Shown piece by piece: positions 1 through 64,000 of a stretch of DNA of 64,000 nucleotides. The translations under genes were made by a program, and so were the position numbers. Position 1 is the first letter of the stretch. Every line of letters starts with the position of its first letter. The DNA comes from Gimibacter soli. GTDB taxonomy: Bacteria; Pseudomonadota; Alphaproteobacteria; Sphingomonadales; Kordiimonadaceae. The stretch is from NCBI RefSeq assembly GCF_028463845.1, contig NZ_CP116805.1, forward strand, positions 1,488,001 to 1,552,000. The letters are read 5' to 3'. The notes beneath the pieces are model-generated. The model worked only from the letters and a program-made list of their open reading frames with translations. It was not told where the DNA came from and did not search any database.

Positions 1-1436
1 AGATCATCCCCGGCGCCATCGTCGGTATCGTTGCGGGCAATGCGCTGTTCATCTGGCAGGCCAAGCGGACATCGAAGGCGACGGGCAACCCGGCGCTGAC
101 GAGCATCCCGCTCGGTATCGACCTGCCGACCATCTTCGGCATGTGCTTCTTCATTGTCGGCCCGGCCTATGTCTCCAATGTGGAGGCCATGGGCAGCCTG
201 CCGGCCGCCGAACATGCCTGGCAGATCGGCATGGCCGCCGCCTTCTGGATGGCAATCATCAAATTTGTCCTCTCCTTCTTCGGTCGCGCCATGCAGACCC
301 AGATGCCGCAGATGGCGCTCGTTGGTGCGATGGCCGGTATCGCGACCGTGTGGCTCGGCGCTGAAGCGCTTCTTGGCGTGTTCGCGCTGCCGGAAGTCAG
401 CCTCGTTTCCATGATGATCATGGCCTTTGCCCTGATCGCCGGTCACCGCCTGCCGCTTTCGATGCCGGGGGCGGTGATCGCCATCGTCGTCGGGACGCTT
501 CTTTATTATGTGCTCGCCTTCGCAGGTGTCGGGAACGGCTATGTGGTGCGTGAAGCGCCTGAACTGATCCCGGCGATCCCGACCTTCACGGTTGCTGGCA
601 TCAGCGCCATGTCGGGCGAAATCACCAACAGCCTCGGGATCGTTTTCCCGTTTGCGCTGCTGATCGCGGCGTCTGCGGTGAATATCGTGGCAGGTGCGCG
701 CATCGTGGGCGATCATTTCGACCCGCGTCAGGTCGTGCAGATCGATGCGACTGCCACCTTCATCAGTGCCATTTTCGGCGGCATCGTGCAGACGACCCCG
801 TACTTTGGCCACACGACCTACAAGCGGATGGGCGCGCGCACCGGCTATGCCATCGGGGCGGTCAGCATGATCGCCATCGGCGGGCTCGGCGGGGTGATCG
901 CCTTTGCCTCGCAGATGATCCCCGAAGGCGTGCTGAAGCCGATCCTTGTGGTGGTGGCGAGCGATATCCTGCGACTGGCCTTCGCCGGCGGTGATGCCCG
1001 CCATGCGCCGGCGCTTCTCTTTGCCATGGTGCCGGGCATCCTCAACTATGCCTTCTCGAAAGTGTCGGACCTTTACGGCCGCATCGGCGAGGCGGTCCAG
1101 CAGACCCTCGGCACCGACTGGCAGAACAGCTATCTGCTCCTTGGCGCCATGTCGCGCGGTTATATCCTTACAAGCCTTATCTGGGGTGCCATGCTGGTGT
1201 GGATCATCGACCGCTCGATGAAACGCGCGGCCTTCGCCGCCATTGCAGCGGCTACCTTTACGCTGTTTGGCGTGATCCACTCGGTGCTGCCGTCTTCGGG
1301 CATGTATCTGCCGTGGGCGATGCCCGCGATGGACGGCTTTGCGAGCGTGCTGCCATATCGGCTGGCGGCGGGTTACCTGATCACCGCGATCATGCTTTTC
1401 CTGTTCTCGCTGGACCGCGAAAAGCCCAGGGCCTGA
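1..1436 (+). CDS. NCS2/AzgA-like nucleobase permease, 5'-truncated
   Basis: The frame is open from the first bases of the window, so the start lies upstream and the visible part is about 477 residues. It is almost entirely hydrophobic membrane segments, with a short loop rich in Pro/Gly (around positions 90-130) and a TTPYFGHTTYKRMGARTGY stretch near 790-850 that resembles the substrate-site helices of xanthine/uracil/guanine permeases. The protein would sit in the inner membrane and import a purine, pyrimidine or related small solute. deoC follows after 26 bp and an aldehyde dehydrogenase after that, which suggests uptake of a nucleoside or deoxyribose-related compound; this substrate guess is inference from context. 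Family membership is moderately sure and substrate unknown. Confidence 0.7.
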   Translation, partial: IIPGAIVGIVAGNALFIWQAKRTSKATGNPALTSIPLGIDLPTIFGMCFFIVGPAYVSNVEAMGSLPAAEHAWQIGMAAAFWMAIIKFVLSFFGRAMQTQMPQMALVGAMAGIATVWLGAEALLGVFALPEVSLVSMMIMAFALIAGHRLPLSMPGAVIAIVVGTLLYYVLAFAGVGNGYVVREAPELIPAIPTFTVAGISAMSGEITNSLGIVFPFALLIAASAVNIVAGARIVGDHFDPRQVVQIDATATFISAIFGGIVQTTPYFGHTTYKRMGARTGYAIGAVSMIAIGGLGGVIAFASQMIPEGVLKPILVVVASDILRLAFAGGDARHAPALLFAMVPGILNYAFSKVSDLYGRIGEAVQQTLGTDWQNSYLLLGAMSRGYILTSLIWGAMLVWIIDRSMKRAAFAAIAAATFTLFGVIHSVLPSSGMYLPWAMPAMDGFASVLPYRLAAGYLITAIMLFLFSLDREKPRA

Positions 1437-1462
1437 GACCTTAACAAGGCGGGAGAAACCTG

Positions 1463-2422
1463 ATGACCTCGCCCCAATATGTGAATGTCGGCACGGACTT
1501 TCATGCCGACTGGCTGGAAGATATCCGTGTCAACAAAAGCGGCGTCGAGCGCCGGGTTGCCGCACTTGGTGCTGCGCGTCCGGTCAGCGGTGAGGCACAG
1601 GTTGCCTTTCTGCTGAAGGCCATCAGCTGTATCGACCTCACGACCCTTGCCGGCGACGACACGCCGGGCCGGGTGGAACGCCTGTGCGCCAAGGCGCGGA
1701 ACCCGGTGCGCCGGGATATTCTCGCCGCTTTCGATATGGCCGACATGGGCCTCACCACCGGTGCGGTGTGCGTTTATCACGGCATGATCGAAACGGCGGT
1801 GAAGGCGCTTGAAGGCACCGGTATCCCCGTGGCGGCGGTTTCGACCGGTTTCCCGGCGGGCCTGGCGCCCATGGAAACGCGGATCGAGGAAATCCGCCGC
1901 TCGGTGGGGGCAGGGGCAGCGGAGATCGATATCGTCGTCACCCGGGCCCATGTCCTGACCGGCAACTGGCCGGCCCTTTACGCAGAAGTGAAAGCCTTCA
2001 AGGAAGCCTGTGGCGCTGCCCATATGAAGGCTATCCTTTCAACGGGTGAGCATGGCAGCCTCACCGAAGTTGCCAGGGCCTCGATGGTTGTCATGATGGC
2101 CGGCGCCGATTTCATCAAAACGTCGACGGGCATGGAGGCGGTGAATGCAACGCTTCCCGTGTCGCTCGTGATGGCGCGGATGATCCGGGACTTTGCGGAT
2201 CGCACCGGCATCAAGGTTGGCTACAAACCCGCGGGCGGCATCCGGAAGGCGGCGGAAGCCGTGCGCTATCTGGTGCTGATGAAGGAAGAACTGGGCCGCG
2301 ACTGGCTGGAGCCCGGCCTGTTCCGGTTCGGGGCGTCGGCCCTGCTTGGCGATATCGAACGCCAGCTTGAAACATTGGCGACGGGCATTCCCTCTGCCCC
2401 GTGGCGCCATGCGATGGCCTGA
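1463..2422 (+). CDS. deoC: Deoxyribose-phosphate aldolase
   Basis: Cleaves 2-deoxyribose 5-phosphate to glyceraldehyde 3-phosphate and acetaldehyde in the cytosol, the last step of deoxynucleoside breakdown. The 319-residue protein has the DeoC TIM-barrel signatures: Asp156 in EIDIVV, the Schiff-base Lys219 in FIKTSTG, and the second active-site Lys255 in GYKPAGGI. It is longer than the about 250-residue E. coli enzyme, with an extra N-terminal stretch typical of the longer DeoC group. The start at 1463 is preceded by GGGAGA at a good distance. It sits in a tight operon between the permease and the aldehyde dehydrogenase (12 bp gap downstream), which would oxidise the acetaldehyde produced. 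Confidence 0.95.
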   Translation: MTSPQYVNVGTDFHADWLEDIRVNKSGVERRVAALGAARPVSGEAQVAFLLKAISCIDLTTLAGDDTPGRVERLCAKARNPVRRDILAAFDMADMGLTTGAVCVYHGMIETAVKALEGTGIPVAAVSTGFPAGLAPMETRIEEIRRSVGAGAAEIDIVVTRAHVLTGNWPALYAEVKAFKEACGAAHMKAILSTGEHGSLTEVARASMVVMMAGADFIKTSTGMEAVNATLPVSLVMARMIRDFADRTGIKVGYKPAGGIRKAAEAVRYLVLMKEELGRDWLEPGLFRFGASALLGDIERQLETLATGIPSAPWRHAMA

Positions 2423-2434
2423 GGAGACGGGGCG

Positions 2435-4651
2435 ATGAGTGTGAAAGACAAGCTGCAGACCATGGACTATGACCCCGCGTTTGAAAGCCGTGCGGCGGCG
2501 GATGCCTGGCTCGATGGCCACAAGCGCCGCTTCGGTCATTTCATTGGTGGCAAATGGCTGAAGCCCGCGAAGGCGCAGATGCTGCCGAGCTTTGCGCCCG
2601 CCACGGGCGAAGTTTTGGCCGAGATTTCAGTGGGCACCCATGCGGAAGTGACTGCTGCCGTGAAGGCTGCGCGCGCAGCGGAAAAGGACTGGGCGAAAAC
2701 GAGCGGGCACAAACGCGCCGCTTATCTCCGCGCGCTTGCCCGGCTCATTGAAAAGCATGCAGGCGTGCTTGCTGTTCTCGAAGCGCTCGATAACGGCAAG
2801 CCGATCCGCGAGACGACCAATGTCGATATTCCGGCATCCGTCCAGCATTTCGATCATCACGCCGGCTGGGCTGAACTGATTGAAACCGAGTTTCCGGGGC
2901 ATGAACCGGTTGGTGTGGCCGGGCAGATTGTCCCGTGGAATTTCCCGCTCTTGATGGTCGCGTGGAAAGTGGCGCCGGCGCTTGCGGCCGGTAATACGGT
3001 CGTGCTGAAGCCTGCCGAGTTCACGTCGCTCACCGCCCTTTACTTTGCCGAGTTGGTGATGGCCGCAGGCCTGCCCGATGGCGTGGTGAATATCGTGACA
3101 GGGCCGGGTGAAACCGGCGCGCTACTGGTGGAGGCCGATGTCGACAAGATCGCGTTTACGGGATCGACCGAGGTCGGCAAACTGATCCGCCGCCGGATCG
3201 CCGGCACTGGCAAGCATCTGACGCTGGAGCTTGGCGGCAAGTCGCCCTTCATCGTGTTCGATGACGCGGATTTGGATGCGGCTGCAGACGGCCTTGCCGA
3301 TGCCATCTGGTTCAATCAGGGGGAAAGCTGCTGTGCGGGCTCGCGCCTTCTGGTGCAGGAAGGCATCGCCGAGCGCTTCCTTGAAAAGGTGAAGGTGCGG
3401 ATGGCAGCAATCCGCATCGGCCACTCGCTCGACAAGACCGTCGATATGGGGGCGATTGTTGACCCTGTCCAGCTAGAGCGTATCAAGCGGATGGTGGCCG
3501 AGGGCACCGCGGACGGCGCCAAGGTATGGCATGCCCCCTGCGGATTGCCTGAGGATGGCTGCTATTATCCCCCGACACTCGTGACCGGGGCGGGAACGGC
3601 CAATATCCTGATGCAGGAAGAGGTATTCGGGCCAGTTCTGAGCGTCCTCACCTTCCGCACGCAGAAGGAAGCCGTGGCGCTGGCCAACAACAGCCGTTAC
3701 GGCCTCGCTGCCAGTGTCTGGTCTGAAACCGTCTCCCGCGCGCTTGAGGTTACCGCCGCGTTGAAGGCCGGGGCCGTGTGGGTGAACGGCGCCAGCATGT
3801 TCGATGCGTCGGTCGGTTTTGGCGGTATGCGGGAATCCGGTTTCGGGCGTGAAGGCGGCCGCGAGGGCATGACGGCCTATCTGGTGCCGAAGGCCGAACG
3901 CAAGCTGAAGGATTTGAAGGCTGACGCTGCCCCTGCGGGCAGCAGCAACGCCAAGGATATCGACGCCGCTGTCGAGGCCACATCAGGCGCGCAAGCCGCT
4001 TGGGCGTCCAAAGCCGCTGCCGAGCGCGGCACCGCACTGCGCCGTATTGCCGAAACGCTGGATGCCCGCGCGGATGAGTTCGTTCGCAAGCTGGAAGCCA
4101 CAGGCAGCGGCCGCAAGGCCGCGAAGGCCGAAGTGGAAACCACCATCCGGCGCCTGTTCACAGCAGCGGCCCTTGCCGACAAGTTCGAAGGCGTGGTGCA
4201 TACGGCACCCCTGCGCGGGGTGGCCTTTGCAATGAATGAGCCCTTCGGTGTTCTGGGGATCGCATGCCCGCCCGAAGCATCGCTTCTGGCGCCCGTTACG
4301 CTCGCCGCTCATGCGCTTGCCGCCGGGAACGCCACTGTGCTGGTGCCGGGCGCTGCCTTGGTCGCCGATTTGAAAGGGCTGTTCGCCGGATTGCCGGTGA
4401 GCATCGTGACGGGCGATCCCGCCGCCAGCGCCCTGTTGCTGGCGCGGCATGGTATGGTGGATGCGCTTTGGTCCTTCGCGGGCGACGGGGCCGTGCAGGA
4501 AGCCGCAGCCGCCGACAATATGAAACGCACCTGGATGGGCATGGCCAAGGCGTGGGACTGGGAGAATGGCACACTGACAAGCGGCAAGGCCTTGATGGAA
4601 CGGGCTACTGAGGTCAAGAATATATGGGTGCCTTGGGGTGACCAGAACTAG
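2435..4651 (+). CDS. Two-domain aldehyde dehydrogenase (ALDH16-like)
   Basis: NAD(P)-dependent oxidation of an aldehyde, most likely acetaldehyde from the adjacent DeoC reaction. At 738 residues it is about 240 longer than ordinary ALDHs. Residues 30-490 form a complete catalytic ALDH domain: VPWNF at about 167, the general base Glu265 in LELGGKS, and the nucleophile Cys299 in NQGESCCAGS. Residues 505-735 are a second, shortened ALDH-like domain without catalytic Cys or Glu, the layout described for ALDH16 enzymes; bacterial members keep the catalytic Cys, as here. It is the last gene of the deoC operon. The stop codon lies inside a 17-bp tandem duplication (4636-4669). Substrate is inferred from context only. 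Confidence 0.88.
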   Translation: MSVKDKLQTMDYDPAFESRAAADAWLDGHKRRFGHFIGGKWLKPAKAQMLPSFAPATGEVLAEISVGTHAEVTAAVKAARAAEKDWAKTSGHKRAAYLRALARLIEKHAGVLAVLEALDNGKPIRETTNVDIPASVQHFDHHAGWAELIETEFPGHEPVGVAGQIVPWNFPLLMVAWKVAPALAAGNTVVLKPAEFTSLTALYFAELVMAAGLPDGVVNIVTGPGETGALLVEADVDKIAFTGSTEVGKLIRRRIAGTGKHLTLELGGKSPFIVFDDADLDAAADGLADAIWFNQGESCCAGSRLLVQEGIAERFLEKVKVRMAAIRIGHSLDKTVDMGAIVDPVQLERIKRMVAEGTADGAKVWHAPCGLPEDGCYYPPTLVTGAGTANILMQEEVFGPVLSVLTFRTQKEAVALANNSRYGLAASVWSETVSRALEVTAALKAGAVWVNGASMFDASVGFGGMRESGFGREGGREGMTAYLVPKAERKLKDLKADAAPAGSSNAKDIDAAVEATSGAQAAWASKAAAERGTALRRIAETLDARADEFVRKLEATGSGRKAAKAEVETTIRRLFTAAALADKFEGVVHTAPLRGVAFAMNEPFGVLGIACPPEASLLAPVTLAAHALAAGNATVLVPGAALVADLKGLFAGLPVSIVTGDPAASALLLARHGMVDALWSFAGDGAVQEAAAADNMKRTWMGMAKAWDWENGTLTSGKALMERATEVKNIWVPWGDQN

Positions 4652-4669
4652 CGGGTGACCAGAATTAGC
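4636..4669 (+). repeat. 17-bp tandem duplication across a stop codon
   Basis: GGGTGACCAGAACTAGC (4636-4652) is followed directly by the same 17 bp with one C-to-T change (4653-4669). The first copy contains the last codons and TAG of the aldehyde dehydrogenase gene. The second copy also carries an in-frame-like TAG. It looks like a recent small duplication with no obvious function. Confidence 0.8.
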
Positions 4670-4698
4670 GGGTTTCGAGTGACGGGGAAGGAGCGGAG

Positions 4699-5859
4699 AT
4701 GAACAGACGGGTCTTGCTGATTGGCGGAACAGCCTATGCCCCCGCGCTCGCGGCGGTGGAGGCCAAGCGCAAGACGCTCGTTGCCACTGTGCCCGATATG
4801 GGCTCGGCGCGGGATATCATCTCCACCGAAACCTTCGATTTCATCGTGGCCGACCTCGATACACCCGGTGTGGAGGTCGATTCCGTTATCCGGCTCGCCG
4901 CTTCTGCCCCCCTTTGCGCCGGTGTCCTGATCTTCGGCGACATGAACACGGCGCGCGCCCGCGCGGCGCGTGATCTGGCGACCGCCCTCAGCGTCAATCT
5001 TGTCGGTATTCTGGTGAGCCCGATCCGCGCCAGTGATATCGCCCGACTTCTGGAAGGTGTTAGCCTGACCGAAGAACCCGAGCGGGCGGGGAGTGCGGCG
5101 ATCCTGTCTGAAGCCGAATTTCTGCGCGGGCTGATGACCGACGGGCTGGTTGCGGCTTACCAGCCGAAGATCGACCTGAAAACCGGGCGGATCGTGGGCG
5201 CTGAGGCCTTTGCTCGCTGGCGGGGGCCTTCGGGCGGTATCCTCGGTGCCGGGGCAGTGCTGCGGCTTGCCCGCCAGCGCGGCTATATGGACGTGCTCGC
5301 GCACCGCATGTTGGAACTGGTGGTGGCCGAACTTGGCCTTTGGGTACAGATGGGGCTGGAGCTGAAGGTTTCCGTCAATGTGTCGACCGAAAACCTGCGC
5401 CGCAGCGATTTTGTGGATGTGGTGACGAACCTTGCCGCCGTTCACAAGGTGCCGCCGCATCTTATCCAGCTTGAAATCACCGAAAGCGAAATCAACTGGG
5501 ATGATGCGCCACTGAAGGATTCCATGCAGCGCCTGAATGGGCGGGGTTTCCCGCTGGCACTGGATGACTTCGGGACCGGCCTTGCCTCGCTCATGAAGCT
5601 ATCGGAAGTGAAGTTCGACGAAATCGTGGTGGACCGCCGCTTCACCCGCACGGCGGTGGACGACGGCCCGGCGCGCACTGTGCTGGAAGGCGCCATCGGC
5701 GTGATCCACAAGCTCGGCCTTGTTTGTACCTGCGAGGGGATCGAGGACGCGGCAACGCGCGATCTGGTGGCGGGGCTCGGCGCCGATGTCGGACAGGGCT
5801 TCCTGCTGGGCCAGCCGATGGTTGGCACTGAATTCCTAGAGCTTCTGGACCGCCAATAG
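4699..5859 (+). CDS. EAL-domain protein with degenerate catalytic residues
   Basis: Residues 1-120 look like a receiver-type fold (FIVADLDTPG with Asp52/Asp54) and residues 140-385 are an EAL domain, the family that hydrolyses or binds cyclic di-GMP. Visible EAL landmarks are N227 (NVST), Glu259/Glu262 (EITES), Asp289-Asp290 (DDFGTG), Glu347 (CEGIE) and Gln366 (GQGF). Two key positions are altered: the signature EAL is EAF at 169-171, and the catalytic Lys of the usual LKID motif is Val at 310. The metal ligands are mostly present but the missing Lys suggests weak or no phosphodiesterase activity, so it may work as a c-di-GMP sensor. The start at 4699 has a GGAG ribosome site. It follows the ALDH gene by 47 bp and may be a separate unit. 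Confidence 0.85.
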   Translation: MNRRVLLIGGTAYAPALAAVEAKRKTLVATVPDMGSARDIISTETFDFIVADLDTPGVEVDSVIRLAASAPLCAGVLIFGDMNTARARAARDLATALSVNLVGILVSPIRASDIARLLEGVSLTEEPERAGSAAILSEAEFLRGLMTDGLVAAYQPKIDLKTGRIVGAEAFARWRGPSGGILGAGAVLRLARQRGYMDVLAHRMLELVVAELGLWVQMGLELKVSVNVSTENLRRSDFVDVVTNLAAVHKVPPHLIQLEITESEINWDDAPLKDSMQRLNGRGFPLALDDFGTGLASLMKLSEVKFDEIVVDRRFTRTAVDDGPARTVLEGAIGVIHKLGLVCTCEGIEDAATRDLVAGLGADVGQGFLLGQPMVGTEFLELLDRQ

Positions 5860-5877
5860 GCGCTGAATTCTGCCATT

Positions 5878-5892
5878 GTTCTTGTTTTGTTC
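5878..5892 (+). promoter_or_regulatory. Predicted LexA (SOS) box
   Basis: GTTCTTGTTTTGTTC matches the alphaproteobacterial LexA operator GTTC-N7-GTTC with both half-sites exact. It lies between the stop of the EAL gene (5859) and the start of the radical SAM gene (5910), 17 bp before that start, where a repressor would block transcription. The match is direct; binding by LexA is inferred from the known consensus. Confidence 0.65.
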
Positions 5893-5909
5893 TCATGCTA
5901 TGAAAGGGC

Positions 5910-7040
5910 ATGAGACACAGTATGGCTATATCGAGCGATCCGACAGTCCGTGCAGAAATGCTGCGGGGGCGCGGTGCTGTGAGCAACCGTTCCGGCCGGT
6001 TCGAGCGCTTTGCGAAAAGTATCGCCGATGATGGCTGGGGGCCGGTGCAGGGCACGCTTGAAGCCCTGGCCGAACTGCCGCGCCTCAGGACCGAGGTCAC
6101 GGACGAACACCCGAAGCACATCATCACCAAGAATGCCTCGCCGGACATTCCCTTCGATCGTTCGATCAACCCCTATAGGGGGTGCGAGCATGGCTGTGTT
6201 TATTGTTTCGCGCGGCCGACCCACACCTATCACGGCCTTTCAGCCGGCCTCGATTTCGAGACAAAGCTGTTCGCCAAGCCGGATGCCGCCGACCTCCTGA
6301 AAACGGAACTTGCGAAAAAGGGTTATGCGCCCGCCCCCATCGCCATGGGGACGAATACCGACCCTTATCAGCCGATCGAGCGGGAGCGGGGCATCACCCG
6401 CGCGCTTCTTGAAGTGCTCGACAAGGCCAGTCACCCAGTGACGATCGTCACCAAATCACGCCTTGTGGTGCGCGATATCGATATCCTGTCGCGCATGGCG
6501 GAACGCAATCTGGTGAAGGTGGCGCTGTCGGTGACGACCGTGGACCCGAAGCTTGCCCGCACGCTGGAGCCCCGCGCTGCAACGCCGCAGCGGCGGCTGG
6601 ATGCGATCCGGCTGCTCACGGACGCGGGTGTGCCGACGGGTGTGATGATGGCGCCAGTGATCCCGGCCATCAATGACCATGAAATGGAACGGGTGCTGGC
6701 CGCCGCCGCCCATGCGGGGGCGCGGGAGGCGGGCTATATCCTCGTGCGGCTGCCGCTTGAGGTCGCCGGGCTTTTCGAGGAATGGCTGGAAACCAATTAT
6801 CCGGACCGCAAGGACAGGGTCCTGTCGCGCCTTGCCGCCATGAGGGGCGGGCGGCTGAATGATCCGCGCTTCGGCAATCGGATGAAGGGTGAGGGGCTGG
6901 AGGCGGAACTGTTGCGTCAGCGGTTTGCGCTGATGTGCAAGCGGTTCGGCTATAACAAGGATCGTATCCGGCTGGATACAGGTGCCTTCGAGCCGCCCCT
7001 CAAACCGGCGAGGGGCGGCCAGATGGATCTTTTCGGTTAG
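5910..7040 (+). CDS. PA0069/Rv2578c-type radical SAM protein
   Basis: A radical S-adenosylmethionine protein of 376 residues. The cluster motif CX3CX2C is at Cys92, Cys96 and Cys99 (CEHGCVYC), preceded by SINPYRGC, the hallmark of this family, which is distantly related to spore photoproduct lyase. No reaction is established for the family. A predicted LexA box lies immediately upstream, so a DNA-damage role is a reasonable inference. The start could be 5910 or the in-frame ATG at 5922; an AAAGGG at 5903-5908 is too close to the first and rather far from the second, so the start is uncertain by four codons. Downstream is a palindromic repeat and then a convergent gene. Confidence 0.9.
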   Translation: MRHSMAISSDPTVRAEMLRGRGAVSNRSGRFERFAKSIADDGWGPVQGTLEALAELPRLRTEVTDEHPKHIITKNASPDIPFDRSINPYRGCEHGCVYCFARPTHTYHGLSAGLDFETKLFAKPDAADLLKTELAKKGYAPAPIAMGTNTDPYQPIERERGITRALLEVLDKASHPVTIVTKSRLVVRDIDILSRMAERNLVKVALSVTTVDPKLARTLEPRAATPQRRLDAIRLLTDAGVPTGVMMAPVIPAINDHEMERVLAAAAHAGAREAGYILVRLPLEVAGLFEEWLETNYPDRKDRVLSRLAAMRGGRLNDPRFGNRMKGEGLEAELLRQRFALMCKRFGYNKDRIRLDTGAFEPPLKPARGGQMDLFG

Positions 7041-7047
7041 GAATTTC

Positions 7048-7143
7048 CGTTCGGCCTGAGGAGGCCCACAGGGCCGTCTCGAAGACCGCAGTGTCGAAGC
7101 GGCGCCCTTCGAGACGCGCTGCCGCGCTCCTCAGGACGAACGG
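7048..7143. repeat. Palindromic intergenic repeat pair (REP/BIME-like)
   Basis: Two similar units of about 45 bp face each other: CGTTCGGCCTGAGGAG from 7048 on the plus strand and CGTTCGTCCTGAGGAG reading from 7142 on the minus strand, each continuing into a hairpin arm that ends in CGTCTCGAAG. The whole element forms a long imperfect inverted repeat between two convergent genes, where it could end transcription from both sides. CGTTCGTCCTGAGGAG-type elements are recalled from other alphaproteobacterial genomes. Confidence 0.75.
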
Positions 7144-7153
7144 TGCGTGTTCT

Positions 7154-8263
7154 TTAGACAAGCTCGCCAAGCTTGGCCTTGTCGAATGCGGCGAGGCTGT
7201 CGAAGGCACCGTCGCGCACCGTTTTGGTCCAGTCCGGGTTGGCGATGAGGGCACGACCGACGGCAACGAGGTCGAACTCGTCATGCGCCAGACGGTCCAT
7301 CAGCTTGTCGAGGCTGGCCGGGGCCGCATTCGCGAAGCCTTTGGCGTTTTCATCGATGAAGCCGCCATCAAGGCCGACGCTGCCGACAGTGATGGTCGGC
7401 TTGCCGGTGATTTTCTTGGTCCAGCCCGCGAGATTGAGGTCGCTGCCTTCAAACTCGGGTTCCCAGAAACGGCGGGTGGAGCAATGGAAGATATCGACGC
7501 CCGCGTCGGTCAGCGGGGCAAGGAAGGCTTCAAGCTCGGCCGGGGTCACCACAAGGCGGGCGGCATAATCCTGCTGTTTCCACTGCGACCAGCGCAGGAT
7601 GATCGGGAAATCGGCACCGACACGGGCGCGGATGGCTTTCACGATCTCCACGGCGAAGCGCGTGCGGGCCACATAATCGCCGCCCCATTTGTCGGTGCGC
7701 TCGTTGAGGTCACCCCAGAAGAACTGGTCAACCAGATAGCCATGCGCGCCGTGGATCTCGACCGCGTCAAAGCCGATGCGCTTGGCGTCTTCCGCCCCTT
7801 GCGCAAAGGCGTTGATCACGTCTTCGATATCCTGCTCGGTCATCTCATGGCAGCGCTTCTTGCCCTTGGATACCATGCCCGAGGGGCCATGGCCCGGCAC
7901 GGTCGGGTCGGGCTCGATCCCTTCCTTGCGCACCGATCCCACATGCCAGAGCTGCGGGGCGATCTTGCCGCCGGCGGCATGCACGGCATCCACCACCTTT
8001 TTCCAGCCGGCAAGGGCCTTGTCGCCATAGATGAAAGGCACGTTCGGGTAACCGCTCGCCGCCGGGTGGCCGATGCAAGTGCCCTCGGTGATGATGAGGC
8101 CCACGTCGCCTTTTGCGCGGCGCTCATAATAGGCAACGTTCAGATCGTTCGGCACATTGCCCGGCGAATAGGTGCGGGTCATCGGCGCCATCACCACACG
8201 GTTCTTCAGTTCCAGCTTTTCGCTTTTGAACGGGGTGAACAAGGCGTCGGTCGAATGGGTCAT
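7154..8263 (-). CDS. Old yellow enzyme family NADH:flavin oxidoreductase
   Basis: An FMN-dependent ene-reductase that uses NAD(P)H to reduce activated C=C bonds of unsaturated carbonyls or nitro compounds; cytosolic, about 369 residues. Family landmarks are NRVVMAPMTR near residue 24, the substrate-binding HGAHGYLVDQFF motif, the RWSQWK strand (replacing the usual RLS/RVS pattern) and VAVGRALIANPDW close to the C terminus. I chose the ATG at 8263 because CGGAAA lies five bases before it; a GTG six codons upstream (8281) is in frame but has no clear ribosome site. It is convergent with the radical SAM gene and divergent from the glutathione peroxidase gene. Physiological substrate unknown. Confidence 0.9.
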   Translation of the reverse strand: MTHSTDALFTPFKSEKLELKNRVVMAPMTRTYSPGNVPNDLNVAYYERRAKGDVGLIITEGTCIGHPAASGYPNVPFIYGDKALAGWKKVVDAVHAAGGKIAPQLWHVGSVRKEGIEPDPTVPGHGPSGMVSKGKKRCHEMTEQDIEDVINAFAQGAEDAKRIGFDAVEIHGAHGYLVDQFFWGDLNERTDKWGGDYVARTRFAVEIVKAIRARVGADFPIILRWSQWKQQDYAARLVVTPAELEAFLAPLTDAGVDIFHCSTRRFWEPEFEGSDLNLAGWTKKITGKPTITVGSVGLDGGFIDENAKGFANAAPASLDKLMDRLAHDEFDLVAVGRALIANPDWTKTVRDGAFDSLAAFDKAKLGELV

Positions 8264-8378
8264 AAGATTTCCGATCTTCACAAATGCGTCAGCGGCCGGG
8301 CTGGCCTATAGGCCAACCGTTGTCCAACCGGCCGCGGGGAGCTAGGTTGAAAAAATGTCACCAAGGGAGAATTGGGCC

Positions 8379-8924
8379 ATGTTCAGAAAATGTCTAGGGG
8401 TCGCTGTCGCTTTTGTGATTGCAGGCACCGCCATCGCCGCGGAAAAGACCGCATGGGACTTCACGCTGACCTCCATCGACTATACCGACATGCCGATGGA
8501 AGCCTACAAGGGCAAGGCCGTGCTAGTGGTGAACACCGCATCCTATTGCGGCTTCACGCCCCAGTATGAAGGCCTGCAGAAGCTGTATGACGAATACAAG
8601 GACAAGGGCCTTGTGGTGCTGGGTGTGCCCGCCAATGATTTCGGCGATCAGGAGCCGGGCTCCGAGCGCAATATCAAGAATTTCTGCAAGGTCAATTTCG
8701 CCGTCGATTTCCCGATGACCAAGAAAATGGTCGTCAATGGTTCGGAAGGCACCGCCGACTTCTATAACTGGATGGCGGAAGAGCAGGGCGAGGACAGCCG
8801 CCCGAAGTGGAACTTCCACAAATATCTGATCGGCCGCGACGGCCACACGGTTGCCTGGTTCGGCACCAAGGTGGAGCCGGATAGCCCCGAGCTGAAAGCC
8901 GCCGTGGAAAAAGCGCTGAACTAG
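8379..8924 (+). CDS. Exported glutathione peroxidase family protein
   Basis: A thiol peroxidase that reduces hydrogen peroxide and lipid hydroperoxides, usually thioredoxin-dependent in bacteria when the active residue is Cys. Residues 1-21 (MFRKCLGVAVAFVIAGTAIA) form a signal peptide, so the enzyme should act in the periplasm. Catalytic residues are Cys57 (SYCGFTPQ), Gln91 (GDQEPG) and Trp144-Asn145 (WNFHKY). The start at 8379 is supported by AAGGGAG nine bases upstream; an ATG at 8355 precedes that site and would spoil the signal peptide. The stop codon overlaps the stop of the convergent dioxygenase gene in a shared CTAG (8921-8924). A cytosolic paralogue is at 26970-27449. Confidence 0.92.
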   Translation: MFRKCLGVAVAFVIAGTAIAAEKTAWDFTLTSIDYTDMPMEAYKGKAVLVVNTASYCGFTPQYEGLQKLYDEYKDKGLVVLGVPANDFGDQEPGSERNIKNFCKVNFAVDFPMTKKMVVNGSEGTADFYNWMAEEQGEDSRPKWNFHKYLIGRDGHTVAWFGTKVEPDSPELKAAVEKALN

Positions 8925-9772
8925 GCGCGCTGCAGCCAGTTATCAGCGGGGTAGTGCGCTGCCCCGTCGACCACATGGACGGTATAGGCATGCCGCGAGC
9001 GGGGCGAAAGGTTCGGCCCCGAAAGATGCGGCAACAGCCCGTGAAGCACGATGAGGGTCCCTTTCGGCACAGCGAGGGGGACCTTTTTCTCTTCCTCGAA
9101 CGGGGATGCATCCAGCGTTTCAGTATAGGTGCCGGTGTCGCCGGTGCGGCGGAACCGTTCTTTGGGCGCGTCGCCGGCGTGCGCGCCGGGGATGGCCCAC
9201 ATGCAGCCGTTTTCCTCTGTCGCGTCTTCAACCGCGAGCCAGAAACCAAGCACGCTTTGCGGTTCGGTCCAGAGATAGGTGGCATCCTGGTGGCACACCA
9301 CCTCGCCGCCGATCTCCGGCTGCTTGAAAATATACATCGACTGCACCGGATCGGGCTTCGCGTGGCCAAGTGCTTTCGCGAGGCCCATCATCTTCGCGCT
9401 GTTTGAAAAGGCGCTGAAAACGGGGTCAAGCGTGTGCAGCGCATGCCCCACCTTGTTGATCGCCACATTCAGCGGGTGTGTCAGGTTGCCGCCTGCGTCA
9501 ATCGCACCCGCTTCGAAAAAGAAGCGGATATCGGTGGCGCTTTCCAGAAAGTAGCGGTCCCGCGAGGGTTCGTCAGCCGTGGCGGAAAAGACCGTGCGGT
9601 GGGCATCGGGGTCGAAGCCCGTGGTGATTTCCGCCATCCGCGCCTTCATGGCATCGCATTCCGCTACACTTGCATAATTTTCCAGCACCAGCACACCGTC
9701 GCGCGCGAAAGCGGCAATCATTTCGGGTGTGGCGGCAGCAAAATCGCGGGCGTCGAAGCGGGGCAGGGTCAT
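8921..9772 (-). CDS. Phytanoyl-CoA dioxygenase (PhyH) family protein
   Basis: A non-heme Fe(II)/2-oxoglutarate-dependent dioxygenase of 283 residues that would hydroxylate an unknown small molecule. The iron-binding triad is visible as His161 and Asp163 (CHQDATY) and His249 (LPHLSGPN), with Arg260 placed to hold 2-oxoglutarate. The start at 9772 has AGGAGAC six bases upstream. The frame stays open much further on the same strand, but that extension runs into the opposite-strand rmuC gene and is not coding. It is divergent from rmuC, and its stop overlaps that of the glutathione peroxidase gene. The substrate cannot be told from the sequence. Confidence 0.88.
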   Translation of the reverse strand: MTLPRFDARDFAAATPEMIAAFARDGVLVLENYASVAECDAMKARMAEITTGFDPDAHRTVFSATADEPSRDRYFLESATDIRFFFEAGAIDAGGNLTHPLNVAINKVGHALHTLDPVFSAFSNSAKMMGLAKALGHAKPDPVQSMYIFKQPEIGGEVVCHQDATYLWTEPQSVLGFWLAVEDATEENGCMWAIPGAHAGDAPKERFRRTGDTGTYTETLDASPFEEEKKVPLAVPKGTLIVLHGLLPHLSGPNLSPRSRHAYTVHVVDGAAHYPADNWLQRA

Positions 9773-9887
9773 GGGCGTGTCTCCTATTGCCCGAGATGAA
9801 GCACGCGGCGCGAAATCCGTCAAGCGAAGGGCTTGATCTTGTCGCCCTTTCAGCCTACTCGGAAAGGAGAACAAAAGGGGAGCATCG

Positions 9888-11144
9888 ATGAGCATCACGG
9901 AACTTCTGCCGATCGTCACGGGCGGGCTTGTTGTCCTTCTGCTGCTCCTTCTTGTGGCCGTGATCCGCAAGCTTTCAAACCTTGGCGAGCAGGTGGCCGA
10001 TGCGGGTGACCCTGCGGCCCTGATCCGGCTGGACACGCGGCTGACCGACATGGGCGCGCAGGCTGACCGGCGCGAGGCGGCGATCCGCGACGAGTTCCGC
10101 GCCAACCGCGATGAAATATCCAAAGCCGTGGCCAATCTCGCCGAACAGATCCGCCGCATGGGGGCGGAAGCCAATCAGGCGCAAACCGATTTCCGCGACA
10201 AGCTCGACCAGAAAATGGCCGAACTGCGCACCGAAAACAGCGCCAAGCTTGAGGAAATGCGCAAGACGGTTGACGAAAAACTGCAAACGACGCTGGAGCG
10301 CCGCCTGAGCGAAAGCTTCAAGACGGTGTCAGAGCGGCTGGAAGCCGTGCACGCGGGCCTTGGCGAGATGCAGAAGCTAGCAACCGGCGTGGGCGATCTG
10401 AAACGCGTGCTGACGAACGTCAAATCGCGTGGCACGTTCGGTGAGGTGCAGCTGGAACTGCTGATCCATGATTTCCTCACCCCCGACCAGTTTCTGGCGA
10501 ATTTCGATTGCGGCAAGCGATCAGGCGGGGAGCGGGTGGAATTCGGCATCAAGGTGCCGGGTACAGCGCAGGATGTATTCCTGCCGGTTGATGCCAAATT
10601 CCCGACCGAGGATTATGAACGACTGCTGGCCGCCGTTGAGGTGGGCGACAAGGACGCCATCGATGCGGCAGGCACGGCCATCGAGCGGGCCATCCGTCGT
10701 TTTGCCAAGGATATCGCCGACAAATATATCAACCCGCCCTACACGACTGACTGGGCAATCCTCTTTGTACCCACCGAAGGCCTTTATGCCGAAGTGCTGC
10801 GCCGACCCGGCCTTTTCGAGGCCCTGCAGCGCGACCTGAAGGTGACGGTCGCTGGCCCCACCAACTTCCAGGTGCTCCTCTCTACCTTCCGCATGCAGTT
10901 CAAGCAGGTGGCACTGGCCGAGCGCGCCAGCGAGGTCTGGCAGGTGCTCGGGGCCGTGAAGGGCGAGTTCGAACGGTACGGCGAACAGGTCGGCGCGCTG
11001 ACCAAAAGCCTGTCGGCTGCCCAGAATCATGTTGAAAAGCTGGATGTGCGCCGCCGCCAGATGCTTCGCGCGCTCAAAGGCGTTGAAACGCTTGAAGAGG
11101 GGCAGGCCGCTGCCCTTCTCGGCAGCCATGACGAAAACGAATAG
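9888..11144 (+). CDS. rmuC: DNA recombination protein RmuC
   Basis: RmuC limits rearrangements at inverted repeats and is thought to be a nuclease-like DNA processing protein. The 418-residue protein has one N-terminal membrane helix (residues 9-26, a run of Leu/Val), a long coiled coil (about 35-160) and the conserved RmuC domain (about 165-395) with NVKSRGTFGEVQL, VDAKFP and WAILFVPTEGLYAEV. The Asp and Lys of VDAKFP resemble the PD-(D/E)XK nuclease core. The start has AAAGGGGAG upstream. It stands alone between the divergent dioxygenase and a small downstream unit. Confidence 0.93.
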   Translation: MSITELLPIVTGGLVVLLLLLLVAVIRKLSNLGEQVADAGDPAALIRLDTRLTDMGAQADRREAAIRDEFRANRDEISKAVANLAEQIRRMGAEANQAQTDFRDKLDQKMAELRTENSAKLEEMRKTVDEKLQTTLERRLSESFKTVSERLEAVHAGLGEMQKLATGVGDLKRVLTNVKSRGTFGEVQLELLIHDFLTPDQFLANFDCGKRSGGERVEFGIKVPGTAQDVFLPVDAKFPTEDYERLLAAVEVGDKDAIDAAGTAIERAIRRFAKDIADKYINPPYTTDWAILFVPTEGLYAEVLRRPGLFEALQRDLKVTVAGPTNFQVLLSTFRMQFKQVALAERASEVWQVLGAVKGEFERYGEQVGALTKSLSAAQNHVEKLDVRRRQMLRALKGVETLEEGQAAALLGSHDENE

Positions 11145-11197
11145 CTGCTATGCAGGCTTTATTGCGATAAAGCGTGCGATTTTTGCGGTGGGTCTTC

Positions 11198-11226
11198 TTG
11201 AAGACAAGTCAAGTCTGACATATATA
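11198..11226 (+). promoter_or_regulatory. Sigma-70-type promoter for a small transcription unit
   Basis: TTGAAG (11198-11203) and TATATA (11221-11226) are separated by exactly 17 bp just after rmuC. Shortly downstream is a tandem CGAGTACAAA-CGAGTACAAA (11237-11256), which may be an operator or chance. This promoter would feed the small ORF and the hairpin-rich region that ends at the terminator at 11711-11743. Confidence 0.5.
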
Positions 11227-11357
11227 GGCTGTGTACCGAGTACAAACGAGTACAAAAGGGTCACCAAATAAAAACGGCCCGATAAACGACGACAGCAACA
11301 GCGAAGGTGACCAGACCCAAAACGGGCGGCCCTTCCATACACAGCGAGGATATAACC

Positions 11358-11489
11358 ATGTTTACCCAACTCATCACCGTTTCGAGACCGTCGAGCACCC
11401 GTACTGCCCCGAGCAGTGTGCCGATGATGGATGTGCGTGTCGCACGCCGCCGCCGCCGCAATGTGCGCCTGGCGCGGATCGCCGCCTGA
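11358..11489 (+). CDS. Possible 43-residue Arg-rich small protein
   Basis: A short reading frame with AGCGAGGA eight bases before its ATG. The product has a central VARRRRRNVRLARIAA tail, strongly basic, and no motif I recognise. It lies between a good promoter (11198-11226) and a terminator (11711-11743) with about 220 nt of structured RNA after its stop. It may be a real small protein, a leader peptide, or an accident inside a non-coding RNA. Confidence 0.35.
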   Translation: MFTQLITVSRPSSTRTAPSSVPMMDVRVARRRRRNVRLARIAA

Positions 11490-11710
11490 ACCAGACATTC
11501 GAACGTGACGGGCTTCTACCCCTAGCCCCCTGAACTTAGGAAAAGTCCGTCAACGTCGAAGGCCGGTTCCGGCAGCGGGATGTCTTTGCCAAGGCAGCGT
11601 CCCCCATAGCCTTCGCACTGCCGTGCCGGACCGGCCGCCTCCAATATGTTTCGAGTACACTTCCCTTCGGGGAAGTCTTCTGAGCCTATCCATACCACCC
11701 CACTTGACCA
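11490..11710 (+). ncRNA. Hairpin-rich candidate non-coding RNA or 3' UTR
   Basis: This stretch has no convincing ORF but strong RNA structure. A 13-bp stem with one bulge pairs 11561-11574 (GGCCGGTTCCGGCA) with 11624-11636 (TGCCGGACCGGCC), enclosing further pairing. A second hairpin at 11660-11675, CTTCCCTTCGGGGAAG, has a stable UUCG tetraloop. It is followed by an intrinsic terminator. I tested it by eye against tmRNA, RNase P RNA and SRP RNA landmarks and found none, so the class is unknown. Confidence 0.4.
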
Positions 11711-11743
11711 GCGCCTCCATTTCCCGGGAGGCGCTTTTCTTTT
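11711..11743 (+). terminator. Intrinsic terminator
   Basis: GCGCCTCC (11711-11718) pairs with GGGAGGCGC (11726-11734) and is followed by TTTTCTTTT. The T-run exists only in the plus direction, so it ends a transcript coming from the rmuC side, not the minus-strand kinase gene. Confidence 0.8.
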
Positions 11744-11767
11744 GTGCGGCACAGAAAGATGTGGGGA

Positions 11768-12790
11768 TCAGGCCTCGACGAGCGAGCGGACAAGGAGCCG
11801 GAGGCCGGAGGCGCGCCAGTTATCGAACGGCTTGTCGCGTTCGTGGATACGGTCCTCAAGTGTCAGCCAGCGCGCCAGCGTCTGGAACAGGATCAGATGC
11901 TTCAGAATATCACCGTCCGGGAACAGGTCGGGGCCGTAGCCATTCACGAAAGCACGCCACCAGGGGCGTTCCTCCACCGGCATCGGCTGGAAGCGGGCGC
12001 GAAGCGGCAACAGGTCGGTCGTCAGCAGATAGGTGATCATGCGGGCCATGTCGGTGCAGATCGGCACCTGCTTGCGGCCCCAGATATCGATGCCGATCAC
12101 CCGGCGCGGACTGATCAGGATATTGTTGGGCGTGAAATCGCCGTGGCTCATCGTGTGCCGGCCCATGCGGCCATCAAGGGCAGCCGAGCCCGCCTCGAAG
12201 CGCTCCATGCCCGCCTGAAACACGCTGTCACGCGCCAGCCGCTTGGCGGCGTCGGCATGCTGGTCGGCGCGGCGGGCAATCAGTGCGCGGAAATGGTCGG
12301 CATCAAACGGCTTTACTTCGGTGTGGGCCGCCTGATGGAAACGGCGAAGCCAGCCGCCGGTCAATTTGATCGCCTCGAACTGGCGCCAGCGATTGACCAG
12401 ATTGAGCACCAGCACCTTCGTGAGCGTCGGCGCTTCCACCCATTCCATCACCAGAAGGCGCTGGGCGTCATCATGACCGTATAGTTCCGGCACCATGAAG
12501 CCGCTGTCGGTACCCTTCATCAGCGGATGATATTTCATCAGCGCATCACGCTGGGCGGGAAAGGCGCCGCCAAGGCCCACGTCATCACGGTAGCTTTTCA
12601 GCACCACGATGCGCTTCTCGGCCTTTGAATCGAGGAAATAGAGATCGCATTTGCGGGAGGCTATCCGCCGGTCTTTCACACCCCAGTCGGCACTGCCGAA
12701 ACGGTCGCCGAGGATGGCACGCGCCGCCTCTTCGATATGGCCGGGGATGGGGGAGGTCATACCGGTCAGTGTCCTTGCCTGTTGCATCAT
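11768..12790 (-). CDS. Aminoglycoside phosphotransferase-type kinase
   Basis: A protein of the APH/choline kinase fold, up to 340 residues. The Brenner motif is HGDFTPNN (His216, Asp218, Asn223) and the metal-binding Asp is Asp235 in IDIWG, so a catalytically active kinase is likely. An N-lobe Lys (VVLKSYRD, about residue 65) would hold ATP. The true substrate of such chromosomal members is usually not an antibiotic, and I would not call this a resistance gene. The start is uncertain: ATGs at 12790, 12787 and 12760 are in frame and none has a strong ribosome site. It is divergent from rnhB. Confidence 0.75.
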   Translation of the reverse strand: MMQQARTLTGMTSPIPGHIEEAARAILGDRFGSADWGVKDRRIASRKCDLYFLDSKAEKRIVVLKSYRDDVGLGGAFPAQRDALMKYHPLMKGTDSGFMVPELYGHDDAQRLLVMEWVEAPTLTKVLVLNLVNRWRQFEAIKLTGGWLRRFHQAAHTEVKPFDADHFRALIARRADQHADAAKRLARDSVFQAGMERFEAGSAALDGRMGRHTMSHGDFTPNNILISPRRVIGIDIWGRKQVPICTDMARMITYLLTTDLLPLRARFQPMPVEERPWWRAFVNGYGPDLFPDGDILKHLILFQTLARWLTLEDRIHERDKPFDNWRASGLRLLVRSLVEA

Positions 12791-12885
12791 GCGTTACTCG
12801 CTACCATTCTTTTTTCTATCATAGCGGAGGGCCGCTGCCATCCGGTAGTGATAGCTAAAATTTTGACGCCAAATCGGGAGAAATT

Positions 12886-13549
12886 ATGACGCTGTTTGAT
12901 CACGCCGGGATCGACCTTTCCGCCGGCCCCGACTGGCGCGCCGAGGAACGGCTGATGGCAGAGCTGGGCGGGCCTGTTTGCGGCGTTGATGAGGTCGGGC
13001 GCGGGCCACTTGCTGGTCCCGTGGTTGCGGCTGCAGTGATCCTTGATCCGGCCCGCGTGCCGGTGGGGCTCAATGACAGCAAGAAGCTCACCGAAAAAGC
13101 CCGCGTGCGGCTGGCCGCTGAAATCCGCGAAGTGGCGCTCGCGGTTTCAATCGCGGAGGCGAGCGTTGAGGAGATCGATACGATCAATATCCTTGAAGCT
13201 GCCATGCTTGCCATGCGGCGGGCGGTCGCCGGGCTCGCCGTTCGCCCCCTCGGCGCACTGGTCGATGGCAACCGCGACCCCCTCATTGGCATCACCACCG
13301 AGACCCTCGTGCAGGGGGATGCGAGGTCCCTTTCGATCGCCGCGGCATCGATTGTCGCAAAAGTTTTTCGTGACGAACTGATGAAAAATCTGGCCGAAAA
13401 ACACCCCGAATACGGTTGGGACCGAAACGCAGGATATGGTGTGCCGGTCCATCTTGAGGCTCTAAAACTTGTGGGCGTGACCCCATTTCACCGAAAATCC
13501 TTCGCGCCGATTCGCGATATTTTACATCAACAAAATACCTTAACTGATT

Positions 13550-13551
<2 letters not shown>
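12886..13551 (+). CDS. rnhB: Ribonuclease HII
   Basis: Cuts the RNA strand of RNA-DNA hybrids and starts removal of single ribonucleotides from DNA. The 221-residue protein has the four catalytic acids Asp35 and Glu36 ([12 protein letters not shown]), Asp127 (LVDGN) and Asp145 (QGDARS), and the [12 protein letters not shown] helix. The GGGAG site is six bases before ATG. It sits just upstream of ccrM, an order also known in other alphaproteobacteria, and the ccrM promoter lies directly after, partly over its 3' end. Confidence 0.95.
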
Positions 13552-14808
<1,257 letters not shown>

Positions 14809-14948
14809 GACAGCTCCGGGCCTGCCGCGCGCCGGCCCGGACAGCCAGTTGCCTGCCAGTGTTGCGGCGGGCGCCCTCGCCATCCTCACATCCCGCGCAG
14901 GATGGCGGACTCCTTGGGAAGGGGCTTGCCCGCCCCGACCCCTCCGTT

Positions 14949-14984
14949 GGACGCCCCTCATGCCCATGGGGGCGTCCATTTTTT
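14949..14984 (+). terminator. Intrinsic terminator after ccrM
   Basis: GGACGCCCC and GGGGGCGTCC form a nine-base-pair stem with a TCATGCCCAT loop, followed by ATTTTTT. It lies 140 bp after the ccrM stop and points in the same direction. Confidence 0.85.
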
Positions 14985-14993
14985 ATGTCTGTT

Positions 14994-15068
14994 CGTCATG
15001 CCGGGCTTGATCCGGCATCCAGCGGCGCAGATGGCTGACATGGATCCCGGATCAGGTCCGGGGTGACG
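14994..15068. repeat. Inverted intergenic repeat (CGTCATGCCGGGCTTGATCC family)
   Basis: The left arm begins CGTCATGCCGGGCTTGATCC at 14994 and ends in GGCATCCA near 15021; the right arm, read on the other strand from 15068, begins CGTCACCCCGGACCTGATCC and ends in GGGATCCA. The arms pair almost fully around a 19-bp centre. A degenerate second copy is at 31993-32066. This element type is recalled from many alphaproteobacterial intergenic regions. Confidence 0.75.
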
Positions 15069-15083
15069 GAATTGTGGGGGGCT

Positions 15084-16121
15084 TCAGGGCGAAGGGTAAA
15101 GGGCGACCATCTTCACAAACACGGTCGGCAGGCCGGCTGCATCCAGATCCTCGATCGGCACCCACTCGCCGCTTGGCAGGTTGATGCGCCCGGATATCTC
15201 CGCTGCCGCCACACGGGTTTCCAGATGAAAGTGCGTGAAGGTGTGGCGGGCGATACCGTCCAGGAGTTGCCAGTCCCCGGTTGCAGGCGCATGCGCGGCC
15301 CAGTTATCGGGGAAATCGGCTTGCGCTTCCCACGGCGTTGAATAAAGCCCCGGCATGCCGCCTAGCAAGCCTTTGGGCGGGCGGCGCTCCAGCAACACAT
15401 GGCCCTTATGGGTAGGCATGAAGGCGACCGTACGGCGGGTCGGCTTTTCCTTCTTCGGGGCTTTCACCGGGAAACGTTCGGGCTCCCCTGCTGCATGGGC
15501 CGCGCAGTCGGGCTGCAGCGGGCAGAGGAGGCATTTCGGTTTTTTGGGCGTGCAGATGCTGCTGCCCAGATCCATGCAGGCCTGCGCAAAATCGCCGGGG
15601 CGGTCACGGGGCACCAGCGTCGCCGTCCTTGTTTTGATCTCTGCTTTGCCCTTCGGAAGCGGCGTTTCAATGCGGAAAAGGCGGCTCATCACGCGCTCCA
15701 CATTGCCGTCCACCACGGTGGCAGGCTCGCCGAAGGCAATGGCGGCCACCGCTGCGGCTGTATAGTCGCCAACGCCGGGCAGGGCACGCAGGGCCGCCTC
15801 GGTTTCGGGGAAGCGGCCGCCATGGTCGCGGGCCACGGCCTCGGCGCACTTATGCAGGTTGCGGGCGCGGGCATAATATCCCAGCCCCGCCCATGCCTTC
15901 AGCACGTCTTCAAGCGGCGCGTTTGCGAGGTCGGTGACCTTTGGCCAGCGGTTCAGGAAATCGGCATAATAGCCTTTGACGGTGGCAACCGTCGTTTGCT
16001 GCAGCATCACTTCCGACAGCCACACATGATAGGCATCGCCCACTTCGCCCGGTTTTGCGCGCCAGGGCAGGTCGCGCCGGTGGCGGTCGTACCAGGCAAG
16101 AAGGCGGGATGCGGGTGTCAT
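15084..16121 (-). CDS. mutY: A/G-specific adenine DNA glycosylase
   Basis: Removes adenine paired with 8-oxoguanine, preventing G:C to T:A changes. The 345-residue protein has Glu37 (SEVMLQQT), the helix-hairpin-helix LPGVGDYTA, catalytic Asp138 (VVDGNVERV), and the 4Fe-4S ligands Cys190, Cys197, Cys200 and Cys206 in CX6CX2CX5C spacing. The C-terminal part (about 225-345) is the NUDIX-like domain that recognises 8-oxoG. I placed the start at 16121 (MTPASRLLAWYD) because the upstream extension is not MutY-like and would run into the promoter area shared with dciA. It is divergent from dciA with about 80 bp between them. Confidence 0.95.
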   Translation of the reverse strand: MTPASRLLAWYDRHRRDLPWRAKPGEVGDAYHVWLSEVMLQQTTVATVKGYYADFLNRWPKVTDLANAPLEDVLKAWAGLGYYARARNLHKCAEAVARDHGGRFPETEAALRALPGVGDYTAAAVAAIAFGEPATVVDGNVERVMSRLFRIETPLPKGKAEIKTRTATLVPRDRPGDFAQACMDLGSSICTPKKPKCLLCPLQPDCAAHAAGEPERFPVKAPKKEKPTRRTVAFMPTHKGHVLLERRPPKGLLGGMPGLYSTPWEAQADFPDNWAAHAPATGDWQLLDGIARHTFTHFHLETRVAAAEISGRINLPSGEWVPIEDLDAAGLPTVFVKMVALYPSP

Positions 16122-16204
16122 CGGGTGCGGGTTTCCTTGAGCGCGGGGCGCTGATCCTGTAGCAAGGAGGGCGAGCATAGCGGGCGCAACCCCGAGGGCA
16201 AGAC

Positions 16205-16723
16205 GTGAGCGATAAAAAAGACAAGCCGGAGCAGAAGCAGTATCGCCGCATGAAGATGGCGAAGGCCGCCGATGTGGCCGCGCCGCTTGTGGACCGTGCC
16301 GTGCGCCGGCAGGGTTTCGCGAGTGTCGAGGTCGTGCGCCGCTGGGGTCAGATCGTGGGCGTGGAACTCGCCGCCGCCACCTTGCCGCAAGCCCTGAAAT
16401 TCCGGCGCGGCGAACGCACGGGCGGCACGCTTGTGGTGCGCTGCCCGTCTGCCTTCGCGCCCCTCATGACCCATCAGGCGCACCGGGTGATCGAGGCCGT
16501 GAACGCCTATTTCGGCTTTCAGGCGGTGGCAGCGCTGGAGGTGGTGCAGGGGCCGCTGCCGGCACGCTACCAGCGCCGCTTTGAAAAGCCGGTGCCGCCG
16601 TCCGCCGAAACCGTGGCGGGGGTTGACCTGCTGGTTGGCGGGCGGGAGGCAAGCCCCCTGCGCACCGCCCTTTATGAGCTGGGCCTTGCGGTCAATACAT
16701 CGAAGCCGAAGGCGGGCGGTTGA
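16205..16723 (+). CDS. dciA: DciA-like protein (DUF721)
   Basis: DciA is the bacterial loader of the replicative helicase DnaB in species without DnaC. The 172-residue product begins with GTG and has the DUF721 core at about residues 30-110 (GFASVEVVRRWGQIVGVELA, then GGTLVVRCPSAFAPLMTHQ), a KH-like fold, followed by a less conserved tail. The position between mutY and dsbA/smc matches the usual alphaproteobacterial order. DnaB loading for this protein is inferred from family. Confidence 0.8.
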   Translation: MSDKKDKPEQKQYRRMKMAKAADVAAPLVDRAVRRQGFASVEVVRRWGQIVGVELAAATLPQALKFRRGERTGGTLVVRCPSAFAPLMTHQAHRVIEAVNAYFGFQAVAALEVVQGPLPARYQRRFEKPVPPSAETVAGVDLLVGGREASPLRTALYELGLAVNTSKPKAGG

Positions 16724-16780
16724 CCCCGCGGTCGGCTTGGCGCAACGTGCAGGAAGTTGAAGACAAGGGATATGCGTAAG

Positions 16781-17389
16781 ATGAAGGCAATTATCGGGGG
16801 CACACTGATCGCCCTTTTCTTTTCTGCGGCCGGGCAGGCAGCGGATGTGGCGGCAGCGCCGCACGGCACCAAGGGCGACATCATCTATGGTGATCCGAAG
16901 GCCGATATCGAGATCATCGAATACGGTTCGCTCACCTGCGCGCACTGCGCCCATTTCGCGAACGATATCCTGCCCGCCATCAAGGAAAAGTATCTCGATA
17001 CCGGCAAGGCGCGGCTGCACTACCGGAATATCATCCGCGATCAGGTTGACCTTGCCATTTCTGCGGTGGCGCGCTGCGGCGATATGGAGATGACCCACAA
17101 GCTGACGGCGGCCTTTTTCGCCTCGCAGGACAAATGGATTCACCTCGGCAGCGAAGCCGCGATGATTGATAGCCTTGCAACGGTTGCGGCGGCGGCGGGT
17201 ATGGAGCGCACCGAGTTCGACCGCTGCGCGGCGGACGCCGACATGCGCAAGGGCCTTGTGGAAATGACCCAGCGCGGTGCACAGCTCTATGGCGTACGCC
17301 AGACCCCTACCGTGATTGTGAACGGCATGGTGCTGCCTGACTATTCGGCGGAATCCATCGAAGCCGCCATCGGGCTCAGCCTCAAGTAA
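16781..17389 (+). CDS. DsbA-family thioredoxin-like protein, exported
   Basis: A periplasmic thiol-disulfide oxidoreductase of 202 residues. The signal peptide is residues 1-20 (MKAIIGGTLIALFFSAAGQA). The active site is Cys53-Ala-His-Cys56 (LTCAHCAHF), and the cis-Pro loop is QTPTVIVNG. Start at 16781 follows AAGGGA by ten bases; TTG 16757 and ATG 16772 are also in frame but less good. It is followed 130 bp later by a close paralogue that is a lipoprotein. Their shared DIIYGDPKADIEIIEYGS / EILYGDPNAPVEIVEYAS pattern shows a tandem duplication. Confidence 0.88.
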   Translation: MKAIIGGTLIALFFSAAGQAADVAAAPHGTKGDIIYGDPKADIEIIEYGSLTCAHCAHFANDILPAIKEKYLDTGKARLHYRNIIRDQVDLAISAVARCGDMEMTHKLTAAFFASQDKWIHLGSEAAMIDSLATVAAAAGMERTEFDRCAADADMRKGLVEMTQRGAQLYGVRQTPTVIVNGMVLPDYSAESIEAAIGLSLK

Positions 17390-17518
17390 CCGGCCCCCGC
17401 GAAGCCGCTGATGCCAATGGGGATTGACGAAAGGCAACCCTTTCGCGCACGGTTCCGCATTGGCAAAGATCAAGGGGCCTTCGGGCTGCCAAACCAAAGA
17501 TAAAAGGACGAGAAAGAC

Positions 17519-18187
17519 ATGAAGCGTTTTCTGGGCGTTGCGGCTATCGCGCTCTCCCTTGCAGCTTGCGGCGACAAGGCCGAAAAAGGGGCTGCTGACA
17601 AGGCGGAAGGGGGCGATTCGGTTGGCGCCAGCTCCGTGACGGCACCGGCCGAGGCCACGCAAGGCACCTGGGGGGAGATCCTTTACGGCGACCCTAACGC
17701 CCCCGTCGAGATCGTCGAGTATGCGTCGCTCACCTGCAGCCACTGCGCTTTCTTCACGAACGATATACTGCCGTCCATCAAGGAAAAATATGTGGATACC
17801 GGTAAAGTGAAAATCACTTACCGGAACTTCGTCATGAATCAGGTGGACCTTGCGGCATCTACCGTGGCGCGTTGTGGCGACATGGAAATGACCCACAAAC
17901 TGATGTCAGCCTTCTTCGAAACGCAGGGCGAATGGGCTCACTTGCAGGATCAGCGCGCCATCCTTGACACGCTCGCCCGCACTGCCCGCCGCGCCGGTAT
18001 GAGCCGCACCGAGTTCGACCGCTGCCTCGCCAACACCGACATGCACAAGCATCTGGTGGAAATGACGCAGGAGGGCAGCAAGGAATTCGGCGTGGATTCG
18101 ACGCCGACGCTGTTCGTCAACGGCAAGAAGCTCGACAACTACTTTGGCGAAACGGTTGAAGCGGCTATCGAGGCAGCGCTGAAGTAA
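17519..18187 (+). CDS. DsbA-family lipoprotein
   Basis: Paralogue of the preceding gene, 222 residues. The lipobox LAAC puts the lipidated Cys at position 17, followed by a Lys/Glu/Gly-rich linker to about residue 48, so the domain is tethered to a membrane facing the periplasm. The active site is Cys73-Ser-His-Cys76 (LTCSHCAFF) and the cis-Pro loop is STPTLFVNG. RBS is GGACGAGAAAG before 17519. Lipidation of one copy and not the other suggests divided roles, for example different partners or locations; that is inference. smc starts 62 bp downstream. Confidence 0.9.
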   Translation: MKRFLGVAAIALSLAACGDKAEKGAADKAEGGDSVGASSVTAPAEATQGTWGEILYGDPNAPVEIVEYASLTCSHCAFFTNDILPSIKEKYVDTGKVKITYRNFVMNQVDLAASTVARCGDMEMTHKLMSAFFETQGEWAHLQDQRAILDTLARTARRAGMSRTEFDRCLANTDMHKHLVEMTQEGSKEFGVDSTPTLFVNGKKLDNYFGETVEAAIEAALK

Positions 18188-18249
18188 AGACATGCGGGTC
18201 CCGCATCACAGGGTGCGGGGCCTGTTTCAGGGGGAGGGGCTTCCGGCCC

Positions 18250-21200
18250 ATGCAGTTCACGCGGCTCAGGCTTTCGGGGTTCAAATCCTTTGTCGATCCG
18301 ACCGAGCTTCTGATCGAGCCCGGCCTGACGGGCGTTGTCGGGCCGAACGGCTGCGGCAAATCCAACCTTCTTGAAGCCATCCGCTGGGTGATGGGCGAAA
18401 ACCGGGCCAAGAGCTTGCGCGGCTCCGGCATGGATGACGTGATTTTCGCAGGCACCGACCGCCGCTCACCCCGCAATCTGGCCGAGGTCACCCTCGTTCT
18501 TGAAAACAGGGACAGGAACGGCCCCGCCGGTTTCAATGATGAAGACCTGATCGAGGTCACCCGCCGGATCGAACGGGATTCAGGCTCTGCCTACCGCATC
18601 AACGGCAAGGATGTGCGCCAGAAAGACGTGCAGTTGCTGTTCGCGGACGCCGCCACCGGGGCGCACAGCCCGGCGCTCGTCAGCCAGGGCCGGATCGGCA
18701 ACCTGATCAACGCCAAACCGCAGGACCGCCGCGCGATCCTCGAAGAAGCTGCTGGTATTTCCGGCCTGCATACCCGCCGCAAGGAAGCCGAACTGCGCCT
18801 CAGGGCCGCAGAGGGCAACCTTGTCCGCGTGCAGGATGTGATCCAGGCGATGGAAAGCCAGATCGCGGGCCTGAAGCGTCAGGCCAAGCAGGCAGTGCGC
18901 TACCGTGAGATTTCGGCCGATATCCGCCGCGCTGAAGGCAGCCTTCTGTTCCTGCGCTGGAAAATGGCGGCGGACGAAGTGCTGGAACTTGAACGCGCCT
19001 TCCGGGCGGCTGAAGCCGAGGTCGCGGACGTTTCGGCGGCACTGGCTGCCGCCTCCGAGCGCAGCGCTGAAAAGGCCGCCACGCTCCCGGCCCTGCGTGA
19101 AGCGGATGCCGTTACCGCTGCCGCCCTGCAGCGCGTGCTCATAGAACGGGACAATCTCGCCGCTGAACTGCAGCGCCGCCGTGAAACAGCAGCCACGCTC
19201 AGGGCCACGCTTGAACAGATCGCCGCTGACCGCGCCCGCGAGGAAGTGAATGGCGGCGATGCGACCGAGGCATTGACGCGCCTCAAGGGTGAACGCGAAC
19301 GGCTGGAAGCGGCCCGCGATGCCGAAAAAGACGGCGAGGTCGCAGCCCGTGAGGCGCTCGATGCCGCCGCCCGTGCGGCCAGTGCTGCCGAAGCCGACTA
19401 TGACAAGGAAAGCGAGCGCACAGCCGAAACTCGCGCCCGGAAATCGAGCTTTGAAAGCGACCGGATCGCCGTCAACCGTCGCCGCGAGCAGCTGGAAGCC
19501 GAATCCGCCCGTATCGAGCGCGAGAAAGAATCCCTTGCCGCCGACGATGAAACCGCCGCGAGCGTGACCGCCGCCGAAAAGGCCATCACGGTTGCTGAAG
19601 AAGCCCTCGCCAGTCTTTCCTTGAAGCTCACCGAGCTTGAGGCCGCCACGCAGGAAGCCCGCACCGCGCGCGGCGAGGCAGACAGCGCGCGGGCAGAACT
19701 GGCCGGTGCGCTGAAAGCGCTGACGGCGGAAGTGTCCGGCTTGCGGTCGCTGCTCGCTGAGCCCGCTGCCGGGGCAGGGCGGCCGGTATCGTTTGACCTG
19801 AAAGCCGAACCCGGCTTTGAAGCAGCCCTTGGCGCGGCACTCGGCGAGGAAGCGGAAGCCGGCCTTGATGCCGCGGCGGCCCGTCACTGGCTGGCAGCCC
19901 CTGCCTTCGCGGGCATCAATTGGCCGCAGGGCATCGTGCCGCTGACCAGTTTTGTCTCGGGGCCTGATGTTCTCAGTCGTCGCCTTTCGCTTGTTGGCCT
20001 TGTTGCCAATGACGCGCTTCTTGGCGATTTGGCAGCGCTTGTCGCATTGCTGAAGCCGGGCCAGATGGTCGTGACGAAAGATGGGCTTCTGATCCGGGCG
20101 GACGGTTTTGTCGTCAAGGCTGGCGCCCCGACCCGCGCGGCACAGAGGCTGGCGCATGCGAACCGGCTGGCCGAGCTTGAAAAGGAACTGGCGGCGCGCG
20201 AGGCCGCGATGGCGGAGGCCGTGGCGGCTGCCGAAGCGGCAATTGCCACGCATGAAGCGGCCCGGAATGCGGAACGGATCGCTCGCGATGCGCGGCAGGC
20301 CGCCGAGAGAACCCTCGCTGACGCCCGCCGCGCCCATATGGCCGCAATGGAAGCTGCCGCCCGCCGTGAAAACCGGCTGACCGCGCTGACGGATACGGCC
20401 GAGCGGCTGAAACGCGAAGCGGCGGATGTGGCAGCGCAGCTTGAGGAAATCGACGCCAGGCTCGCTGGCCTACCCGATATCGCCGGGCTTGAAGGCGAGC
20501 TTGCCTCCCGCCGGTCGCAAGTGGAAGCGCTGAGGGCCGGGCTTGCTGCTGCCCGCGCGACCTATGATGGCCTGCGGCGTGAAGCGGCAGCGCGGGCCGA
20601 ACGGCTTCTTTCCATCGCATCAGAGATGAAGGCCTGGGAAAGCCGCGCCGAAGGGGCGATTCGCCAGATCGCCGAACTTGACGAGCGCACCGAATCCACC
20701 AAAGCCCAGCTTGCCGCTGTGGAAGCCGCGCCGGAGGAAATGGCCGCGCGCGAGCAGGCCTTGATGGACGCCAAGGCAAAGGCTGAAGCCGCCCGCCACG
20801 AAAGCGCTGAAGCCCTTCTCGCCGCCGAACGGGCGCTGGCGGATGAAGACCGCGCGCTGCGCAATGTGCAGGAACGCCATGCGGCAGCCCGCGAAGGCAT
20901 GATCCGCGCCGAGGCGGCGGTCGAAGTTGCCGGCACGAAGCGCAAGGATATCGCCCTGCAGATTGGCGAGCGGTTCGAATGCGACCCGGCAAGCGTGCTC
21001 GAAAAGGTCGGCGCACCCACTTCCGACAGCCTGCCTGATGCGATGGTGATCGAACATCAGTTCGAATCGCTGAAACGCGAGCGTGACCGGCTGGGTGCGG
21101 TGAACCTGCGGGCGGACGAGGAACTCACCGAAATCGAGGTGCAGATGACGCACCTGAGCGGGGAGCGTGACGACCTGGAAGCCGCCATCGCGCGGCTGCG

Positions 21201-21717
21201 CGGCGCCATCGGCAGCCTGAACCGTGAGGGACGCGAGCGCCTGCTGGCCGCTTTCGAGGTGGTGAACAGGCATTTCGGCGAGCTTTTTGTCACCCTGTTC
21301 GGCGGCGGGGCCGCGCATCTGGAACTGACCGAATCCGATGATCCCCTTGAGGCAGGCCTCGAGATTTTCGCGAGCCCACCGGGCAAACGGCTGCAAGCCT
21401 TGTCGCTTCTGTCGGGCGGTGAGCAGGCACTGACGGCGCTTTCGCTGATTTTCGCGGTCTTCATCACCAATCCCGCGCCCATCTGCGTGCTTGATGAGGT
21501 GGACGCCCCGCTTGACGATGCGAATGTGGAGCGATTCTGCAATCTTCTTGATGAAATGACCGCGCGGACCGACACCCGCTTCCTGATTGTGACCCATAAT
21601 GCGGTTTCCATGGCGCGGATGAACCGGCTTTTCGGCGTGACGATGGCGGAAAGGGGCATTTCGACCCTTGTTTCGGTCGATCTTGAGCGCGCAAGCGAGC
21701 TGCGCGAAGCGGGATAA
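18250..21717 (+). CDS. smc: Chromosome segregation protein SMC
   Basis: ATP-driven condensin subunit that compacts and separates chromosomes. At 1155 residues it has the full plan: N-terminal ATPase head with Walker A GPNGCGKS (31-38), a first coiled coil (about 170-500), a hinge (about 505-650, around GFEAALGAALGEEAEAG), a second coiled coil (about 650-1000) and a C-terminal head with signature LLSGGEQALTALSL and Walker B CVLDEVDAPLDD. The coiled coils are unusually rich in Ala and Glu, as in other GC-rich alphaproteobacteria. Partners ScpA/ScpB are not in this window. Confidence 0.97.
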   Translation: MQFTRLRLSGFKSFVDPTELLIEPGLTGVVGPNGCGKSNLLEAIRWVMGENRAKSLRGSGMDDVIFAGTDRRSPRNLAEVTLVLENRDRNGPAGFNDEDLIEVTRRIERDSGSAYRINGKDVRQKDVQLLFADAATGAHSPALVSQGRIGNLINAKPQDRRAILEEAAGISGLHTRRKEAELRLRAAEGNLVRVQDVIQAMESQIAGLKRQAKQAVRYREISADIRRAEGSLLFLRWKMAADEVLELERAFRAAEAEVADVSAALAAASERSAEKAATLPALREADAVTAAALQRVLIERDNLAAELQRRRETAATLRATLEQIAADRAREEVNGGDATEALTRLKGERERLEAARDAEKDGEVAAREALDAAARAASAAEADYDKESERTAETRARKSSFESDRIAVNRRREQLEAESARIEREKESLAADDETAASVTAAEKAITVAEEALASLSLKLTELEAATQEARTARGEADSARAELAGALKALTAEVSGLRSLLAEPAAGAGRPVSFDLKAEPGFEAALGAALGEEAEAGLDAAAARHWLAAPAFAGINWPQGIVPLTSFVSGPDVLSRRLSLVGLVANDALLGDLAALVALLKPGQMVVTKDGLLIRADGFVVKAGAPTRAAQRLAHANRLAELEKELAAREAAMAEAVAAAEAAIATHEAARNAERIARDARQAAERTLADARRAHMAAMEAAARRENRLTALTDTAERLKREAADVAAQLEEIDARLAGLPDIAGLEGELASRRSQVEALRAGLAAARATYDGLRREAAARAERLLSIASEMKAWESRAEGAIRQIAELDERTESTKAQLAAVEAAPEEMAAREQALMDAKAKAEAARHESAEALLAAERALADEDRALRNVQERHAAAREGMIRAEAAVEVAGTKRKDIALQIGERFECDPASVLEKVGAPTSDSLPDAMVIEHQFESLKRERDRLGAVNLRADEELTEIEVQMTHLSGERDDLEAAIARLRGAIGSLNREGRERLLAAFEVVNRHFGELFVTLFGGGAAHLELTESDDPLEAGLEIFASPPGKRLQALSLLSGGEQALTALSLIFAVFITNPAPICVLDEVDAPLDDANVERFCNLLDEMTARTDTRFLIVTHNAVSMARMNRLFGVTMAERGISTLVSVDLERASELREAG

Positions 21718-21799
21718 GTGCAAGGATGCACTGTCAGTTCGTAATGAAATTGAAATGTTTTCCAATGATTTCAATTGGTTAATACATTTCTAATGCGTC

Positions 21800-21828
21800 T
21801 TGACACCGGATATGCCTGCCACTATGTT
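21800..21828 (+). promoter_or_regulatory. Promoter of the ATP synthase Fo operon
   Basis: A consensus -35 TTGACA (21800-21805) is followed after exactly 17 bp by TATGTT (21823-21828). It lies in an AT-rich patch after smc and 122 bp before the first Fo gene. The intervening leader is GC-rich and prone to fold. Confidence 0.7.
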
Positions 21829-21949
21829 GCAGGCGCCTTCACGGCCTTGTCTTGTTAGGGACAGGGCTGCCGGCGACCCGTCCGGGAAGGCAGGACGAAA
21901 CTAGGTCCGGAAGCAGGCCAAGGCTGGCCCATCGGGAAGGATGCGAGAC

Positions 21950-22276
21950 GTGGCTGACGAAGACAGGGACGCCCGCCTTACATCACTCGAGGAACGGCTG
22001 AGGAAAGCACGCGGCGACGACCCGGCGGAAACGCAAGGGGACGGCGCGGCACCGGATGGCAGCCGTTCGAACGCCCTTGGAATTGCCTTCCGTATCGGCG
22101 TTGATCTGGTTGTCGGGGCGATTGTCGGGGCCATCATCGGTTATGCGATCGATGGCTGGCTTGAGACAAAACCGCTTTTCCTGATCGTCTTCCTGATACT
22201 CGGGTTTGCAGCAGGCATCCGCAATATCATGCGCGAGGCTATCAAGCTGCAGGGGCCGGATGACGGCCAGGCGTGA
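21950..22276 (+). CDS. atpI: ATP synthase subunit I (AtpI/AtpZ-like)
   Basis: A small membrane protein that helps assemble the c-ring or supplies Mg2+. About 108 residues: a charged N-terminal half (ADEDRDARLTSLEERLRKAR) and two membrane helices (around IGVDLVVGAIVGAIIGYAID and PLFLIVFLILGFAAGI). The GTG start at 21950 has GGGAAGG nine bases upstream, whereas the ATG at 21941 touches that ribosome site and is unlikely. First gene of the Fo cluster. Confidence 0.85.
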   Translation: MADEDRDARLTSLEERLRKARGDDPAETQGDGAAPDGSRSNALGIAFRIGVDLVVGAIVGAIIGYAIDGWLETKPLFLIVFLILGFAAGIRNIMREAIKLQGPDDGQA

Positions 22277-22332
22277 TTTTATTCTTGGTCCGTGCCCAAT
22301 TACAGGGTGCGACAACAACAGGGGCGATACTC

Positions 22333-23082
22333 GTGGCACATAGTCCGCTTGAGCAATTCCAGATCAAACCGATCGCTGAGTTTTCGATTGGCGGGATCGA
22401 CGCCTCTTTCACCAACAGCTCGGCCTGGATGGTTGCGGTCGTTGTGGCCATTACCTTCTTCCTCGTTGGTGGCATGCGTAAAGCCGCGCTCGTTCCGGGC
22501 CGCTGGCAGGCAATGGTTGAGGTCTTCTACGATTTCGTCGCCGGTATGGTGAAGGAAAACGTCGGCCGCGAAGGCAAGGCTTACTTCCCCTTCATCTTCA
22601 CGCTTTTCATGTTCATCCTTGGCTGTAACCTTGCCGGGATGCTGCCCTACAGCTTCACCGTGACGAGCCATATCATCGTCAACTTCGGCCTGGCGATCGT
22701 TGTCTTCCTCGGCGTGACGCTCATCGGCTTCATCAAGCACGGCGCCGGCTTCCTGCGCCTCTTCGCCCCGTCGGGCGTGCCGGTGTGGCTGCTGCCCCTG
22801 CTTGTCGTCATCGAAGTGATCTCCTACTGCACCCGTCCGATCAGCCTGTCGGTTCGCCTCTTTGCGAACATGCTGGCCGGTCACATCATGATGAAGGTGT
22901 TCGCGGGCTTTATCATCTCGATGAGCGCTGTCGGCCTTGCCGGTTACCTCGGCGCCGTTGTGCCCTTCACCGTCAACGTTCTTCTGACGGGCCTCGAAAT
23001 TCTCGTAGCCTGCCTGCAGGCCTACGTGTTCACCATCCTGACCTGCATCTATCTGAACGACGCAATGCATCCGTCGCACTAA
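22333..23082 (+). CDS. atpB: ATP synthase Fo subunit a
   Basis: Forms the proton half-channels beside the c-ring in the inner membrane. From the GTG at 22333 (AGGGGCG eight bases before) the protein is 249 residues with about six membrane helices. The essential Arg is in RPISLSVRLFANMLAGH, and the later helix VLLTGLEILVACLQAYVF holds the partner residues. The reading frame continues upstream to 22273, overlapping atpI by one codon, but that start has no ribosome site. Confidence 0.95.
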   Translation: MAHSPLEQFQIKPIAEFSIGGIDASFTNSSAWMVAVVVAITFFLVGGMRKAALVPGRWQAMVEVFYDFVAGMVKENVGREGKAYFPFIFTLFMFILGCNLAGMLPYSFTVTSHIIVNFGLAIVVFLGVTLIGFIKHGAGFLRLFAPSGVPVWLLPLLVVIEVISYCTRPISLSVRLFANMLAGHIMMKVFAGFIISMSAVGLAGYLGAVVPFTVNVLLTGLEILVACLQAYVFTILTCIYLNDAMHPSH

Positions 23083-23139
23083 GAGCAGGCCGGAAAACTC
23101 GGTTCATCTGACCCTATCCAACTCGAAAAGGAAAACACC

Positions 23140-23364
23140 ATGGAACTCGCAGCAGCAAAGATGATCGGTGCTGGCATCGCCACCCTCGCTCTCGCCGGTA
23201 TCGGTATCGGCCTCGGCAACATTTTCGGTAGCTTCCTCGGCGGCGCACTGCGCAACCCGTCGGCTGCCAAAGGCCAGTTCACCAACCTGCTGATCGGCTT
23301 CGCGCTGACCGAGGCAACCGGCCTCTTCGCGCTCGTGATCGCCTTCCTGATCCTCTTCACCTAA
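23140..23364 (+). CDS. atpE: ATP synthase Fo subunit c
   Basis: Proteolipid of the rotating c-ring; 74 residues in two helices. The proton-carrying carboxylate is Glu58 in FALTEATGLF, and the polar loop is ALRNPSAAKGQ. GIGIGLGNIFG in helix 1 is the Gly-rich packing motif. Glu58 sits in a TEA context with no Na+-binding pattern, so it should carry protons. AAAAGGAAAACACC precedes the start. Confidence 0.97.
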   Translation: MELAAAKMIGAGIATLALAGIGIGLGNIFGSFLGGALRNPSAAKGQFTNLLIGFALTEATGLFALVIAFLILFT

Positions 23365-23487
23365 GAAGATCAGACGCCAAGGTTGCCGGGGCGCGACGCC
23401 ACTCGCTGTCGCGCCCTGCCGCATCCTGAACGGATTCGGGCATTGCCCCGCGTCCCTCTGTTGAATATCTAGCCTTTGAGGCATGTG

Positions 23488-24111
23488 ATGGCGGAAGCTC
23501 AAGACGCGCACACCACCGAGACCGAGGCAGCCGTTGCCGGGGCCCAAGAGGCTGTGGCAGACGCACATGACGCCGCAGTCGAGGCACATACCGAAGTGAG
23601 CCAGGAGGGCGGTCTGCCCCAGCTCAATATCGGTACCTATGAAGAGCAGCTCGTTTGGCTGTTCCTCACCTTCGTCGTTCTTTACATCATCGTGTCGCGC
23701 ATGGCCCTGCCGCGTGTGACCAAGGTGCTGGAAGAGCGCGAGGAAAAGATCGCGGCAGACCTTGACGCAGCCGAAGTCCAGAAGCGTGAAGCCGAAGAAG
23801 TGAAGGCCGCTTACGAAGCCGCCCTCGCCGAAGCCCGCGCCAAGGCCCAGGCCGTCATGGTTGAAGCCAAGGCCGAAATGGCAGCTGAAATCGCCAAGGT
23901 TCAGGCCGATCTCGACGCCAAGCTCGGTGAAAAAGCCGAAGCCGCCGAGAAGCGGATCGCTGCAGCGAAAGCCGAAGCGATGGCCTCGATCGAAGGTGTT
24001 GCGACGGACGTGACCCGCGAGATCGTAACCAAGCTCGCCGGTGATGAAGCCGACGACAAGGCTGTGGCCGCCGCCGTCAAGGCTGCGCTCGAAACCGCGA
24101 AAGGGGCTTGA
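23488..24111 (+). CDS. atpF': ATP synthase Fo subunit b'
   Basis: One of two stator-stalk subunits typical of alphaproteobacteria and photosynthetic bacteria. From ATG 23488 (GAGG six bases before) it is 207 residues: an acidic N-terminal extension of about 45 residues facing the periplasm side, one membrane helix (EEQLVWLFLTFVVLYIIVSR) and a long Ala/Glu/Lys-rich coiled coil. Its TGA overlaps the beginning of the b gene, suggesting translational coupling. Confidence 0.93.
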   Translation: MAEAQDAHTTETEAAVAGAQEAVADAHDAAVEAHTEVSQEGGLPQLNIGTYEEQLVWLFLTFVVLYIIVSRMALPRVTKVLEEREEKIAADLDAAEVQKREAEEVKAAYEAALAEARAKAQAVMVEAKAEMAAEIAKVQADLDAKLGEKAEAAEKRIAAAKAEAMASIEGVATDVTREIVTKLAGDEADDKAVAAAVKAALETAKGA

Positions 24112-24113
24112 TC

Positions 24114-24617
24114 ATGGCTGCTGGTGAACCCTTCTACCTTGATCCGACCTTCTGGGTTGCCGGTTCGTTTGTCGTGTTTGTCGGCGGCGTGATCTACGCC
24201 AAGGCACACAAGACCATCGCCGCTGCCCTCGACGGTCGCGCTGCTGCCATCAAGGCGCAGATCGACGAAGCCGCTGCGCTGCGTGAAGAAACCGCCAAGC
24301 TTCTGTCGGACTTCCAGCGCAAGAAACGCGACGCCGAGAAGGAAGCTGCCGACATCGTGGCCCAGGCCAAGGAAGACGCGAAGCTCCTGATCGCGGAAGC
24401 CAAGGCTGACATGAAAGCCATGGTCGAGCGTCGCACTGCTTCGGCAGAGCTGAAGATCGCACAGGCCGAAGCTGCTGCCGTCAAGGAAGTGAAAGCTGTG
24501 GCTGTGACCGTTGCCGTGGCAGCTGCCACCGACGTGCTGGCGGATGCCCTCAAGGGTGCGGCCGGCGGCAAGGTGATCGACGCTGCAATCGGCGATATCG
24601 ACACGCTGCTGCACTAA
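24114..24617 (+). CDS. atpF: ATP synthase Fo subunit b
   Basis: Stator subunit linking Fo to F1. 167 residues from ATG 24114, which has AAAGGGG seven bases upstream inside the end of the b' gene. One membrane helix (about 8-27, TFWVAGSFVVFVGGVIYA) is followed by a charged coiled coil. No F1 genes follow; instead a terminator comes at 24643, consistent with separate Fo and F1 operons in this group. Confidence 0.93.
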   Translation: MAAGEPFYLDPTFWVAGSFVVFVGGVIYAKAHKTIAAALDGRAAAIKAQIDEAAALREETAKLLSDFQRKKRDAEKEAADIVAQAKEDAKLLIAEAKADMKAMVERRTASAELKIAQAEAAAVKEVKAVAVTVAVAAATDVLADALKGAAGGKVIDAAIGDIDTLLH

Positions 24618-24642
24618 GCCGCACGCAAGCCCACAAGATTGA

Positions 24643-24676
24643 CGCCCTGGCCTCACTGCCGGGGCGTTTTCTTTTT
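24643..24676 (+). terminator. Intrinsic terminator of the Fo operon
   Basis: CGCCCTGGC and GCCGGGGCG form a nine-base stem with one mismatch around a CTCACT loop, followed by TTTTCTTTTT. Confidence 0.85.
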
Positions 24677-24739
24677 GGGCTGGTGGCAGGCGTGGTAAGG
24701 GGCTAGAAAACGTTACCAAACTTCCATGACGGAACGACC

Positions 24740-25663
24740 ATGACCCGTGCGGCACAAGACAGACTGATGATCCTTGCGACCTTCGCTTCGATGAGCGTGG
24801 CGACGATCCTTGTTGTCACCAAGGCGCTTGTCTGGTGGGTGTCGGGCTCGGTCGCGATGCTCGGCTCCATGGCCGATAGCGCGCTTGATCTGCTCGCCTC
24901 TGCCATCACCTTCCTTGCCGTCCGCATGGCCGTGATGCCGCCCGATGACGATCACCGTTTTGGCCACGGCAAGGCGGAAGCCATTGCGGGGCTTATCCAG
25001 GCCGGCATTATCATGGCCTCGTCATTCTTCATTCTCCTCGAATCCTCGGCGCGGCTCTATAACCCGGTGCCGGTGCAGGCGACGGGGCCGGTTATCGCGG
25101 TTTCGGTTCTCTCGATCGTCCTGTCGCTCGGCCTTGTGATGTTCCAGCGCTATGTGGTGGCGCGCACGCGGTCGATCGCGGTGGCGGGTGATCATCTGCA
25201 CTATCAGGGTGACCTGCTGATGAATGCGGCGGTGATCGCCGCTGTGCTGATCGCCGGCACCGGCTTCACCGAGGCCGACGGCATCTTCGGCATCATGATC
25301 GCGCTTTATATCGGTCACGGGGCCTACGGCATCGGACGCAATGCCATCGACATGCTGATGGACCGCGAGTTCAGCGATGCCGACCGCGAGACGATCTTCA
25401 ATCTGGTGATGGGCAGCCCCGATGTGCGCGGCCTGCATGAGCTGAAAACCCGCCACGCGGGCCGCGACAGTTTCATCCAGCTGCATATCGAGGTCGACGG
25501 CGAGATGACGGTCCGCGAAGGGCATCTGGTGGGCGACGAGATCGAGGCGACCCTCAGCGAAGCCTTCCCGCACGCGGAAATACTGATCCATATCGATCCG
25601 CCATCAGAATATTCCGGCCAGATGACAGCGGCCGAAGTGCCTATGCCCGAGAAGGAAACCTGA
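24740..25663 (+). CDS. Cation diffusion facilitator (FieF-like)
   Basis: An inner-membrane antiporter that expels divalent metals such as Zn2+ or Fe2+ in exchange for protons. The 307-residue protein has six membrane helices and a cytosolic C-terminal domain. Metal-site residues match the FieF/YiiP site A: Asp46 and Asp50 (MADSALD), His154 and Asp158 (DHLHYQGD). The DDxxH-type loop (PPDDDHRFGHGKAE) and the C-terminal HAGRDSFIQLHIEVDG strand are also typical. The His/Asp site pattern favours Zn2+ or Fe2+. The next gene starts three bases after its stop. Confidence 0.92.
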   Translation: MTRAAQDRLMILATFASMSVATILVVTKALVWWVSGSVAMLGSMADSALDLLASAITFLAVRMAVMPPDDDHRFGHGKAEAIAGLIQAGIIMASSFFILLESSARLYNPVPVQATGPVIAVSVLSIVLSLGLVMFQRYVVARTRSIAVAGDHLHYQGDLLMNAAVIAAVLIAGTGFTEADGIFGIMIALYIGHGAYGIGRNAIDMLMDREFSDADRETIFNLVMGSPDVRGLHELKTRHAGRDSFIQLHIEVDGEMTVREGHLVGDEIEATLSEAFPHAEILIHIDPPSEYSGQMTAAEVPMPEKET

Positions 25664-25666
25664 CCT

Positions 25667-26026
25667 ATGCTGACGCTTTACGGCATCCCCAATTGCGACA
25701 CCGTGAAAAAGGCCCGTACCTGGCTTGAAGGGCAGGGCATTGCCTACAAGTTCCACGATTTTCGCAAGGACGGGCTGACGGCGGAACTGGCCGGGGCGAT
25801 GCTTGATGCGCTCGGCGGGGATCAGGTGATCAACCGGCGTGGCACCACATGGCGCAAGTTTGATGCGGCCCGGCAGGCGGCGGCGGAAAGCCGTGATGGT
25901 GCCATCGCGCTGATGCTGGCCGAACCGTCGGTGATCAAACGCCCTGTCTGGCACAAGGGTGGCGACTGGCGGCTTGGTTTCGCACCGAAGGATCAGGATG
26001 CCATCGGTACATGGGCGGCGGCCTGA
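25667..26026 (+). CDS. ArsC/Spx-family reductase (YffB-like)
   Basis: A small thioredoxin-fold protein of 119 residues with a single redox Cys10 in YGIPNCDTVKKARTWL, the pattern of the YffB branch of the arsenate reductase family. YffB proteins are thought to be glutathione-dependent thiol reductases; arsenate reduction is not shown for them. It is probably co-transcribed with the metal exporter (3 bp gap). No ars genes are nearby. Confidence 0.85.
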   Translation: MLTLYGIPNCDTVKKARTWLEGQGIAYKFHDFRKDGLTAELAGAMLDALGGDQVINRRGTTWRKFDAARQAAAESRDGAIALMLAEPSVIKRPVWHKGGDWRLGFAPKDQDAIGTWAAA

Positions 26027-26104
26027 TAAACCATTGAGACAAGGACGGCACCAAAGACCGTCTATTCGTGATATCCTACAACCGAACAGGGAAGACAGGC
26101 AGCG

Positions 26105-26914
26105 ATGCAGGAAGTTTCGATTTATCAGGTAGACGCCTTCACCAGCAGGGCATTCGGCGGTAATCCGGCGGCAATCTGCCCGGTGCCGGCGTTTCTTGAC
26201 CCGTCGGTGATGCAGTCGATCGCGCGAGAGAATAACCTCTCTGAGACGGCCTTCATCGTGCCGCGCGAGGACCGCGCCGAGGCTGACTATGACCTGCGCT
26301 GGTTCACCCCGTCGCTCGAGGTTGACCTGTGCGGCCATGCCACGCTTGCCTCTGGACTTGTTGTCATCCGGCATCTGGAACCGGCCCTTGAGACCGTCCG
26401 CTTCGCCACGCGGTCGGGCATCCTTCAGGTGACGAAACGGGCAGACGGCAAGCTGGCGCTTGAAATGCCGACGCTGATGCCGACCCCCGTGACAGCGCCT
26501 GATGGCCTCGCCGAAGCGATGGGTGCGATCCCGGAAGCGGTGCTGCACCGGGGACGGGACTATTTGCTGATTTACCGCGAGCCCCAGATCATCCAGCGCC
26601 TGCATCCCGACATGCGCGCTCTGCAGGCCTATGCGCCCTATGGCTTCATCGCGACGGCGCCGGGGACAGACGGGGTCGATTTCGTATCCCGCTGCTTCTT
26701 CCCGAACCACGGTATCCCGGAAGATCCGGTCACCGGTTCCGCCCACTGCCTTTCGGGGCCTTACTGGGCCGAACGCTTCGGCCGGAGCGAGCTGCATGCC
26801 CTTCAGATTTCAGCGCGCGGGGGGGAGCTCTGGATCACGGTTAAGGGTGATCGTATCGAGCTTGCAGGATCAGCCGTTGAAGTCATGCGCGGAGCGCTCT
26901 ACCTTTCCCATTGA
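26105..26914 (+). CDS. PhzF-family isomerase/epimerase
   Basis: A 269-residue protein with the two-lobed diaminopimelate-epimerase fold of PhzF. It starts VDAFTSRAFGGNPAA and has the catalytic Glu47 in NNLSETAF, then DLCGHATLAS and the C-terminal EDPVTGSAHC motif. These residues define the family, but phenazine synthesis is unlikely because no other phz genes are present; most such proteins have unknown small substrates. GGGAAGACAGGCAGCG precedes the ATG. Confidence 0.9.
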   Translation: MQEVSIYQVDAFTSRAFGGNPAAICPVPAFLDPSVMQSIARENNLSETAFIVPREDRAEADYDLRWFTPSLEVDLCGHATLASGLVVIRHLEPALETVRFATRSGILQVTKRADGKLALEMPTLMPTPVTAPDGLAEAMGAIPEAVLHRGRDYLLIYREPQIIQRLHPDMRALQAYAPYGFIATAPGTDGVDFVSRCFFPNHGIPEDPVTGSAHCLSGPYWAERFGRSELHALQISARGGELWITVKGDRIELAGSAVEVMRGALYLSH

Positions 26915-26969
26915 AAGCCGGTGATTGCCATGTGGGTGGCGGTGAGGGCTGCTTTTCGGGGGAAGTGTG

Positions 26970-27449
26970 ATGACCAATGTCTATGATTTCGAAATGCCGC
27001 GGCTGAATGGCCAGCCGCAAGCGCTTGCTGATTATCGCGGCAAGGTGCTTCTTATCGTCAACACGGCGTCCAAATGCGGCTTCACGCCGCAATATGAGGG
27101 GCTTGAGAAACTGTATCAGGATTACAAGGATCGCGGCCTTGTGATCCTTGGCTTCCCCTGCAACCAGTTCGGGTCGCAGGAGCCGGGCTCGGAAGACGAT
27201 ATCGGCGAATTCTGCCAGATCAATTATGGCGTCAGCTTCCCGATGTTCTCGAAAATCGATGTGAACGGGCGGGGTGCAGCGCCGCTCTACAAGTTCCTGC
27301 GGAAGGCCCGCAAAGGCTTCCTCGGGTCCGAGCGAATCAAATGGAACTTCACCAAGTTCCTTCTGGACCGCGACGGCAACGTGGTCCGGCGTTTTGCCTC
27401 GATCTCGAAGCCCGAGGCAATCCGGCCCGATATCGAGGCCCTGCTTTAG
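26970..27449 (+). CDS. Glutathione peroxidase family protein, cytosolic
   Basis: Second thiol peroxidase of this family in the window, 159 residues and without a signal peptide, so cytosolic. Catalytic residues are Cys36 (SKCGFTPQ), Gln70 (GSQEPG) and Trp125-Asn126 (WNFTKF); Cys64 and Cys82 could form the resolving disulfide. ATG 26970 has GGGGGA six bases upstream; GTG 26967 is less likely. It complements the exported copy at 8379-8924. Confidence 0.93.
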
Positions 27450-27507
27450 GGCCCAAAAACCAGACGCCGTTAAGGCGCGTATCCAGCATCACGCCGGGGG
27501 GAGAATG

Positions 27508-29400
27508 ATGGCGAGACGATCGATCACACGGCGCGACTTCCTGAACGGGGTCGCGATCACTGGGGCAGCCTTCGGCCTTGCCCCTGCAGAGGCATTCGCA
27601 AAAGGCCTGATCGCGGGCGATCCCAAATGGGTCTATCCGCCCGAACGCACCGGCATGCGCGGCAGCCATGAAGGCAGCTTCGAGGTCGCCCATGCGATTT
27701 CGTGGGAAGGCAAGGTGTTTGACCGGCCGAAGAAGGCATTGGACCGCCCCTATGACCTGATTGTCGTCGGCGGCGGCATCAGCGGATTGACGACGGCGCG
27801 GCTCGCACGCGACCGGCTGGGCGCCAGTGCGCGCATCCTGATCCTTGATAACCACGATGATTTTGGCGGCCACGCCAAGCGCAACGAGTTTCTGGTGAAG
27901 GGCAAGCGGCTGATCGGTTATGGCGGCAGCCAGTCGATCGACAGCCCCAAAAGCTACAGCCCGGCGGCCCGCGAGTTCATCCAGTCGCTCGGGATCGAGA
28001 CCGAGAAATTCTACCGCTACTACGACCGCTCGTGGGCATCGCGCCGCAACCTTGGCACCGCCACTTACCTTGATAAGGAAACCTACGGCAGCGACCGGCT
28101 GCTGAAGGTGCGCGAGGCTGGCAACTGGGGGCTCGGCTGGTCTTGGTCTACGGAAGAGGAAAAGGCCGAATATGCAGCGCTGATCGACAGCCTGCCGTTC
28201 CCGGCCGAGGAACTTGCCGCATTCCGCCGTCTGGTGCTTGATAAGCCGGACTGGCTGGGTGACATGCCCATCGAGGCGCGGGCTTCTTATCTGAAATCGC
28301 ATTCGCTGCAGTATTGCCTGAAAAACCATGCCGGGATTTCGGACGGCATCTACAGCCTCTTTGGGCGCACGTCGCTGGGCCTTTGGGGGATCGGCTGGGA
28401 TGCCGTGTCGGCGCTTGAAGCCGTGCGCGAGGGGCATTTCGCGACCGAAGGGGTCAAGCTTGACGAAGGCACCTTCGACTATGGCCCGCACGGGGAAGAG
28501 CCCTATATCTTCCACTTCCCGGACGGCAACGCCGGGGTAGCGCGGATGATCGTTGCCGACCTGCTGCCCGATGCACTCCGTGCCGGCAGCATGGAAGAAG
28601 GCGTCGAGGCCCGCGCGCATTATGACAGGCTGGACCGTGCCGAGAATGGCGTGCGCATCCGCCTGCGTTCCACCGCCGTCAATATCGCCAACACGGGCGA
28701 GGGCGCGGAGGTGACCTATGTGCGCGACGGAAGGGCGGAACGGGTGACGGGCGCGAAGGTCATCTTCGCCGGATACGCCCATATCCTGCCTTACATCCTG
28801 CCCGAGCTGCCGGCTGAGCAGATCGAGGCGATCCGCTGGCCCAAGAAAGTGCCGCTTGCCTATATTAATGTGGCGCTCACCAACTGGCATGCCTTTGCCG
28901 AAAACGGTGTCAGTTCCTTCTTCGCGCCGGGCAAGAAACTGCATCAGGCTGCGCTCGATTTCCCGGTCAGCATCGGCAATTACCGTTTTGCCGACAATCC
29001 GGATGATCCGATCATCGCGCACCTCTCGCATGTGCCTTGCGCGCCCGGCATGCCCTCGCGCGACCAGCACGTGGCGGGCCGGCACGAAATGTATGCCATG
29101 ACGTTCGAGGATTATGAGGCCGAGGTCGTGTCGCTCCTCAAGGGCGGGCTTGGCAGCGCCTTCGATGCCGAGCGCGACATTGCCGCCATCACGGTGAACC
29201 GCTGGCCGCACGGCTATGCCTACGAATATAACGAACTGTGGGACGACCCGACCTGGAGCCCGGCCATGGGGCCGCACCTTCGGGCACGCCAGCAGGTCGG
29301 CAATATATCCATCGCGGGGAGCGATGCTTCGGCCTTCGCCTATGTGGACGGGGCCATCGATGCGGCGGTGCGCGCCGTGAGGGAACAATTCGGGGGATAA
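27508..29400 (+). CDS. Tat-exported FAD oxidoreductase, spermidine dehydrogenase-like
   Basis: A 630-residue flavoprotein. The N terminus has a twin-arginine signal (SITRRDFLNG, then a hydrophobic stretch to AEAFA), so it folds with FAD in the cytosol and is exported. FAD binding is shown by LIVVGGGISGL (residues 85-94) and ILILDNHDDFGGHAKRNEF, a combination I associate with the bacterial spermidine dehydrogenase (SpdH) group. The C-terminal ISIAGSDASAFAYVDGAI closes the FAD domain. Polyamine oxidation is therefore plausible but not certain. ATGs at 27505 and 27508 are both in frame. The epoxide-hydrolase-like gene follows after 3 bp, so the two are probably co-expressed. Confidence 0.82.
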   Translation: MARRSITRRDFLNGVAITGAAFGLAPAEAFAKGLIAGDPKWVYPPERTGMRGSHEGSFEVAHAISWEGKVFDRPKKALDRPYDLIVVGGGISGLTTARLARDRLGASARILILDNHDDFGGHAKRNEFLVKGKRLIGYGGSQSIDSPKSYSPAAREFIQSLGIETEKFYRYYDRSWASRRNLGTATYLDKETYGSDRLLKVREAGNWGLGWSWSTEEEKAEYAALIDSLPFPAEELAAFRRLVLDKPDWLGDMPIEARASYLKSHSLQYCLKNHAGISDGIYSLFGRTSLGLWGIGWDAVSALEAVREGHFATEGVKLDEGTFDYGPHGEEPYIFHFPDGNAGVARMIVADLLPDALRAGSMEEGVEARAHYDRLDRAENGVRIRLRSTAVNIANTGEGAEVTYVRDGRAERVTGAKVIFAGYAHILPYILPELPAEQIEAIRWPKKVPLAYINVALTNWHAFAENGVSSFFAPGKKLHQAALDFPVSIGNYRFADNPDDPIIAHLSHVPCAPGMPSRDQHVAGRHEMYAMTFEDYEAEVVSLLKGGLGSAFDAERDIAAITVNRWPHGYAYEYNELWDDPTWSPAMGPHLRARQQVGNISIAGSDASAFAYVDGAIDAAVRAVREQFGG

Positions 29401-29403
29401 GAC

Positions 29404-30405
29404 ATGACAGACTGGCCTGCGCCTGAAACCGTCCGGCTGAAGGATATCGACCTCGCCGTCTATCGCATGGGGCCGAAGGACTGGCGCAGCGCCGGCAAAC
29501 CGCCGGTCTTCTTCCTGCATGGCTTCCCCGAACTTGCCTACAGCTGGCGGAGCCAGATGAAGGCGCTCTCTGCCGCCGGCTATCCCGTTTTCGCACCGGA
29601 CCTGCGCGGTTACGGTGCGTCGGCCAAGCCCGAGGGCCGCGAGAATTACACGATGGCGAAGCTGACGGGTGACGTCCGGGGCTTGCTTGATCATTACGGG
29701 ATCGAAAAGGCCGTTCTGGTGGGCCACGACTGGGGCGCGCTGCTCCTGTGGTCGCTGCCTTTCTATATGCCGGGCCGGGCGCTTGGTTACGCCGGGCTCA
29801 ATGTGCCCCTGATGCCGCATTATCCGGTTGATCCCATCACGCTGTTCCGCCAGCGTTTTGGCGAGGAAATGTATATCGTCCGCTTCCAGGAAGAAGGCGC
29901 GTGTGAGCCGCTTCTGGAAGCCGATGTGCTGAATACCTTCCGCTTCTTCATGCGCAAGCCCGCGCCGACCTCGCGCCGGCCCGATGAAGTACCCTTCTCG
30001 GAAAAGAGCCTCGATCTTCTGACGCTTCTGCAGAAAGGCGCAGATCACTGGGGCGGTGAAGCACTGATGAGCGATGCCGACCTCGCCCCCTATGTGGCGG
30101 CCTACACCGCAGGCGGCTTCAAGGCGCCGATCCACTGGTACCGCAACATGGCCGCCAACTGGCAGGACCAGAAACAGTTTCTGGATGCCGATGGCCTGTT
30201 GCCGAAAGTGCCGGAACCCTGCCTGATGATCACGGCGGAAATGGACCGCGCCTGCCCGCCCGCCCTTGCCGACGGCATGGAAAAGCGGGTGAGCGGCCCC
30301 TATACACGGCTTGACCTGAAAGGGTGCGGCCACTGGAGCCAGCAGGAACGCGCGGACGATGTGAACAGAGCCCTGCTTGACTGGCTGAAAACGTTCACGG
30401 CCTGA
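29404..30405 (+). CDS. Alpha/beta hydrolase, epoxide hydrolase-like
   Basis: A 333-residue alpha/beta-fold hydrolase. HGFPE (39-43) forms the oxyanion hole, the nucleophile is Asp109 in VGHDWGA, and the catalytic His is in GCGHWSQQE near residue 309. An Asp nucleophile with HGFPE/GHDWGA is the epoxide hydrolase or haloalkane dehalogenase pattern; the cap-domain Tyr residues expected for epoxide opening are plausible (PHYPVDP, IHWYRNM). Substrate unknown. It directly follows the exported flavoprotein but has no signal peptide itself. Confidence 0.87.
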   Translation: MTDWPAPETVRLKDIDLAVYRMGPKDWRSAGKPPVFFLHGFPELAYSWRSQMKALSAAGYPVFAPDLRGYGASAKPEGRENYTMAKLTGDVRGLLDHYGIEKAVLVGHDWGALLLWSLPFYMPGRALGYAGLNVPLMPHYPVDPITLFRQRFGEEMYIVRFQEEGACEPLLEADVLNTFRFFMRKPAPTSRRPDEVPFSEKSLDLLTLLQKGADHWGGEALMSDADLAPYVAAYTAGGFKAPIHWYRNMAANWQDQKQFLDADGLLPKVPEPCLMITAEMDRACPPALADGMEKRVSGPYTRLDLKGCGHWSQQERADDVNRALLDWLKTFTA

Positions 30406-30415
30406 AGGGGCACCT

Positions 30416-30736
30416 TTACCGCTTCAGGGCCTGATCCAGTTGATCTTCGCATTGCTTGATGGGGAGATCGGGTATTTTGCGAAACTGGTGTGCCTCGCAG
30501 TAGCGACCGTCATCGGGCCTCCGATGGGCATAACTGTATGAGCATTTTCCATCAGCACTGGAATAGGGGATGCTGGCCTCAGCCCGGGCAATATCCTCAT
30601 GCCCGATCGGTGCTGCCAGACAGGCGTCGAAAAGGGACAGCTGGTGCGCGTTATACCGTTCCACCCGTGCTTCATAGCTGACAGAACAGGCCGCGGCCGC
30701 CAATGCCAGCGGCAGGATCAGGAAATGGCGGTGCAT
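30416..30736 (-). CDS. Small hypothetical lipoprotein
   Basis: A 106-residue protein with a signal peptide ending in LAAAAC, a probable lipobox with Cys17. The rest is hydrophilic with four further Cys (about residues 39, 64, 79 and 96), which could form disulfides in the periplasm. GGAGGGCACG before ATG is a strong ribosome site. I do not recognise the family. It is convergent with the hydrolase gene and divergent from the GST gene. Confidence 0.65.
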   Translation of the reverse strand: MHRHFLILPLALAAAACSVSYEARVERYNAHQLSLFDACLAAPIGHEDIARAEASIPYSSADGKCSYSYAHRRPDDGRYCEAHQFRKIPDLPIKQCEDQLDQALKR

Positions 30737-30894
30737 CGTGCCCTCCAGATTGCCTCTGGTTTCATTGTAACAACTTCAGACTGTATTATCACGTTTTTTG
30801 GACGCTGCGGTCCAGCCTTGAGCCTGCGGCGTTTATGGTTGTAAGCTCCCATTCGGCGGTGCTTCGGTGGCCGCGATCAAGGGAGGGAAAATCC

Positions 30895-31566
30895 ATGCAA
30901 CTTTGCGGCCTTAGCCTGTCGCCTTTCTATGAACGCAACCTGATCCTGCTGGACCTCAAGGGGCAGGCGGACAAGGTGGAAACCCCCGGGGTGCCGGGCG
31001 GCTTCAAATCGGAAGAGCATCTGCGCATCTGCCCCACGGGCAAGATTCCGTTCCTGCTGAAAGACGATGGCTCGCAGCTGATCGAAGGCCAGGTGATCGC
31101 CGAGTATCTGGACGGCCTGTTGGACGGGCCAAAGTTGCTGCCGGCGGACCCCGATGCCCGCGCGCAGGTGCAGATGATCTGCCGCGTCGTCGATCTTTAT
31201 ATCGCGGCGGGCATGAGCCCCATGTCGGTCGCTGTGTTCCGCGGTATCCGTGATGATGCCAAGATCGAAAAGGCGAAGGCCGAAGACTTCCCCAAAGCCG
31301 TCAACCTGCTGGGCTGGGCGCTTTCAAAACGCGGCAAACGCGCGGTGGGCGACAGCTGGACGATTGCCGATTGCGCGATGATCCCCATCATGTTCCATTT
31401 CAAAAATGCGGTGGCGCGCTTCGATGTTGATGCGCTGGCGATCAATGCCGATGTCGCCGCCTGGTGGGACAGCGTGAAGGACGAACCCGTGGTGCAGGCG
31501 AGCCATGGCCGCATGCAGAAGGTCTTCGATTTCGTCGTGGCCGCCGCCGCGCGCAAGGCCGGGTGA
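30895..31566 (+). CDS. Glutathione S-transferase family protein
   Basis: A 223-residue GST with an N-terminal thioredoxin-like domain (GLSLSPFYERNLILLDLKG; PTGKIPFLLKDDGSQLIEGQVIAEYL holds the cis-Pro and the Glu-Ser-like glutathione contact) and a C-terminal helical domain with WTIADCAMIPI, the family's N-capping box. The start at 30895 has GGGAGGGAAAA upstream. The following gene, a CENP-V/GFA protein, begins four bases after its stop, so both belong to one thiol-related operon. Substrate unknown. Confidence 0.9.
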   Translation: MQLCGLSLSPFYERNLILLDLKGQADKVETPGVPGGFKSEEHLRICPTGKIPFLLKDDGSQLIEGQVIAEYLDGLLDGPKLLPADPDARAQVQMICRVVDLYIAAGMSPMSVAVFRGIRDDAKIEKAKAEDFPKAVNLLGWALSKRGKRAVGDSWTIADCAMIPIMFHFKNAVARFDVDALAINADVAAWWDSVKDEPVVQASHGRMQKVFDFVVAAAARKAG

Positions 31567-31570
31567 GGGC

Positions 31571-31981
31571 ATGGTGAAACTGACCGGACGCTGCCTTTGC
31601 GGCAATGTGAAGGTGGAAGTGGTGGCCGAACCCCTGTGGGTCGGCCATTGCCACTGCCCCAGCTGCCGCAAGGCGACGTCCGCCGCGTTCGCCACCTATG
31701 CCGGCTTCGCCGCGCATGCCGTGATGTTCAGGGGCAAGGCGCCCAAAAAGGTCGTCTCGTCCCCCGGCGTCATCCGCCGCTTCTGCGCCGATTGCGGCAG
31801 CCCGGTCAGCTTCGAAGGCGAGCGCTGGCCCGGCGAAATCCACCTGCATGTGGGCTTCATGGACGAACCTGAAAAGCTGGTGCCGACCGGCGAGACGTAT
31901 CTTTCAACGCGGCTCTCGTGGGCGCATCTGGAAGCGAAGCTCGACGGGACGGATACTTTTCCGGCGGATCCGCATGGGTGA
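31571..31981 (+). CDS. GFA/CENP-V family zinc protein
   Basis: A 136-residue protein of the glutathione-dependent formaldehyde-activating enzyme (Gfa) family. Zinc ligands are visible in order: Cys8 and Cys10 (CLCG), Cys27, Cys29 and Cys32 (CHCPSC), Cys72 and Cys75 (FCADCG). Most members have no proven activity, and formaldehyde processing should not be assumed. Coupled with the upstream GST gene. Confidence 0.9.
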   Translation: MVKLTGRCLCGNVKVEVVAEPLWVGHCHCPSCRKATSAAFATYAGFAAHAVMFRGKAPKKVVSSPGVIRRFCADCGSPVSFEGERWPGEIHLHVGFMDEPEKLVPTGETYLSTRLSWAHLEAKLDGTDTFPADPHG

Positions 31982-31992
31982 TTTACTGGCTT

Positions 31993-32066
31993 CGTCACCC
32001 CGGACTTGATCTGGGGGCCATGTTTGGTGTGGGCACCGCCGGATACCGGGTCAGGCTGGCACGACT
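31993..32066. repeat. Degenerate copy of the CGTCACCCCGGACTTGATC inverted repeat
   Basis: The left arm CGTCACCCCGGACTTGATC starts at 31993; the right arm read from 32066 on the other strand, GTCGTGCCAGCCTGACCCGG, is a weaker partner. The arm sequences match the element at 14994-15068, so the same repeat family occurs twice in this window. Confidence 0.6.
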
Positions 32067-32115
32067 GGGTTTATTTTCTGCAATGAATATGGCGTGTTTT
32101 GCCTAGAATCTTCCG

Positions 32116-32607
32116 GTGAATAAAATGACCCAAGAGATGCTTACATATAGGAACTGGCGCTTGCTAGTCACGCTACTCTTCTGCACGGCTATGCTAGGCT
32201 TGAGCTTCTACTACATTTACAAGGGGTTTTTTGCGGGCTTGCCTTTGGATGACCCCGCCGTGAAGCACCGTGTTCGAGCGCTCTTCCTTCTTCCGTTGGT
32301 CCTTTTTGGATTAGTGCCTGCCTTGATAAGGTGGTGTCGTCCCGGTCCCGCTTTTCTACTTGATGAAGAGGGGATCATTGGGCTGAGCCTGTCGCGCAAT
32401 CATAAGACCCTATGGGAATCAGTCTGCTCAATCACCGTGGTGGATACGGGTTGGTCAGCGCGCAGGCTGCACTTCGGTCTGAAAGATGGCTCAGAAGCCA
32501 GAATTCAGTCTGCATACTTCACGCCTAGGCAATTCCAGTGCTTTCTCGCCGTCATCGAAGATAAAGCAATGCATAGAAATATTCCTGTGATGCATGATGA
32601 GCGATAG
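32116..32607 (+). CDS. Hypothetical membrane protein with two N-terminal helices
   Basis: About 163 residues: two membrane helices (roughly 15-37 and 55-72) followed by a soluble part (LLDEEGIIGLSLSRNHKTLWESVCSITV) that looks like the PH-like domain of small STM3941-type membrane proteins. Base composition is lower in GC than its neighbours, hinting at transfer. The start is unsure: GTG 32116 or ATG 32125, neither with a strong ribosome site. Function unknown. Confidence 0.6.
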   Translation: MNKMTQEMLTYRNWRLLVTLLFCTAMLGLSFYYIYKGFFAGLPLDDPAVKHRVRALFLLPLVLFGLVPALIRWCRPGPAFLLDEEGIIGLSLSRNHKTLWESVCSITVVDTGWSARRLHFGLKDGSEARIQSAYFTPRQFQCFLAVIEDKAMHRNIPVMHDER

Positions 32608-32641
32608 TTTCGCTCTACTTCTTGCGGCGCGGACGGAAGTT

Positions 32642-33244
32642 TCAAATCCAGCGCCGCACCTTCGCCTTGTAGGCCTTGTAAGCCTCCCCGATATGCGCTT
32701 CGAGAAACGCTTCTTCCATCCGCACCTGGATATTCACGCAGGCTGCCATCAACAGGCTTGTGGCCAGCATCAGCCATGAGGGCATCATGAGGGTGAGGCC
32801 GATCTGATAGACGGCGGTGCCGAGGAAGAAAGGGTTGCGACTGATGGCGTAGGGGCCGCGGTCGACAAGCGCACCGGGTTCGTCTGTCGGGATGCCGATC
32901 CGCCAACTGGTGCTCATTGTCGCCTGTGCCGTCAGTGCGAAGGCGATGCCGCCGGCGGCGATGATGGTGCCGGCCCAGAAAACGCCAGGCACGCTGGCGG
33001 CGTGAATCCAGCCGACAAGGCCGTCAAGCGGCAGGAAAAGGCGGCCGATCACATAAAGTGTGGTGATGAGGCCCGCCATTTTGTACCAGCGGCCGATCTC
33101 CCCCATCGGGCTGTCATCCGACACAAGCCGGTAGGGGTTTACCCCTTGTGTGCGCCGTAGCCATTCCGACCGCCAGATCATGCCGCCGCCCATGGCGACC
33201 ATCAGGCCGACGGGCAGGAGTGTGTGAAGTGTCACGCCGGTCAT
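32642..33244 (-). CDS. Isoprenylcysteine carboxyl methyltransferase (ICMT/PEMT) family membrane protein
   Basis: A 200-residue integral membrane protein with about four helices and the C-terminal signature of the family: [23 protein letters not shown] followed by [24 protein letters not shown]. Members use S-adenosylmethionine to methylate lipids or prenyl-cysteines, and the bacterial substrates are mostly unknown. The GGAGAAGGAT site supports the start at 33244. It is divergent from ettA. Confidence 0.85.
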
Positions 33245-33340
33245 ATCCTTCTCCCCCTCATGTGGGTCCGGTCTTGTGATCCGGCCCGTATTGGGCTAAC
33301 AGAGTGCCAACTTTCCCCTCGAATTCGAAGGACCTTTTCC

Positions 33341-35011
<1,671 letters not shown>

Positions 35012-35035
35012 GCGGACAGGCAACAGTCAAAAAGG

Positions 35036-35061
35036 AAAGGGGCCTTCACGGCCCCTTTTTT
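35036..35061. terminator. Bidirectional intrinsic terminator
   Basis: AAAGGGGCC-TTCAC-GGCCCCTTTTTT forms an eight- to nine-base stem with T-runs on both strands (TTTTTT on plus, TTTCCTTTTT on minus). It lies between the convergent ettA and mlaA genes and touches the mlaA stop. Confidence 0.85.
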
Positions 35062-35837
35062 CATTCTTCCGTTTCGTCGCCTTCAAGCTCGTCAAAGAGA
35101 TCAGGCTCTTCGGTATTCTGCTTGGCCATTTTGCCGTTCAGGATTTCGAACTGGCGGTTCTGCAGCCATGCCGAGCGCATGAAGGTGTAGGAATCGCGTT
35201 CCTGATCCAGCGCCTCGAACGTGCCGGTGGCGCGGTAACGGGCGTCGATCACTTTCAGGCTGAACTGGGTGAGCTGCAGGCCTTCCACATCCATCTTGTC
35301 GAGGCCGATCTCGCCAACGTTGCCGACAAAATCGACACCGAAGCCGAGGCCGTCACGCAGGTTGGAGGGGCCAAGGAAGGGCAGCACAAGGTATGCGCCG
35401 GGCTTCACGCCCCACACGGCGAGCGTCTGGCCGAAATCTTCCTCGTGATATTCAAGGCCGGCGGCGTGGGCCACATCGAAGATGCCGCCAAGGCCGAACA
35501 CCGTGTTCAGGAAGAACCGGTCGAACGTGCCCTTGGCGCGGCCAAACTCACCCTGTAACAGGTCGTTCACGAAAATCCACGGCTGGCGGATGTTCCGGAG
35601 GATATTGGTGATGCCTTCCTTCACCGGCTTCGGCGTGATCGCCGAATAGGTGCTGGAAACAGGGCGCATCACGGCCTTGTCGACGCCCATGTTGAAGGAG
35701 TGAACCTTGCGGTTCCAGCCTTCGTAGGGGTCATCCGGATTGACGACGCCGGACGGCGGCGGCACGCTTGCGCATGCCGACAGCGCCAATAGCGCCAAGC
35801 CCGCCGAGACGGGCCGGATGGGGAAGTTCTTAAGCAT
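35061..35837 (-). CDS. mlaA: MlaA (VacJ) family outer-membrane lipoprotein
   Basis: Removes misplaced phospholipids from the outer leaflet of the outer membrane as part of the Mla pathway. 258 residues with lipobox LSAC (Cys22), then DPYEGWNRKVHSFN, RNIRQPWIFVNDLLQGE and FGLGGIFDVAHAAGL, all MlaA hallmarks. The C-terminal tail is acidic (EEPDLFDELEGDETEE). Other mla genes are not in the window. Confidence 0.93.
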   Translation of the reverse strand: MLKNFPIRPVSAGLALLALSACASVPPPSGVVNPDDPYEGWNRKVHSFNMGVDKAVMRPVSSTYSAITPKPVKEGITNILRNIRQPWIFVNDLLQGEFGRAKGTFDRFFLNTVFGLGGIFDVAHAAGLEYHEEDFGQTLAVWGVKPGAYLVLPFLGPSNLRDGLGFGVDFVGNVGEIGLDKMDVEGLQLTQFSLKVIDARYRATGTFEALDQERDSYTFMRSAWLQNRQFEILNGKMAKQNTEEPDLFDELEGDETEE

Positions 35838-35998
35838 GATCAGTGCACTCTTTCAGGGGATTATGCGCTGCTGATTCAAGATATGGGTCAAGTACCTTTC
35901 GATCCACATACGGTTGTGCACCCGGCGGGTCAAAATATTTTTGTTACAGTCAGCGTCAAGAATTCGTGAGGCAGCATCACCGAAACTCGGCTTTACAA

Positions 35999-36018
35999 AT
36001 ATAAAGATATCTTTATAT
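35999..36018. promoter_or_regulatory. Perfect 20-bp palindrome, candidate SahR operator
   Basis: ATATAAAGATATCTTTATAT is a perfect palindrome centred on GATATC and extends to 26 bp (35996-36021) with one mismatched pair. It lies 33 bp before the start of the ArsR-type regulator that heads the methionine operon, the place expected for an autoregulated operator. Confidence 0.65.
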
Positions 36019-36051
36019 ATGATTGTCATGAGCGGAATTCGGAAGGTTTCG

Positions 36052-36990
36052 ATGGACGATGTGCTGACAATCCTGCGGGCGGCGGGCGAAGCCACAAGGC
36101 TGCGCATCCTTGCCCTTTTGCGTCACGGTGAACTGACCGTGTCGGAAATCGTGCAGGTGCTGGACCAGAGCCAGCCGCGCGTGTCACGCCACCTGAAGCT
36201 TCTGGGCGAAGCTGGCCTCCTGACGCGCGTTCAGGAAGGCACGCTTGTCTTCTATCGCCTCAGTGAAAGCGGCACGGCGGCATCCCTCCTGAGAGCCATG
36301 CTCGCCCCTATCGATGAGGCGGGTGCCGAAGTGGCGGCAGACCTTGAAGCCCTTGCCAATATCCGCGACGAGCGCTTCGCCGAGGCACAGGCCTATTTCC
36401 GCGATAATGCAGCGCGCTGGAACGAAATCCGCTCGCTTTATGTGGCGGAAGCCGAGGTCGAGAAAGCGCTAGTCGAGATGGCAGGCGAGGCGGCCACCGG
36501 CAGTGTACTGGATATCGGCACCGGCACCGGCCGGATGCTCGAGATTTTTGCGCCCAAGGCCGCCCGCGCCGTGGGCATCGATATGAGCCGCGACATGCTG
36601 GCTGTGGCGCGCGGGCAGCTTGCGAACGCGGGCCTCACCGATGCCATCGTCCGGCAGGGCGATATGTATGACCTGCAGCTTGAGGACGGCAGCCGCACGC
36701 TCGTGCTGTTCCATCAGGTGCTGCACTATGCCGACGACCCCGCGCTGGCGCTTCGCGAAGCTGCCCGGGTGCTGGCCCCCGGCGGGCGAGTGCTGGTCGC
36801 CGACTTCGCGCCCCACACAGAAGAATTCTTGCGGACCGAGCATGCGCACCGCCGCCTCGGCTTCGCGGACGACGACATGAAAGCCTGGGGCGCTGCCGCC
36901 GGGCTCATTCCCACCGATATCCGCCATCTGGGCGGCGCCAAACTTGGTGTCACCATCTGGCAATTCGACAAACCGAGGACAGACCTATGA
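36052..36990 (+). CDS. sahR: ArsR-type regulator with SAM-methyltransferase-like domain (SahR-like)
   Basis: Residues 1-75 are an ArsR winged helix (LRAAGEATRLRILALL, then SQPRVSRHLKLLGEAGLL), with none of the Cys metal sites of metal sensors. Residues 125-310 are a class I methyltransferase fold with motif I VLDIGTGTGRM (152-162). In the SahR family this domain senses S-adenosylhomocysteine and the protein represses the SAM-cycle genes. The next genes are metF and split metH, overlapping by ATGA, which fits that role well. ATG 36052 has GGAAGG five bases upstream; an ATG at 36028 is also in frame and would start nearer the palindrome. The symbol is by context, not proven. Confidence 0.78.
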   Translation: MDDVLTILRAAGEATRLRILALLRHGELTVSEIVQVLDQSQPRVSRHLKLLGEAGLLTRVQEGTLVFYRLSESGTAASLLRAMLAPIDEAGAEVAADLEALANIRDERFAEAQAYFRDNAARWNEIRSLYVAEAEVEKALVEMAGEAATGSVLDIGTGTGRMLEIFAPKAARAVGIDMSRDMLAVARGQLANAGLTDAIVRQGDMYDLQLEDGSRTLVLFHQVLHYADDPALALREAARVLAPGGRVLVADFAPHTEEFLRTEHAHRRLGFADDDMKAWGAAAGLIPTDIRHLGGAKLGVTIWQFDKPRTDL

Positions 36991-37922
36991 CCCCGCCCGC
37001 CGACAGCTATGGCCTTGGGCCGCGCCACCGCACTTCGCTTTTCGCGGAAAGCGTGAAGGACGTGCGCATCAGCTTTGAATTCTTCCCCCCGAAGACCGAA
37101 GCGATGGAACGCACCCTCTGGGAAAGCATCAAGACGCTGGAGCCCCTCGATCCGGCCTTCGTCTCCGTCACCTACGGAGCAGGCGGCTCAACGCGCGAGC
37201 GCACCCACAATACGGTGAAGCGTATCCTGACCGATACCGCGCTGAAGCCCGCCGCCCACCTCACTTGCGTGAATGCCACGCGGGAAGAAGTGGACGCCGT
37301 GATCCGCGACTATAAGGAAGCGGGTGTCAATCATATCGTGGCGCTCCGCGGCGATCCGCCGGAAGGCGCCAGGAAATACGAGGCCCATCCGGGTGGCTAT
37401 GCGAATGCGGCAGAACTTGTCGCCGGTATCCGCGCGATCGGGGATTTTGAAATCTCGGTCGGCGCTTACCCCGAAAAGCACCCTGACAGCCCAACGCTGG
37501 CCGCTGACCTTGATAACCTGAAGCGCAAGATCGACGCCGGCGCCACGCGCGCCATCACCCAGTTCTTCTTCGATAGCGAGCAATATTTCCGCTTCCTCGA
37601 TCACTGCCAGTCTTACGGCATTGATGTGCCGATTGTGCCGGGCATCCTGCCGGTGACGAACTTCAAGTCGCTGAAGGGCTTTGCTGGTGCCTGCGGGGCC
37701 AGCGTGCCCGCGTGGCTTGGCGAGCTATTTGAAGGGCTCGACGAACGCCCGCAGACCCGCGCGCTCGTGGCCGCCACCGTCGCCGGCGAACTGTGCCGCC
37801 GCCTTTATGCGGGCGGGGTTCGGGACTTCCATTTCTACACGCTCAACCGGGCGGAACTGACCTTTGCCGTGTGCCATATGCTGGGCCACCGCGCGCCTCT
37901 GCAGCAGGGAGCGACCGCATGA
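36987..37922 (+). CDS. metF: Methylenetetrahydrofolate reductase
   Basis: FAD-dependent reduction of 5,10-methylene-THF to 5-methyl-THF, the methyl donor for methionine synthase. 311 residues with [17 protein letters not shown] (catalytic Glu in FEFFPPK), [16 protein letters not shown] and ITQFFFD signatures of the TIM-barrel. The start ATG overlaps the regulator's stop as ATGA, and its own stop overlaps the next ATG in the same manner, so translation is coupled along the operon. The N terminus (about 25 residues) is longer than in E. coli MetF. Confidence 0.95.
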
Positions 37923-38989
37923 CCGACAAGACGAAACTTCTGGAAAAGATCGCGTCCGAACGCATCCTGATCCTTGACGGCGCCATGGGCACCATGATCC
38001 AGCGGCATGGACTGACCGAAGCTGATTATCGCGGCAGCCAGTTTGCGGATTGGCCGAGCGACCTGAAGGGCAACAACGACCTTCTGTCGATCACCAAGCC
38101 CGATGTTATCGAGGGCATCCACACGGCCTTTCTGGAGGCCGGTGCAGATATCGTTGAAACCAACACGTTCAGCTCCACTGCCGTGGCACTTGCTGACTAT
38201 GGCATGAGCGCGCTGGCGCGGGATTATAACCTCGCGAGCGCCCGTCTGGCCCGCAAGGCAGCAGATGCTTTCACGGCCAAAACGCCTGAAAAACCCCGCT
38301 TTGTGGCGGGCGCCATCGGCCCGATGAACAAGACCCTGTCGCTGTCGCCGGATGTGAACAACCCCGGCTACCGTGACGTGGAGTTTGATGGTGTTGCGGC
38401 AGCCTACAAGGAACAGGTGGAAGCGCTGATCGATGGCGGGGTGGATATCATCCTGATCGAGACGATCTTCGATACGCTGAACGCAAAGGCCGCCATCTTC
38501 GCGACCGAGGAAGTGTTCGAGGAACGCGGGCTGAAGCTGCCGATTATTCTTTCCTGCACGGTCACCGACCGCTCGGGCCGCAACCTTTCCGGCCAGACAA
38601 TCGAAGCCTTCTGGTATTCGGTGCGGCACGCGAAGCCCTTTGCAGTGGGCCTCAATTGCGCCTTCGGTGCGGAATTGCTGCGGCCCTATGCGGTGGCCCT
38701 GAACCGTGTGGCAAACACCCGCGTATCGATCTATCCGAACGCGGGGCTCCCGAACGAGCTTGGCGAGTATGATGAAACCCCGGGGATGACGGCAGAGCAG
38801 CTGGAAGGCTGGGCCAAGGAAGGCCTTTTCAACATCGTTGGCGGCTGCTGCGGCACCACGCCCGATCATATCCGGGCGATTGCCAATGCGGTGAAAGCGT
38901 ACGGCCCTCGCAAGATCCCGACCCTTGAGCCAGAGATGCGGCTTTCCGGCCTCGATCCTCTCACCATCATCGGCCAAAGCGCCGCCTGA
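37919..38989 (+). CDS. metH: Methionine synthase, homocysteine-binding module (split MetH)
   Basis: Zinc-dependent homocysteine-activating module of cobalamin-dependent methionine synthase, here a separate 356-residue protein. [14 protein letters not shown] starts the barrel, and the zinc ligands are Cys247 (GLNCAFGAE) and Cys310-Cys311 (GGCCGTTP). It must work with the folate/B12 subunit encoded next (21 bp downstream). The separation into two genes is known in several alphaproteobacteria, so it is a real split and not a frameshift: each part has its own start and stop and ribosome site. Confidence 0.95.
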
Positions 38990-39010
38990 ACAGACCGACC
39001 GGAAAAAGCC

Positions 39011-41638
39011 ATGACGCGCCCGACCGCACAATTCATCAATATCGGCGAACGCACCAACGTTGCGGGTTCCGCCAAGTTCAAGAAGCTCATCTTCGAAGAG
39101 AAGTATGACGAGGCCGTTGCCATCGCCCGCCAACAGGTGGAGGGCGGCGCCCAGATCATCGACATCAACTTCGACGATGCGATGCTGGATGCCGAAACGG
39201 CAATGCCCAAATTCCTGAAGCTGATCGCTGCTGAGCCCGATATCGCGCGGGTGCCGGTGATGATCGACAGCTCCAAATGGCATGTGATCGAAGCCGGCCT
39301 CAAATGCGTACAGGGCAAGGCGGTCGTCAACTCGATCAGCCTGAAGGAAGGCGAGGAGCCCTTCCTCGCGCAGGCGCGGCGCGTGATGCGCTACGGCGCC
39401 GCCGTCGTCGTGATGGCATTTGACGAAAAGGGGCAGGCCGACACGGTGGAGCGCAAGTTTAATATCTGCAAACGCAGCTACGAACTGCTCACCGGCATCG
39501 GTTTCCCGCCAGAGGATATCATCTTCGATCCCAATATCTTCGCCGTGGCGACGGGGATCGAGGAACACAATAATTACGGCGTCGACTTCATCGAGGCGAC
39601 CCGGCTGATCAAGACCCATCTGCCCTATGCCAAGATTTCGGGCGGGGTTTCGAACGTGTCGTTTTCGTTCCGGGGGAACGATCCGGTGCGGGAAGCCATG
39701 CACAGCGTGTTCCTCTATCACGCCATCCGCGCTGGCATGGACATGGGCATCGTGAATGCCGGCCAGCTGGCGGTTTATGCTGATATCCCGGCGGAGCTTC
39801 GCGAGCGGGTGGAGGATGTGATCCTGAACCGCCGGCCTGACGCGACCGAACGGCTGCTTGATATCGCGGGCGACTATAAGGGCGACGGCGTGAAGGCGCA
39901 GAAGGCTGACCTTTCGTGGCGTGAAGCCCCGGTTGCCAAGCGGCTCGAATATGCCCTCGTCAAAGGCATCAGCGACTATATCGAGGAAGATACCGAAGAA
40001 GCCCGTCAGGAAGCCTCGGCGCCCATTCAGGTGATCGAAGGCCCCCTGATGGACGGGATGAATGTGGTCGGCGACCTTTTCGGCTCCGGCCAGATGTTCC
40101 TGCCGCAGGTGGTGAAATCAGCCCGTGTGATGAAACAGTCGGTTGCCTATCTCCAGCCGTTTATCGAGGCCGAGAAGCAGGAGGGCTCCAAGGCCAAGGG
40201 CCGCATCGTGATGGCGACCGTGAAGGGCGACGTGCACGATATCGGCAAGAATATCGTCGGCGTGGTGTTGCAATGTAACAATTTCGAGGTGATCGACCTG
40301 GGCGTCATGGTGCCGTGGGCGGATATCCTGAAGGCTGCGAACGATAGCGACGCCGACATGATCGGCCTGTCGGGCCTGATCACGCCGAGCCTTGACGAAA
40401 TGTGCACGGTCGCGGCCGAAATGGAGCGCGCGGGCATGAAAATCCCGTTGCTGATCGGCGGGGCGACCACCAGCCGTGTGCATACGGCAGTGAAGATCGA
40501 GCCCAATTATTCAGGGCCGCTTGTCCATGTGCTGGATGCTTCCCGCGCGGTTGGTGTGGCATCGACCTTGATGTCGGTGGACCTGAAGGCGCCGTTCGTC
40601 GAGAAGACGGCGGCGGAATATGAAGATATCCGTGTGAAGCGCGCTGCCGCCCCGAAGGCTGACCGGCTGGTGACGCTGGATGCTGCCCGCGAAAACAAGG
40701 CGATGCCCGATTTCGAGGGCTTCACCCCTGTGCGGCCCACCTTCACCGGCGTGAAGGTGTTTGACGATTATCCGCTCGAAGACCTTGTCGAGCGGATCGA
40801 CTGGACGCCCTTCTTCCGCACCTGGGAACTCGCCGGCAATTACCCGGCCATTCTTGATGATGCGGTGGTGGGCGAAAGCGCACGGTCGCTGTTTGCCGAC
40901 GCGCAGGCGATGCTCAAGCAGGTGATTGCCGAAAAGTGGCTGACGGCGAAAGGCGTGGTCGGCTTCTGGCCGGCGGCAGCCGAGGGCGACGATATCGTTC
41001 TCTATACCGGTGACAACAGGGACGAAGAGCTTTCCCGTATCTATTGCCTGCGCCAGCAGGTGGAGAAGCGGGCAGGGCGCGCCAACGATTGCCTGTCGGA
41101 CTTTGTGGCGCCCATCGGCACCAAGCCCGATTGGGTCGGCGGTTTTGCCGTGACGGCAGGTCACGGGATCGAACCGCATCTGGCGCGCTTCAAGGCCGCG
41201 CACGATGACTATTCGGACATCATGCTGAAAGCGATTGCCGACCGTCTGGCCGAAGCCTTTGCCGAGCGCCTGCATGAACGTGTGCGGAAGGAATTCTGGG
41301 CCTATGCGCCGGATGAAGCCCTCGCCAATGAAGACCTGATCAAGGAACGCTATCAGGGTATCCGCCCGGCGCCCGGTTATCCCGCTTGCCCGGACCATTC
41401 GGCAAAGCCCGAACTGTTCCGCCTGCTGGACGCGACCGAAAAGGCCGGCATTGTGCTGACCGAAAGCTTCGCGATGGTGCCGACGGCTGCCGTGTCGGGC
41501 TATTATTTCGCCCATCCGGAAGCGCGTTACTTTGGTGTTGGCAAGATCGGCGAGGATCAGGTGGCGGATTACGCAGAACGCCGCGGTATCAGCATCGACG
41601 AGGCGAAGCGCTTCCTAAGGCCTAACCTCGCGGACTAA
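39011..41638 (+). CDS. metH: Methionine synthase, folate/B12/reactivation modules (split MetH)
   Basis: 875 residues carrying the rest of MetH in order: pterin-binding barrel (about 1-290, [20 protein letters not shown]), helical cap (about 300-385), cobalamin-binding Rossmann domain with the DXHXXG ligand motif Asp407-His409-Gly412 (GDVHDIGKN) and a C-terminal AdoMet reactivation domain ([13 protein letters not shown] near 790). It transfers methyl from 5-methyl-THF through B12 to homocysteine bound by the preceding subunit. The stop overlaps that of the convergent oxidoreductase gene by 4 bp. Confidence 0.96.
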
Positions 41639-42876
41639 ACCGCGAGGTCCTTCAGAAGGATCGAGATATCTGCAAGCTTGGCGGGATCGGCTTTCACGCC
41701 CTTCTCGACAAGCGCGCGGCCCTGCACATAATCCTTCACGGCACCGACGCAATCGAGAGCGATCACGCGGCCTTCCTTCAGGTAAATGAGGCTGAAGGTA
41801 CGCGCCGCCACATCGCCGCGCAGGACTGTGGCGTCGTAACCCGTCGATAGCCCCACGGTTTGCAGGCGCAGGTCATACTGGTTGGACCAGAACCAGGGCA
41901 CCGCATGATAAGGCGCCGCATTGCCGGTGATGGCAGCGGCCACCACACGGGCCTGATCGTTGGCATTCTGGACGGATTCAAGCCGGATACAGGCGCCGTC
42001 TGCGAAGGCGTTCTCGTGCGCCGCGCAGTCGCCGATGGCATAGACGCCTTCAAGCGAGGTGCGGCAAAACGCGTCAACCTCGACCCCGTTGCCAACCTTG
42101 GCACCGGCTTTGGCGAGCGGCGCCACAGCGGGCAGGATGCCGATGCCGACAATCACCAGTTCGCAGTCGATCTGGGTGCCGTCCTTTAGCATCACACCCG
42201 AAATCGCACCCTTGTTGGTGCCGACAAGATGATCGACCGTCACGCCAAGGCGGACATCGACCCCGTGGCCGCGGTGCAGGTCTTCAAAAAATCTGGAAAC
42301 GGGTTCGGCGGTCACGCGGGCAAGCACGCGGTCCATCGCTTCAAGCACGGTGACCTTCTTGCCAAGCTTGGTCAGCACCGCTGCGGCTTCAAGCCCGATA
42401 TAACCGCCGCCGATCACCGCGATCCGTTCGGCAACCGGCAGTTCCACCTTCAGGGCGTCCACATCGGCGCGGTTGCGGATCGAATGGATACCGTCGAGCT
42501 CGGCGCCTTTGACCGACAACGGGCGGGGGCTGCCGCCGGTGGCCCAGATAAGGTGCCGCCAGCCATAGGTGTGGCCCAGATTGTCGGTTGCGGTTCTGGC
42601 CTCGGCGTCCACCTGTGTGATGGCGTGGCCAAGCTTCAGTTCCACGCCCTTGTCGGCCCAGAAGTGCAAGGGGCGCAGGGCCAGCCGTTCGGCCGGTTTC
42701 TCGCCCGAAAGATATTCCTTCGACAAGGGCGGGCGTTCGTACGGCGCATCGGGTTCCTCGCCCGCGAGCGCGATACTGCCTTCAAAACCGGCTTGCCTCA
42801 GCGCGATTGCCGCGTTTCCGCCAGCCTGGCCGGCGCCGACAATCAGCACGTCAAAGCTTTGGTCCGGTTTCGTCAT
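41635..42876 (-). CDS. FAD-dependent ferredoxin/rubredoxin reductase-like enzyme
   Basis: 413 residues with two Rossmann sites: FAD-binding [18 protein letters not shown] (10-27) and NAD(P)H-binding [17 protein letters not shown] (about 155), then [12 protein letters not shown]. The pattern [11 protein letters not shown] is typical of the ferredoxin reductases that serve cytochrome P450 or dioxygenase systems. No P450, ferredoxin or dioxygenase gene is adjacent, so its electron acceptor is unknown. GAGGGCAGT precedes the ATG. Confidence 0.9.
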
Positions 42877-43020
42877 ACTGCCCTCTTGTCACGGTTGCCT
42901 CCTGAATATCGCCCGCGGTTTGGCCTTTGCCAAGGGGCTGATCACTTAAAGTTAACACTCTGACTCTTTTACATTTTCGCCGAACGTGGCAAACTCGGGT
43001 CAGGGCAGGTGAGGTTATCC

Positions 43021-45408
43021 ATGCGTGAACTTGAACTGAGACTGGCGCTCGTATGTTTCGGCGGCGCGTCTCTGGCCGTCTATATGAACGGGATCAGCGC
43101 CGAGATCCTGAAGCTTGTTCGGGCCTCGCGCGCCTTCCATGCCAGCACGCCGCCGCCCACGAGCGCCGAGGCCTCGGGTCTTGTACGCCCCGAAACGATG
43201 GATACCGAAGCCGTCTGGTTCGATCTCCTTCGGGTCGTGTCCGGCAAGGTGAAACTTCGGGTCGTCGTCGATGTGATCTCCGGCGCTTCCGCCGGTGGCA
43301 TCAACGGCATCTTCCTCGCCCGCGCCATCGCCCACGATCTTTCCTTTGCCCCCTTGCGCGACATGTGGCTGAACCTTGGCGACATTGAAGAGCTGATGGA
43401 GGAAGACACGCTCGCCGATGTGCTGAGCAAGTTTTACATGCGCCCTTTCATGTGGATGTACAGCCGCCGCATGTTCGGGCGCGCGGGCGACCCCGAAATC
43501 CGCCGCAAGCTGTCGCGCTTCGTGCGGTCGCGCTGGTTCGAGCCGCCCTTCTCGGGCGAGCATATGCTGACCTGGATGATCGATGCCTGCCTCAATATGG
43601 GCGAAAGCGGCAAGGCGGGCACGCTGATGCCGCCCGGCCACTCGCTCGATCTCTTTGTCAGCCTCACCAACTTCGGCGGGCAGCGCCGGATTGTGGAACT
43701 CCATGACCCCAAGGAGATTTACGAACCCCAGCACCAGCTGACCCTGCATTTCAGCCACCGGTCCACGACCGCTGGCGTTACCCGGTCGGACTTTCAGGAT
43801 GCGAACGCCGTGGGCCTTGGCTTCGCGGCGCGGGGCACGTCATCTTTCCCCGGCGCCTTTCCGCCTGTCAGCCTTGCCGATCTCAAGGCGCACATCACCC
43901 GCCGCAAGATCCCGTGGCCGATGGAGGAAGTGTTCCTCACCCGCAACTTCGCCACCTATCTGGAGGACCGGGAAGCCCTGCAGGAGATGTATTTCATCGA
44001 TGGCGGGGTGACGAACAACAAGCCCTTTGCTGCCGCAATCAAGGCCATCGGCAGCCGGTCGGCCCACCGGCCGGTTGACCGCCGCCTGATTTTCGTGGAC
44101 CCGAACCCCGATCGCACCGCGTGGTCGGAGGAAAAGGCGGGCAGGGCACCGGGCTTTGTGCGCACCATCCTCGCAAGCATCGCCGAAATCCCGCGCAACG
44201 AGCCGATCTTCGATGACCTTTCGGATATCGCCGACCACAACGCCCGCGTCCGCCAGTTCGAGACGCTGACAGGCGCAATTGAAACCGAAGTTGGCTGCCT
44301 GATCGAGAAAGCCATCTATTTCCAGCCAGGCAAAAAGCTCGATAGCGCCATGCTCGCCTCCTGGCGGGAGCAGGCGCACGAGCTGACCCACCGCGAGGCT
44401 GGCATCGCTTACCGCGCCTATATGCAGGTGAAGGCCTCGCAGATACTGGAGCGGCTGCCCTTGCTGCTGCACCGGCTGACGGCGAGTGCCGCGGCACCCG
44501 CCAGCGCGCGCCGGCTGATGCGCGAAGCCGTGCGCCGCTGGGCGGAGGAGCAGGGGATCGTGGCGATCTCGGGCGACGATACCTGCCCGATCGAGACGCG
44601 CCAGATGGCCCAGATCGGCTTCTTCCGGACAACGGACGTCGACTATCGTATCCGCCGCCTGCGTTATCTGGTGCGGAAGGTGAACCGGCATATGTGGCGG
44701 ATGGACGGTGTCGGCAATGGCGGCACTGACGAGGCAGCCTATCAGGTGCTGCGCCAGCTGAAGCGGCTGATCTATGATCATATCGAGGCCTTGGAAGCAC
44801 GCTGGACCGCCGATCACTATGCCGAGGCCTGCACCAAGATCAGTGCCGCAGCCACCGGCATGACACCCGACGCCATCGGCAAGGCAGTGGCAGCGGTGCA
44901 GGAATGCATGGCGCTTGAGGATATCGACCTTGATTTCGATGCCGAGCTGATCGATGTCGTCAACGGGTTCGAGCAGGATGCGCTGCGCCACGATATCATC
45001 CGCGCCTATGTGGGCTTTTCCTTCCATGACGCGCTGCTCCTGCCGGTCACCGGCAATACCGATGTGGCGGAGATGGAGCGGATCAAGGTGGACCGTATTT
45101 CCCCGCGCGACTGTATGACGCTCCTTGGCCATCACTTCCCGACCCCCCTGAAGGGCACCCAGCTGCACAGCTTCGGGGCCTTCTTCAGCCGCACGGCGCG
45201 CGAGAATGATTATCTCTGGGGACGGCTCCACGCAGCCTCGCGGCTGGTGGACCTGATCTTCGATGCAGCGGGCGACATGCCGCACACTGACCCCGACATG
45301 TGGCGGCAACGATTGTTCACCGCCATCCTCCGGGCCGAGGTCGAGCATCTGCCGAACAGCCGGGACATGATTTTGGACCTGATGGACAAATTTGGCGCCA
45401 ACGGCTGA
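43021..45408 (+). CDS. Patatin-like phospholipase with DUF3376-type extension
   Basis: A large, 795-residue patatin. The catalytic dyad is Ser90 in SGASAGG (87-93) and Asp327 in FIDGGVTNNKP. The opening LRLALVCFGGASLAVYMNGI carries the oxyanion Gly pair. The C-terminal half (about 400-795), rich in His/Arg/Glu helices, resembles the DUF3376 region found in long bacterial patatins. It should be a cytosolic or peripheral lipid acyl hydrolase, as no signal peptide is seen. GAGG lies six bases before ATG 43021. Biological role unknown. Confidence 0.88.
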   Translation: MRELELRLALVCFGGASLAVYMNGISAEILKLVRASRAFHASTPPPTSAEASGLVRPETMDTEAVWFDLLRVVSGKVKLRVVVDVISGASAGGINGIFLARAIAHDLSFAPLRDMWLNLGDIEELMEEDTLADVLSKFYMRPFMWMYSRRMFGRAGDPEIRRKLSRFVRSRWFEPPFSGEHMLTWMIDACLNMGESGKAGTLMPPGHSLDLFVSLTNFGGQRRIVELHDPKEIYEPQHQLTLHFSHRSTTAGVTRSDFQDANAVGLGFAARGTSSFPGAFPPVSLADLKAHITRRKIPWPMEEVFLTRNFATYLEDREALQEMYFIDGGVTNNKPFAAAIKAIGSRSAHRPVDRRLIFVDPNPDRTAWSEEKAGRAPGFVRTILASIAEIPRNEPIFDDLSDIADHNARVRQFETLTGAIETEVGCLIEKAIYFQPGKKLDSAMLASWREQAHELTHREAGIAYRAYMQVKASQILERLPLLLHRLTASAAAPASARRLMREAVRRWAEEQGIVAISGDDTCPIETRQMAQIGFFRTTDVDYRIRRLRYLVRKVNRHMWRMDGVGNGGTDEAAYQVLRQLKRLIYDHIEALEARWTADHYAEACTKISAAATGMTPDAIGKAVAAVQECMALEDIDLDFDAELIDVVNGFEQDALRHDIIRAYVGFSFHDALLLPVTGNTDVAEMERIKVDRISPRDCMTLLGHHFPTPLKGTQLHSFGAFFSRTARENDYLWGRLHAASRLVDLIFDAAGDMPHTDPDMWRQRLFTAILRAEVEHLPNSRDMILDLMDKFGANG

Positions 45409-45720
45409 TTCGAACCGGCAATTTCTTCATTTCTGCCAAAATCCGCGGTTGTCCCGATGCGGGACATAAGCCGATGGATTATTTCGCCTATTGCCCCAAA
45501 TTGAAACAACCTCGCCCGAGTGGCCCGGAAATTGCCAGCTGCGCGTCGGGTTTTGGCCACATTGTTTTGGATTTTAATGAAAATCGTGGCAAACGAACCG
45601 TTAACCAAGCCCCGCGTCTTAAAGGCTGTCGCGCCGGGCCAGTATCAAGTCCCAAGCCTGAACATAATCTGATGAGCGTGACCTCAGGGAGAGGGCGCAC
45701 CGGATGACAGGAGAGAGACA
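45409..45720. other. 312-bp intergenic region without a gene
   Basis: No ORF with coding character is seen. The centre (45555-45610) is AT-richer and contains a CtrA-like half-site TTAACC (45600-45605), and GGAGAGAGACA just before 45721 is the ribosome site of the PEP-CTERM gene. The rest probably holds its promoter and leader. Confidence 0.5.
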
Positions 45721-46401
45721 ATGAACTTCAACCTTAAAGCAGCGCTGACCGGTGCCGTATTTGCAACCGCAGGCCTGACCAGCGCAGAAGCCGCCACCAC
45801 CTATTATTCGGGCGACGGCAACGGCACCTGTAACGGTGGTGCTTGCGTATCGATCACCCCGCACGGCGTTTGGGGCGATGTCAGCGACAATGCCGGCCTT
45901 GCAGCAAACACTGCCGACTGGATCTCGTTCGCCAACACCGGCATCGGTGGCAGCGTCCTGCCGAGCCTTGGCGGCCCGCGTGACGACAGCAACTATACGA
46001 TGCTGTTCTCGAACACCTTCTCGGTGGGCGGCACTGGCGACCTGAACCTCTGGGTACTGGCTGACGATACCGCGCTTGTACGCATCACCGGCCTCAATGG
46101 CGCTGTACTTGATTTCCCGGCCTTCGCCGGCCAGATCAACCCCTGCGCCGGTGGCGGCCTTGGCAACCCGGTCGGTTGCGTTGAAGGCGACATGGGCTCG
46201 TGGTCCTTCTCGGGCCTCGAAGCCGGCAACTACACCCTTGATATCTACAGCTTCCAGACGGGCGGCGACGTGTTCGGCATGCAGTATGCCATGAACGTGA
46301 CCTCGGCAATCCCCGAGCCCGCCACCTGGCTGATGATGATCATGGGCTTCGGCCTCGTCGGCATGGCTTCGCGCCGCCGCACCGGCGTTTCGATGGCCTA
46401 A
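45721..46401 (+). CDS. PEP-CTERM sorting-domain exported protein
   Basis: A 226-residue secreted protein: signal peptide to about residue 24 (AGLTSAEA), a Gly/Asn/Asp-rich beta-type body with four to five Cys, and a C-terminal sorting tag at about 199-221 made of PEPATWLMM, a hydrophobic helix and SRRR. The PEPxxWLM form is the variant common in alphaproteobacteria. Such proteins are cut by an exosortase and linked to extracellular polysaccharide assembly. No exosortase gene is in this window. Confidence 0.88.
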   Translation: MNFNLKAALTGAVFATAGLTSAEAATTYYSGDGNGTCNGGACVSITPHGVWGDVSDNAGLAANTADWISFANTGIGGSVLPSLGGPRDDSNYTMLFSNTFSVGGTGDLNLWVLADDTALVRITGLNGAVLDFPAFAGQINPCAGGGLGNPVGCVEGDMGSWSFSGLEAGNYTLDIYSFQTGGDVFGMQYAMNVTSAIPEPATWLMMIMGFGLVGMASRRRTGVSMA

Positions 46402-46427
46402 GGGCTAAGAAGCTGCCACGACTTCGC

Positions 46428-46464
46428 AAAGGGCGGTATCCTGACAGGTGCCGCCCTTCTGCTT
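46428..46464 (+). terminator. Intrinsic terminator after the PEP-CTERM gene
   Basis: AAAGGGCGG...CCGCCCTT forms the stem, with CCTGACAGG pairing further inside the loop, followed by CTGCTTTT. Confidence 0.7.
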
Positions 46465-46476
46465 TTCCGGGGCTTG

Positions 46477-47742
46477 TCACTCGCCGTGCATGCGCCGCTT
46501 GATATGGCGCACCGATAGCGCGGTGAAGACGATGGCAACAGGCACGATCACGCCGGTTGCGGCCTCCACGGGCACGGGCAGCCCCATGCCTTTCAGCGCC
46601 TTCAGCATGTAGCCGAACAGCGAAACGGCATAATAGGCAATCGCGAAGACCGAAAAGCCCTCCACCGCTTGCTGCAGGCGGACCTGCGTGGCGGCCTGCT
46701 TTTCCATCGATTGCAGGATCGCCTGGTTCTGCCGTTTCTGCTCCATATCCACCATGGTGTTCAGAAGATTGACGGCACGGGACACCCGCCCCGTGAAGCC
46801 GTCGGCGCGCACCGCTGCCGCCTCGCAGGTGCGCATGGCGGGCCGAAAGGATTTGTTGAGGAAGGTGGTGATGCGCTGGTAGCCCGGCACCACCTCTTCG
46901 CGCACATCTGCCAGCCGCCGCGCCACGATATCCTCATAGGCGCGGGCGGCGGCGAAGCGATAGGCGGTGGAGGACACCAGTTCCTCACCCTCGGCAGCCA
47001 GATGGGTGATCTGCCGCAAGAGGGGCTCCAGTTCGTTCCCTGCGCGGCTGCGCAGGTCCGCCATCAGGCGGTCCAGTTGCGGTTCCAGCGCGTCCAGCCG
47101 TTCCATGGTGCGGCGGGCGACGGGTAGGGCGGCAGCGGCGAGGAAACGATAGGTCTCGATATCCAGAAGCCGCTGCGCAAGGCGCGACATGCGCGGCTCG
47201 GTGAGGCTGATATCGATCACCAGAAAGCGCAGGAAGCCCTCCGCGTCGGGGCGGAAATCGGCCCAGACGGCGGCGTTGCCATCGGTCATCAGCCCGCCAT
47301 AAAGGGGCACCTCGCCGAACTGCTGCCGTGCCGCATGGTAGCCGCCCGCTTCCACATCCGCCCCTGCCGCCACAAAATCGACCCTGACGCCGAGTTGCCG
47401 GGCGGCAAGGACAGCCTCGGCGGCTGTCGCCGGCAGGAAGCCGAGCGCGGGGGCGGTGAAGGCCGCCTGATCAGCCTCGGCAGGTACCGCGAAGGTATAA
47501 TTCGAAACCTCGGTATGGCCTTCCCACTTCACCGAAAAGGCGGGGGTGGCAGCGATATGGTGGCGGGCCTCGGCGGCTGTGAAGCCGGCGTCCGGCGGGA
47601 TGCCGATCCCTTCCAGAATTCGCCGCCCGCGCGGGGTGACGATATGCACCACCCGGCAGCCCTTCGCCAGCTGCATCCCCGGCCGCGCATGCCATTCCGC
47701 GTTGAGGGACAAGAGATCAACGCTATCCACCAGATCACCCAT
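46477..47742 (-). CDS. DUF3422 family membrane protein
   Basis: 421 residues beginning LNAEWHARPGMQL, the recognisable start of the DUF3422 family. The body is mainly helical (RMSRLAQRLLDIETYRF...), with YQRITTFLNKSFRPAMRTC near 300 and two membrane helices at the C-terminal end (about 355-415). The function of the family is unknown; the arrangement resembles a membrane-anchored protein with a cytosolic coiled domain. It is convergent with the PEP-CTERM gene. Confidence 0.85.
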   Translation of the reverse strand: MGDLVDSVDLLSLNAEWHARPGMQLAKGCRVVHIVTPRGRRILEGIGIPPDAGFTAAEARHHIAATPAFSVKWEGHTEVSNYTFAVPAEADQAAFTAPALGFLPATAAEAVLAARQLGVRVDFVAAGADVEAGGYHAARQQFGEVPLYGGLMTDGNAAVWADFRPDAEGFLRFLVIDISLTEPRMSRLAQRLLDIETYRFLAAAALPVARRTMERLDALEPQLDRLMADLRSRAGNELEPLLRQITHLAAEGEELVSSTAYRFAAARAYEDIVARRLADVREEVVPGYQRITTFLNKSFRPAMRTCEAAAVRADGFTGRVSRAVNLLNTMVDMEQKRQNQAILQSMEKQAATQVRLQQAVEGFSVFAIAYYAVSLFGYMLKALKGMGLPVPVEAATGVIVPVAIVFTALSVRHIKRRMHGE

Positions 47743-47892
47743 ATCCGCCGCCCTGCCAGTGAAAGGATCAGGGCTATCCTAGTGGCTGGAATTAAGGCGA
47801 GCTAGGGGATTGTTGGGGAAGCTCACGGTTGCATTTTTCGCTCGGGTGTTTCCTTATTCACTCCGTGTAATTGGACTTTTGGGAGGGCGCGT

Positions 47893-48225
47893 ATGCTTAA
47901 GATATCGGGCTGGCTAGTGTCTGCCATTTTGCTGGTGGGCTTGTTCTTGGATTGGGATCCATATTGCATCGACGAGCTAGCAGAAATCCAGATTCTGGAA
48001 AACAAGCAGAAGGAAGTCGTTATCAAGGCCACGGACGCAATTTTCTGGAAAAAGTCCTATGACCTCTTGTCTGAAAAATACCCAGAGGCGCTACAGAAGG
48101 ATTCGTATTTGGCTTGGAACGAAACTACCCGCACGATGTCAACATTCATTCCTATGTCGATGGGGGGAGTTGTAATTATTACGTTCGATGAAAGTGGCGA
48201 TGCGACAGTCGCTGCCTACAAGTAG
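47893..48225 (+). CDS. Hypothetical 110-residue protein
   Basis: N-terminal hydrophobic helix (about 5-20), possibly a signal anchor, followed by a charged region and a C-terminal beta-rich part (GGVVIITFDESGDATVAAY). GGGAGG lies upstream of the ATG. Base composition is lower in GC than surrounding core genes. I do not recognise a family. It is followed 23 bp later by another orphan gene and lies just outside the tRNA fragment that marks the island. Confidence 0.55.
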   Translation: MLKISGWLVSAILLVGLFLDWDPYCIDELAEIQILENKQKEVVIKATDAIFWKKSYDLLSEKYPEALQKDSYLAWNETTRTMSTFIPMSMGGVVIITFDESGDATVAAYK

Positions 48226-48248
48226 CTACCTGCTAAAGAGTGGCGCGG

Positions 48249-48779
48249 ATGAAAATCACCAAGCATGTTGTTGACGCAATTTCACTCGGTCAGAAGGCTT
48301 TTGACCTTGAGGTTGATCAATGGGTTCGTCCGCAAATGGTCAAGCTGTCTCGCCCGCTCGAAGAAATTCGTTCTTTGAACCGGGCATATCTTTTGGGCGA
48401 TGGGTTCGGAGGCGAGGAAACTGTCGATCAGGATATCGTCGATTACATGGCGGCCTACCTGAGGCGGACAAATGCCATCACTGACGAGGAATTCTGGATC
48501 GTTCTTGACGATATCGCTTGGGTTGCTGAGCAGATGCTTTCGTCCTATGCGCTTGAGCTTTTAGACTATGTCTTCTCCCGCCACGTGACCAAAGAACGGA
48601 TAGACCAGACGATGTTGCGACTGAAAGCCCTCTATTCGCAATCCTCGCCGCTACTGAACTCTTCGTGGCGCAATTTTATCCTTGATGCTTCGCATGTGAA
48701 TGAATGGAGCGATGAACAGGTTCGGGAAGTTTTGAGTGGAGAGGCGTATGGCTTCGTTAAAGAAATCAGAGCGGTCTGA
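48249..48779 (+). CDS. Hypothetical 176-residue protein
   Basis: A soluble, acidic, mainly helical protein (VVDAISLGQKAFDLEVDQWV at the start, EEFWIVLDDIAWVAEQML in the middle) with no motif I can name. GTG 48240 is in frame three codons earlier. It probably forms an operon with the preceding small gene. Both are AT-richer than neighbours and may be remnants of an earlier insertion next to the tRNA site. Confidence 0.55.
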   Translation: MKITKHVVDAISLGQKAFDLEVDQWVRPQMVKLSRPLEEIRSLNRAYLLGDGFGGEETVDQDIVDYMAAYLRRTNAITDEEFWIVLDDIAWVAEQMLSSYALELLDYVFSRHVTKERIDQTMLRLKALYSQSSPLLNSSWRNFILDASHVNEWSDEQVREVLSGEAYGFVKEIRAV

Positions 48780-48882
48780 AAAAACATGTCCCCAACTGCT
48801 TCCTTCGTGCTTCCGCGAAAACCACAAGCGGCAGCATGCCACAGTCGCAGCACATCCAACATTCTGATTTCAGGGATTTAAA

Positions 48883-48928
48883 TGGTGCCGGCTGCAGGGA
48901 TCGAACCCGCGACCTGATGATTACAAAG
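48883..48928 (-). mobile_element. tRNA-Thr(TGT) 3' fragment: attachment-site scar
   Basis: Read on the minus strand, this is the 3' part of a tRNA-Thr from the anticodon loop to CCA: TTTGTAATCATC, then AGGTC, the T-arm GCGGGTTCGATCCCTGC and acceptor strand AGCCGGC-ACCA. The bases before the anticodon loop (TTTTCTTC) do not pair with TCATC, and no D-arm is present, so it is not a functional tRNA. A displaced tRNA 3' end next to an integrase is the classic scar of site-specific integration, making this the left end of an island. Confidence 0.8.
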
Positions 48929-49089
48929 AAGAAAAAGTAATGTTGTCGGATGATGTTCTATGTTGCGGTATGTTGATATTCACCAATAATATCAATTGGT
49001 TATATTGACTCCTTGGTTGATGGGTGTTTCCCTTGGTAGCGCGAAATTGAGCCACGCTGCTTACCTATTGCTTACCCGGAGACCACCCC

Positions 49090-50250
49090 ATGAAGCTCAC
49101 CAAGGCGACCCTGAAGGCCATTGAGGCGACCGATAAGGACATCTTCCTTTGGGACGATACTCTGCAGGGCTTCGGCGTCCGGATCAAGCCGACGGGTGTA
49201 AAATCCTACCTCATTCAGTATCGCAACGAGAATGGCCAAAGCCGTCGTGCGACGGTCGGTCGGGACGGCGTCCTGACGCTCGATGAAGCTCGCAAGAAGG
49301 CCAAGGCGCTCCTCGGCCGTGTTGCGAACGGTGCGGACCCGCGAGAGGAGGTGGTCGAGAAGCGAAGCGCCGTCCGCTTCGATGATATGACCAAGCGCTT
49401 CCTGAAGGAGCATTGCGCGACCCGCTGCAAACCACACACCGTCCGCAATTATGAAACCATGATCGACCGCCATCTGGTACCGGCGTTCGGCACAAAGCCA
49501 CTCGCCTCGATCACCCGCGCGGATATCGCTGCTTTGCATACCTCGATGGCCGAAATCCCCCGGATGGCCAACCTGGCCCTCTCCGTCCTCTCCAGCATCT
49601 TCAATCGCGCCATCGAATGGGGTGTGCTGGATGAAGGGCAAAATCCGGTAAAGCGGGTCAAAGGCTATCCCGAGAAGCCGAAGCAGCGTTTCCTTGTGCA
49701 AGATGAGATCAAGCGCTTGGGTAAATCGATCCAGAAACTCGAAGAGGCGGAGGACATTTCGCCATACGTGGCCGCCGCATTTCGCCTGCTCGTGGCAACC
49801 GGCGCCCGTCACGACGAGATCCGAACCTTGAAGTGGGAAGATGTTCACCTCGACCGTGGCATCATCCTTCTCGATGAGCACAAGACGAGCAGCAAAGGCG
49901 CCAAGGTCATCCCACTCAACGCCACCAGCCGCCGCATTCTGGAGGGGCTGACCAAAGTGTCAGGCAATCCCTATGTGATCGTCGGTGTGCGGGCAGGGCA
50001 GCCCTATATCAATCTCCACAAAGCCTGGCGGCGCGTACGTGCGGACGCAAAGCTGGAGGATGTACGTATCCACGACCTGCGCCACACTTTTGCGAGCCAG
50101 GCGATTGCCGAAGGGGCATCATTGCCGGTGATCGGGGCACTGCTTGGGCATCGATCAGTGCAGTCGACAGCGGTTTATGCGCATCTTGCGGTTAATACAC
50201 TTAAGGACGCGACAGAGAAGGTGTCCGATCGGATTGGAGGGATGATTTAG
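49090..50250 (+). CDS. Tyrosine integrase (DUF4102/P4-like)
   Basis: 386-residue site-specific recombinase. The N-terminal arm-binding domain (1-85, WDDTLQGFGVRIKPTGVKSYLIQYR) is the DUF4102 type of P4-like integrases, then a SAM-like core-binding domain (100-185) and the catalytic domain (200-375) with Arg240 (ATGARHDEIR), Lys265, His328-Arg331 (HDLRH), His354 and nucleophile Tyr363. All catalytic residues are present, so it may be active. It points away from the tRNA fragment 160 bp upstream, its presumed target. Confidence 0.95.
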   Translation: MKLTKATLKAIEATDKDIFLWDDTLQGFGVRIKPTGVKSYLIQYRNENGQSRRATVGRDGVLTLDEARKKAKALLGRVANGADPREEVVEKRSAVRFDDMTKRFLKEHCATRCKPHTVRNYETMIDRHLVPAFGTKPLASITRADIAALHTSMAEIPRMANLALSVLSSIFNRAIEWGVLDEGQNPVKRVKGYPEKPKQRFLVQDEIKRLGKSIQKLEEAEDISPYVAAAFRLLVATGARHDEIRTLKWEDVHLDRGIILLDEHKTSSKGAKVIPLNATSRRILEGLTKVSGNPYVIVGVRAGQPYINLHKAWRRVRADAKLEDVRIHDLRHTFASQAIAEGASLPVIGALLGHRSVQSTAVYAHLAVNTLKDATEKVSDRIGGMI

Positions 50251-50473
50251 CGAGATGGGAGCGTGACCAGAAGTGTTTAGTGATCTGCAGAAAGCGCCTA
50301 TGCGGCCCGCCCCTTTGGTCGCGAAGGAAGTGGTTCTAAGGTTCATGTGGAAGACTTCGCACAGGTCCTTGGAATTGAGGTTCAAAGAACCTCCAAGGCG
50401 GCTTTTCACTGTCAGCCCTTCGGAGATAACTGGCGTGGCTCATGAAAGTTCGGCCATCTAGGCGGCGGATATC

Positions 50474-52222
50474 TTATTGCGCACTCTGCTTACGCCAGGA
50501 TTGAACTGCACGGTCAGTATCAGAAACTGGCTCGTTCTCATTCCACCGATCCCAGAATTCTACGGTAGCACTGTTCGGTTTGAATCTGGGTTCGTATACA
50601 CGCACCCGCGTGGGCAAGAGGCTTGCATCCCCCACAACAAGGGCTTCGCCTACATCGAGAACCGGCAATAAATCACCAAATCCGCCAAGGCTGTCGGGGA
50701 GTAGCCGCTTAATGACCGATTGGTCCTCTCCGTTGGTCAAGCGCATGGCGATAACGTTGTTGCACTGGCTCAGAACAGTCCGGTTAACCTCGGATGGGCG
50801 CTGGCTGATAACGGCCAATCCAACACCATATTTTCGGCCCTCTTTTGCAATACGTTCAAAAATCCCAACCGAAATCTCGTCGACTCCGTCCTTTTTACCT
50901 CGCTCAGGGATATACAGATGCGCCTCGTCACAGAACAAAGCGACCGGATGCCGCTTATCAACATCTGTCCATTGCATGACCGTGAAAATAAGGCGCGCCA
51001 GAAGGCTCACCATGAGCGGCAGGATGTCCGAGGGCACCTCAGAAAAATCGATTACTTTAATGCCACCCTTTCCATCCGTTTGCGATCCCCGCCCACCGAT
51101 CAGTTGGTGGGTCATCCTCGGGAGCCATGCCATTTCCATGCATTCAGCATGCGGTTGGAACAGGAAACCAAGCCGACGATCCAAACGCTTCGACTCAAAG
51201 CGGGCAATCAAGCGGCTGAGTTTCCCATTGAAATCCCCCGCCTTGTCGGTGCCAGCTTTAGCGCCTGGTACACGCTCAGTGTCAAGCCGATTCAGCTCCT
51301 CCACCACCTCATCGATACTGAATGGAACGGGACTATCAACGGTGAAATTCTCCAAGATTTCATGATGCCCACCAGCTGTAAGATAAGTGCGTTTGGCATC
51401 AGTGATACACCGGGACATGACCATTGCTTGATTGGGTGCATTTTGATCAGAGCGGTCCACGAACAGCGAAACCATCGCCTCATATCCGAGGAGCCAATAT
51501 GGCAGGTACAACACGCCCGTATCTAGGGCGTTGCCCCCATCAAGATCGCCCGGCCCAGCAATTCTGAAATGCCGGAACTCGTCTCCCTGAAGCGTTTTAT
51601 ACTCTCCGTGGACATCGAACAGGATGGCGTTCGCTTGTTTGAGTACAGCCACCTGATCCAACAATCTGGCTGTCGTCCATGATTTGCCTGAACCGGTACT
51701 GCCTACAACAACCGCATGGCGTTGAAACAGCCTGTTCCCATTGAGATAGGCGGTTGCATCCTCGTCCAAAGTGTATCTACCAAGTTCCAACTGTGGGCCA
51801 TCGCCCGTCACGTTGGAAATGACCTGCATAAAGTTGGTGAGGCGCTCGCCCTCCAAGGCAAAGCAATTTGCATCGATCTCGGGTACCGTCTCCAAAGTAC
51901 GGCGAAAAACATTCTGGGCTTGCCCCAGACGATCAATCAACGTCCCAATCAGCGACACCCTGACCAGATTGTTTTCCGGCAAGATAACGTCTTCAGATTC
52001 GTCCGTTGTCGGATCAACACCCCCGTCTGGTGCTTTTCTGGTAATCCGCGAGACAACTCCGATCAAATGCTGACCGGCCTTGCTACTTTGTAGGGCGACA
52101 AGACGGTTGACCTGTACACGCTTCAAGCGTTCCAGTTCATCAACCCTCACAACAACAACCGCGCTATCGACCGCGATGATTTTTCCAAGAGCGTCATTAT
52201 CCTGATAATCAAGAATCGTCAT
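50474..52222 (-). CDS. HerA-like ATPase of a SIR2-HerA defence system
   Basis: 582 residues. An N-terminal HAS-barrel-like region (1-130) is followed by a HerA/FtsK-type motor with Walker A GSTGSGKS (174-181), a conserved FDVHGEY strand (202-208), Walker B ALFCDEAHLY (Asp432, Glu433) and a sensor-like VISQRPSEVN. HerA motors form hexamers. Together with SIR2 they form an NAD-depleting anti-phage complex in described systems. ATG 52222 has GAGG six bases before; the SIR2 gene ends 8 bp upstream, so the two are co-translated. Confidence 0.9.
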   Translation of the reverse strand: MTILDYQDNDALGKIIAVDSAVVVVRVDELERLKRVQVNRLVALQSSKAGQHLIGVVSRITRKAPDGGVDPTTDESEDVILPENNLVRVSLIGTLIDRLGQAQNVFRRTLETVPEIDANCFALEGERLTNFMQVISNVTGDGPQLELGRYTLDEDATAYLNGNRLFQRHAVVVGSTGSGKSWTTARLLDQVAVLKQANAILFDVHGEYKTLQGDEFRHFRIAGPGDLDGGNALDTGVLYLPYWLLGYEAMVSLFVDRSDQNAPNQAMVMSRCITDAKRTYLTAGGHHEILENFTVDSPVPFSIDEVVEELNRLDTERVPGAKAGTDKAGDFNGKLSRLIARFESKRLDRRLGFLFQPHAECMEMAWLPRMTHQLIGGRGSQTDGKGGIKVIDFSEVPSDILPLMVSLLARLIFTVMQWTDVDKRHPVALFCDEAHLYIPERGKKDGVDEISVGIFERIAKEGRKYGVGLAVISQRPSEVNRTVLSQCNNVIAMRLTNGEDQSVIKRLLPDSLGGFGDLLPVLDVGEALVVGDASLLPTRVRVYEPRFKPNSATVEFWDRWNENEPVSDTDRAVQSWRKQSAQ

Positions 52223-52230
52223 GCCATGCC

Positions 52231-53262
52231 TCACAGAACCAGTTCGTTGAATTTTTCGAAAGACCATAGCGTGACATCGGGCAAGATCACGCCGTCCTTG
52301 AATGCGTGCGAATATGCCCTTGTTCCACCCTCGCACTCTTCCATGGCGAGATAGGAAGTACCCGCACTCTTCGCCAAGAATTCTTTCGCCTCATCCGTCA
52401 GCACTTTGGCAAGAATGACGATCGGGACATTCCTTTGGCGACACCGCTCGACAAGCTTGGGCTGAATGTGGGCATCACGAAAGCCATAACCAACACACAG
52501 AAAAGCTGAAGCCGCACCGAGCGCTTCGTCGGCACCTTGCAAGGCAGACCGGAAGGGTTCTTCGTGGGTGCGCTCATATTTGCTGACCCCCGGCGTCACA
52601 ATTACCGGACTAAACCCCTGCGGAATTTCACTAGACAGAGGCAACGACAAGACCCTGCCCTGAGGGTCTTGAAACCAATCCAGTGAGCCATGAACCTTCC
52701 ATATCCGAACCGTCCGCGCCGGAGCATTCCCGCGCCTGACCAGAATTTTGTCTGCGCCTTCCCTTTGACGGATAAAACCGGGAATAAACCCGGTATTATG
52801 CACCACCCCGGCCATGTCCGAGGCATATTCCGCAACCCGATCATAATTTGGTGTCACAATGTTCAAGGTGGGATTCGTGGACCTGAACAGGCCTTGTATC
52901 AATGCCGCAAGAGGAAGCGCTTCTTCCCCCGAGGCTGCCCGCCGCAATACTGACAAGTCATCGCTCGCGATGGCTTTCCATGTGAAATTGACAATTTTTT
53001 TGACCAAAGAGGCTGGGGCTGCCGTCTGCTGAAGGGCTTCCTCAAGCCCCATATCATTTGCGAGTGCTCCCCTGATCAGGGTCCATGCGTCAAGCTCTTT
53101 GTCGCCCTCAGGTGGCACGTGATCAAGCAGGTATTGGGCTAATGCCCCCATTCCACGGATTTGGTGAGAAACCGATGCCCCACTGCCAAGAACAATCACA
53201 GGAAAGTGCTGGAAACAATCTTGCGCAATTTTAGCCACCACATCCAAAGGTTCATTTGTCAC
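52231..53262 (-). CDS. SIR2-family NADase of a SIR2-HerA defence system
   Basis: 343 residues with the NAD-binding SIR2 landmarks: GSGAS (26-30), TPNYDRVAEYA (Asn139, Asp141) and catalytic His191 in KVHGSLDW. There are no zinc Cys as in deacetylase sirtuins, which fits the defence NADases. Upon phage attack such proteins drain NAD+ and stop cell growth, with HerA as partner and regulator. This function is from the described SIR2-HerA pairs and not shown here. The upstream 250-bp spacer is AT-rich and holds its promoter. Confidence 0.9.
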   Translation of the reverse strand: MTNEPLDVVAKIAQDCFQHFPVIVLGSGASVSHQIRGMGALAQYLLDHVPPEGDKELDAWTLIRGALANDMGLEEALQQTAAPASLVKKIVNFTWKAIASDDLSVLRRAASGEEALPLAALIQGLFRSTNPTLNIVTPNYDRVAEYASDMAGVVHNTGFIPGFIRQREGADKILVRRGNAPARTVRIWKVHGSLDWFQDPQGRVLSLPLSSEIPQGFSPVIVTPGVSKYERTHEEPFRSALQGADEALGAASAFLCVGYGFRDAHIQPKLVERCRQRNVPIVILAKVLTDEAKEFLAKSAGTSYLAMEECEGGTRAYSHAFKDGVILPDVTLWSFEKFNELVL

Positions 53263-53512
53263 AATAGATCATTCCCTTTACCCTGATGGTCTTCATGAGG
53301 ATCGGCCATTACCGTAAGATTGATTCAAATTTCTACTATTAAGCGTATTATGCAAATTATTGAGTGACCTAGCTACTCAGGTTTCCAGCAGCCAAGCCAA
53401 TCGAGAAATAAGCTGTCTGCATTACAGCCCTTTTCAAAGCTCCCAAATTAGGAACTTTAGCCCCCCATATTGATATCTTTTGATGCAGGACAGAATAGCT
53501 GAGCCGCCAATT

Positions 53513-54505
53513 TTAGGGCAAGATGTCCCAATCAATCTGACGATTCTCGATCAACGATTTAAGCTCAGGAGGGCTCATGACAGTTACATGCCGGCCCCAT
53601 CTGATTAAATGCCATGCCATCTCCTGTAGGCCTGCAGCCTTGAATTTAATCGTCAGTGATCCGTCGTCGTTCGCTTGGGCAGTCTGATCGGGATGGAAAA
53701 TATAGTCCCTCGCGGTTGAGGCCGCGTCGGGGTCAAACCGCCATTCAACATCATAAACTTGATCGAAGTAGACCCCGAAAGATTGGTGCGCATATTCCTG
53801 CAAACAAAAACCTTCGGGCACTTCAAACATTTCGTCGGTCAAAAGTACCTTCTCGATAGATGACAAAATGATCTTTCGGAGCTTTCCATCAGCTCTAACG
53901 GGATTGTGGGCTACCAAATAGTGGCGATGCCCATACAGGAAACCGTATGGGTGAACCCGTTCACATCGCTTGGTGCCATCACGCTTAGTATAATACAGCT
54001 CGCATACGCTGCTCCCTTTGATGGCCTCCCTTAATGTTGACACATGCTCGGTTGGTATCGCTCTGCGCGGCCCAGGCGAGGCAATCAATCCTTCTGCCTG
54101 CAATAATGACTCAAGATCAGGGCTAATCCGGTTCCTCTCATCAGGCTTCATCAATGCCTTGATCTTGCGAATTGATGAACGAACCAGTTTGGCGTCGTCC
54201 TCATAGCCCTTTAGGTCGATTTTTTGTGCGGCTGTTTCTAGGGCCATCAGCTCATCAATTGAAAACCCAATCAACTTGTCAAAGGTCCCATTGGGAATGC
54301 GGTACCTCTTCACGCCATTATCGCCTGTTTGGATGTCCAACTGCGGAAAATAATATTCCATGCTCCGCATAAGTCTTTGTGTGGTGCGGATATCTTCATC
54401 CATGTGATCAGCAATTTCTCGGGTTGTCATGCCTACATGCCGGAATTGCAAGGTCACGGCCAAATCCAACGTTCGCATCACTTTTTCAAACCTATCTGAA
54501 GTCAT
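53513..54505 (-). CDS. WYL-domain transcriptional regulator
   Basis: 330 residues: an N-terminal winged HTH (1-70, TTREIADHMDEDIRTTQRLMRSMEYYF), a WYL domain (about 145-225, CELYYTKRDGTKRCERVHPYGFLYGHRHYLVAHN, which has GHRHYLV at the WYL position) and a C-terminal WCX extension (AAGLQEMAWHLIRWGRHVTV). WYL regulators of this layout control many phage-defence loci, sensing ligands such as oligonucleotides or damaged DNA. It lies directly upstream of the SIR2-HerA pair on the same strand. ATG 54505 has GGAG eight bases before; a GTG at 54514 is weaker. Control of the SIR2-HerA genes is inference. Confidence 0.88.
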   Translation of the reverse strand: MTSDRFEKVMRTLDLAVTLQFRHVGMTTREIADHMDEDIRTTQRLMRSMEYYFPQLDIQTGDNGVKRYRIPNGTFDKLIGFSIDELMALETAAQKIDLKGYEDDAKLVRSSIRKIKALMKPDERNRISPDLESLLQAEGLIASPGPRRAIPTEHVSTLREAIKGSSVCELYYTKRDGTKRCERVHPYGFLYGHRHYLVAHNPVRADGKLRKIILSSIEKVLLTDEMFEVPEGFCLQEYAHQSFGVYFDQVYDVEWRFDPDAASTARDYIFHPDQTAQANDDGSLTIKFKAAGLQEMAWHLIRWGRHVTVMSPPELKSLIENRQIDWDILP

Positions 54506-54568
54506 GCTTACCACTCCAAAATAGACAACCTTGGCGAAAGTTTATACCCGCGTCCAATTTTGTCACCC

Positions 54569-54587
54569 CCCTGATTTAGATTCAGGG
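54569..54587. promoter_or_regulatory. Inverted repeat between divergent genes, candidate WYL operator
   Basis: CCCTGA-TTTAGAT-TCAGGG has perfect six-base arms and lies 64 bp upstream of the WYL gene start and 47 bp before the divergent small gene. The place suits an autoregulatory operator. Confidence 0.45.
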
Positions 54588-54633
54588 TCGGGTCAATGGA
54601 CTCGTAAAATCTGAAACAGAGGAGGAATTGGAA

Positions 54634-54807
54634 ATGGCTACTAACCCGCCAAAAGGTGATGGACGGCGCATCGGAGCAGTTCGCGGTCGATCACAGACCA
54701 AAACGACCAGTGGTCACTATGTTAAACGCGACACGTCGACAGGTCGCTTCATGGACGTAAAGACATCCAGCAAAGCGCCTTTCAAGGGCGTCAGGAAGGA
54801 AAAGTAG
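54634..54807 (+). CDS. 57-residue basic small protein
   Basis: A short gene with an excellent GGAGGAA ribosome site. The product (MATNPPKGDGRRIGAVRGRS..., ending FKGVRKEK) is strongly basic, with YVKRDTSTGRFMDVK in its middle. I recall short proteins with a RDxxTGRFM pattern in many bacterial and phage genomes without a known role. Its stop TAG shares a base with the GTG of the next gene, so translation is coupled. Confidence 0.75.
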   Translation: MATNPPKGDGRRIGAVRGRSQTKTTSGHYVKRDTSTGRFMDVKTSSKAPFKGVRKEK

Positions 54808-55166
54808 TGGCGAACCGCGTTGAACACGAAATTATCGGCGCTATTGCTGGCGGCACCGTCGCCGCATTGAATAATGATGCCAAGGACCAATATGCTGTAA
54901 ATTTTGCAGCAGGTGCATTCTTAGGCAAAGTTGCAGCGCGCCTGCCCGATCTGCTTGAGCCAGCTATTCACCCAAACCATCGAGGATTCTTCCATTCGTG
55001 GCTGTTTCTCTCTGTCTTGGGCGCAGGCATGGTTAAGCTTTGGGAATGGGAGCCCGAAGCAACCAATCAAAAGGTTTTGAAATGGGCACTGCTCGTCACG
55101 GGGGCTGCTTACGCATCGCATCTGCTGCGCGACTCCATCACTCCTAAAAGCCTACCCATAGTGTAG
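54807..55166 (+). CDS. YdjM-like (DUF457) small membrane protein
   Basis: 119 residues starting with GTG that overlaps the previous stop. The pattern RVEHEIIGAIAGG...HPNHRGFFHSWLF...YASHLLRDS with scattered conserved His/Asp resembles the YdjM/DUF457 family of putative membrane-bound metal-dependent hydrolases. Two or three hydrophobic helices are visible. Activity is not established for the family. Confidence 0.6.
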   Translation: MANRVEHEIIGAIAGGTVAALNNDAKDQYAVNFAAGAFLGKVAARLPDLLEPAIHPNHRGFFHSWLFLSVLGAGMVKLWEWEPEATNQKVLKWALLVTGAAYASHLLRDSITPKSLPIV

Positions 55167-55175
55167 GAGTGCACT

Positions 55176-55868
55176 ATGTCCCTACACACTGCGCGCTTAA
55201 GTAAGATCATAAAAATCGCCTACACCGACGAAAAGCTGGCTCGCCGGGATATCCATGCAGATGTCGCAGATCATATCCAGAAAGGTAAAGTCACTGACAA
55301 ATCCAGTGGGGGCGGCGGAGACTTTCATAGTGAGTTATGGGCGAGGTTCAAAGATTGTATTTTTGAACATGACGCCGAAGGTTTTGACCTGATTGTCACA
55401 GCACTGATCAAAGCAAACTCGCGACGCAAGCGTCTTTTCCCCCTACTAGCAGCAGGGCTAAAGTCATGGGGCCTGGAGAAGCGGCGCTGGATGAACGAAG
55501 AGATCAAGCGCATCAAAAGCCCCACAGGCACGGTTGATCTGAACAGTCCCGATTTGTCCTTTAAAGTGAATAACATTCTTGCGCTCGAAATTGTCGGGCA
55601 AAGCAATCGTTACATCTACCCTTATTTCAGCGCAGAACCGGCCCTGTCCGACGAAGCCGCTCGCGTGGCGCTATGGCAAATTCACAAGGCGCTGCCACAC
55701 GTCAAATTGGAGGAAGTCCGCATCTTGGACGTACTTCGCGGAAGAAGCTTTTCTGTGTCAGACGTGCCATTTTTGGGTGACGAACAATCACTGTTTGAAC
55801 ATCACGTGACCAACATCATGAAGCGCTGGCATGAGCGTTATGGACAACGGCATAGTGAAGGCGATTGA
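55176..55868 (+). CDS. Hypothetical 230-residue protein of the island cassette
   Basis: A soluble protein with a basic middle (KANSRRKRLFPLLAAGLKSWGLEKRRW) and a SSGGGGDFHSELW loop. I recognise no family. It sits 9 bp after the YdjM-like gene and directly before the HNH gene (a 3-bp gap), so all four plus-strand genes look like one operon. Base composition is lower than in the core genome. Confidence 0.6.
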   Translation: MSLHTARLSKIIKIAYTDEKLARRDIHADVADHIQKGKVTDKSSGGGGDFHSELWARFKDCIFEHDAEGFDLIVTALIKANSRRKRLFPLLAAGLKSWGLEKRRWMNEEIKRIKSPTGTVDLNSPDLSFKVNNILALEIVGQSNRYIYPYFSAEPALSDEAARVALWQIHKALPHVKLEEVRILDVLRGRSFSVSDVPFLGDEQSLFEHHVTNIMKRWHERYGQRHSEGD

Positions 55869-55871
55869 CCT

Positions 55872-56507
55872 TTGGGCAACCTCTATAGAGCTCAACAATG
55901 GTCTGATTTCAGAGAAGCTATTCTGGAAGCAGACGGCTACAGATGTAGCGATTGCGGCAGATCAGGTCCGGATGTCGTTTTACAAGTCCATCACAAAAAA
56001 TATCGAAGTGGGAAGCTACCTTGGGAATACCCCCAAGGCGCTTGCGAAGTTTTATGCAAGGGGTGCCATGCCAGGCATCATGGAATAATCCCGCCAAATC
56101 ATGGATGGGACTTCCTCTACGAAAATGACTTAGAGGACCTCGCAGGTAAATGTGACCTATGCAACACCGCACTTAGGTATGAATTCCATATTCATCACCC
56201 CAACTGGGAACCCATGGTTGTTGGAACTGTCTGCTGTGACAAATTGACAGCGACCACAGTGGCATCTGATTTCCGAAAGAAATTTATAAGAAAAGAGAAT
56301 TTTATCCGCTCTCGTAAGTGGAGGGCTCTTAATAACCAGTATTTTTTCAAAAAAGACGCCCTTTACATCGTTATTAGCGAGGGGCTGAATGGGCTAAAAA
56401 TATCAATCAATACGACCCAAGGAATAAAGACCTATTCCTCTATTGATGAGGCAAAGAGTGTCGTTTTTGAGTTAATTGAAAATGGTAGGGCCTTTGAGTT
56501 TATTTGA
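55872..56507 (+). CDS. HNH endonuclease-like protein
   Basis: 211 residues. Residues 1-70 form an HNH module: YRAQQWSDFREAILEADGYRCSDC, then VHHKKY (the His-His of the fold) and LCKGCHARHH with zinc Cys pairs. A second Cys pair CDLC and CC follow in the middle, and the last 60 residues are a different, AT-rich domain. The start is a TTG at 55872 with GAAGG about ten bases before; no ATG lies in a sensible place. HNH proteins in islands are often phage-restricting or homing nucleases, but this one's role is open. Confidence 0.7.
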   Translation: MGNLYRAQQWSDFREAILEADGYRCSDCGRSGPDVVLQVHHKKYRSGKLPWEYPQGACEVLCKGCHARHHGIIPPNHGWDFLYENDLEDLAGKCDLCNTALRYEFHIHHPNWEPMVVGTVCCDKLTATTVASDFRKKFIRKENFIRSRKWRALNNQYFFKKDALYIVISEGLNGLKISINTTQGIKTYSSIDEAKSVVFELIENGRAFEFI

Positions 56508-56567
56508 TTTTTTGCATCGGCCCCACAGTATCTATATTAGTGTGGCGTGATAGACACGCCTTGATTG

Positions 56568-57155
56568 TTAACGCGATGGTGGGTGCAAATGGGCACCAGA
56601 ACGATCTGCCATCCACTTGGCAAGTAGATCCATGTGTTCGAAGAAACGGACAGACGTGAGCTCTTTAGCGGCGATCAATTTTAACGTCGCCGCCCTTAGC
56701 GCAACAATGATGATCACTGCCATAGGTATTTGCGCAGCCAACGGAAGCCACTCCCTCCAGAAGCAAAGGAGGGCAAGTATGCAAACTACAGCCAGCGCGA
56801 CCTGCAACCATCGCTCCCATTGGGCACGACCAATTTTCTGCAAGAGCTGGCGGTAGGGTTCACTTGTCCAAACTTCACCTAAAGTGTGATTGGCGATTAA
56901 CACAACTGAGCTTCTTTGGCGTCGGTAATTGCTGACGCGCAATACTGTAACCTGATCGCCGATATTCACACGGGCGTTTGTGGCTGGCAAAAGCGCCATA
57001 AAGTTTGAATCGCCGATGTCTGGGCGTGCGATGATTGCTAGGCCAGATAAGCTTTCAGGCCCAGCGAGTTGCCAGGATCGCAGGTCTATAACTCGGCCTC
57101 GATTGTATGAAAAATAACAAGATAGACCCAATCCGTTGAAATCCGGCAAAAGCAT
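56568..57155 (-). CDS. Hypothetical membrane protein
   Basis: 195 residues with a soluble N-terminal half (SCYFSYNRGRVIDLRSWQLAGPESL...) that may be an SH3- or OB-like barrel, two membrane helices (about 115-155) and a basic C terminus. I do not recognise the family. It faces the plus-strand cassette tail to tail and is the last clear island gene. Confidence 0.55.
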   Translation of the reverse strand: MLLPDFNGLGLSCYFSYNRGRVIDLRSWQLAGPESLSGLAIIARPDIGDSNFMALLPATNARVNIGDQVTVLRVSNYRRQRSSVVLIANHTLGEVWTSEPYRQLLQKIGRAQWERWLQVALAVVCILALLCFWREWLPLAAQIPMAVIIIVALRAATLKLIAAKELTSVRFFEHMDLLAKWMADRSGAHLHPPSR

Positions 57156-57722
57156 CTCAGTCTCCTGAGGTGGGAGCAGATTGATGCTATTGTAGTGGGT
57201 CTTTTGAAAACTTAAAGCTGCGTGATGTGTCCTAGCGGAGGTTAGGCCGATAGGTTCTTGGCAGTTTTGGAAGTTTGCCTAGCGTACCCAGAAGTCGCGA
57301 CGCCCGTATCGCTAGTAGACGATCCTGATCACAGTATATTTTGTCTGCGCGATATGGGTGCCGACAGCTTGGCAGAAGCTATACGTCCGAATTTCTCTGC
57401 GCCAGATTTGCGCTATCCAAGGTCTAAGCGATTGACGAAGGCCCGCCTTCGATGCCGGGGCAGCGGCGCTAACGACCATGAGTTATTGATTTCTATTGTG
57501 TTGTTTCAATTGTGTTCCCTTGCTTCCTAGCGTGACATGAAACATGCCGTATTATTGTTGAAGCAATGAGTGTTGACCTTTGCGGCTTTTGGGGTGGCCA
57601 GTCGGCAGGTTGACCACCCAGGGCATGTTTTTCCCGCAGTCGGACCAGGCTTGACCGACATCAAGACGTCATACTGAGCCGTTCGCTAGATTGCTCCCGT
57701 CAATCCAAGGGAGCATCCATTC
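57156..57722. other. 567-bp stretch without a sure gene: island edge and ubiT promoter
   Basis: A 90-codon frame at 57258-57530 starts with TTG and has no ribosome site, so I do not accept it. Composition shifts from AT-richer to core-like near 57540. The right end of the island probably falls here, but I see no repeat of the tRNA fragment. The last 75 bp hold an FNR-type box, a -10 and the ribosome site of ubiT. Confidence 0.5.
57651..57692 (+). promoter_or_regulatory. FNR/Dnr-type promoter of ubiTUV
   Basis: TTGACCGACATCAA (57651-57664) matches the FNR/Dnr consensus TTGAY-N4-RTCAA. A -10-like TAGATT (57687-57692) follows after 22 bp, placing the box centre at about -41.5, the class II activator position. 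The same spacing is found at the moaA promoter (62807-62848). Confidence 0.7.
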
Positions 57723-58277
57723 ATGACCGATACACGTGCCGGGGTCGCCTTGGCCCGGCGGCTTTTGAGCCCTTTGCCGCTTTTGCCGTTGAACCGATTT
57801 CTCGTTCACTTCTCCCGCCATTTGACACGCCGTCACCCGGCTGTCATCCGCCGTCTGGAGCCCGTTACCGGGAAGCGATTTCTTATCACCGCCACCGATC
57901 TCGGGCTTTCTTTCGTCATGGAAACCGGTCCAGGCTCGGTGTCGGTGACAGCGGTCCGCCGGGAACATGTTGCGGCGGATGTTCGTGTGCGGGGCTCCTT
58001 TATGGCGCTCCTTCATCTGTTGGAAGGGCAACTTGACGGTGACGCATTGTTTTTCTCGCGCGATATCAGCGTGGAGGGCGATACCGAGGCGCTTTTAACC
58101 CTCAGGAATGCACTCGACAGCGAGGATATTGACCTGCGCAGCGAGATTGTCACCTTGTTCGGGCCCTTCGCTGGCCTGGTCGACAGGCTCGCAACCGAGG
58201 CCGTCGGGACGTGGGCTAGGCTGCTGCACACAGGACACGCTTTTGGGCTGGCCCCGGGCGAGAGGGTTGGCCGATGA
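57723..58277 (+). CDS. ubiT: Anaerobic ubiquinone accessory protein UbiT (SCP2 domain)
   Basis: 184 residues with an SCP2 lipid-binding fold (about 45-140, LGLSFVMETGPGSVSVTAVRREHVAADVRVRGSFMALLHLLEG). UbiT binds ubiquinone intermediates for oxygen-independent synthesis with UbiU and UbiV. AAGGGAG precedes the ATG. Its TGA overlaps the ubiU start (ATGA), coupling translation. The upstream promoter has an FNR-type box, as expected for an anaerobic gene. Confidence 0.9.
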   Translation: MTDTRAGVALARRLLSPLPLLPLNRFLVHFSRHLTRRHPAVIRRLEPVTGKRFLITATDLGLSFVMETGPGSVSVTAVRREHVAADVRVRGSFMALLHLLEGQLDGDALFFSRDISVEGDTEALLTLRNALDSEDIDLRSEIVTLFGPFAGLVDRLATEAVGTWARLLHTGHAFGLAPGERVGR

Positions 58278-59257
58278 AAAAACTGGAACTCGTTTGCCCG
58301 GCCGGTACCCCGGCTGCCCTCAGGGCAGCGGTCGATGCAGGGGCTGATGCCGTTTACATGGGTTTTCGCGACGAAACCAACGCGCGCAACTTCCCTGGTC
58401 TCAATTTTTCACGCGAGGAACTCGCTGAGGGACTTGCCTACGCCCATGCCCGCGGCGCAATGGTCTTTCTGGCGGTCAATACCTATGCCCGCGCGGGCGA
58501 TGACGCGGCATGGCGGACGGCCATCCGGTCAGCAAGCGAGTTGAAGGTCGATGCTCTGATACTTGCGGATATAGGCCTCCTTGACTATGCGCGGGAAGCC
58601 TATCCCGATCTCAGGCTGCACCTTTCCGTCCAGGCATCAGCCTCGAATGCAGAGGCGATCAATTTCCATGCCCGGCGGTTCGGTGTGCAGCGTGTGGTGT
58701 TGCCGCGTGTGCTGACGGTTGCCGATATTGCCCGCCTGAACAAGGAGATAGAAATCGAAACCGAAGTTTTCGCCTTTGGGGGCATGTGCCCGATGGCGGA
58801 GGGGCGCTGCACGCTTTCTTCCTATGTCACTGGCAAGTCGCCCAATCGTAACGGGGTCTGTTCGCCGGCCAGCCATGTCGATTATGTCGATGAAGGGTCG
58901 AGCCTCGCGAGCCGGCTGGGCGGCTTCACGATCAACCGTTTCGGGGTGGGCGAGCAGGCGGGCTATCCGACGCTGTGCAAGGGGCGTTTCAGCGCTGGCG
59001 GCGAGGCGGGCTATCTGTTCGAGGAGCCGACGAGCCTCGATACCTCGGCGATCCTTCCAGAACTGACAGCAGCGGGCGTGACGGCGCTCAAGATCGAGGG
59101 GCGCCAGCGCAGCAAGGCCTACGTGAAACAGGTCGTTTCCGAATTCCGGCGCGCCATCGACGCTGCGGCCGAGGGCACCCGTGTATCGCTGGATATGAAA
59201 GGCCTGTCCGAAGGGCAGCAGAATACGACAGGAGCATATGCAAAGAAATGGATGTGA
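58274..59257 (+). CDS. ubiU: Oxygen-independent ubiquinone hydroxylase subunit UbiU
   Basis: 327 residues of the peptidase-U32 family. Four Cys at 172, 179, 196 and 235 have exactly the spacing of the 4Fe-4S ligands of E. coli UbiU (169, 176, 193, 232). With UbiV it hydroxylates the ubiquinone ring using prephenate in place of oxygen. The gene overlaps ubiT and ubiV at both ends. Confidence 0.95.
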   Translation: MKKLELVCPAGTPAALRAAVDAGADAVYMGFRDETNARNFPGLNFSREELAEGLAYAHARGAMVFLAVNTYARAGDDAAWRTAIRSASELKVDALILADIGLLDYAREAYPDLRLHLSVQASASNAEAINFHARRFGVQRVVLPRVLTVADIARLNKEIEIETEVFAFGGMCPMAEGRCTLSSYVTGKSPNRNGVCSPASHVDYVDEGSSLASRLGGFTINRFGVGEQAGYPTLCKGRFSAGGEAGYLFEEPTSLDTSAILPELTAAGVTALKIEGRQRSKAYVKQVVSEFRRAIDAAAEGTRVSLDMKGLSEGQQNTTGAYAKKWM

Positions 59258-60153
59258 CGAAACCGGACCTCTCCCTTGGGCCCCTTCTGTTCAACTGGCC
59301 GGCAGCCGAGGTGCGGGATTTCTATTGCCGTATCGCCGATGAAGCCGATGTCGATGTGGTGTATTTCGGCGAAGCCGTATGTGCCAAGCGCCGCCCATTC
59401 ATTGCGCCGCATTTTGAGGAGATCGTGACCCGCCTGCAGACGGGCGAAAAGCGGGTGATCCTGTCCAGCCTGCAACTTGCCATGGACCGCAAGGATATGG
59501 CGGCGGTGGCCGACATGGTGGCGATGGCCGACGATTTTCTGGTCGAGGCCAATGACATGGCCGCGTGCAGCCTGCTTGGTGGGCGGTCCTTTGCCATTGG
59601 GCCTACGGTGAATGTTTATAACGAAGCAACGCTTCGTTTCTTCGAGAAGGAGGGGGCGGTCCGCATCAGCCTGAATGCCGAACTGCCGGAGGCGAGCCTC
59701 CGGGCGCTGGCGACCGCCGCGACGGCGCGTCTTGAGGTGCAGGTCTTTGGGCGCATTCCGCTTGCCATTTCGGCGCGGTGTTTTCACGCCCGCGCGCACC
59801 GGCTGGCCAAAAGCGGCTGCCAGTATGTGTGTGAACAGGACAGGGACGGCCTGACGGTCAATACCCTCGATGACCAGTCGTTCCTTGCGATCAATGGCTT
59901 GCAGACACTGTCGCACCGCTATCTGAACCTGCTTGGCGAATTGCCGCTGCTTCAGGACATAGGCATTGGCGGTTTCCGGCTATCGCCGCACACGGCGGAT
60001 ATGGTGAAAGTTGCCGATCTTTATCGCGCCCGTCTGAATGGCCGGGTCAGTGGCGAGGAAGCGAACGCCCGATTGGCCTGCCTGCTGCCGGCGGCCTCTT
60101 TCGCCAACGGATTTTTCCATGATGCGGCGGGACTTGCTGACATTCCGGCCTGA
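59248..60153 (+). CDS. ubiV: Oxygen-independent ubiquinone hydroxylase subunit UbiV
   Basis: 301 residues of the U32 family, partner of UbiU. The cluster ligands are Cys45 (EAVCAKRR), Cys178 (SARCFHARAH), Cys191 and Cys195 (GCQYVCEQ); the spacing of the last three equals that of E. coli UbiV (180, 193, 197). ATG 59248 lies inside the end of ubiU (10-bp overlap). The product permits ubiquinone synthesis under anaerobic, for example nitrate-respiring, growth. Confidence 0.93.
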   Translation: MDVTKPDLSLGPLLFNWPAAEVRDFYCRIADEADVDVVYFGEAVCAKRRPFIAPHFEEIVTRLQTGEKRVILSSLQLAMDRKDMAAVADMVAMADDFLVEANDMAACSLLGGRSFAIGPTVNVYNEATLRFFEKEGAVRISLNAELPEASLRALATAATARLEVQVFGRIPLAISARCFHARAHRLAKSGCQYVCEQDRDGLTVNTLDDQSFLAINGLQTLSHRYLNLLGELPLLQDIGIGGFRLSPHTADMVKVADLYRARLNGRVSGEEANARLACLLPAASFANGFFHDAAGLADIPA

Positions 60154-60172
60154 AGGCCTGATGGCATACAGG

Positions 60173-60209
60173 AAAGGCGGCTCCCCGGTGCCGGGCGACC
60201 GCCTTTTTG
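60173..60209 (+). terminator. Intrinsic terminator after ubiTUV
   Basis: AAAGGCGG and CCGCCTTTTTG form a stem around a loop that itself pairs (CCCCGG/CCGGGC); the T-run continues the plus-strand ubi operon direction. Confidence 0.8.
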
Positions 60210-60228
60210 TCTGGTGAGGCTTGCAGGG

Positions 60229-60894
60229 TCAGGCTTCGCGAAGCGCGCGGGCAAAGAGGACGTTGTTTTCAAGGTCGATATGCGCTTCGAGATCGGCCTT
60301 GAAGGTGGCAAGGCCGCTATAAAGGGCGCGCCAGGTGTTGCAGGCGCCTTCCGGGGGTGTCAGGCCGTTCGTCAGCCTGTCGATCACGTCAAGCGCTCCG
60401 GCATGATCTTCATGCTCCGCCATCATGGCGCGGATGGGCCATGCGGCCATTTGCGCCTGCCCGCTCGTCAGCAGGGGGAACAGGATCTGTTCCTCCTTCT
60501 GCATATGGCTTTCCAGTTCGACCGTCATCAGTCGCAGGTGGTCGGCAAGGCCGTTCGGTGCCTCCGGCTTGTCACCGTGGACCTGCTCGACCCGGTCGGC
60601 GAGCCGCACCAGTTCCTTCAGTTGGGCGCGGTGTACCAGATGATACCGACCGAGGATATGCTGGACCAGATCGGCGGTCGACGCGCTTTCCCACGTCGAT
60701 GCTTCATCCACAGGATGCTGCAGCTCCATCAGTTCGTCCATGAGGGCGACATGATTGATGCCAGCTTTGGTCGCGGCCTCAAGAAGTGTGTGGCTGCCGC
60801 CGCAGCAGAAGCTGAGGCCATAGCGGTTGAAGACGGCGGTCGCGCCTGGAATTTCCTGTGCAAGGGTGCCAAGGGATTGATCGAGAAGGGTCAT
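60229..60894 (-). CDS. ric: Di-iron Fe-S cluster repair protein (RIC/YtfE/ScdA)
   Basis: 221 residues: an N-terminal ScdA_N domain (1-60) with the Cys30-Cys31 pair (SFCCGG) and a hemerythrin-like di-iron domain (about 75-220) with His-rich helices (ILGRYHLVHR, LESHMQKEEQILFPLL, MAEHEDHAG, EAHIDLENNVLF). It repairs Fe-S clusters damaged by nitric oxide. It is the third gene of the moaA operon; ATG 60894 has AGGAG seven bases before and lies 23 bp after the mog/moaB gene. This context ties the operon to nitrogen-oxide respiration. Confidence 0.93.
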   Translation of the reverse strand: MTLLDQSLGTLAQEIPGATAVFNRYGLSFCCGGSHTLLEAATKAGINHVALMDELMELQHPVDEASTWESASTADLVQHILGRYHLVHRAQLKELVRLADRVEQVHGDKPEAPNGLADHLRLMTVELESHMQKEEQILFPLLTSGQAQMAAWPIRAMMAEHEDHAGALDVIDRLTNGLTPPEGACNTWRALYSGLATFKADLEAHIDLENNVLFARALREA

Positions 60895-60917
60895 GGGGGA
60901 GCTCCTTTGGGGATGGG

Positions 60918-61763
60918 TCAATCGATAGGGGATGCATGGCTGGCATTCCCCGAGATATGGGTCAGGGCGTGCCGCAGGACGGGGCCAAGGGCGGCAAGGC
61001 CGTCCCTCACGCCGCCGGTGCTGCCAGGCAGGGCGATCACAAGCGTGCTGCCATAGACATAGGCGACAGACCGGCTGAGCCATGTGGTTGGTACATGCGT
61101 TGCAGCGCTTGCCCGCAGAAGCTCGCCGATGCCAGGCACCGGCAGGCCGCCAAGGGCCGAAAGCGTTTGCGGGGTGATATCGCGCGGGGCAAGCCCGGTA
61201 CCGCCGGTCGTCATGATCAGGTCAAACTGGCCGATCCTTGTCAGAATTTCCTTTTCGAGCGCGTCCGATTCGTCGGGAATAAGGATATGGTCAGCCACGA
61301 TGGCACCCATCCCTTCCAACCCTTCCTTCAGGAGCTTCCCGGACTTGTCCTCATAGATGCCTTGCGAGGCCCGGTCGCTGAGGGTGATCACCGCGGCTTT
61401 GCGGCTGGTGAGGGGCAAGTCTATTCTCGGCGGAGTATTCTCATCCTGCTTGCGTTTGTTTGCTGCCTTGGGTTTGCGCAGATCGATTTGCACCTGAACC
61501 TGGAACCCGCCTGCCGTCGCGATCAGCCCGTCCCGGCTCGGCTCTGCAATCTCGTCGGCGAGCATTTGGCGGGGCAGGGTGAACTGCAGGCCATCGGCTT
61601 CAATGACTTCAATACGGTCATTCAGTTCGATGAACCATGGCACGACATGGCCACCTGGCAAAATGCAGCGTTCGTAGAGGGTGCCCTGCGCCAGGAGGGC
61701 ATGCGCCTCATCGCGCGACATCTTGAGGCAAAGCGACGATTCACTGAGTTTGAGACTCGACAC
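60918..61763 (-). CDS. Fusion of a DUF7009-like domain with MoaB/MogA
   Basis: 281 residues. Residues about 120-275 form a molybdopterin-binding MoaB/MogA domain (AAVITLSDRASQGIYEDKSG, then FDLIMTTGGTGLAPRDITPQTL), which adenylates molybdopterin during molybdenum cofactor synthesis. Residues 1-95 are a separate domain (MSRDEAHALLAQGTLYERCILPGG, then DGLQFTLPRQMLAD) that looks like the small DUF7009 family. A Lys-rich linker joins them. The GTG start overlaps the moaA end region with GGAGG five bases before. The meaning of the fusion is unknown. Confidence 0.8.
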   Translation of the reverse strand: MSSLKLSESSLCLKMSRDEAHALLAQGTLYERCILPGGHVVPWFIELNDRIEVIEADGLQFTLPRQMLADEIAEPSRDGLIATAGGFQVQVQIDLRKPKAANKRKQDENTPPRIDLPLTSRKAAVITLSDRASQGIYEDKSGKLLKEGLEGMGAIVADHILIPDESDALEKEILTRIGQFDLIMTTGGTGLAPRDITPQTLSALGGLPVPGIGELLRASAATHVPTTWLSRSVAYVYGSTLVIALPGSTGGVRDGLAALGPVLRHALTHISGNASHASPID

Positions 61764-61764
61764 A

Positions 61765-62751
61765 CTATCCTCCTATCATGGCGAGATGACGGGTTCGCCC
61801 GCTCTTGCCTTCGGTCAGTTCATGAGTTTCGCGTTTGAGGCCAAGCAGTGTTGCCACCCGGTCCTGCATCGTTTCCAGCGTGTCCTCGCGCGCGAGGAAA
61901 CGGCGAAGGTCGAAAATGTCGTTACCGAACAGGCACAGTTGCAGACCGCCACGGGCCGAAATGCGCAGCCTGTTGCAGGTGGAGCAGAAATCCTTTGAAT
62001 AGGGAGCGATGAAGCCGATGCTGCCGGTGTAGTCGCTGTGCCGGAACACCCGGGCCGGACCGTCAGTTGCGCGCCGTTCCTGTTCCGCCCAGCTTGCCGT
62101 CGCCAGGAAGGAGATCATCGGAGCGGGGTCGAGGTGACGTTCGGCGAAATAAGCGGCACTGTCGCCTGTGCGCATCAGCTCAATGAAGCGTACCGAAAGC
62201 GCCCGCTTTTTAATCAGTTTCAGGAAGCCTGGCAGTTCGTCGTCATTGACGCCGCGTTGCAGGACAGTGTTGATCTTGACCGCGCGAAATCCCAGCTCTT
62301 GGGCGAGGGCGATGCCATCCAGAACTTCCAGCAACCTGTCGTGCCCTGTAATTGCCTTGAAGCGATCGGGTATGAGCGAGTCGACGCTGACATTCAGGGC
62401 GGAAAGGCCAGCGGCCCGGTAATCGGCCAGCGACCGGGTCAGCTTGTAGCCATTCGTCGTCAGCGCCACCGTCTCGATCCCCGGCGTTTCGGCGATCACC
62501 GAGATGATGTCGGCAAGATCGGCTCGCAGCGTGGGTTCTCCGCCGGTGAGCCGTACCTTGCGGATACCAAGCCCGGCAAAGGCGCGCACCAGATTGCGGA
62601 TTTCATCGACCGAAAGGAAATTGTGCGGTGCCGTCTTCTTGTACCCGTCCGGCAGGCAATAGGTGCAACGGAAGTTGCAGGCCTCGGTCACCGATAGCCG
62701 AAGGTAAGGGAAGCGCCGGTTATACCGGTCCTGAAGCATTGCCGCCTGCAT
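61765..62751 (-). CDS. moaA: GTP 3',8-cyclase MoaA
   Basis: First step of molybdenum cofactor synthesis, turning GTP into 3',8-cyclo-H2-GTP. 328 residues from ATG 62751 (AAAGGAG seven bases before). The radical SAM cluster is Cys25, Cys29, Cys32 (CNFRCTYC), the second 4Fe-4S cluster is Cys256, Cys259, Cys273 (CX2CX13C), and the C terminus ends in the essential Gly-Gly. LTGGEPTLR and the SAM-binding strands are clear. It leads an operon with the mog/moaB fusion and ric behind an FNR/Dnr-type promoter. Confidence 0.96.
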   Translation of the reverse strand: MQAAMLQDRYNRRFPYLRLSVTEACNFRCTYCLPDGYKKTAPHNFLSVDEIRNLVRAFAGLGIRKVRLTGGEPTLRADLADIISVIAETPGIETVALTTNGYKLTRSLADYRAAGLSALNVSVDSLIPDRFKAITGHDRLLEVLDGIALAQELGFRAVKINTVLQRGVNDDELPGFLKLIKKRALSVRFIELMRTGDSAAYFAERHLDPAPMISFLATASWAEQERRATDGPARVFRHSDYTGSIGFIAPYSKDFCSTCNRLRISARGGLQLCLFGNDIFDLRRFLAREDTLETMQDRVATLLGLKRETHELTEGKSGRTRHLAMIGG

Positions 62752-62806
62752 TGTGGCTCCTTTCCTCGCCCGCCTGCAGTGCATTGCACGCGGCGGGACA
62801 AGGGCG

Positions 62807-62848
62807 AGGATAGGGAGGCAGGGGAAGTGTCAACTTGACCGGGGTCAA
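62807..62848 (-). promoter_or_regulatory. FNR/Dnr-type promoter of moaA
   Basis: On the minus strand TTGACCCCGGTCAA (62848-62835) is a perfect TTGAC-N4-GTCAA palindrome, followed after 22 bp by TATCCT (62812-62807). The box centre is at about -41.5. This is the class II activator layout also seen at ubiT. Confidence 0.75.
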
Positions 62849-62866
62849 GCAGCAAGGAACGACAGG

Positions 62867-64000
62867 TCAGGCAGCGCCCAGGCGTTCCTTGGAGGGGCAT
62901 TCGTGCGTGCCGGCGCGCTTGCAGTCGCGCGCGACATAGCTGTCACAATATTCGCACAGGATCTTGAGGTTCGGCAGGGTGATCTCGTCATTGTGCACGT
63001 CCAGCCCTTCGTCGCGCATCTTTTTGAGGACGCGGGAGAAGGTCTCGGGCCGCATGTCGAGATAGGAAGCGATGATCGACTTGTCATAGGGCAGGCGAAT
63101 TCGCCCGTCTTCGCTGCCTTGTGCCAGGCTCAGCTTCAGGAGGAACCAGCCGACGCGGGCTCGTGCATCCTTCAGCCGGTTCTGTTCGATCTGATAGATC
63201 AGCGTCTGGGAGCGCAGCGAGATATTATTGAGCATGCTGACGGCCAGCGTGTTGTTGCGATTGACCCGCTGCCGGATCACCGGGGCAGGGATCGAAAGCA
63301 GCGTGGCATCGTCGATCACCTGTGCGCTCACGGGCGATTCGGTGTTCAGGAAAACCGCGGCCTCAAGGAGCGTGTCGCCGCTTGTCAGCATCTGCAGGAT
63401 CGTTTCATCGCCGCTTTCGGTGCCGTTATAGAGCTTCACCCATCCCCGGATGATCACATACATGCGCTGTGTCTGTTCGCCTTGCAGGAACAGGAGCTTG
63501 CCGCGCGGATAATCGCGGATCTGGGCGTGGGTCAGCAGTTCGGCGAGGTCGGCGTCGTCGATGCCCGCGAAAAGCGGCAGCGAGCGCAGGTAGGGACGCA
63601 CCCTTTCCGCCCCCGGCGTGATATGGGTGGGGAAGGCGGGTGGCGTGGTATCCGCGGTCTCGGGGGCAGAGGCGCCGGCAAGCCCGGCAATCATACGCTG
63701 GCCCGCCATATGCAATTGGTCGAGCACGCGACTGACGAGATCGAACCATTCTTCGGCATCGAATTTCTCGAAATGCGCCGGCGCCGAGGCCTCCTTCAGT
63801 TGGGCATGCACTTCATCGAGTGCGCCCATCTCCCGGCTGGCAAGCACATCGCGGACAATTTCGATCTGGCTCGGTGCGGCAAGGCCGATGAAGCCATCAA
63901 GATAGGTGCGGGTTTCGGCCGACAGGGCGGCCATCCTGTCCCAGAATTCGGGGTTGCGGAAGGCGAAGGAATAGAAGCCGCGCGAGCCGAGCGCGCGTTC
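62867..64000 (-). CDS. Crp/Fnr-family regulator with long N terminus and C-terminal Cys motif, 5'-truncated
   Basis: The minus-strand frame runs without a stop to the window edge, so the start is not visible; an internal ATG at 63934 gives 355 residues, and at least 22 more lie upstream (ERALGSRGFYSF...). From that ATG, residues 1-105 are a helical region without a family I know, 106-225 a cyclic-nucleotide-type sensory barrel (RSLPLFAGIDDADLAELL, DYPRGKLLFLQGEQTQRMYVI), then the dimer helix and a winged HTH (SIIASYLDMRPETFSRVLKKM). The recognition helix RPETFSRVL is typical of FNR/Dnr. Cys327, Cys330, Cys338 and Cys346 form CX2CX7CX7C at the C-terminal end, unlike the N-terminal cluster of FNR. 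It probably controls the neighbouring ubi and moa promoters. Confidence 0.85.
   Translation of the reverse strand, partial: ERALGSRGFYSFAFRNPEFWDRMAALSAETRTYLDGFIGLAAPSQIEIVRDVLASREMGALDEVHAQLKEASAPAHFEKFDAEEWFDLVSRVLDQLHMAGQRMIAGLAGASAPETADTTPPAFPTHITPGAERVRPYLRSLPLFAGIDDADLAELLTHAQIRDYPRGKLLFLQGEQTQRMYVIIRGWVKLYNGTESGDETILQMLTSGDTLLEAAVFLNTESPVSAQVIDDATLLSIPAPVIRQRVNRNNTLAVSMLNNISLRSQTLIYQIEQNRLKDARARVGWFLLKLSLAQGSEDGRIRLPYDKSIIASYLDMRPETFSRVLKKMRDEGLDVHNDEITLPNLKILCEYCDSYVARDCKRAGTHECPSKERLGAA

Follow-up and report, generated by a model that had tools for sequence, protein, structure and literature searches.

How defence islands become switched on is largely an open question, and it is raised in concrete form by a locus within the 64-kb window (i.e., the whole stretch of DNA that was analysed), where a gene for a WYL-domain regulator lies upstream of a SIR2-HerA gene pair. 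The initial annotation suggested this regulator as the switch of the pair. The left end of the island, the pair and the regulator comprise the following features:

48875..48927, minus strand: left-hand attachment repeat of the island, corresponding to the 3' part of tRNA-Thr(TGT) (53 bp identical to the intact tRNA-Thr region)
49090..50250, plus strand: tyrosine integrase of the island (Pfam Phage_integrase, E 1.3e-25)
50474..52222, minus strand: HerA ATPase, 582 aa (PADLOC HerA, E 1.6e-243; Walker motifs)
52231..53262, minus strand: SIR2-like putative NADase, 343 aa, GTG start (PADLOC SIR2, E 4e-128; Pfam SIR2_2)
53263..53512, minus strand: WYL-SIR2 gap, 250 bp
53513..54505, minus strand: DriD-type HTH-WYL-WCX regulator, 330 aa, ATG start (Pfam WYL and WCX; phmmer match to DriD)

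The island was found to span ~58 kb, to reside in tRNA-Thr and to be flanked by 53-bp direct repeats. The intact tRNA-Thr(TGT) locates to genome positions 1594912-1594987, 58 kb rightward and beyond the window, within which only the 3' fragment is present and ARAGORN called no tRNA-Thr; the earlier assignment to a tRNA-Thr integrase island was right in substance. A near-empty site was identified in the one congener searched, where the left flank is 1.2 kb away from the tRNA.

The SIR2 and HerA genes are co-directional on the minus strand and separated by 8 bp, whereby ATG 52222, at which the PADLOC HerA model begins, is the best HerA start; the listed open reading frame start at 52336 would overlap SIR2. 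The defence-model search with PADLOC recovered both proteins, the matches being to single SIR2 and HerA models, i.e., at model level rather than as a system assignment. As had been read earlier from the sequence, SIR2 possesses His191 and lacks zinc-binding cysteines: N139 and H191 are invariant in all 13 aligned sequences (that of the window included) and align with the Asn and His of 8yhx and 8w9l, and its four cysteines (positions 16, 256, 274 and 310) form no CxxC pair. Likewise, the HerA motifs are intact, with GSTGSGKS at 174 (Walker A) and LFCDEAH at 429 (Walker B). The pair shares with Nezha (SIR2-HerA) systems the gene adjacency, the SIR2 catalytic Asn/His, the HerA ATPase motifs and the residence on mobile islands and plasmids. 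In contrast to these, the window SIR2 is short and far below the cut-off of NCBIfam SIR2_antiphage (23.2 bits, cut-off 500), and HerA scores higher with HerA_antiphage_2 (290.9 bits, cut-off 850) than with HerA_antiphage (159.9 bits, cut-off 800), which places the pair outside the named NCBIfam antiphage equivalogs. The HerA protein also gives a better match to the DUF4297-HerA complex (HerA of 8xau, E 1.8e-65) than to 8wiv or 8yho, entries that include SIR2 chains. Judged by its sequence, the pair is divergent yet still an ordinary representative of an already described kind of defence system, and its SIR2 would be expected to act as an NADase.

The linkage of these genes was surveyed in 104 related SIR2 loci, made up of the best 80 of 250 genome-contig relatives, 7 viral records, 12 of 44 plasmid records and 5 genome regions. 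Flanks were at most ~6 kb in most of them, many being ended by contig ends, and the set is partly redundant (L020 and L047 are one contig, and several plasmids are near-identical). In 103 of the 104 loci, no more than 200 bp separate HerA from SIR2, which bears out the view that SIR2-HerA is a genuine defence-type pair with almost invariable linkage, while the gene upstream of SIR2 varies. A regulator of the window's WYL family occurred in a single locus (L127), downstream and beyond an AAA gene, and no other locus among the 104 has it upstream of a SIR2-HerA pair of the window type; the expected conserved WYL-SIR2-HerA linkage was thus not found, although the regulator does lie 250 bp upstream of SIR2 on the same strand, as had been noted. 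Single-protein scans (SIR2 against viral and genome contigs, WYL against viral contigs) gave nothing informative.

Three observations partly favour the initial annotation. An R. etli plasmid carries a window-family WYL gene ~3.5 kb upstream of an other-subfamily SIR2 and an ATP-binding protein. CapW-like WYL genes, which are of another kind, lie upstream of SIR2-HerA in 3 of the 104 loci, one of these (L030) matching by construction, as its own protein is among the four from which the CapW-like profile was built. Finally, the search for terminator-like sites on the minus strand of the WYL-SIR2 gap gave none (RNA fold z -1.5), so that read-through from WYL into SIR2-HerA is possible.

The regulator itself points to another role. 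DriD of Caulobacter crescentus (8tp8/9pfq) matches it near full length (residues 8-322, E ~3e-45, phmmer), the HTH-WYL-WCX architecture being common to both over most of their length. DriD is a transcription activator, which switches on its divergent operon but not itself. The HTH arginines R43 and R47, which probably locate to the recognition helix, are nearly invariant and invariant, respectively, among 16 aligned WYL proteins. Similarity to the three CapW-like WYL proteins compared, which are probably CapW/BrxR relatives, was not significant (E 0.38 or worse); the WYL protein of one related locus, G017, reaches E 0.005 with one of the three. Unlike DriD, the window protein lacks two of the WYL-domain arginines, and the relatives examined adjoin changing genes, many of them defence-type. 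PafBC is described as using the WYL-domain arginine dyad R211/R214 for ssDNA (PMC11804915); the window residues aligned with it, an equivalence judged from spacing, are I216 and S219, and because this dyad is absent the DriD ligand cannot be assumed for the window protein. RptR proved to be a different regulator.

On the other side of the regulator, a set of divergent genes and the predicted control elements were identified, the genes being absent from the initial annotation:

54546..54570, no strand assigned: predicted WYL operator with GAC-N7-GAC core, centre 54558
54577..54582, plus strand: predicted -10 TAGATT, starting 19 nt from the centre of the operator, towards PDC-S38
54634..54807, plus strand: PDC-S38-like small protein, 57 aa, coordinates with stop (PADLOC PDC-S38, E 4e-30)
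54807..55166, plus strand: YdjM-like membrane protein, 119 aa (Pfam YdjM, E 3.5e-11)
55176..55868, plus strand: ORF230
55872..56507, plus strand: HNH endonuclease-like protein, 211 aa (PHROG HNH, E 1.5e-11)

The operator was sought in 29 WYL loci: the window itself, L127, 7 of 48 plasmid records, and 20 regions of 19 genomes out of a larger number recovered. The relatives have a common upstream site, G(A/T)C-N7-G(A/T)C, with the geometry of the DriD site GAC-N7-GTC; the right half-site of the window is GAC instead of GTC. A core site was found within 120 bp upstream of 18 of the 29 WYL genes (window included), as compared to 2.7 (sd 1.6) in shuffles, the WYL starts in most loci being taken from tblastn or open reading frame ends; L040, absent from the first core scan, is included in the later core, site and TA counts. 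The core is missing in the remaining 11, some of which carry a strong site ahead of a different gene, whereas L179, L180, L187 and L189 hold no site scoring at least 14. The matrix was trained on 17 sites picked by eye; in leave-one-out, 13 of the 29 loci had their top-scoring site no more than 150 bp upstream of WYL. In the loci of the 28 relatives, the window being excluded, 41 sites scored at least 14, whereas 8 composition-matched sets of first-order Markov surrogates averaged 2.75 and the SIR2-HerA loci used as control held 8 in 923 kb. When built from relatives only, the symmetrised matrix ranked the window site, which sits between WYL and the divergent genes, first in the 64 kb (20.5, next 14.2), as did the one-strand matrix (21.1, next 12.5). 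The gap before SIR2 holds no WYL-family operator (best scores 0.69 one-strand and 0.24 symmetrised). The short form of the motif is not unique in the genome, as it has 6 exact matches and 117 at no more than one mismatch, where the reversed pattern has 48. A palindrome at 54569, CCCTGA-N7-TCAGGG, was rejected as operator: it is perfect in the window but was not seen, by eye, upstream of related WYL genes, and its matches at up to 3 mismatches are near chance (39 found, 31.7 expected).

The direction of control is suggested by the spacing of the predicted -10. Of the 82 directed readings in the 28 relatives, 24 have TA at +19, which covers 22 of the 41 sites and 16 of the 24 site-bearing loci; other offsets between +9 and +44 gave 0-6 of 82, the control loci 0 of 14 readings at +19, and the chance expectation for one given place is roughly 3% of readings. 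Two DriD promoters have CA at +19/+20, towards the genes which DriD activates (PMC12340889); the -10 offset and, by prediction, the divergent target operon are further features common to DriD and the window. In the window, TA at +19 is present on the PDC-S38 side only. As the operator faces the divergent genes, with the -10 on their side, the regulator is not read as the switch of SIR2-HerA. The same follows from G017, where the PDC-S38/YdjM genes again diverge from a WYL gene, TA at +19 lies towards them and the site is ~300 nt from PDC-S38, and where this WYL gene adjoins Gabija (GajA E 2e-273, GajB E 6e-249), which takes the place of SIR2-HerA beside the WYL-PDC-S38 pair; the Gabija enzymes differ from SIR2-HerA and are convergent with WYL. 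With the linkage failing in the 104 loci surveyed and the operator failing in the gap before SIR2, a dedicated WYL-SIR2-HerA switch was rejected.

The divergent genes are likely to have a role in defence and may form an operon. ORF230 has no family in Pfam, PADLOC, NCBIfam or PHROGs, but a relative of it directly follows a TIR gene on an Agrobacterium vitis plasmid; the HNH-like protein has a weak ZorE match (PADLOC, E 1.1e-4), and an Rfam scan at gathering scores gave nothing informative. A PDC-S38 gene is also faced by a CapW-like WYL in Burkholderia, Alteromonas and Yersinia plasmids. An exclusive association of WYL with PDC-S38 was ruled out, as PDC-S38 often occurs without a detected WYL (none in 23 of 31 loci, with short flanks), and one PDC-S38 locus adjoins arsenic genes.

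Considering homology, operator, site geometry and linkage statistics, which stand as sequence-level findings, it is probable that a DriD-type WYL protein activates the candidate-defence operon that diverges from its gene, and that the adjacent SIR2-HerA cassette is independent, without the regulator as its dedicated switch; activation and the ligand are proposed by analogy to DriD. The suggested model assumes two defence modules at one end of the island. The first would be a self-contained SIR2-HerA module, in which, as in published systems, HerA would assemble SIR2 into a complex destroying NAD+ upon infection. The second would consist of the regulator and the divergent PDC-S38, YdjM, ORF230 and HNH genes. 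Here, a WYL dimer may bind a nucleic-acid or other ligand, would then occupy GAC-N7-GAC over the -35 region and would bring RNA polymerase to TAGATT, the -10 on the PDC-S38 side. In a search within one literature library, neither control of SIR2-HerA by a WYL protein nor a family of DriD-type activators in defence islands was found described.

Among the alternatives, it is conceivable, albeit unlikely, that WYL, SIR2 and HerA form one operon, with WYL controlling itself through the site and SIR2-HerA being reached by read-through over the 250 bp. The common strand and order, the apparent lack of a minus-strand terminator in the gap and the CapW-like genes upstream of other SIR2-HerA pairs would fit, as would the site centre 53 nt before the WYL ATG, a distance also seen before several neighbouring open reading frames in related loci. 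However, in the WYL direction TATAAA begins at +12 with no TA at +19, the gap to SIR2 measures 250 bp, none of the other loci surveyed has a WYL of this family ahead of this SIR2-HerA type, and DriD does not regulate itself. Still less likely is repression, in which the regulator would act on the divergent operon, and perhaps on its own gene, in the manner of BrxR/CapW. According to PMC9122601, BrxR represses a defence promoter and its homologues lie beside many defence systems, and BrxR/CapW repressors resemble the window protein in adjoining defence genes, in some loci the same PDC-S38 gene; WYL proteins of ADP-ribosylglycohydrolase systems are predicted repressors according to a survey (PMC9503650), such a gene follows WYL in locus L045, and the site overlaps the space ahead of TATAAA on the WYL side. 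Against this, the pairwise similarity to the three CapW-like proteins compared is not significant, DriD as the nearest relative with a solved structure is an activator, and a constant distance to the -10 is what an activator bound at -35 would need. The BrxR sites, 11-bp repeats with a 5-bp spacer (PMC9122601), also differ from the window site. That the regulator is an island passenger regulating nothing here is very improbable, as its reading frame and HTH arginines are intact and the top-scoring cognate site lies alongside, even though its putative ligand dyad is lost and its arrangement with SIR2-HerA was unseen in the other loci surveyed.

Returning to activation of the divergent genes, a wider reading, held tentatively and at somewhat less than even confidence, is that DriD-type WYL proteins may serve as plug-in activators for interchangeable defence cassettes, whose targets would be marked by G(A/T)C-N7-G(A/T)C and a -10 at +19, PDC-S38/YdjM/ORF230/HNH then being an undescribed defence operon. 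The locus gives a warning that adjacency alone is insufficient to name a regulator as the switch of a defence pair. If the promoter grammar holds true, the genes a WYL protein controls, and the neighbours it spares, would become readable from DNA, and a DNA-damage-like trigger of such genes would become testable with reporters.

The initial annotation had described a SIR2-HerA pair and a neighbouring WYL regulator gene, and open reading frames, Pfam and PADLOC confirmed all three genes, position included. They are given here together with the first gene of a divergent set:

50474-52222, minus strand, HerA (Pfam DUF87/HerA_C; PADLOC HerA, E 1.6e-243)
52231-53262, minus strand, SIR2 (Pfam SIR2_2; PADLOC SIR2, E 4e-128)
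53513-54505, minus strand, WYL regulator (Pfam WYL/WCX; 250-bp gap to SIR2)
54634-54807, plus strand, PDC-S38, 57 aa (PADLOC candidate, E 4e-30)

SIR2 and HerA are spaced by 8 bp. The SIR2 residues N139 and H191 do not vary across 13 aligned proteins, that of the window included, and match by alignment the Asn and His of the solved structures 8yhx and 8w9l; they would correspond to the active-site Asn and His whose mutation abolished immunity by a Vibrio cholerae SIR2-HerA (Nezha) system (PMC11559045). As the pair does not reach the NCBIfam equivalog cut-offs and its HerA is closer to solved HerA proteins such as 9c1m, 8ziq and 8xau (the last from a DUF4297-HerA complex, PMC11291478) than to 8wiv or 8yho, it is considered an ordinary, though divergent member of its kind. 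Another SIR2 of the same genome (L011, G000:C1:2147436-2148068) belongs to a different subfamily and adjoins a HerA-like gene.

The solved structures closest to the WYL protein are DriD chains (E ~3e-45, residues 8-322). DriD is a single-stranded DNA-responsive activator from Caulobacter, whose binding site ATACGAC-N7-GTCGTAT lies over the -35 region; it switches on the operon divergent from its own gene, but does not activate itself (PMC12340889). Relatives of the WYL protein occur in 7 of 98 related genomes (E <= 1e-20) and 24 of 385 class genomes (E <= 1e-40), each figure including the genome of the window itself; they are also present in 48 plasmid records. Their neighbours in 20 genome and 7 plasmid regions, each read over up to 13 kb, include TM0106/MkoA-like nuclease-helicase, SbcCD-like genes, ADP-ribosylglycohydrolase, HEPN proteins and Gabija, and the SIR2-HerA type of the window was found in none of these 27 regions; on a Rhizobium etli plasmid (L041) a SIR2 of another subfamily lies ~3.5 kb downstream of WYL. 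WYL regulators are known for ADP-ribosylglycohydrolase systems, where they are predicted repressors (PMC9503650). In L041-L044, L046 and L188 the DriD-type WYL is divergent from a TM0106-like nuclease-helicase of ~1100 aa with a predicted operator in between; that of L041 matches MkoA (E 5e-47), and a second strong predicted site of this locus precedes a multiubiquitin-ThiF gene set.

Of 29 WYL genes, that of the window among them, 18 have the core G(A/T)C-N7-G(A/T)C in the 120 bp before their start, as compared to 2.7 in dinucleotide shuffles (sd 1.6, maximum 7, 200 rounds) and 2.9 (maximum 9) when stretches were drawn at random from these WYL loci. A 25-bp matrix built from 17 sites of relatives, chosen by eye and with the window left out, yielded a single strong predicted site in the 64 kb, centred at 54558 (GAC-N7-GAC, 54546-54570) with a score of 20.5 (one-strand form 21.1), the second-best score being 14.2 (one-strand form 12.5) within the integrase gene. 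In a leave-one-out test, 13 of 29 loci had their highest-scoring site no further than 150 bp upstream of WYL. The 28 loci of relatives (317 kb) hold 41 sites scoring at least 14, as compared to 0-5 (mean 2.75) in eight sets of composition-matched surrogates and 8 sites in 80 genome_contigs SIR2-HerA loci (923 kb); four of the 28 hold none at this score. Sixteen of the 24 sites located away from WYL have an ORF start no more than 250 bp off, and several lie 48-57 nt 5' of the ORF. Two ankyrin-exonuclease genes which, with a RhuM/Fic-like gene, flank the DriD-type WYL of L174:3263-10519 carry sites 54-56 nt before their starts.

The direction of these sites was derived from the 41 sites read both ways, giving 82 readings. 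TA at +19 from the centre occurs in 24 readings (22 sites, 16 of 24 loci; nominal binomial P 4e-17, with sites of related loci not being independent), as compared to 0-6 readings at the remaining offsets from +9 to +44, 9 at +8, which lies within the matrix, and none of 14 readings at +19 in control SIR2-HerA loci. The two DriD promoters given in PMC12340889 possess CA at +19/+20 toward the activated gene, which was taken as the -12/-11 place. In the window, TA at +19, being part of the predicted -10 TAGATT (54577-54582), is found in the PDC-S38 direction only. In G017, where WYL is divergent from PDC-S38 (84% identical) and YdjM and Gabija lies on the opposite side, TA at +19 likewise faces PDC-S38, ~300 nt from it.

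The initial annotation had further proposed the WYL protein as the switch of SIR2-HerA, a proposal that failed both tests which sequence allows, namely linkage and an operator before SIR2. Considered were 104 SIR2-relative loci, duplicates included (best 80 of 250 genome_contigs, 7 viral, 12 of 44 plasmid records, 5 genome regions). In 103 of them a HerA gene is no more than 200 bp away from SIR2; a WYL of the window's family was found in one (L127), ~2.7 kb downstream of HerA and past an AAA gene, and a different, CapW-like WYL was found upstream in three (L030, L085, L089). The gene 5' of SIR2 varies among the 12 plasmids read and includes restriction endonuclease, RapA-like helicase, DUF6088 protein, metallophosphoesterase and an AAA ATPase, itself following an SbcD-like gene. 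The 250 bp 5' of the window SIR2 hold no strong site (matrix maximum 0.69). The nearest relative of the pair (L020/L047, 70%/87% identity) adjoins genes resembling, by eye, type I-E CRISPR cas3 and cse1, and in L021:9425-12438 (G049) the HerA match is interrupted by ~1.25 kb, insertion-like. Pairs from several Rhodobacterales genera (L028, L029, L055-L061, L064) appear nearly identical, with one HerA accession common to L028 and L029 and the rest showing equal or near-equal identity to the window proteins, which suggests recent transfer.

On the other side of WYL, PDC-S38, YdjM-like, ORF230 and HNH-like genes follow each other with gaps below 10 bp, and they are candidates for a role in defence. 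A WYL neighbour was detected at 8 of 31 PDC-S38 loci, window included and two of the eight being near-identical; these WYLs fall into two lineages, which show no significant pairwise similarity where compared with the window protein. On Vibrio gigantis and Burkholderia plasmids, PDC-S38 adjoins genes for SAVED and nucleotidyltransferase proteins that resemble a CBASS system. The PDC-S38 protein shares ~58-81% identity with its counterparts among the Vibrio, Klebsiella, Hymenobacter and Streptococcus-prophage records listed, a conservation unusual for a small mobile gene. ORF230 (55176-55868) had no match in the families searched; of its relatives in the two plasmids read, one directly follows a TIR gene (Agrobacterium vitis) and the other is near a recombinase.

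The genes reside on an island whose left end is marked by a 53-bp repeat (48875-48927) of the 3' portion of tRNA-Thr(TGT), followed by the integrase at 49090, with the intact tRNA at genome positions 1594912-1594987, 58 kb rightward and beyond the window. In the single congener searched (G001), the left-flank match ends at 582699 and the tRNA side begins at 583905; as the flanks are thus only 1.2 kb apart, the island is considered an insertion in the G. soli genome. The ~1 kb left of the repeat (47822-48874) had no match in this congener. The G+C content is 0.49-0.57 over 49-59 kb, ~0.6 mid-island and 0.51-0.56 where the island ends on the right, as compared to 0.58-0.68 in the window left of 47 kb. 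Genes at 57723-60153, which we take to be ubiT/ubiU/ubiV-like, lie within a stretch of the island that has normal G+C; the island may therefore be mosaic.

By alignment and spacing, the two arginines required by PafBC for single-stranded DNA (PMC11804915) correspond to I216 and S219 of the window WYL protein; R213, R43 and R47 are retained. Judged from its sequence, its DNA recognition looks DriD-like, and its trigger may be different from that of DriD. DriD-type WYL proteins might tentatively, and with rather less than even confidence, be regarded as an activator family with a common promoter grammar near exchangeable defence genes; such a family, reached via the WYL gene, would be of more interest than the ordinary SIR2-HerA pair.
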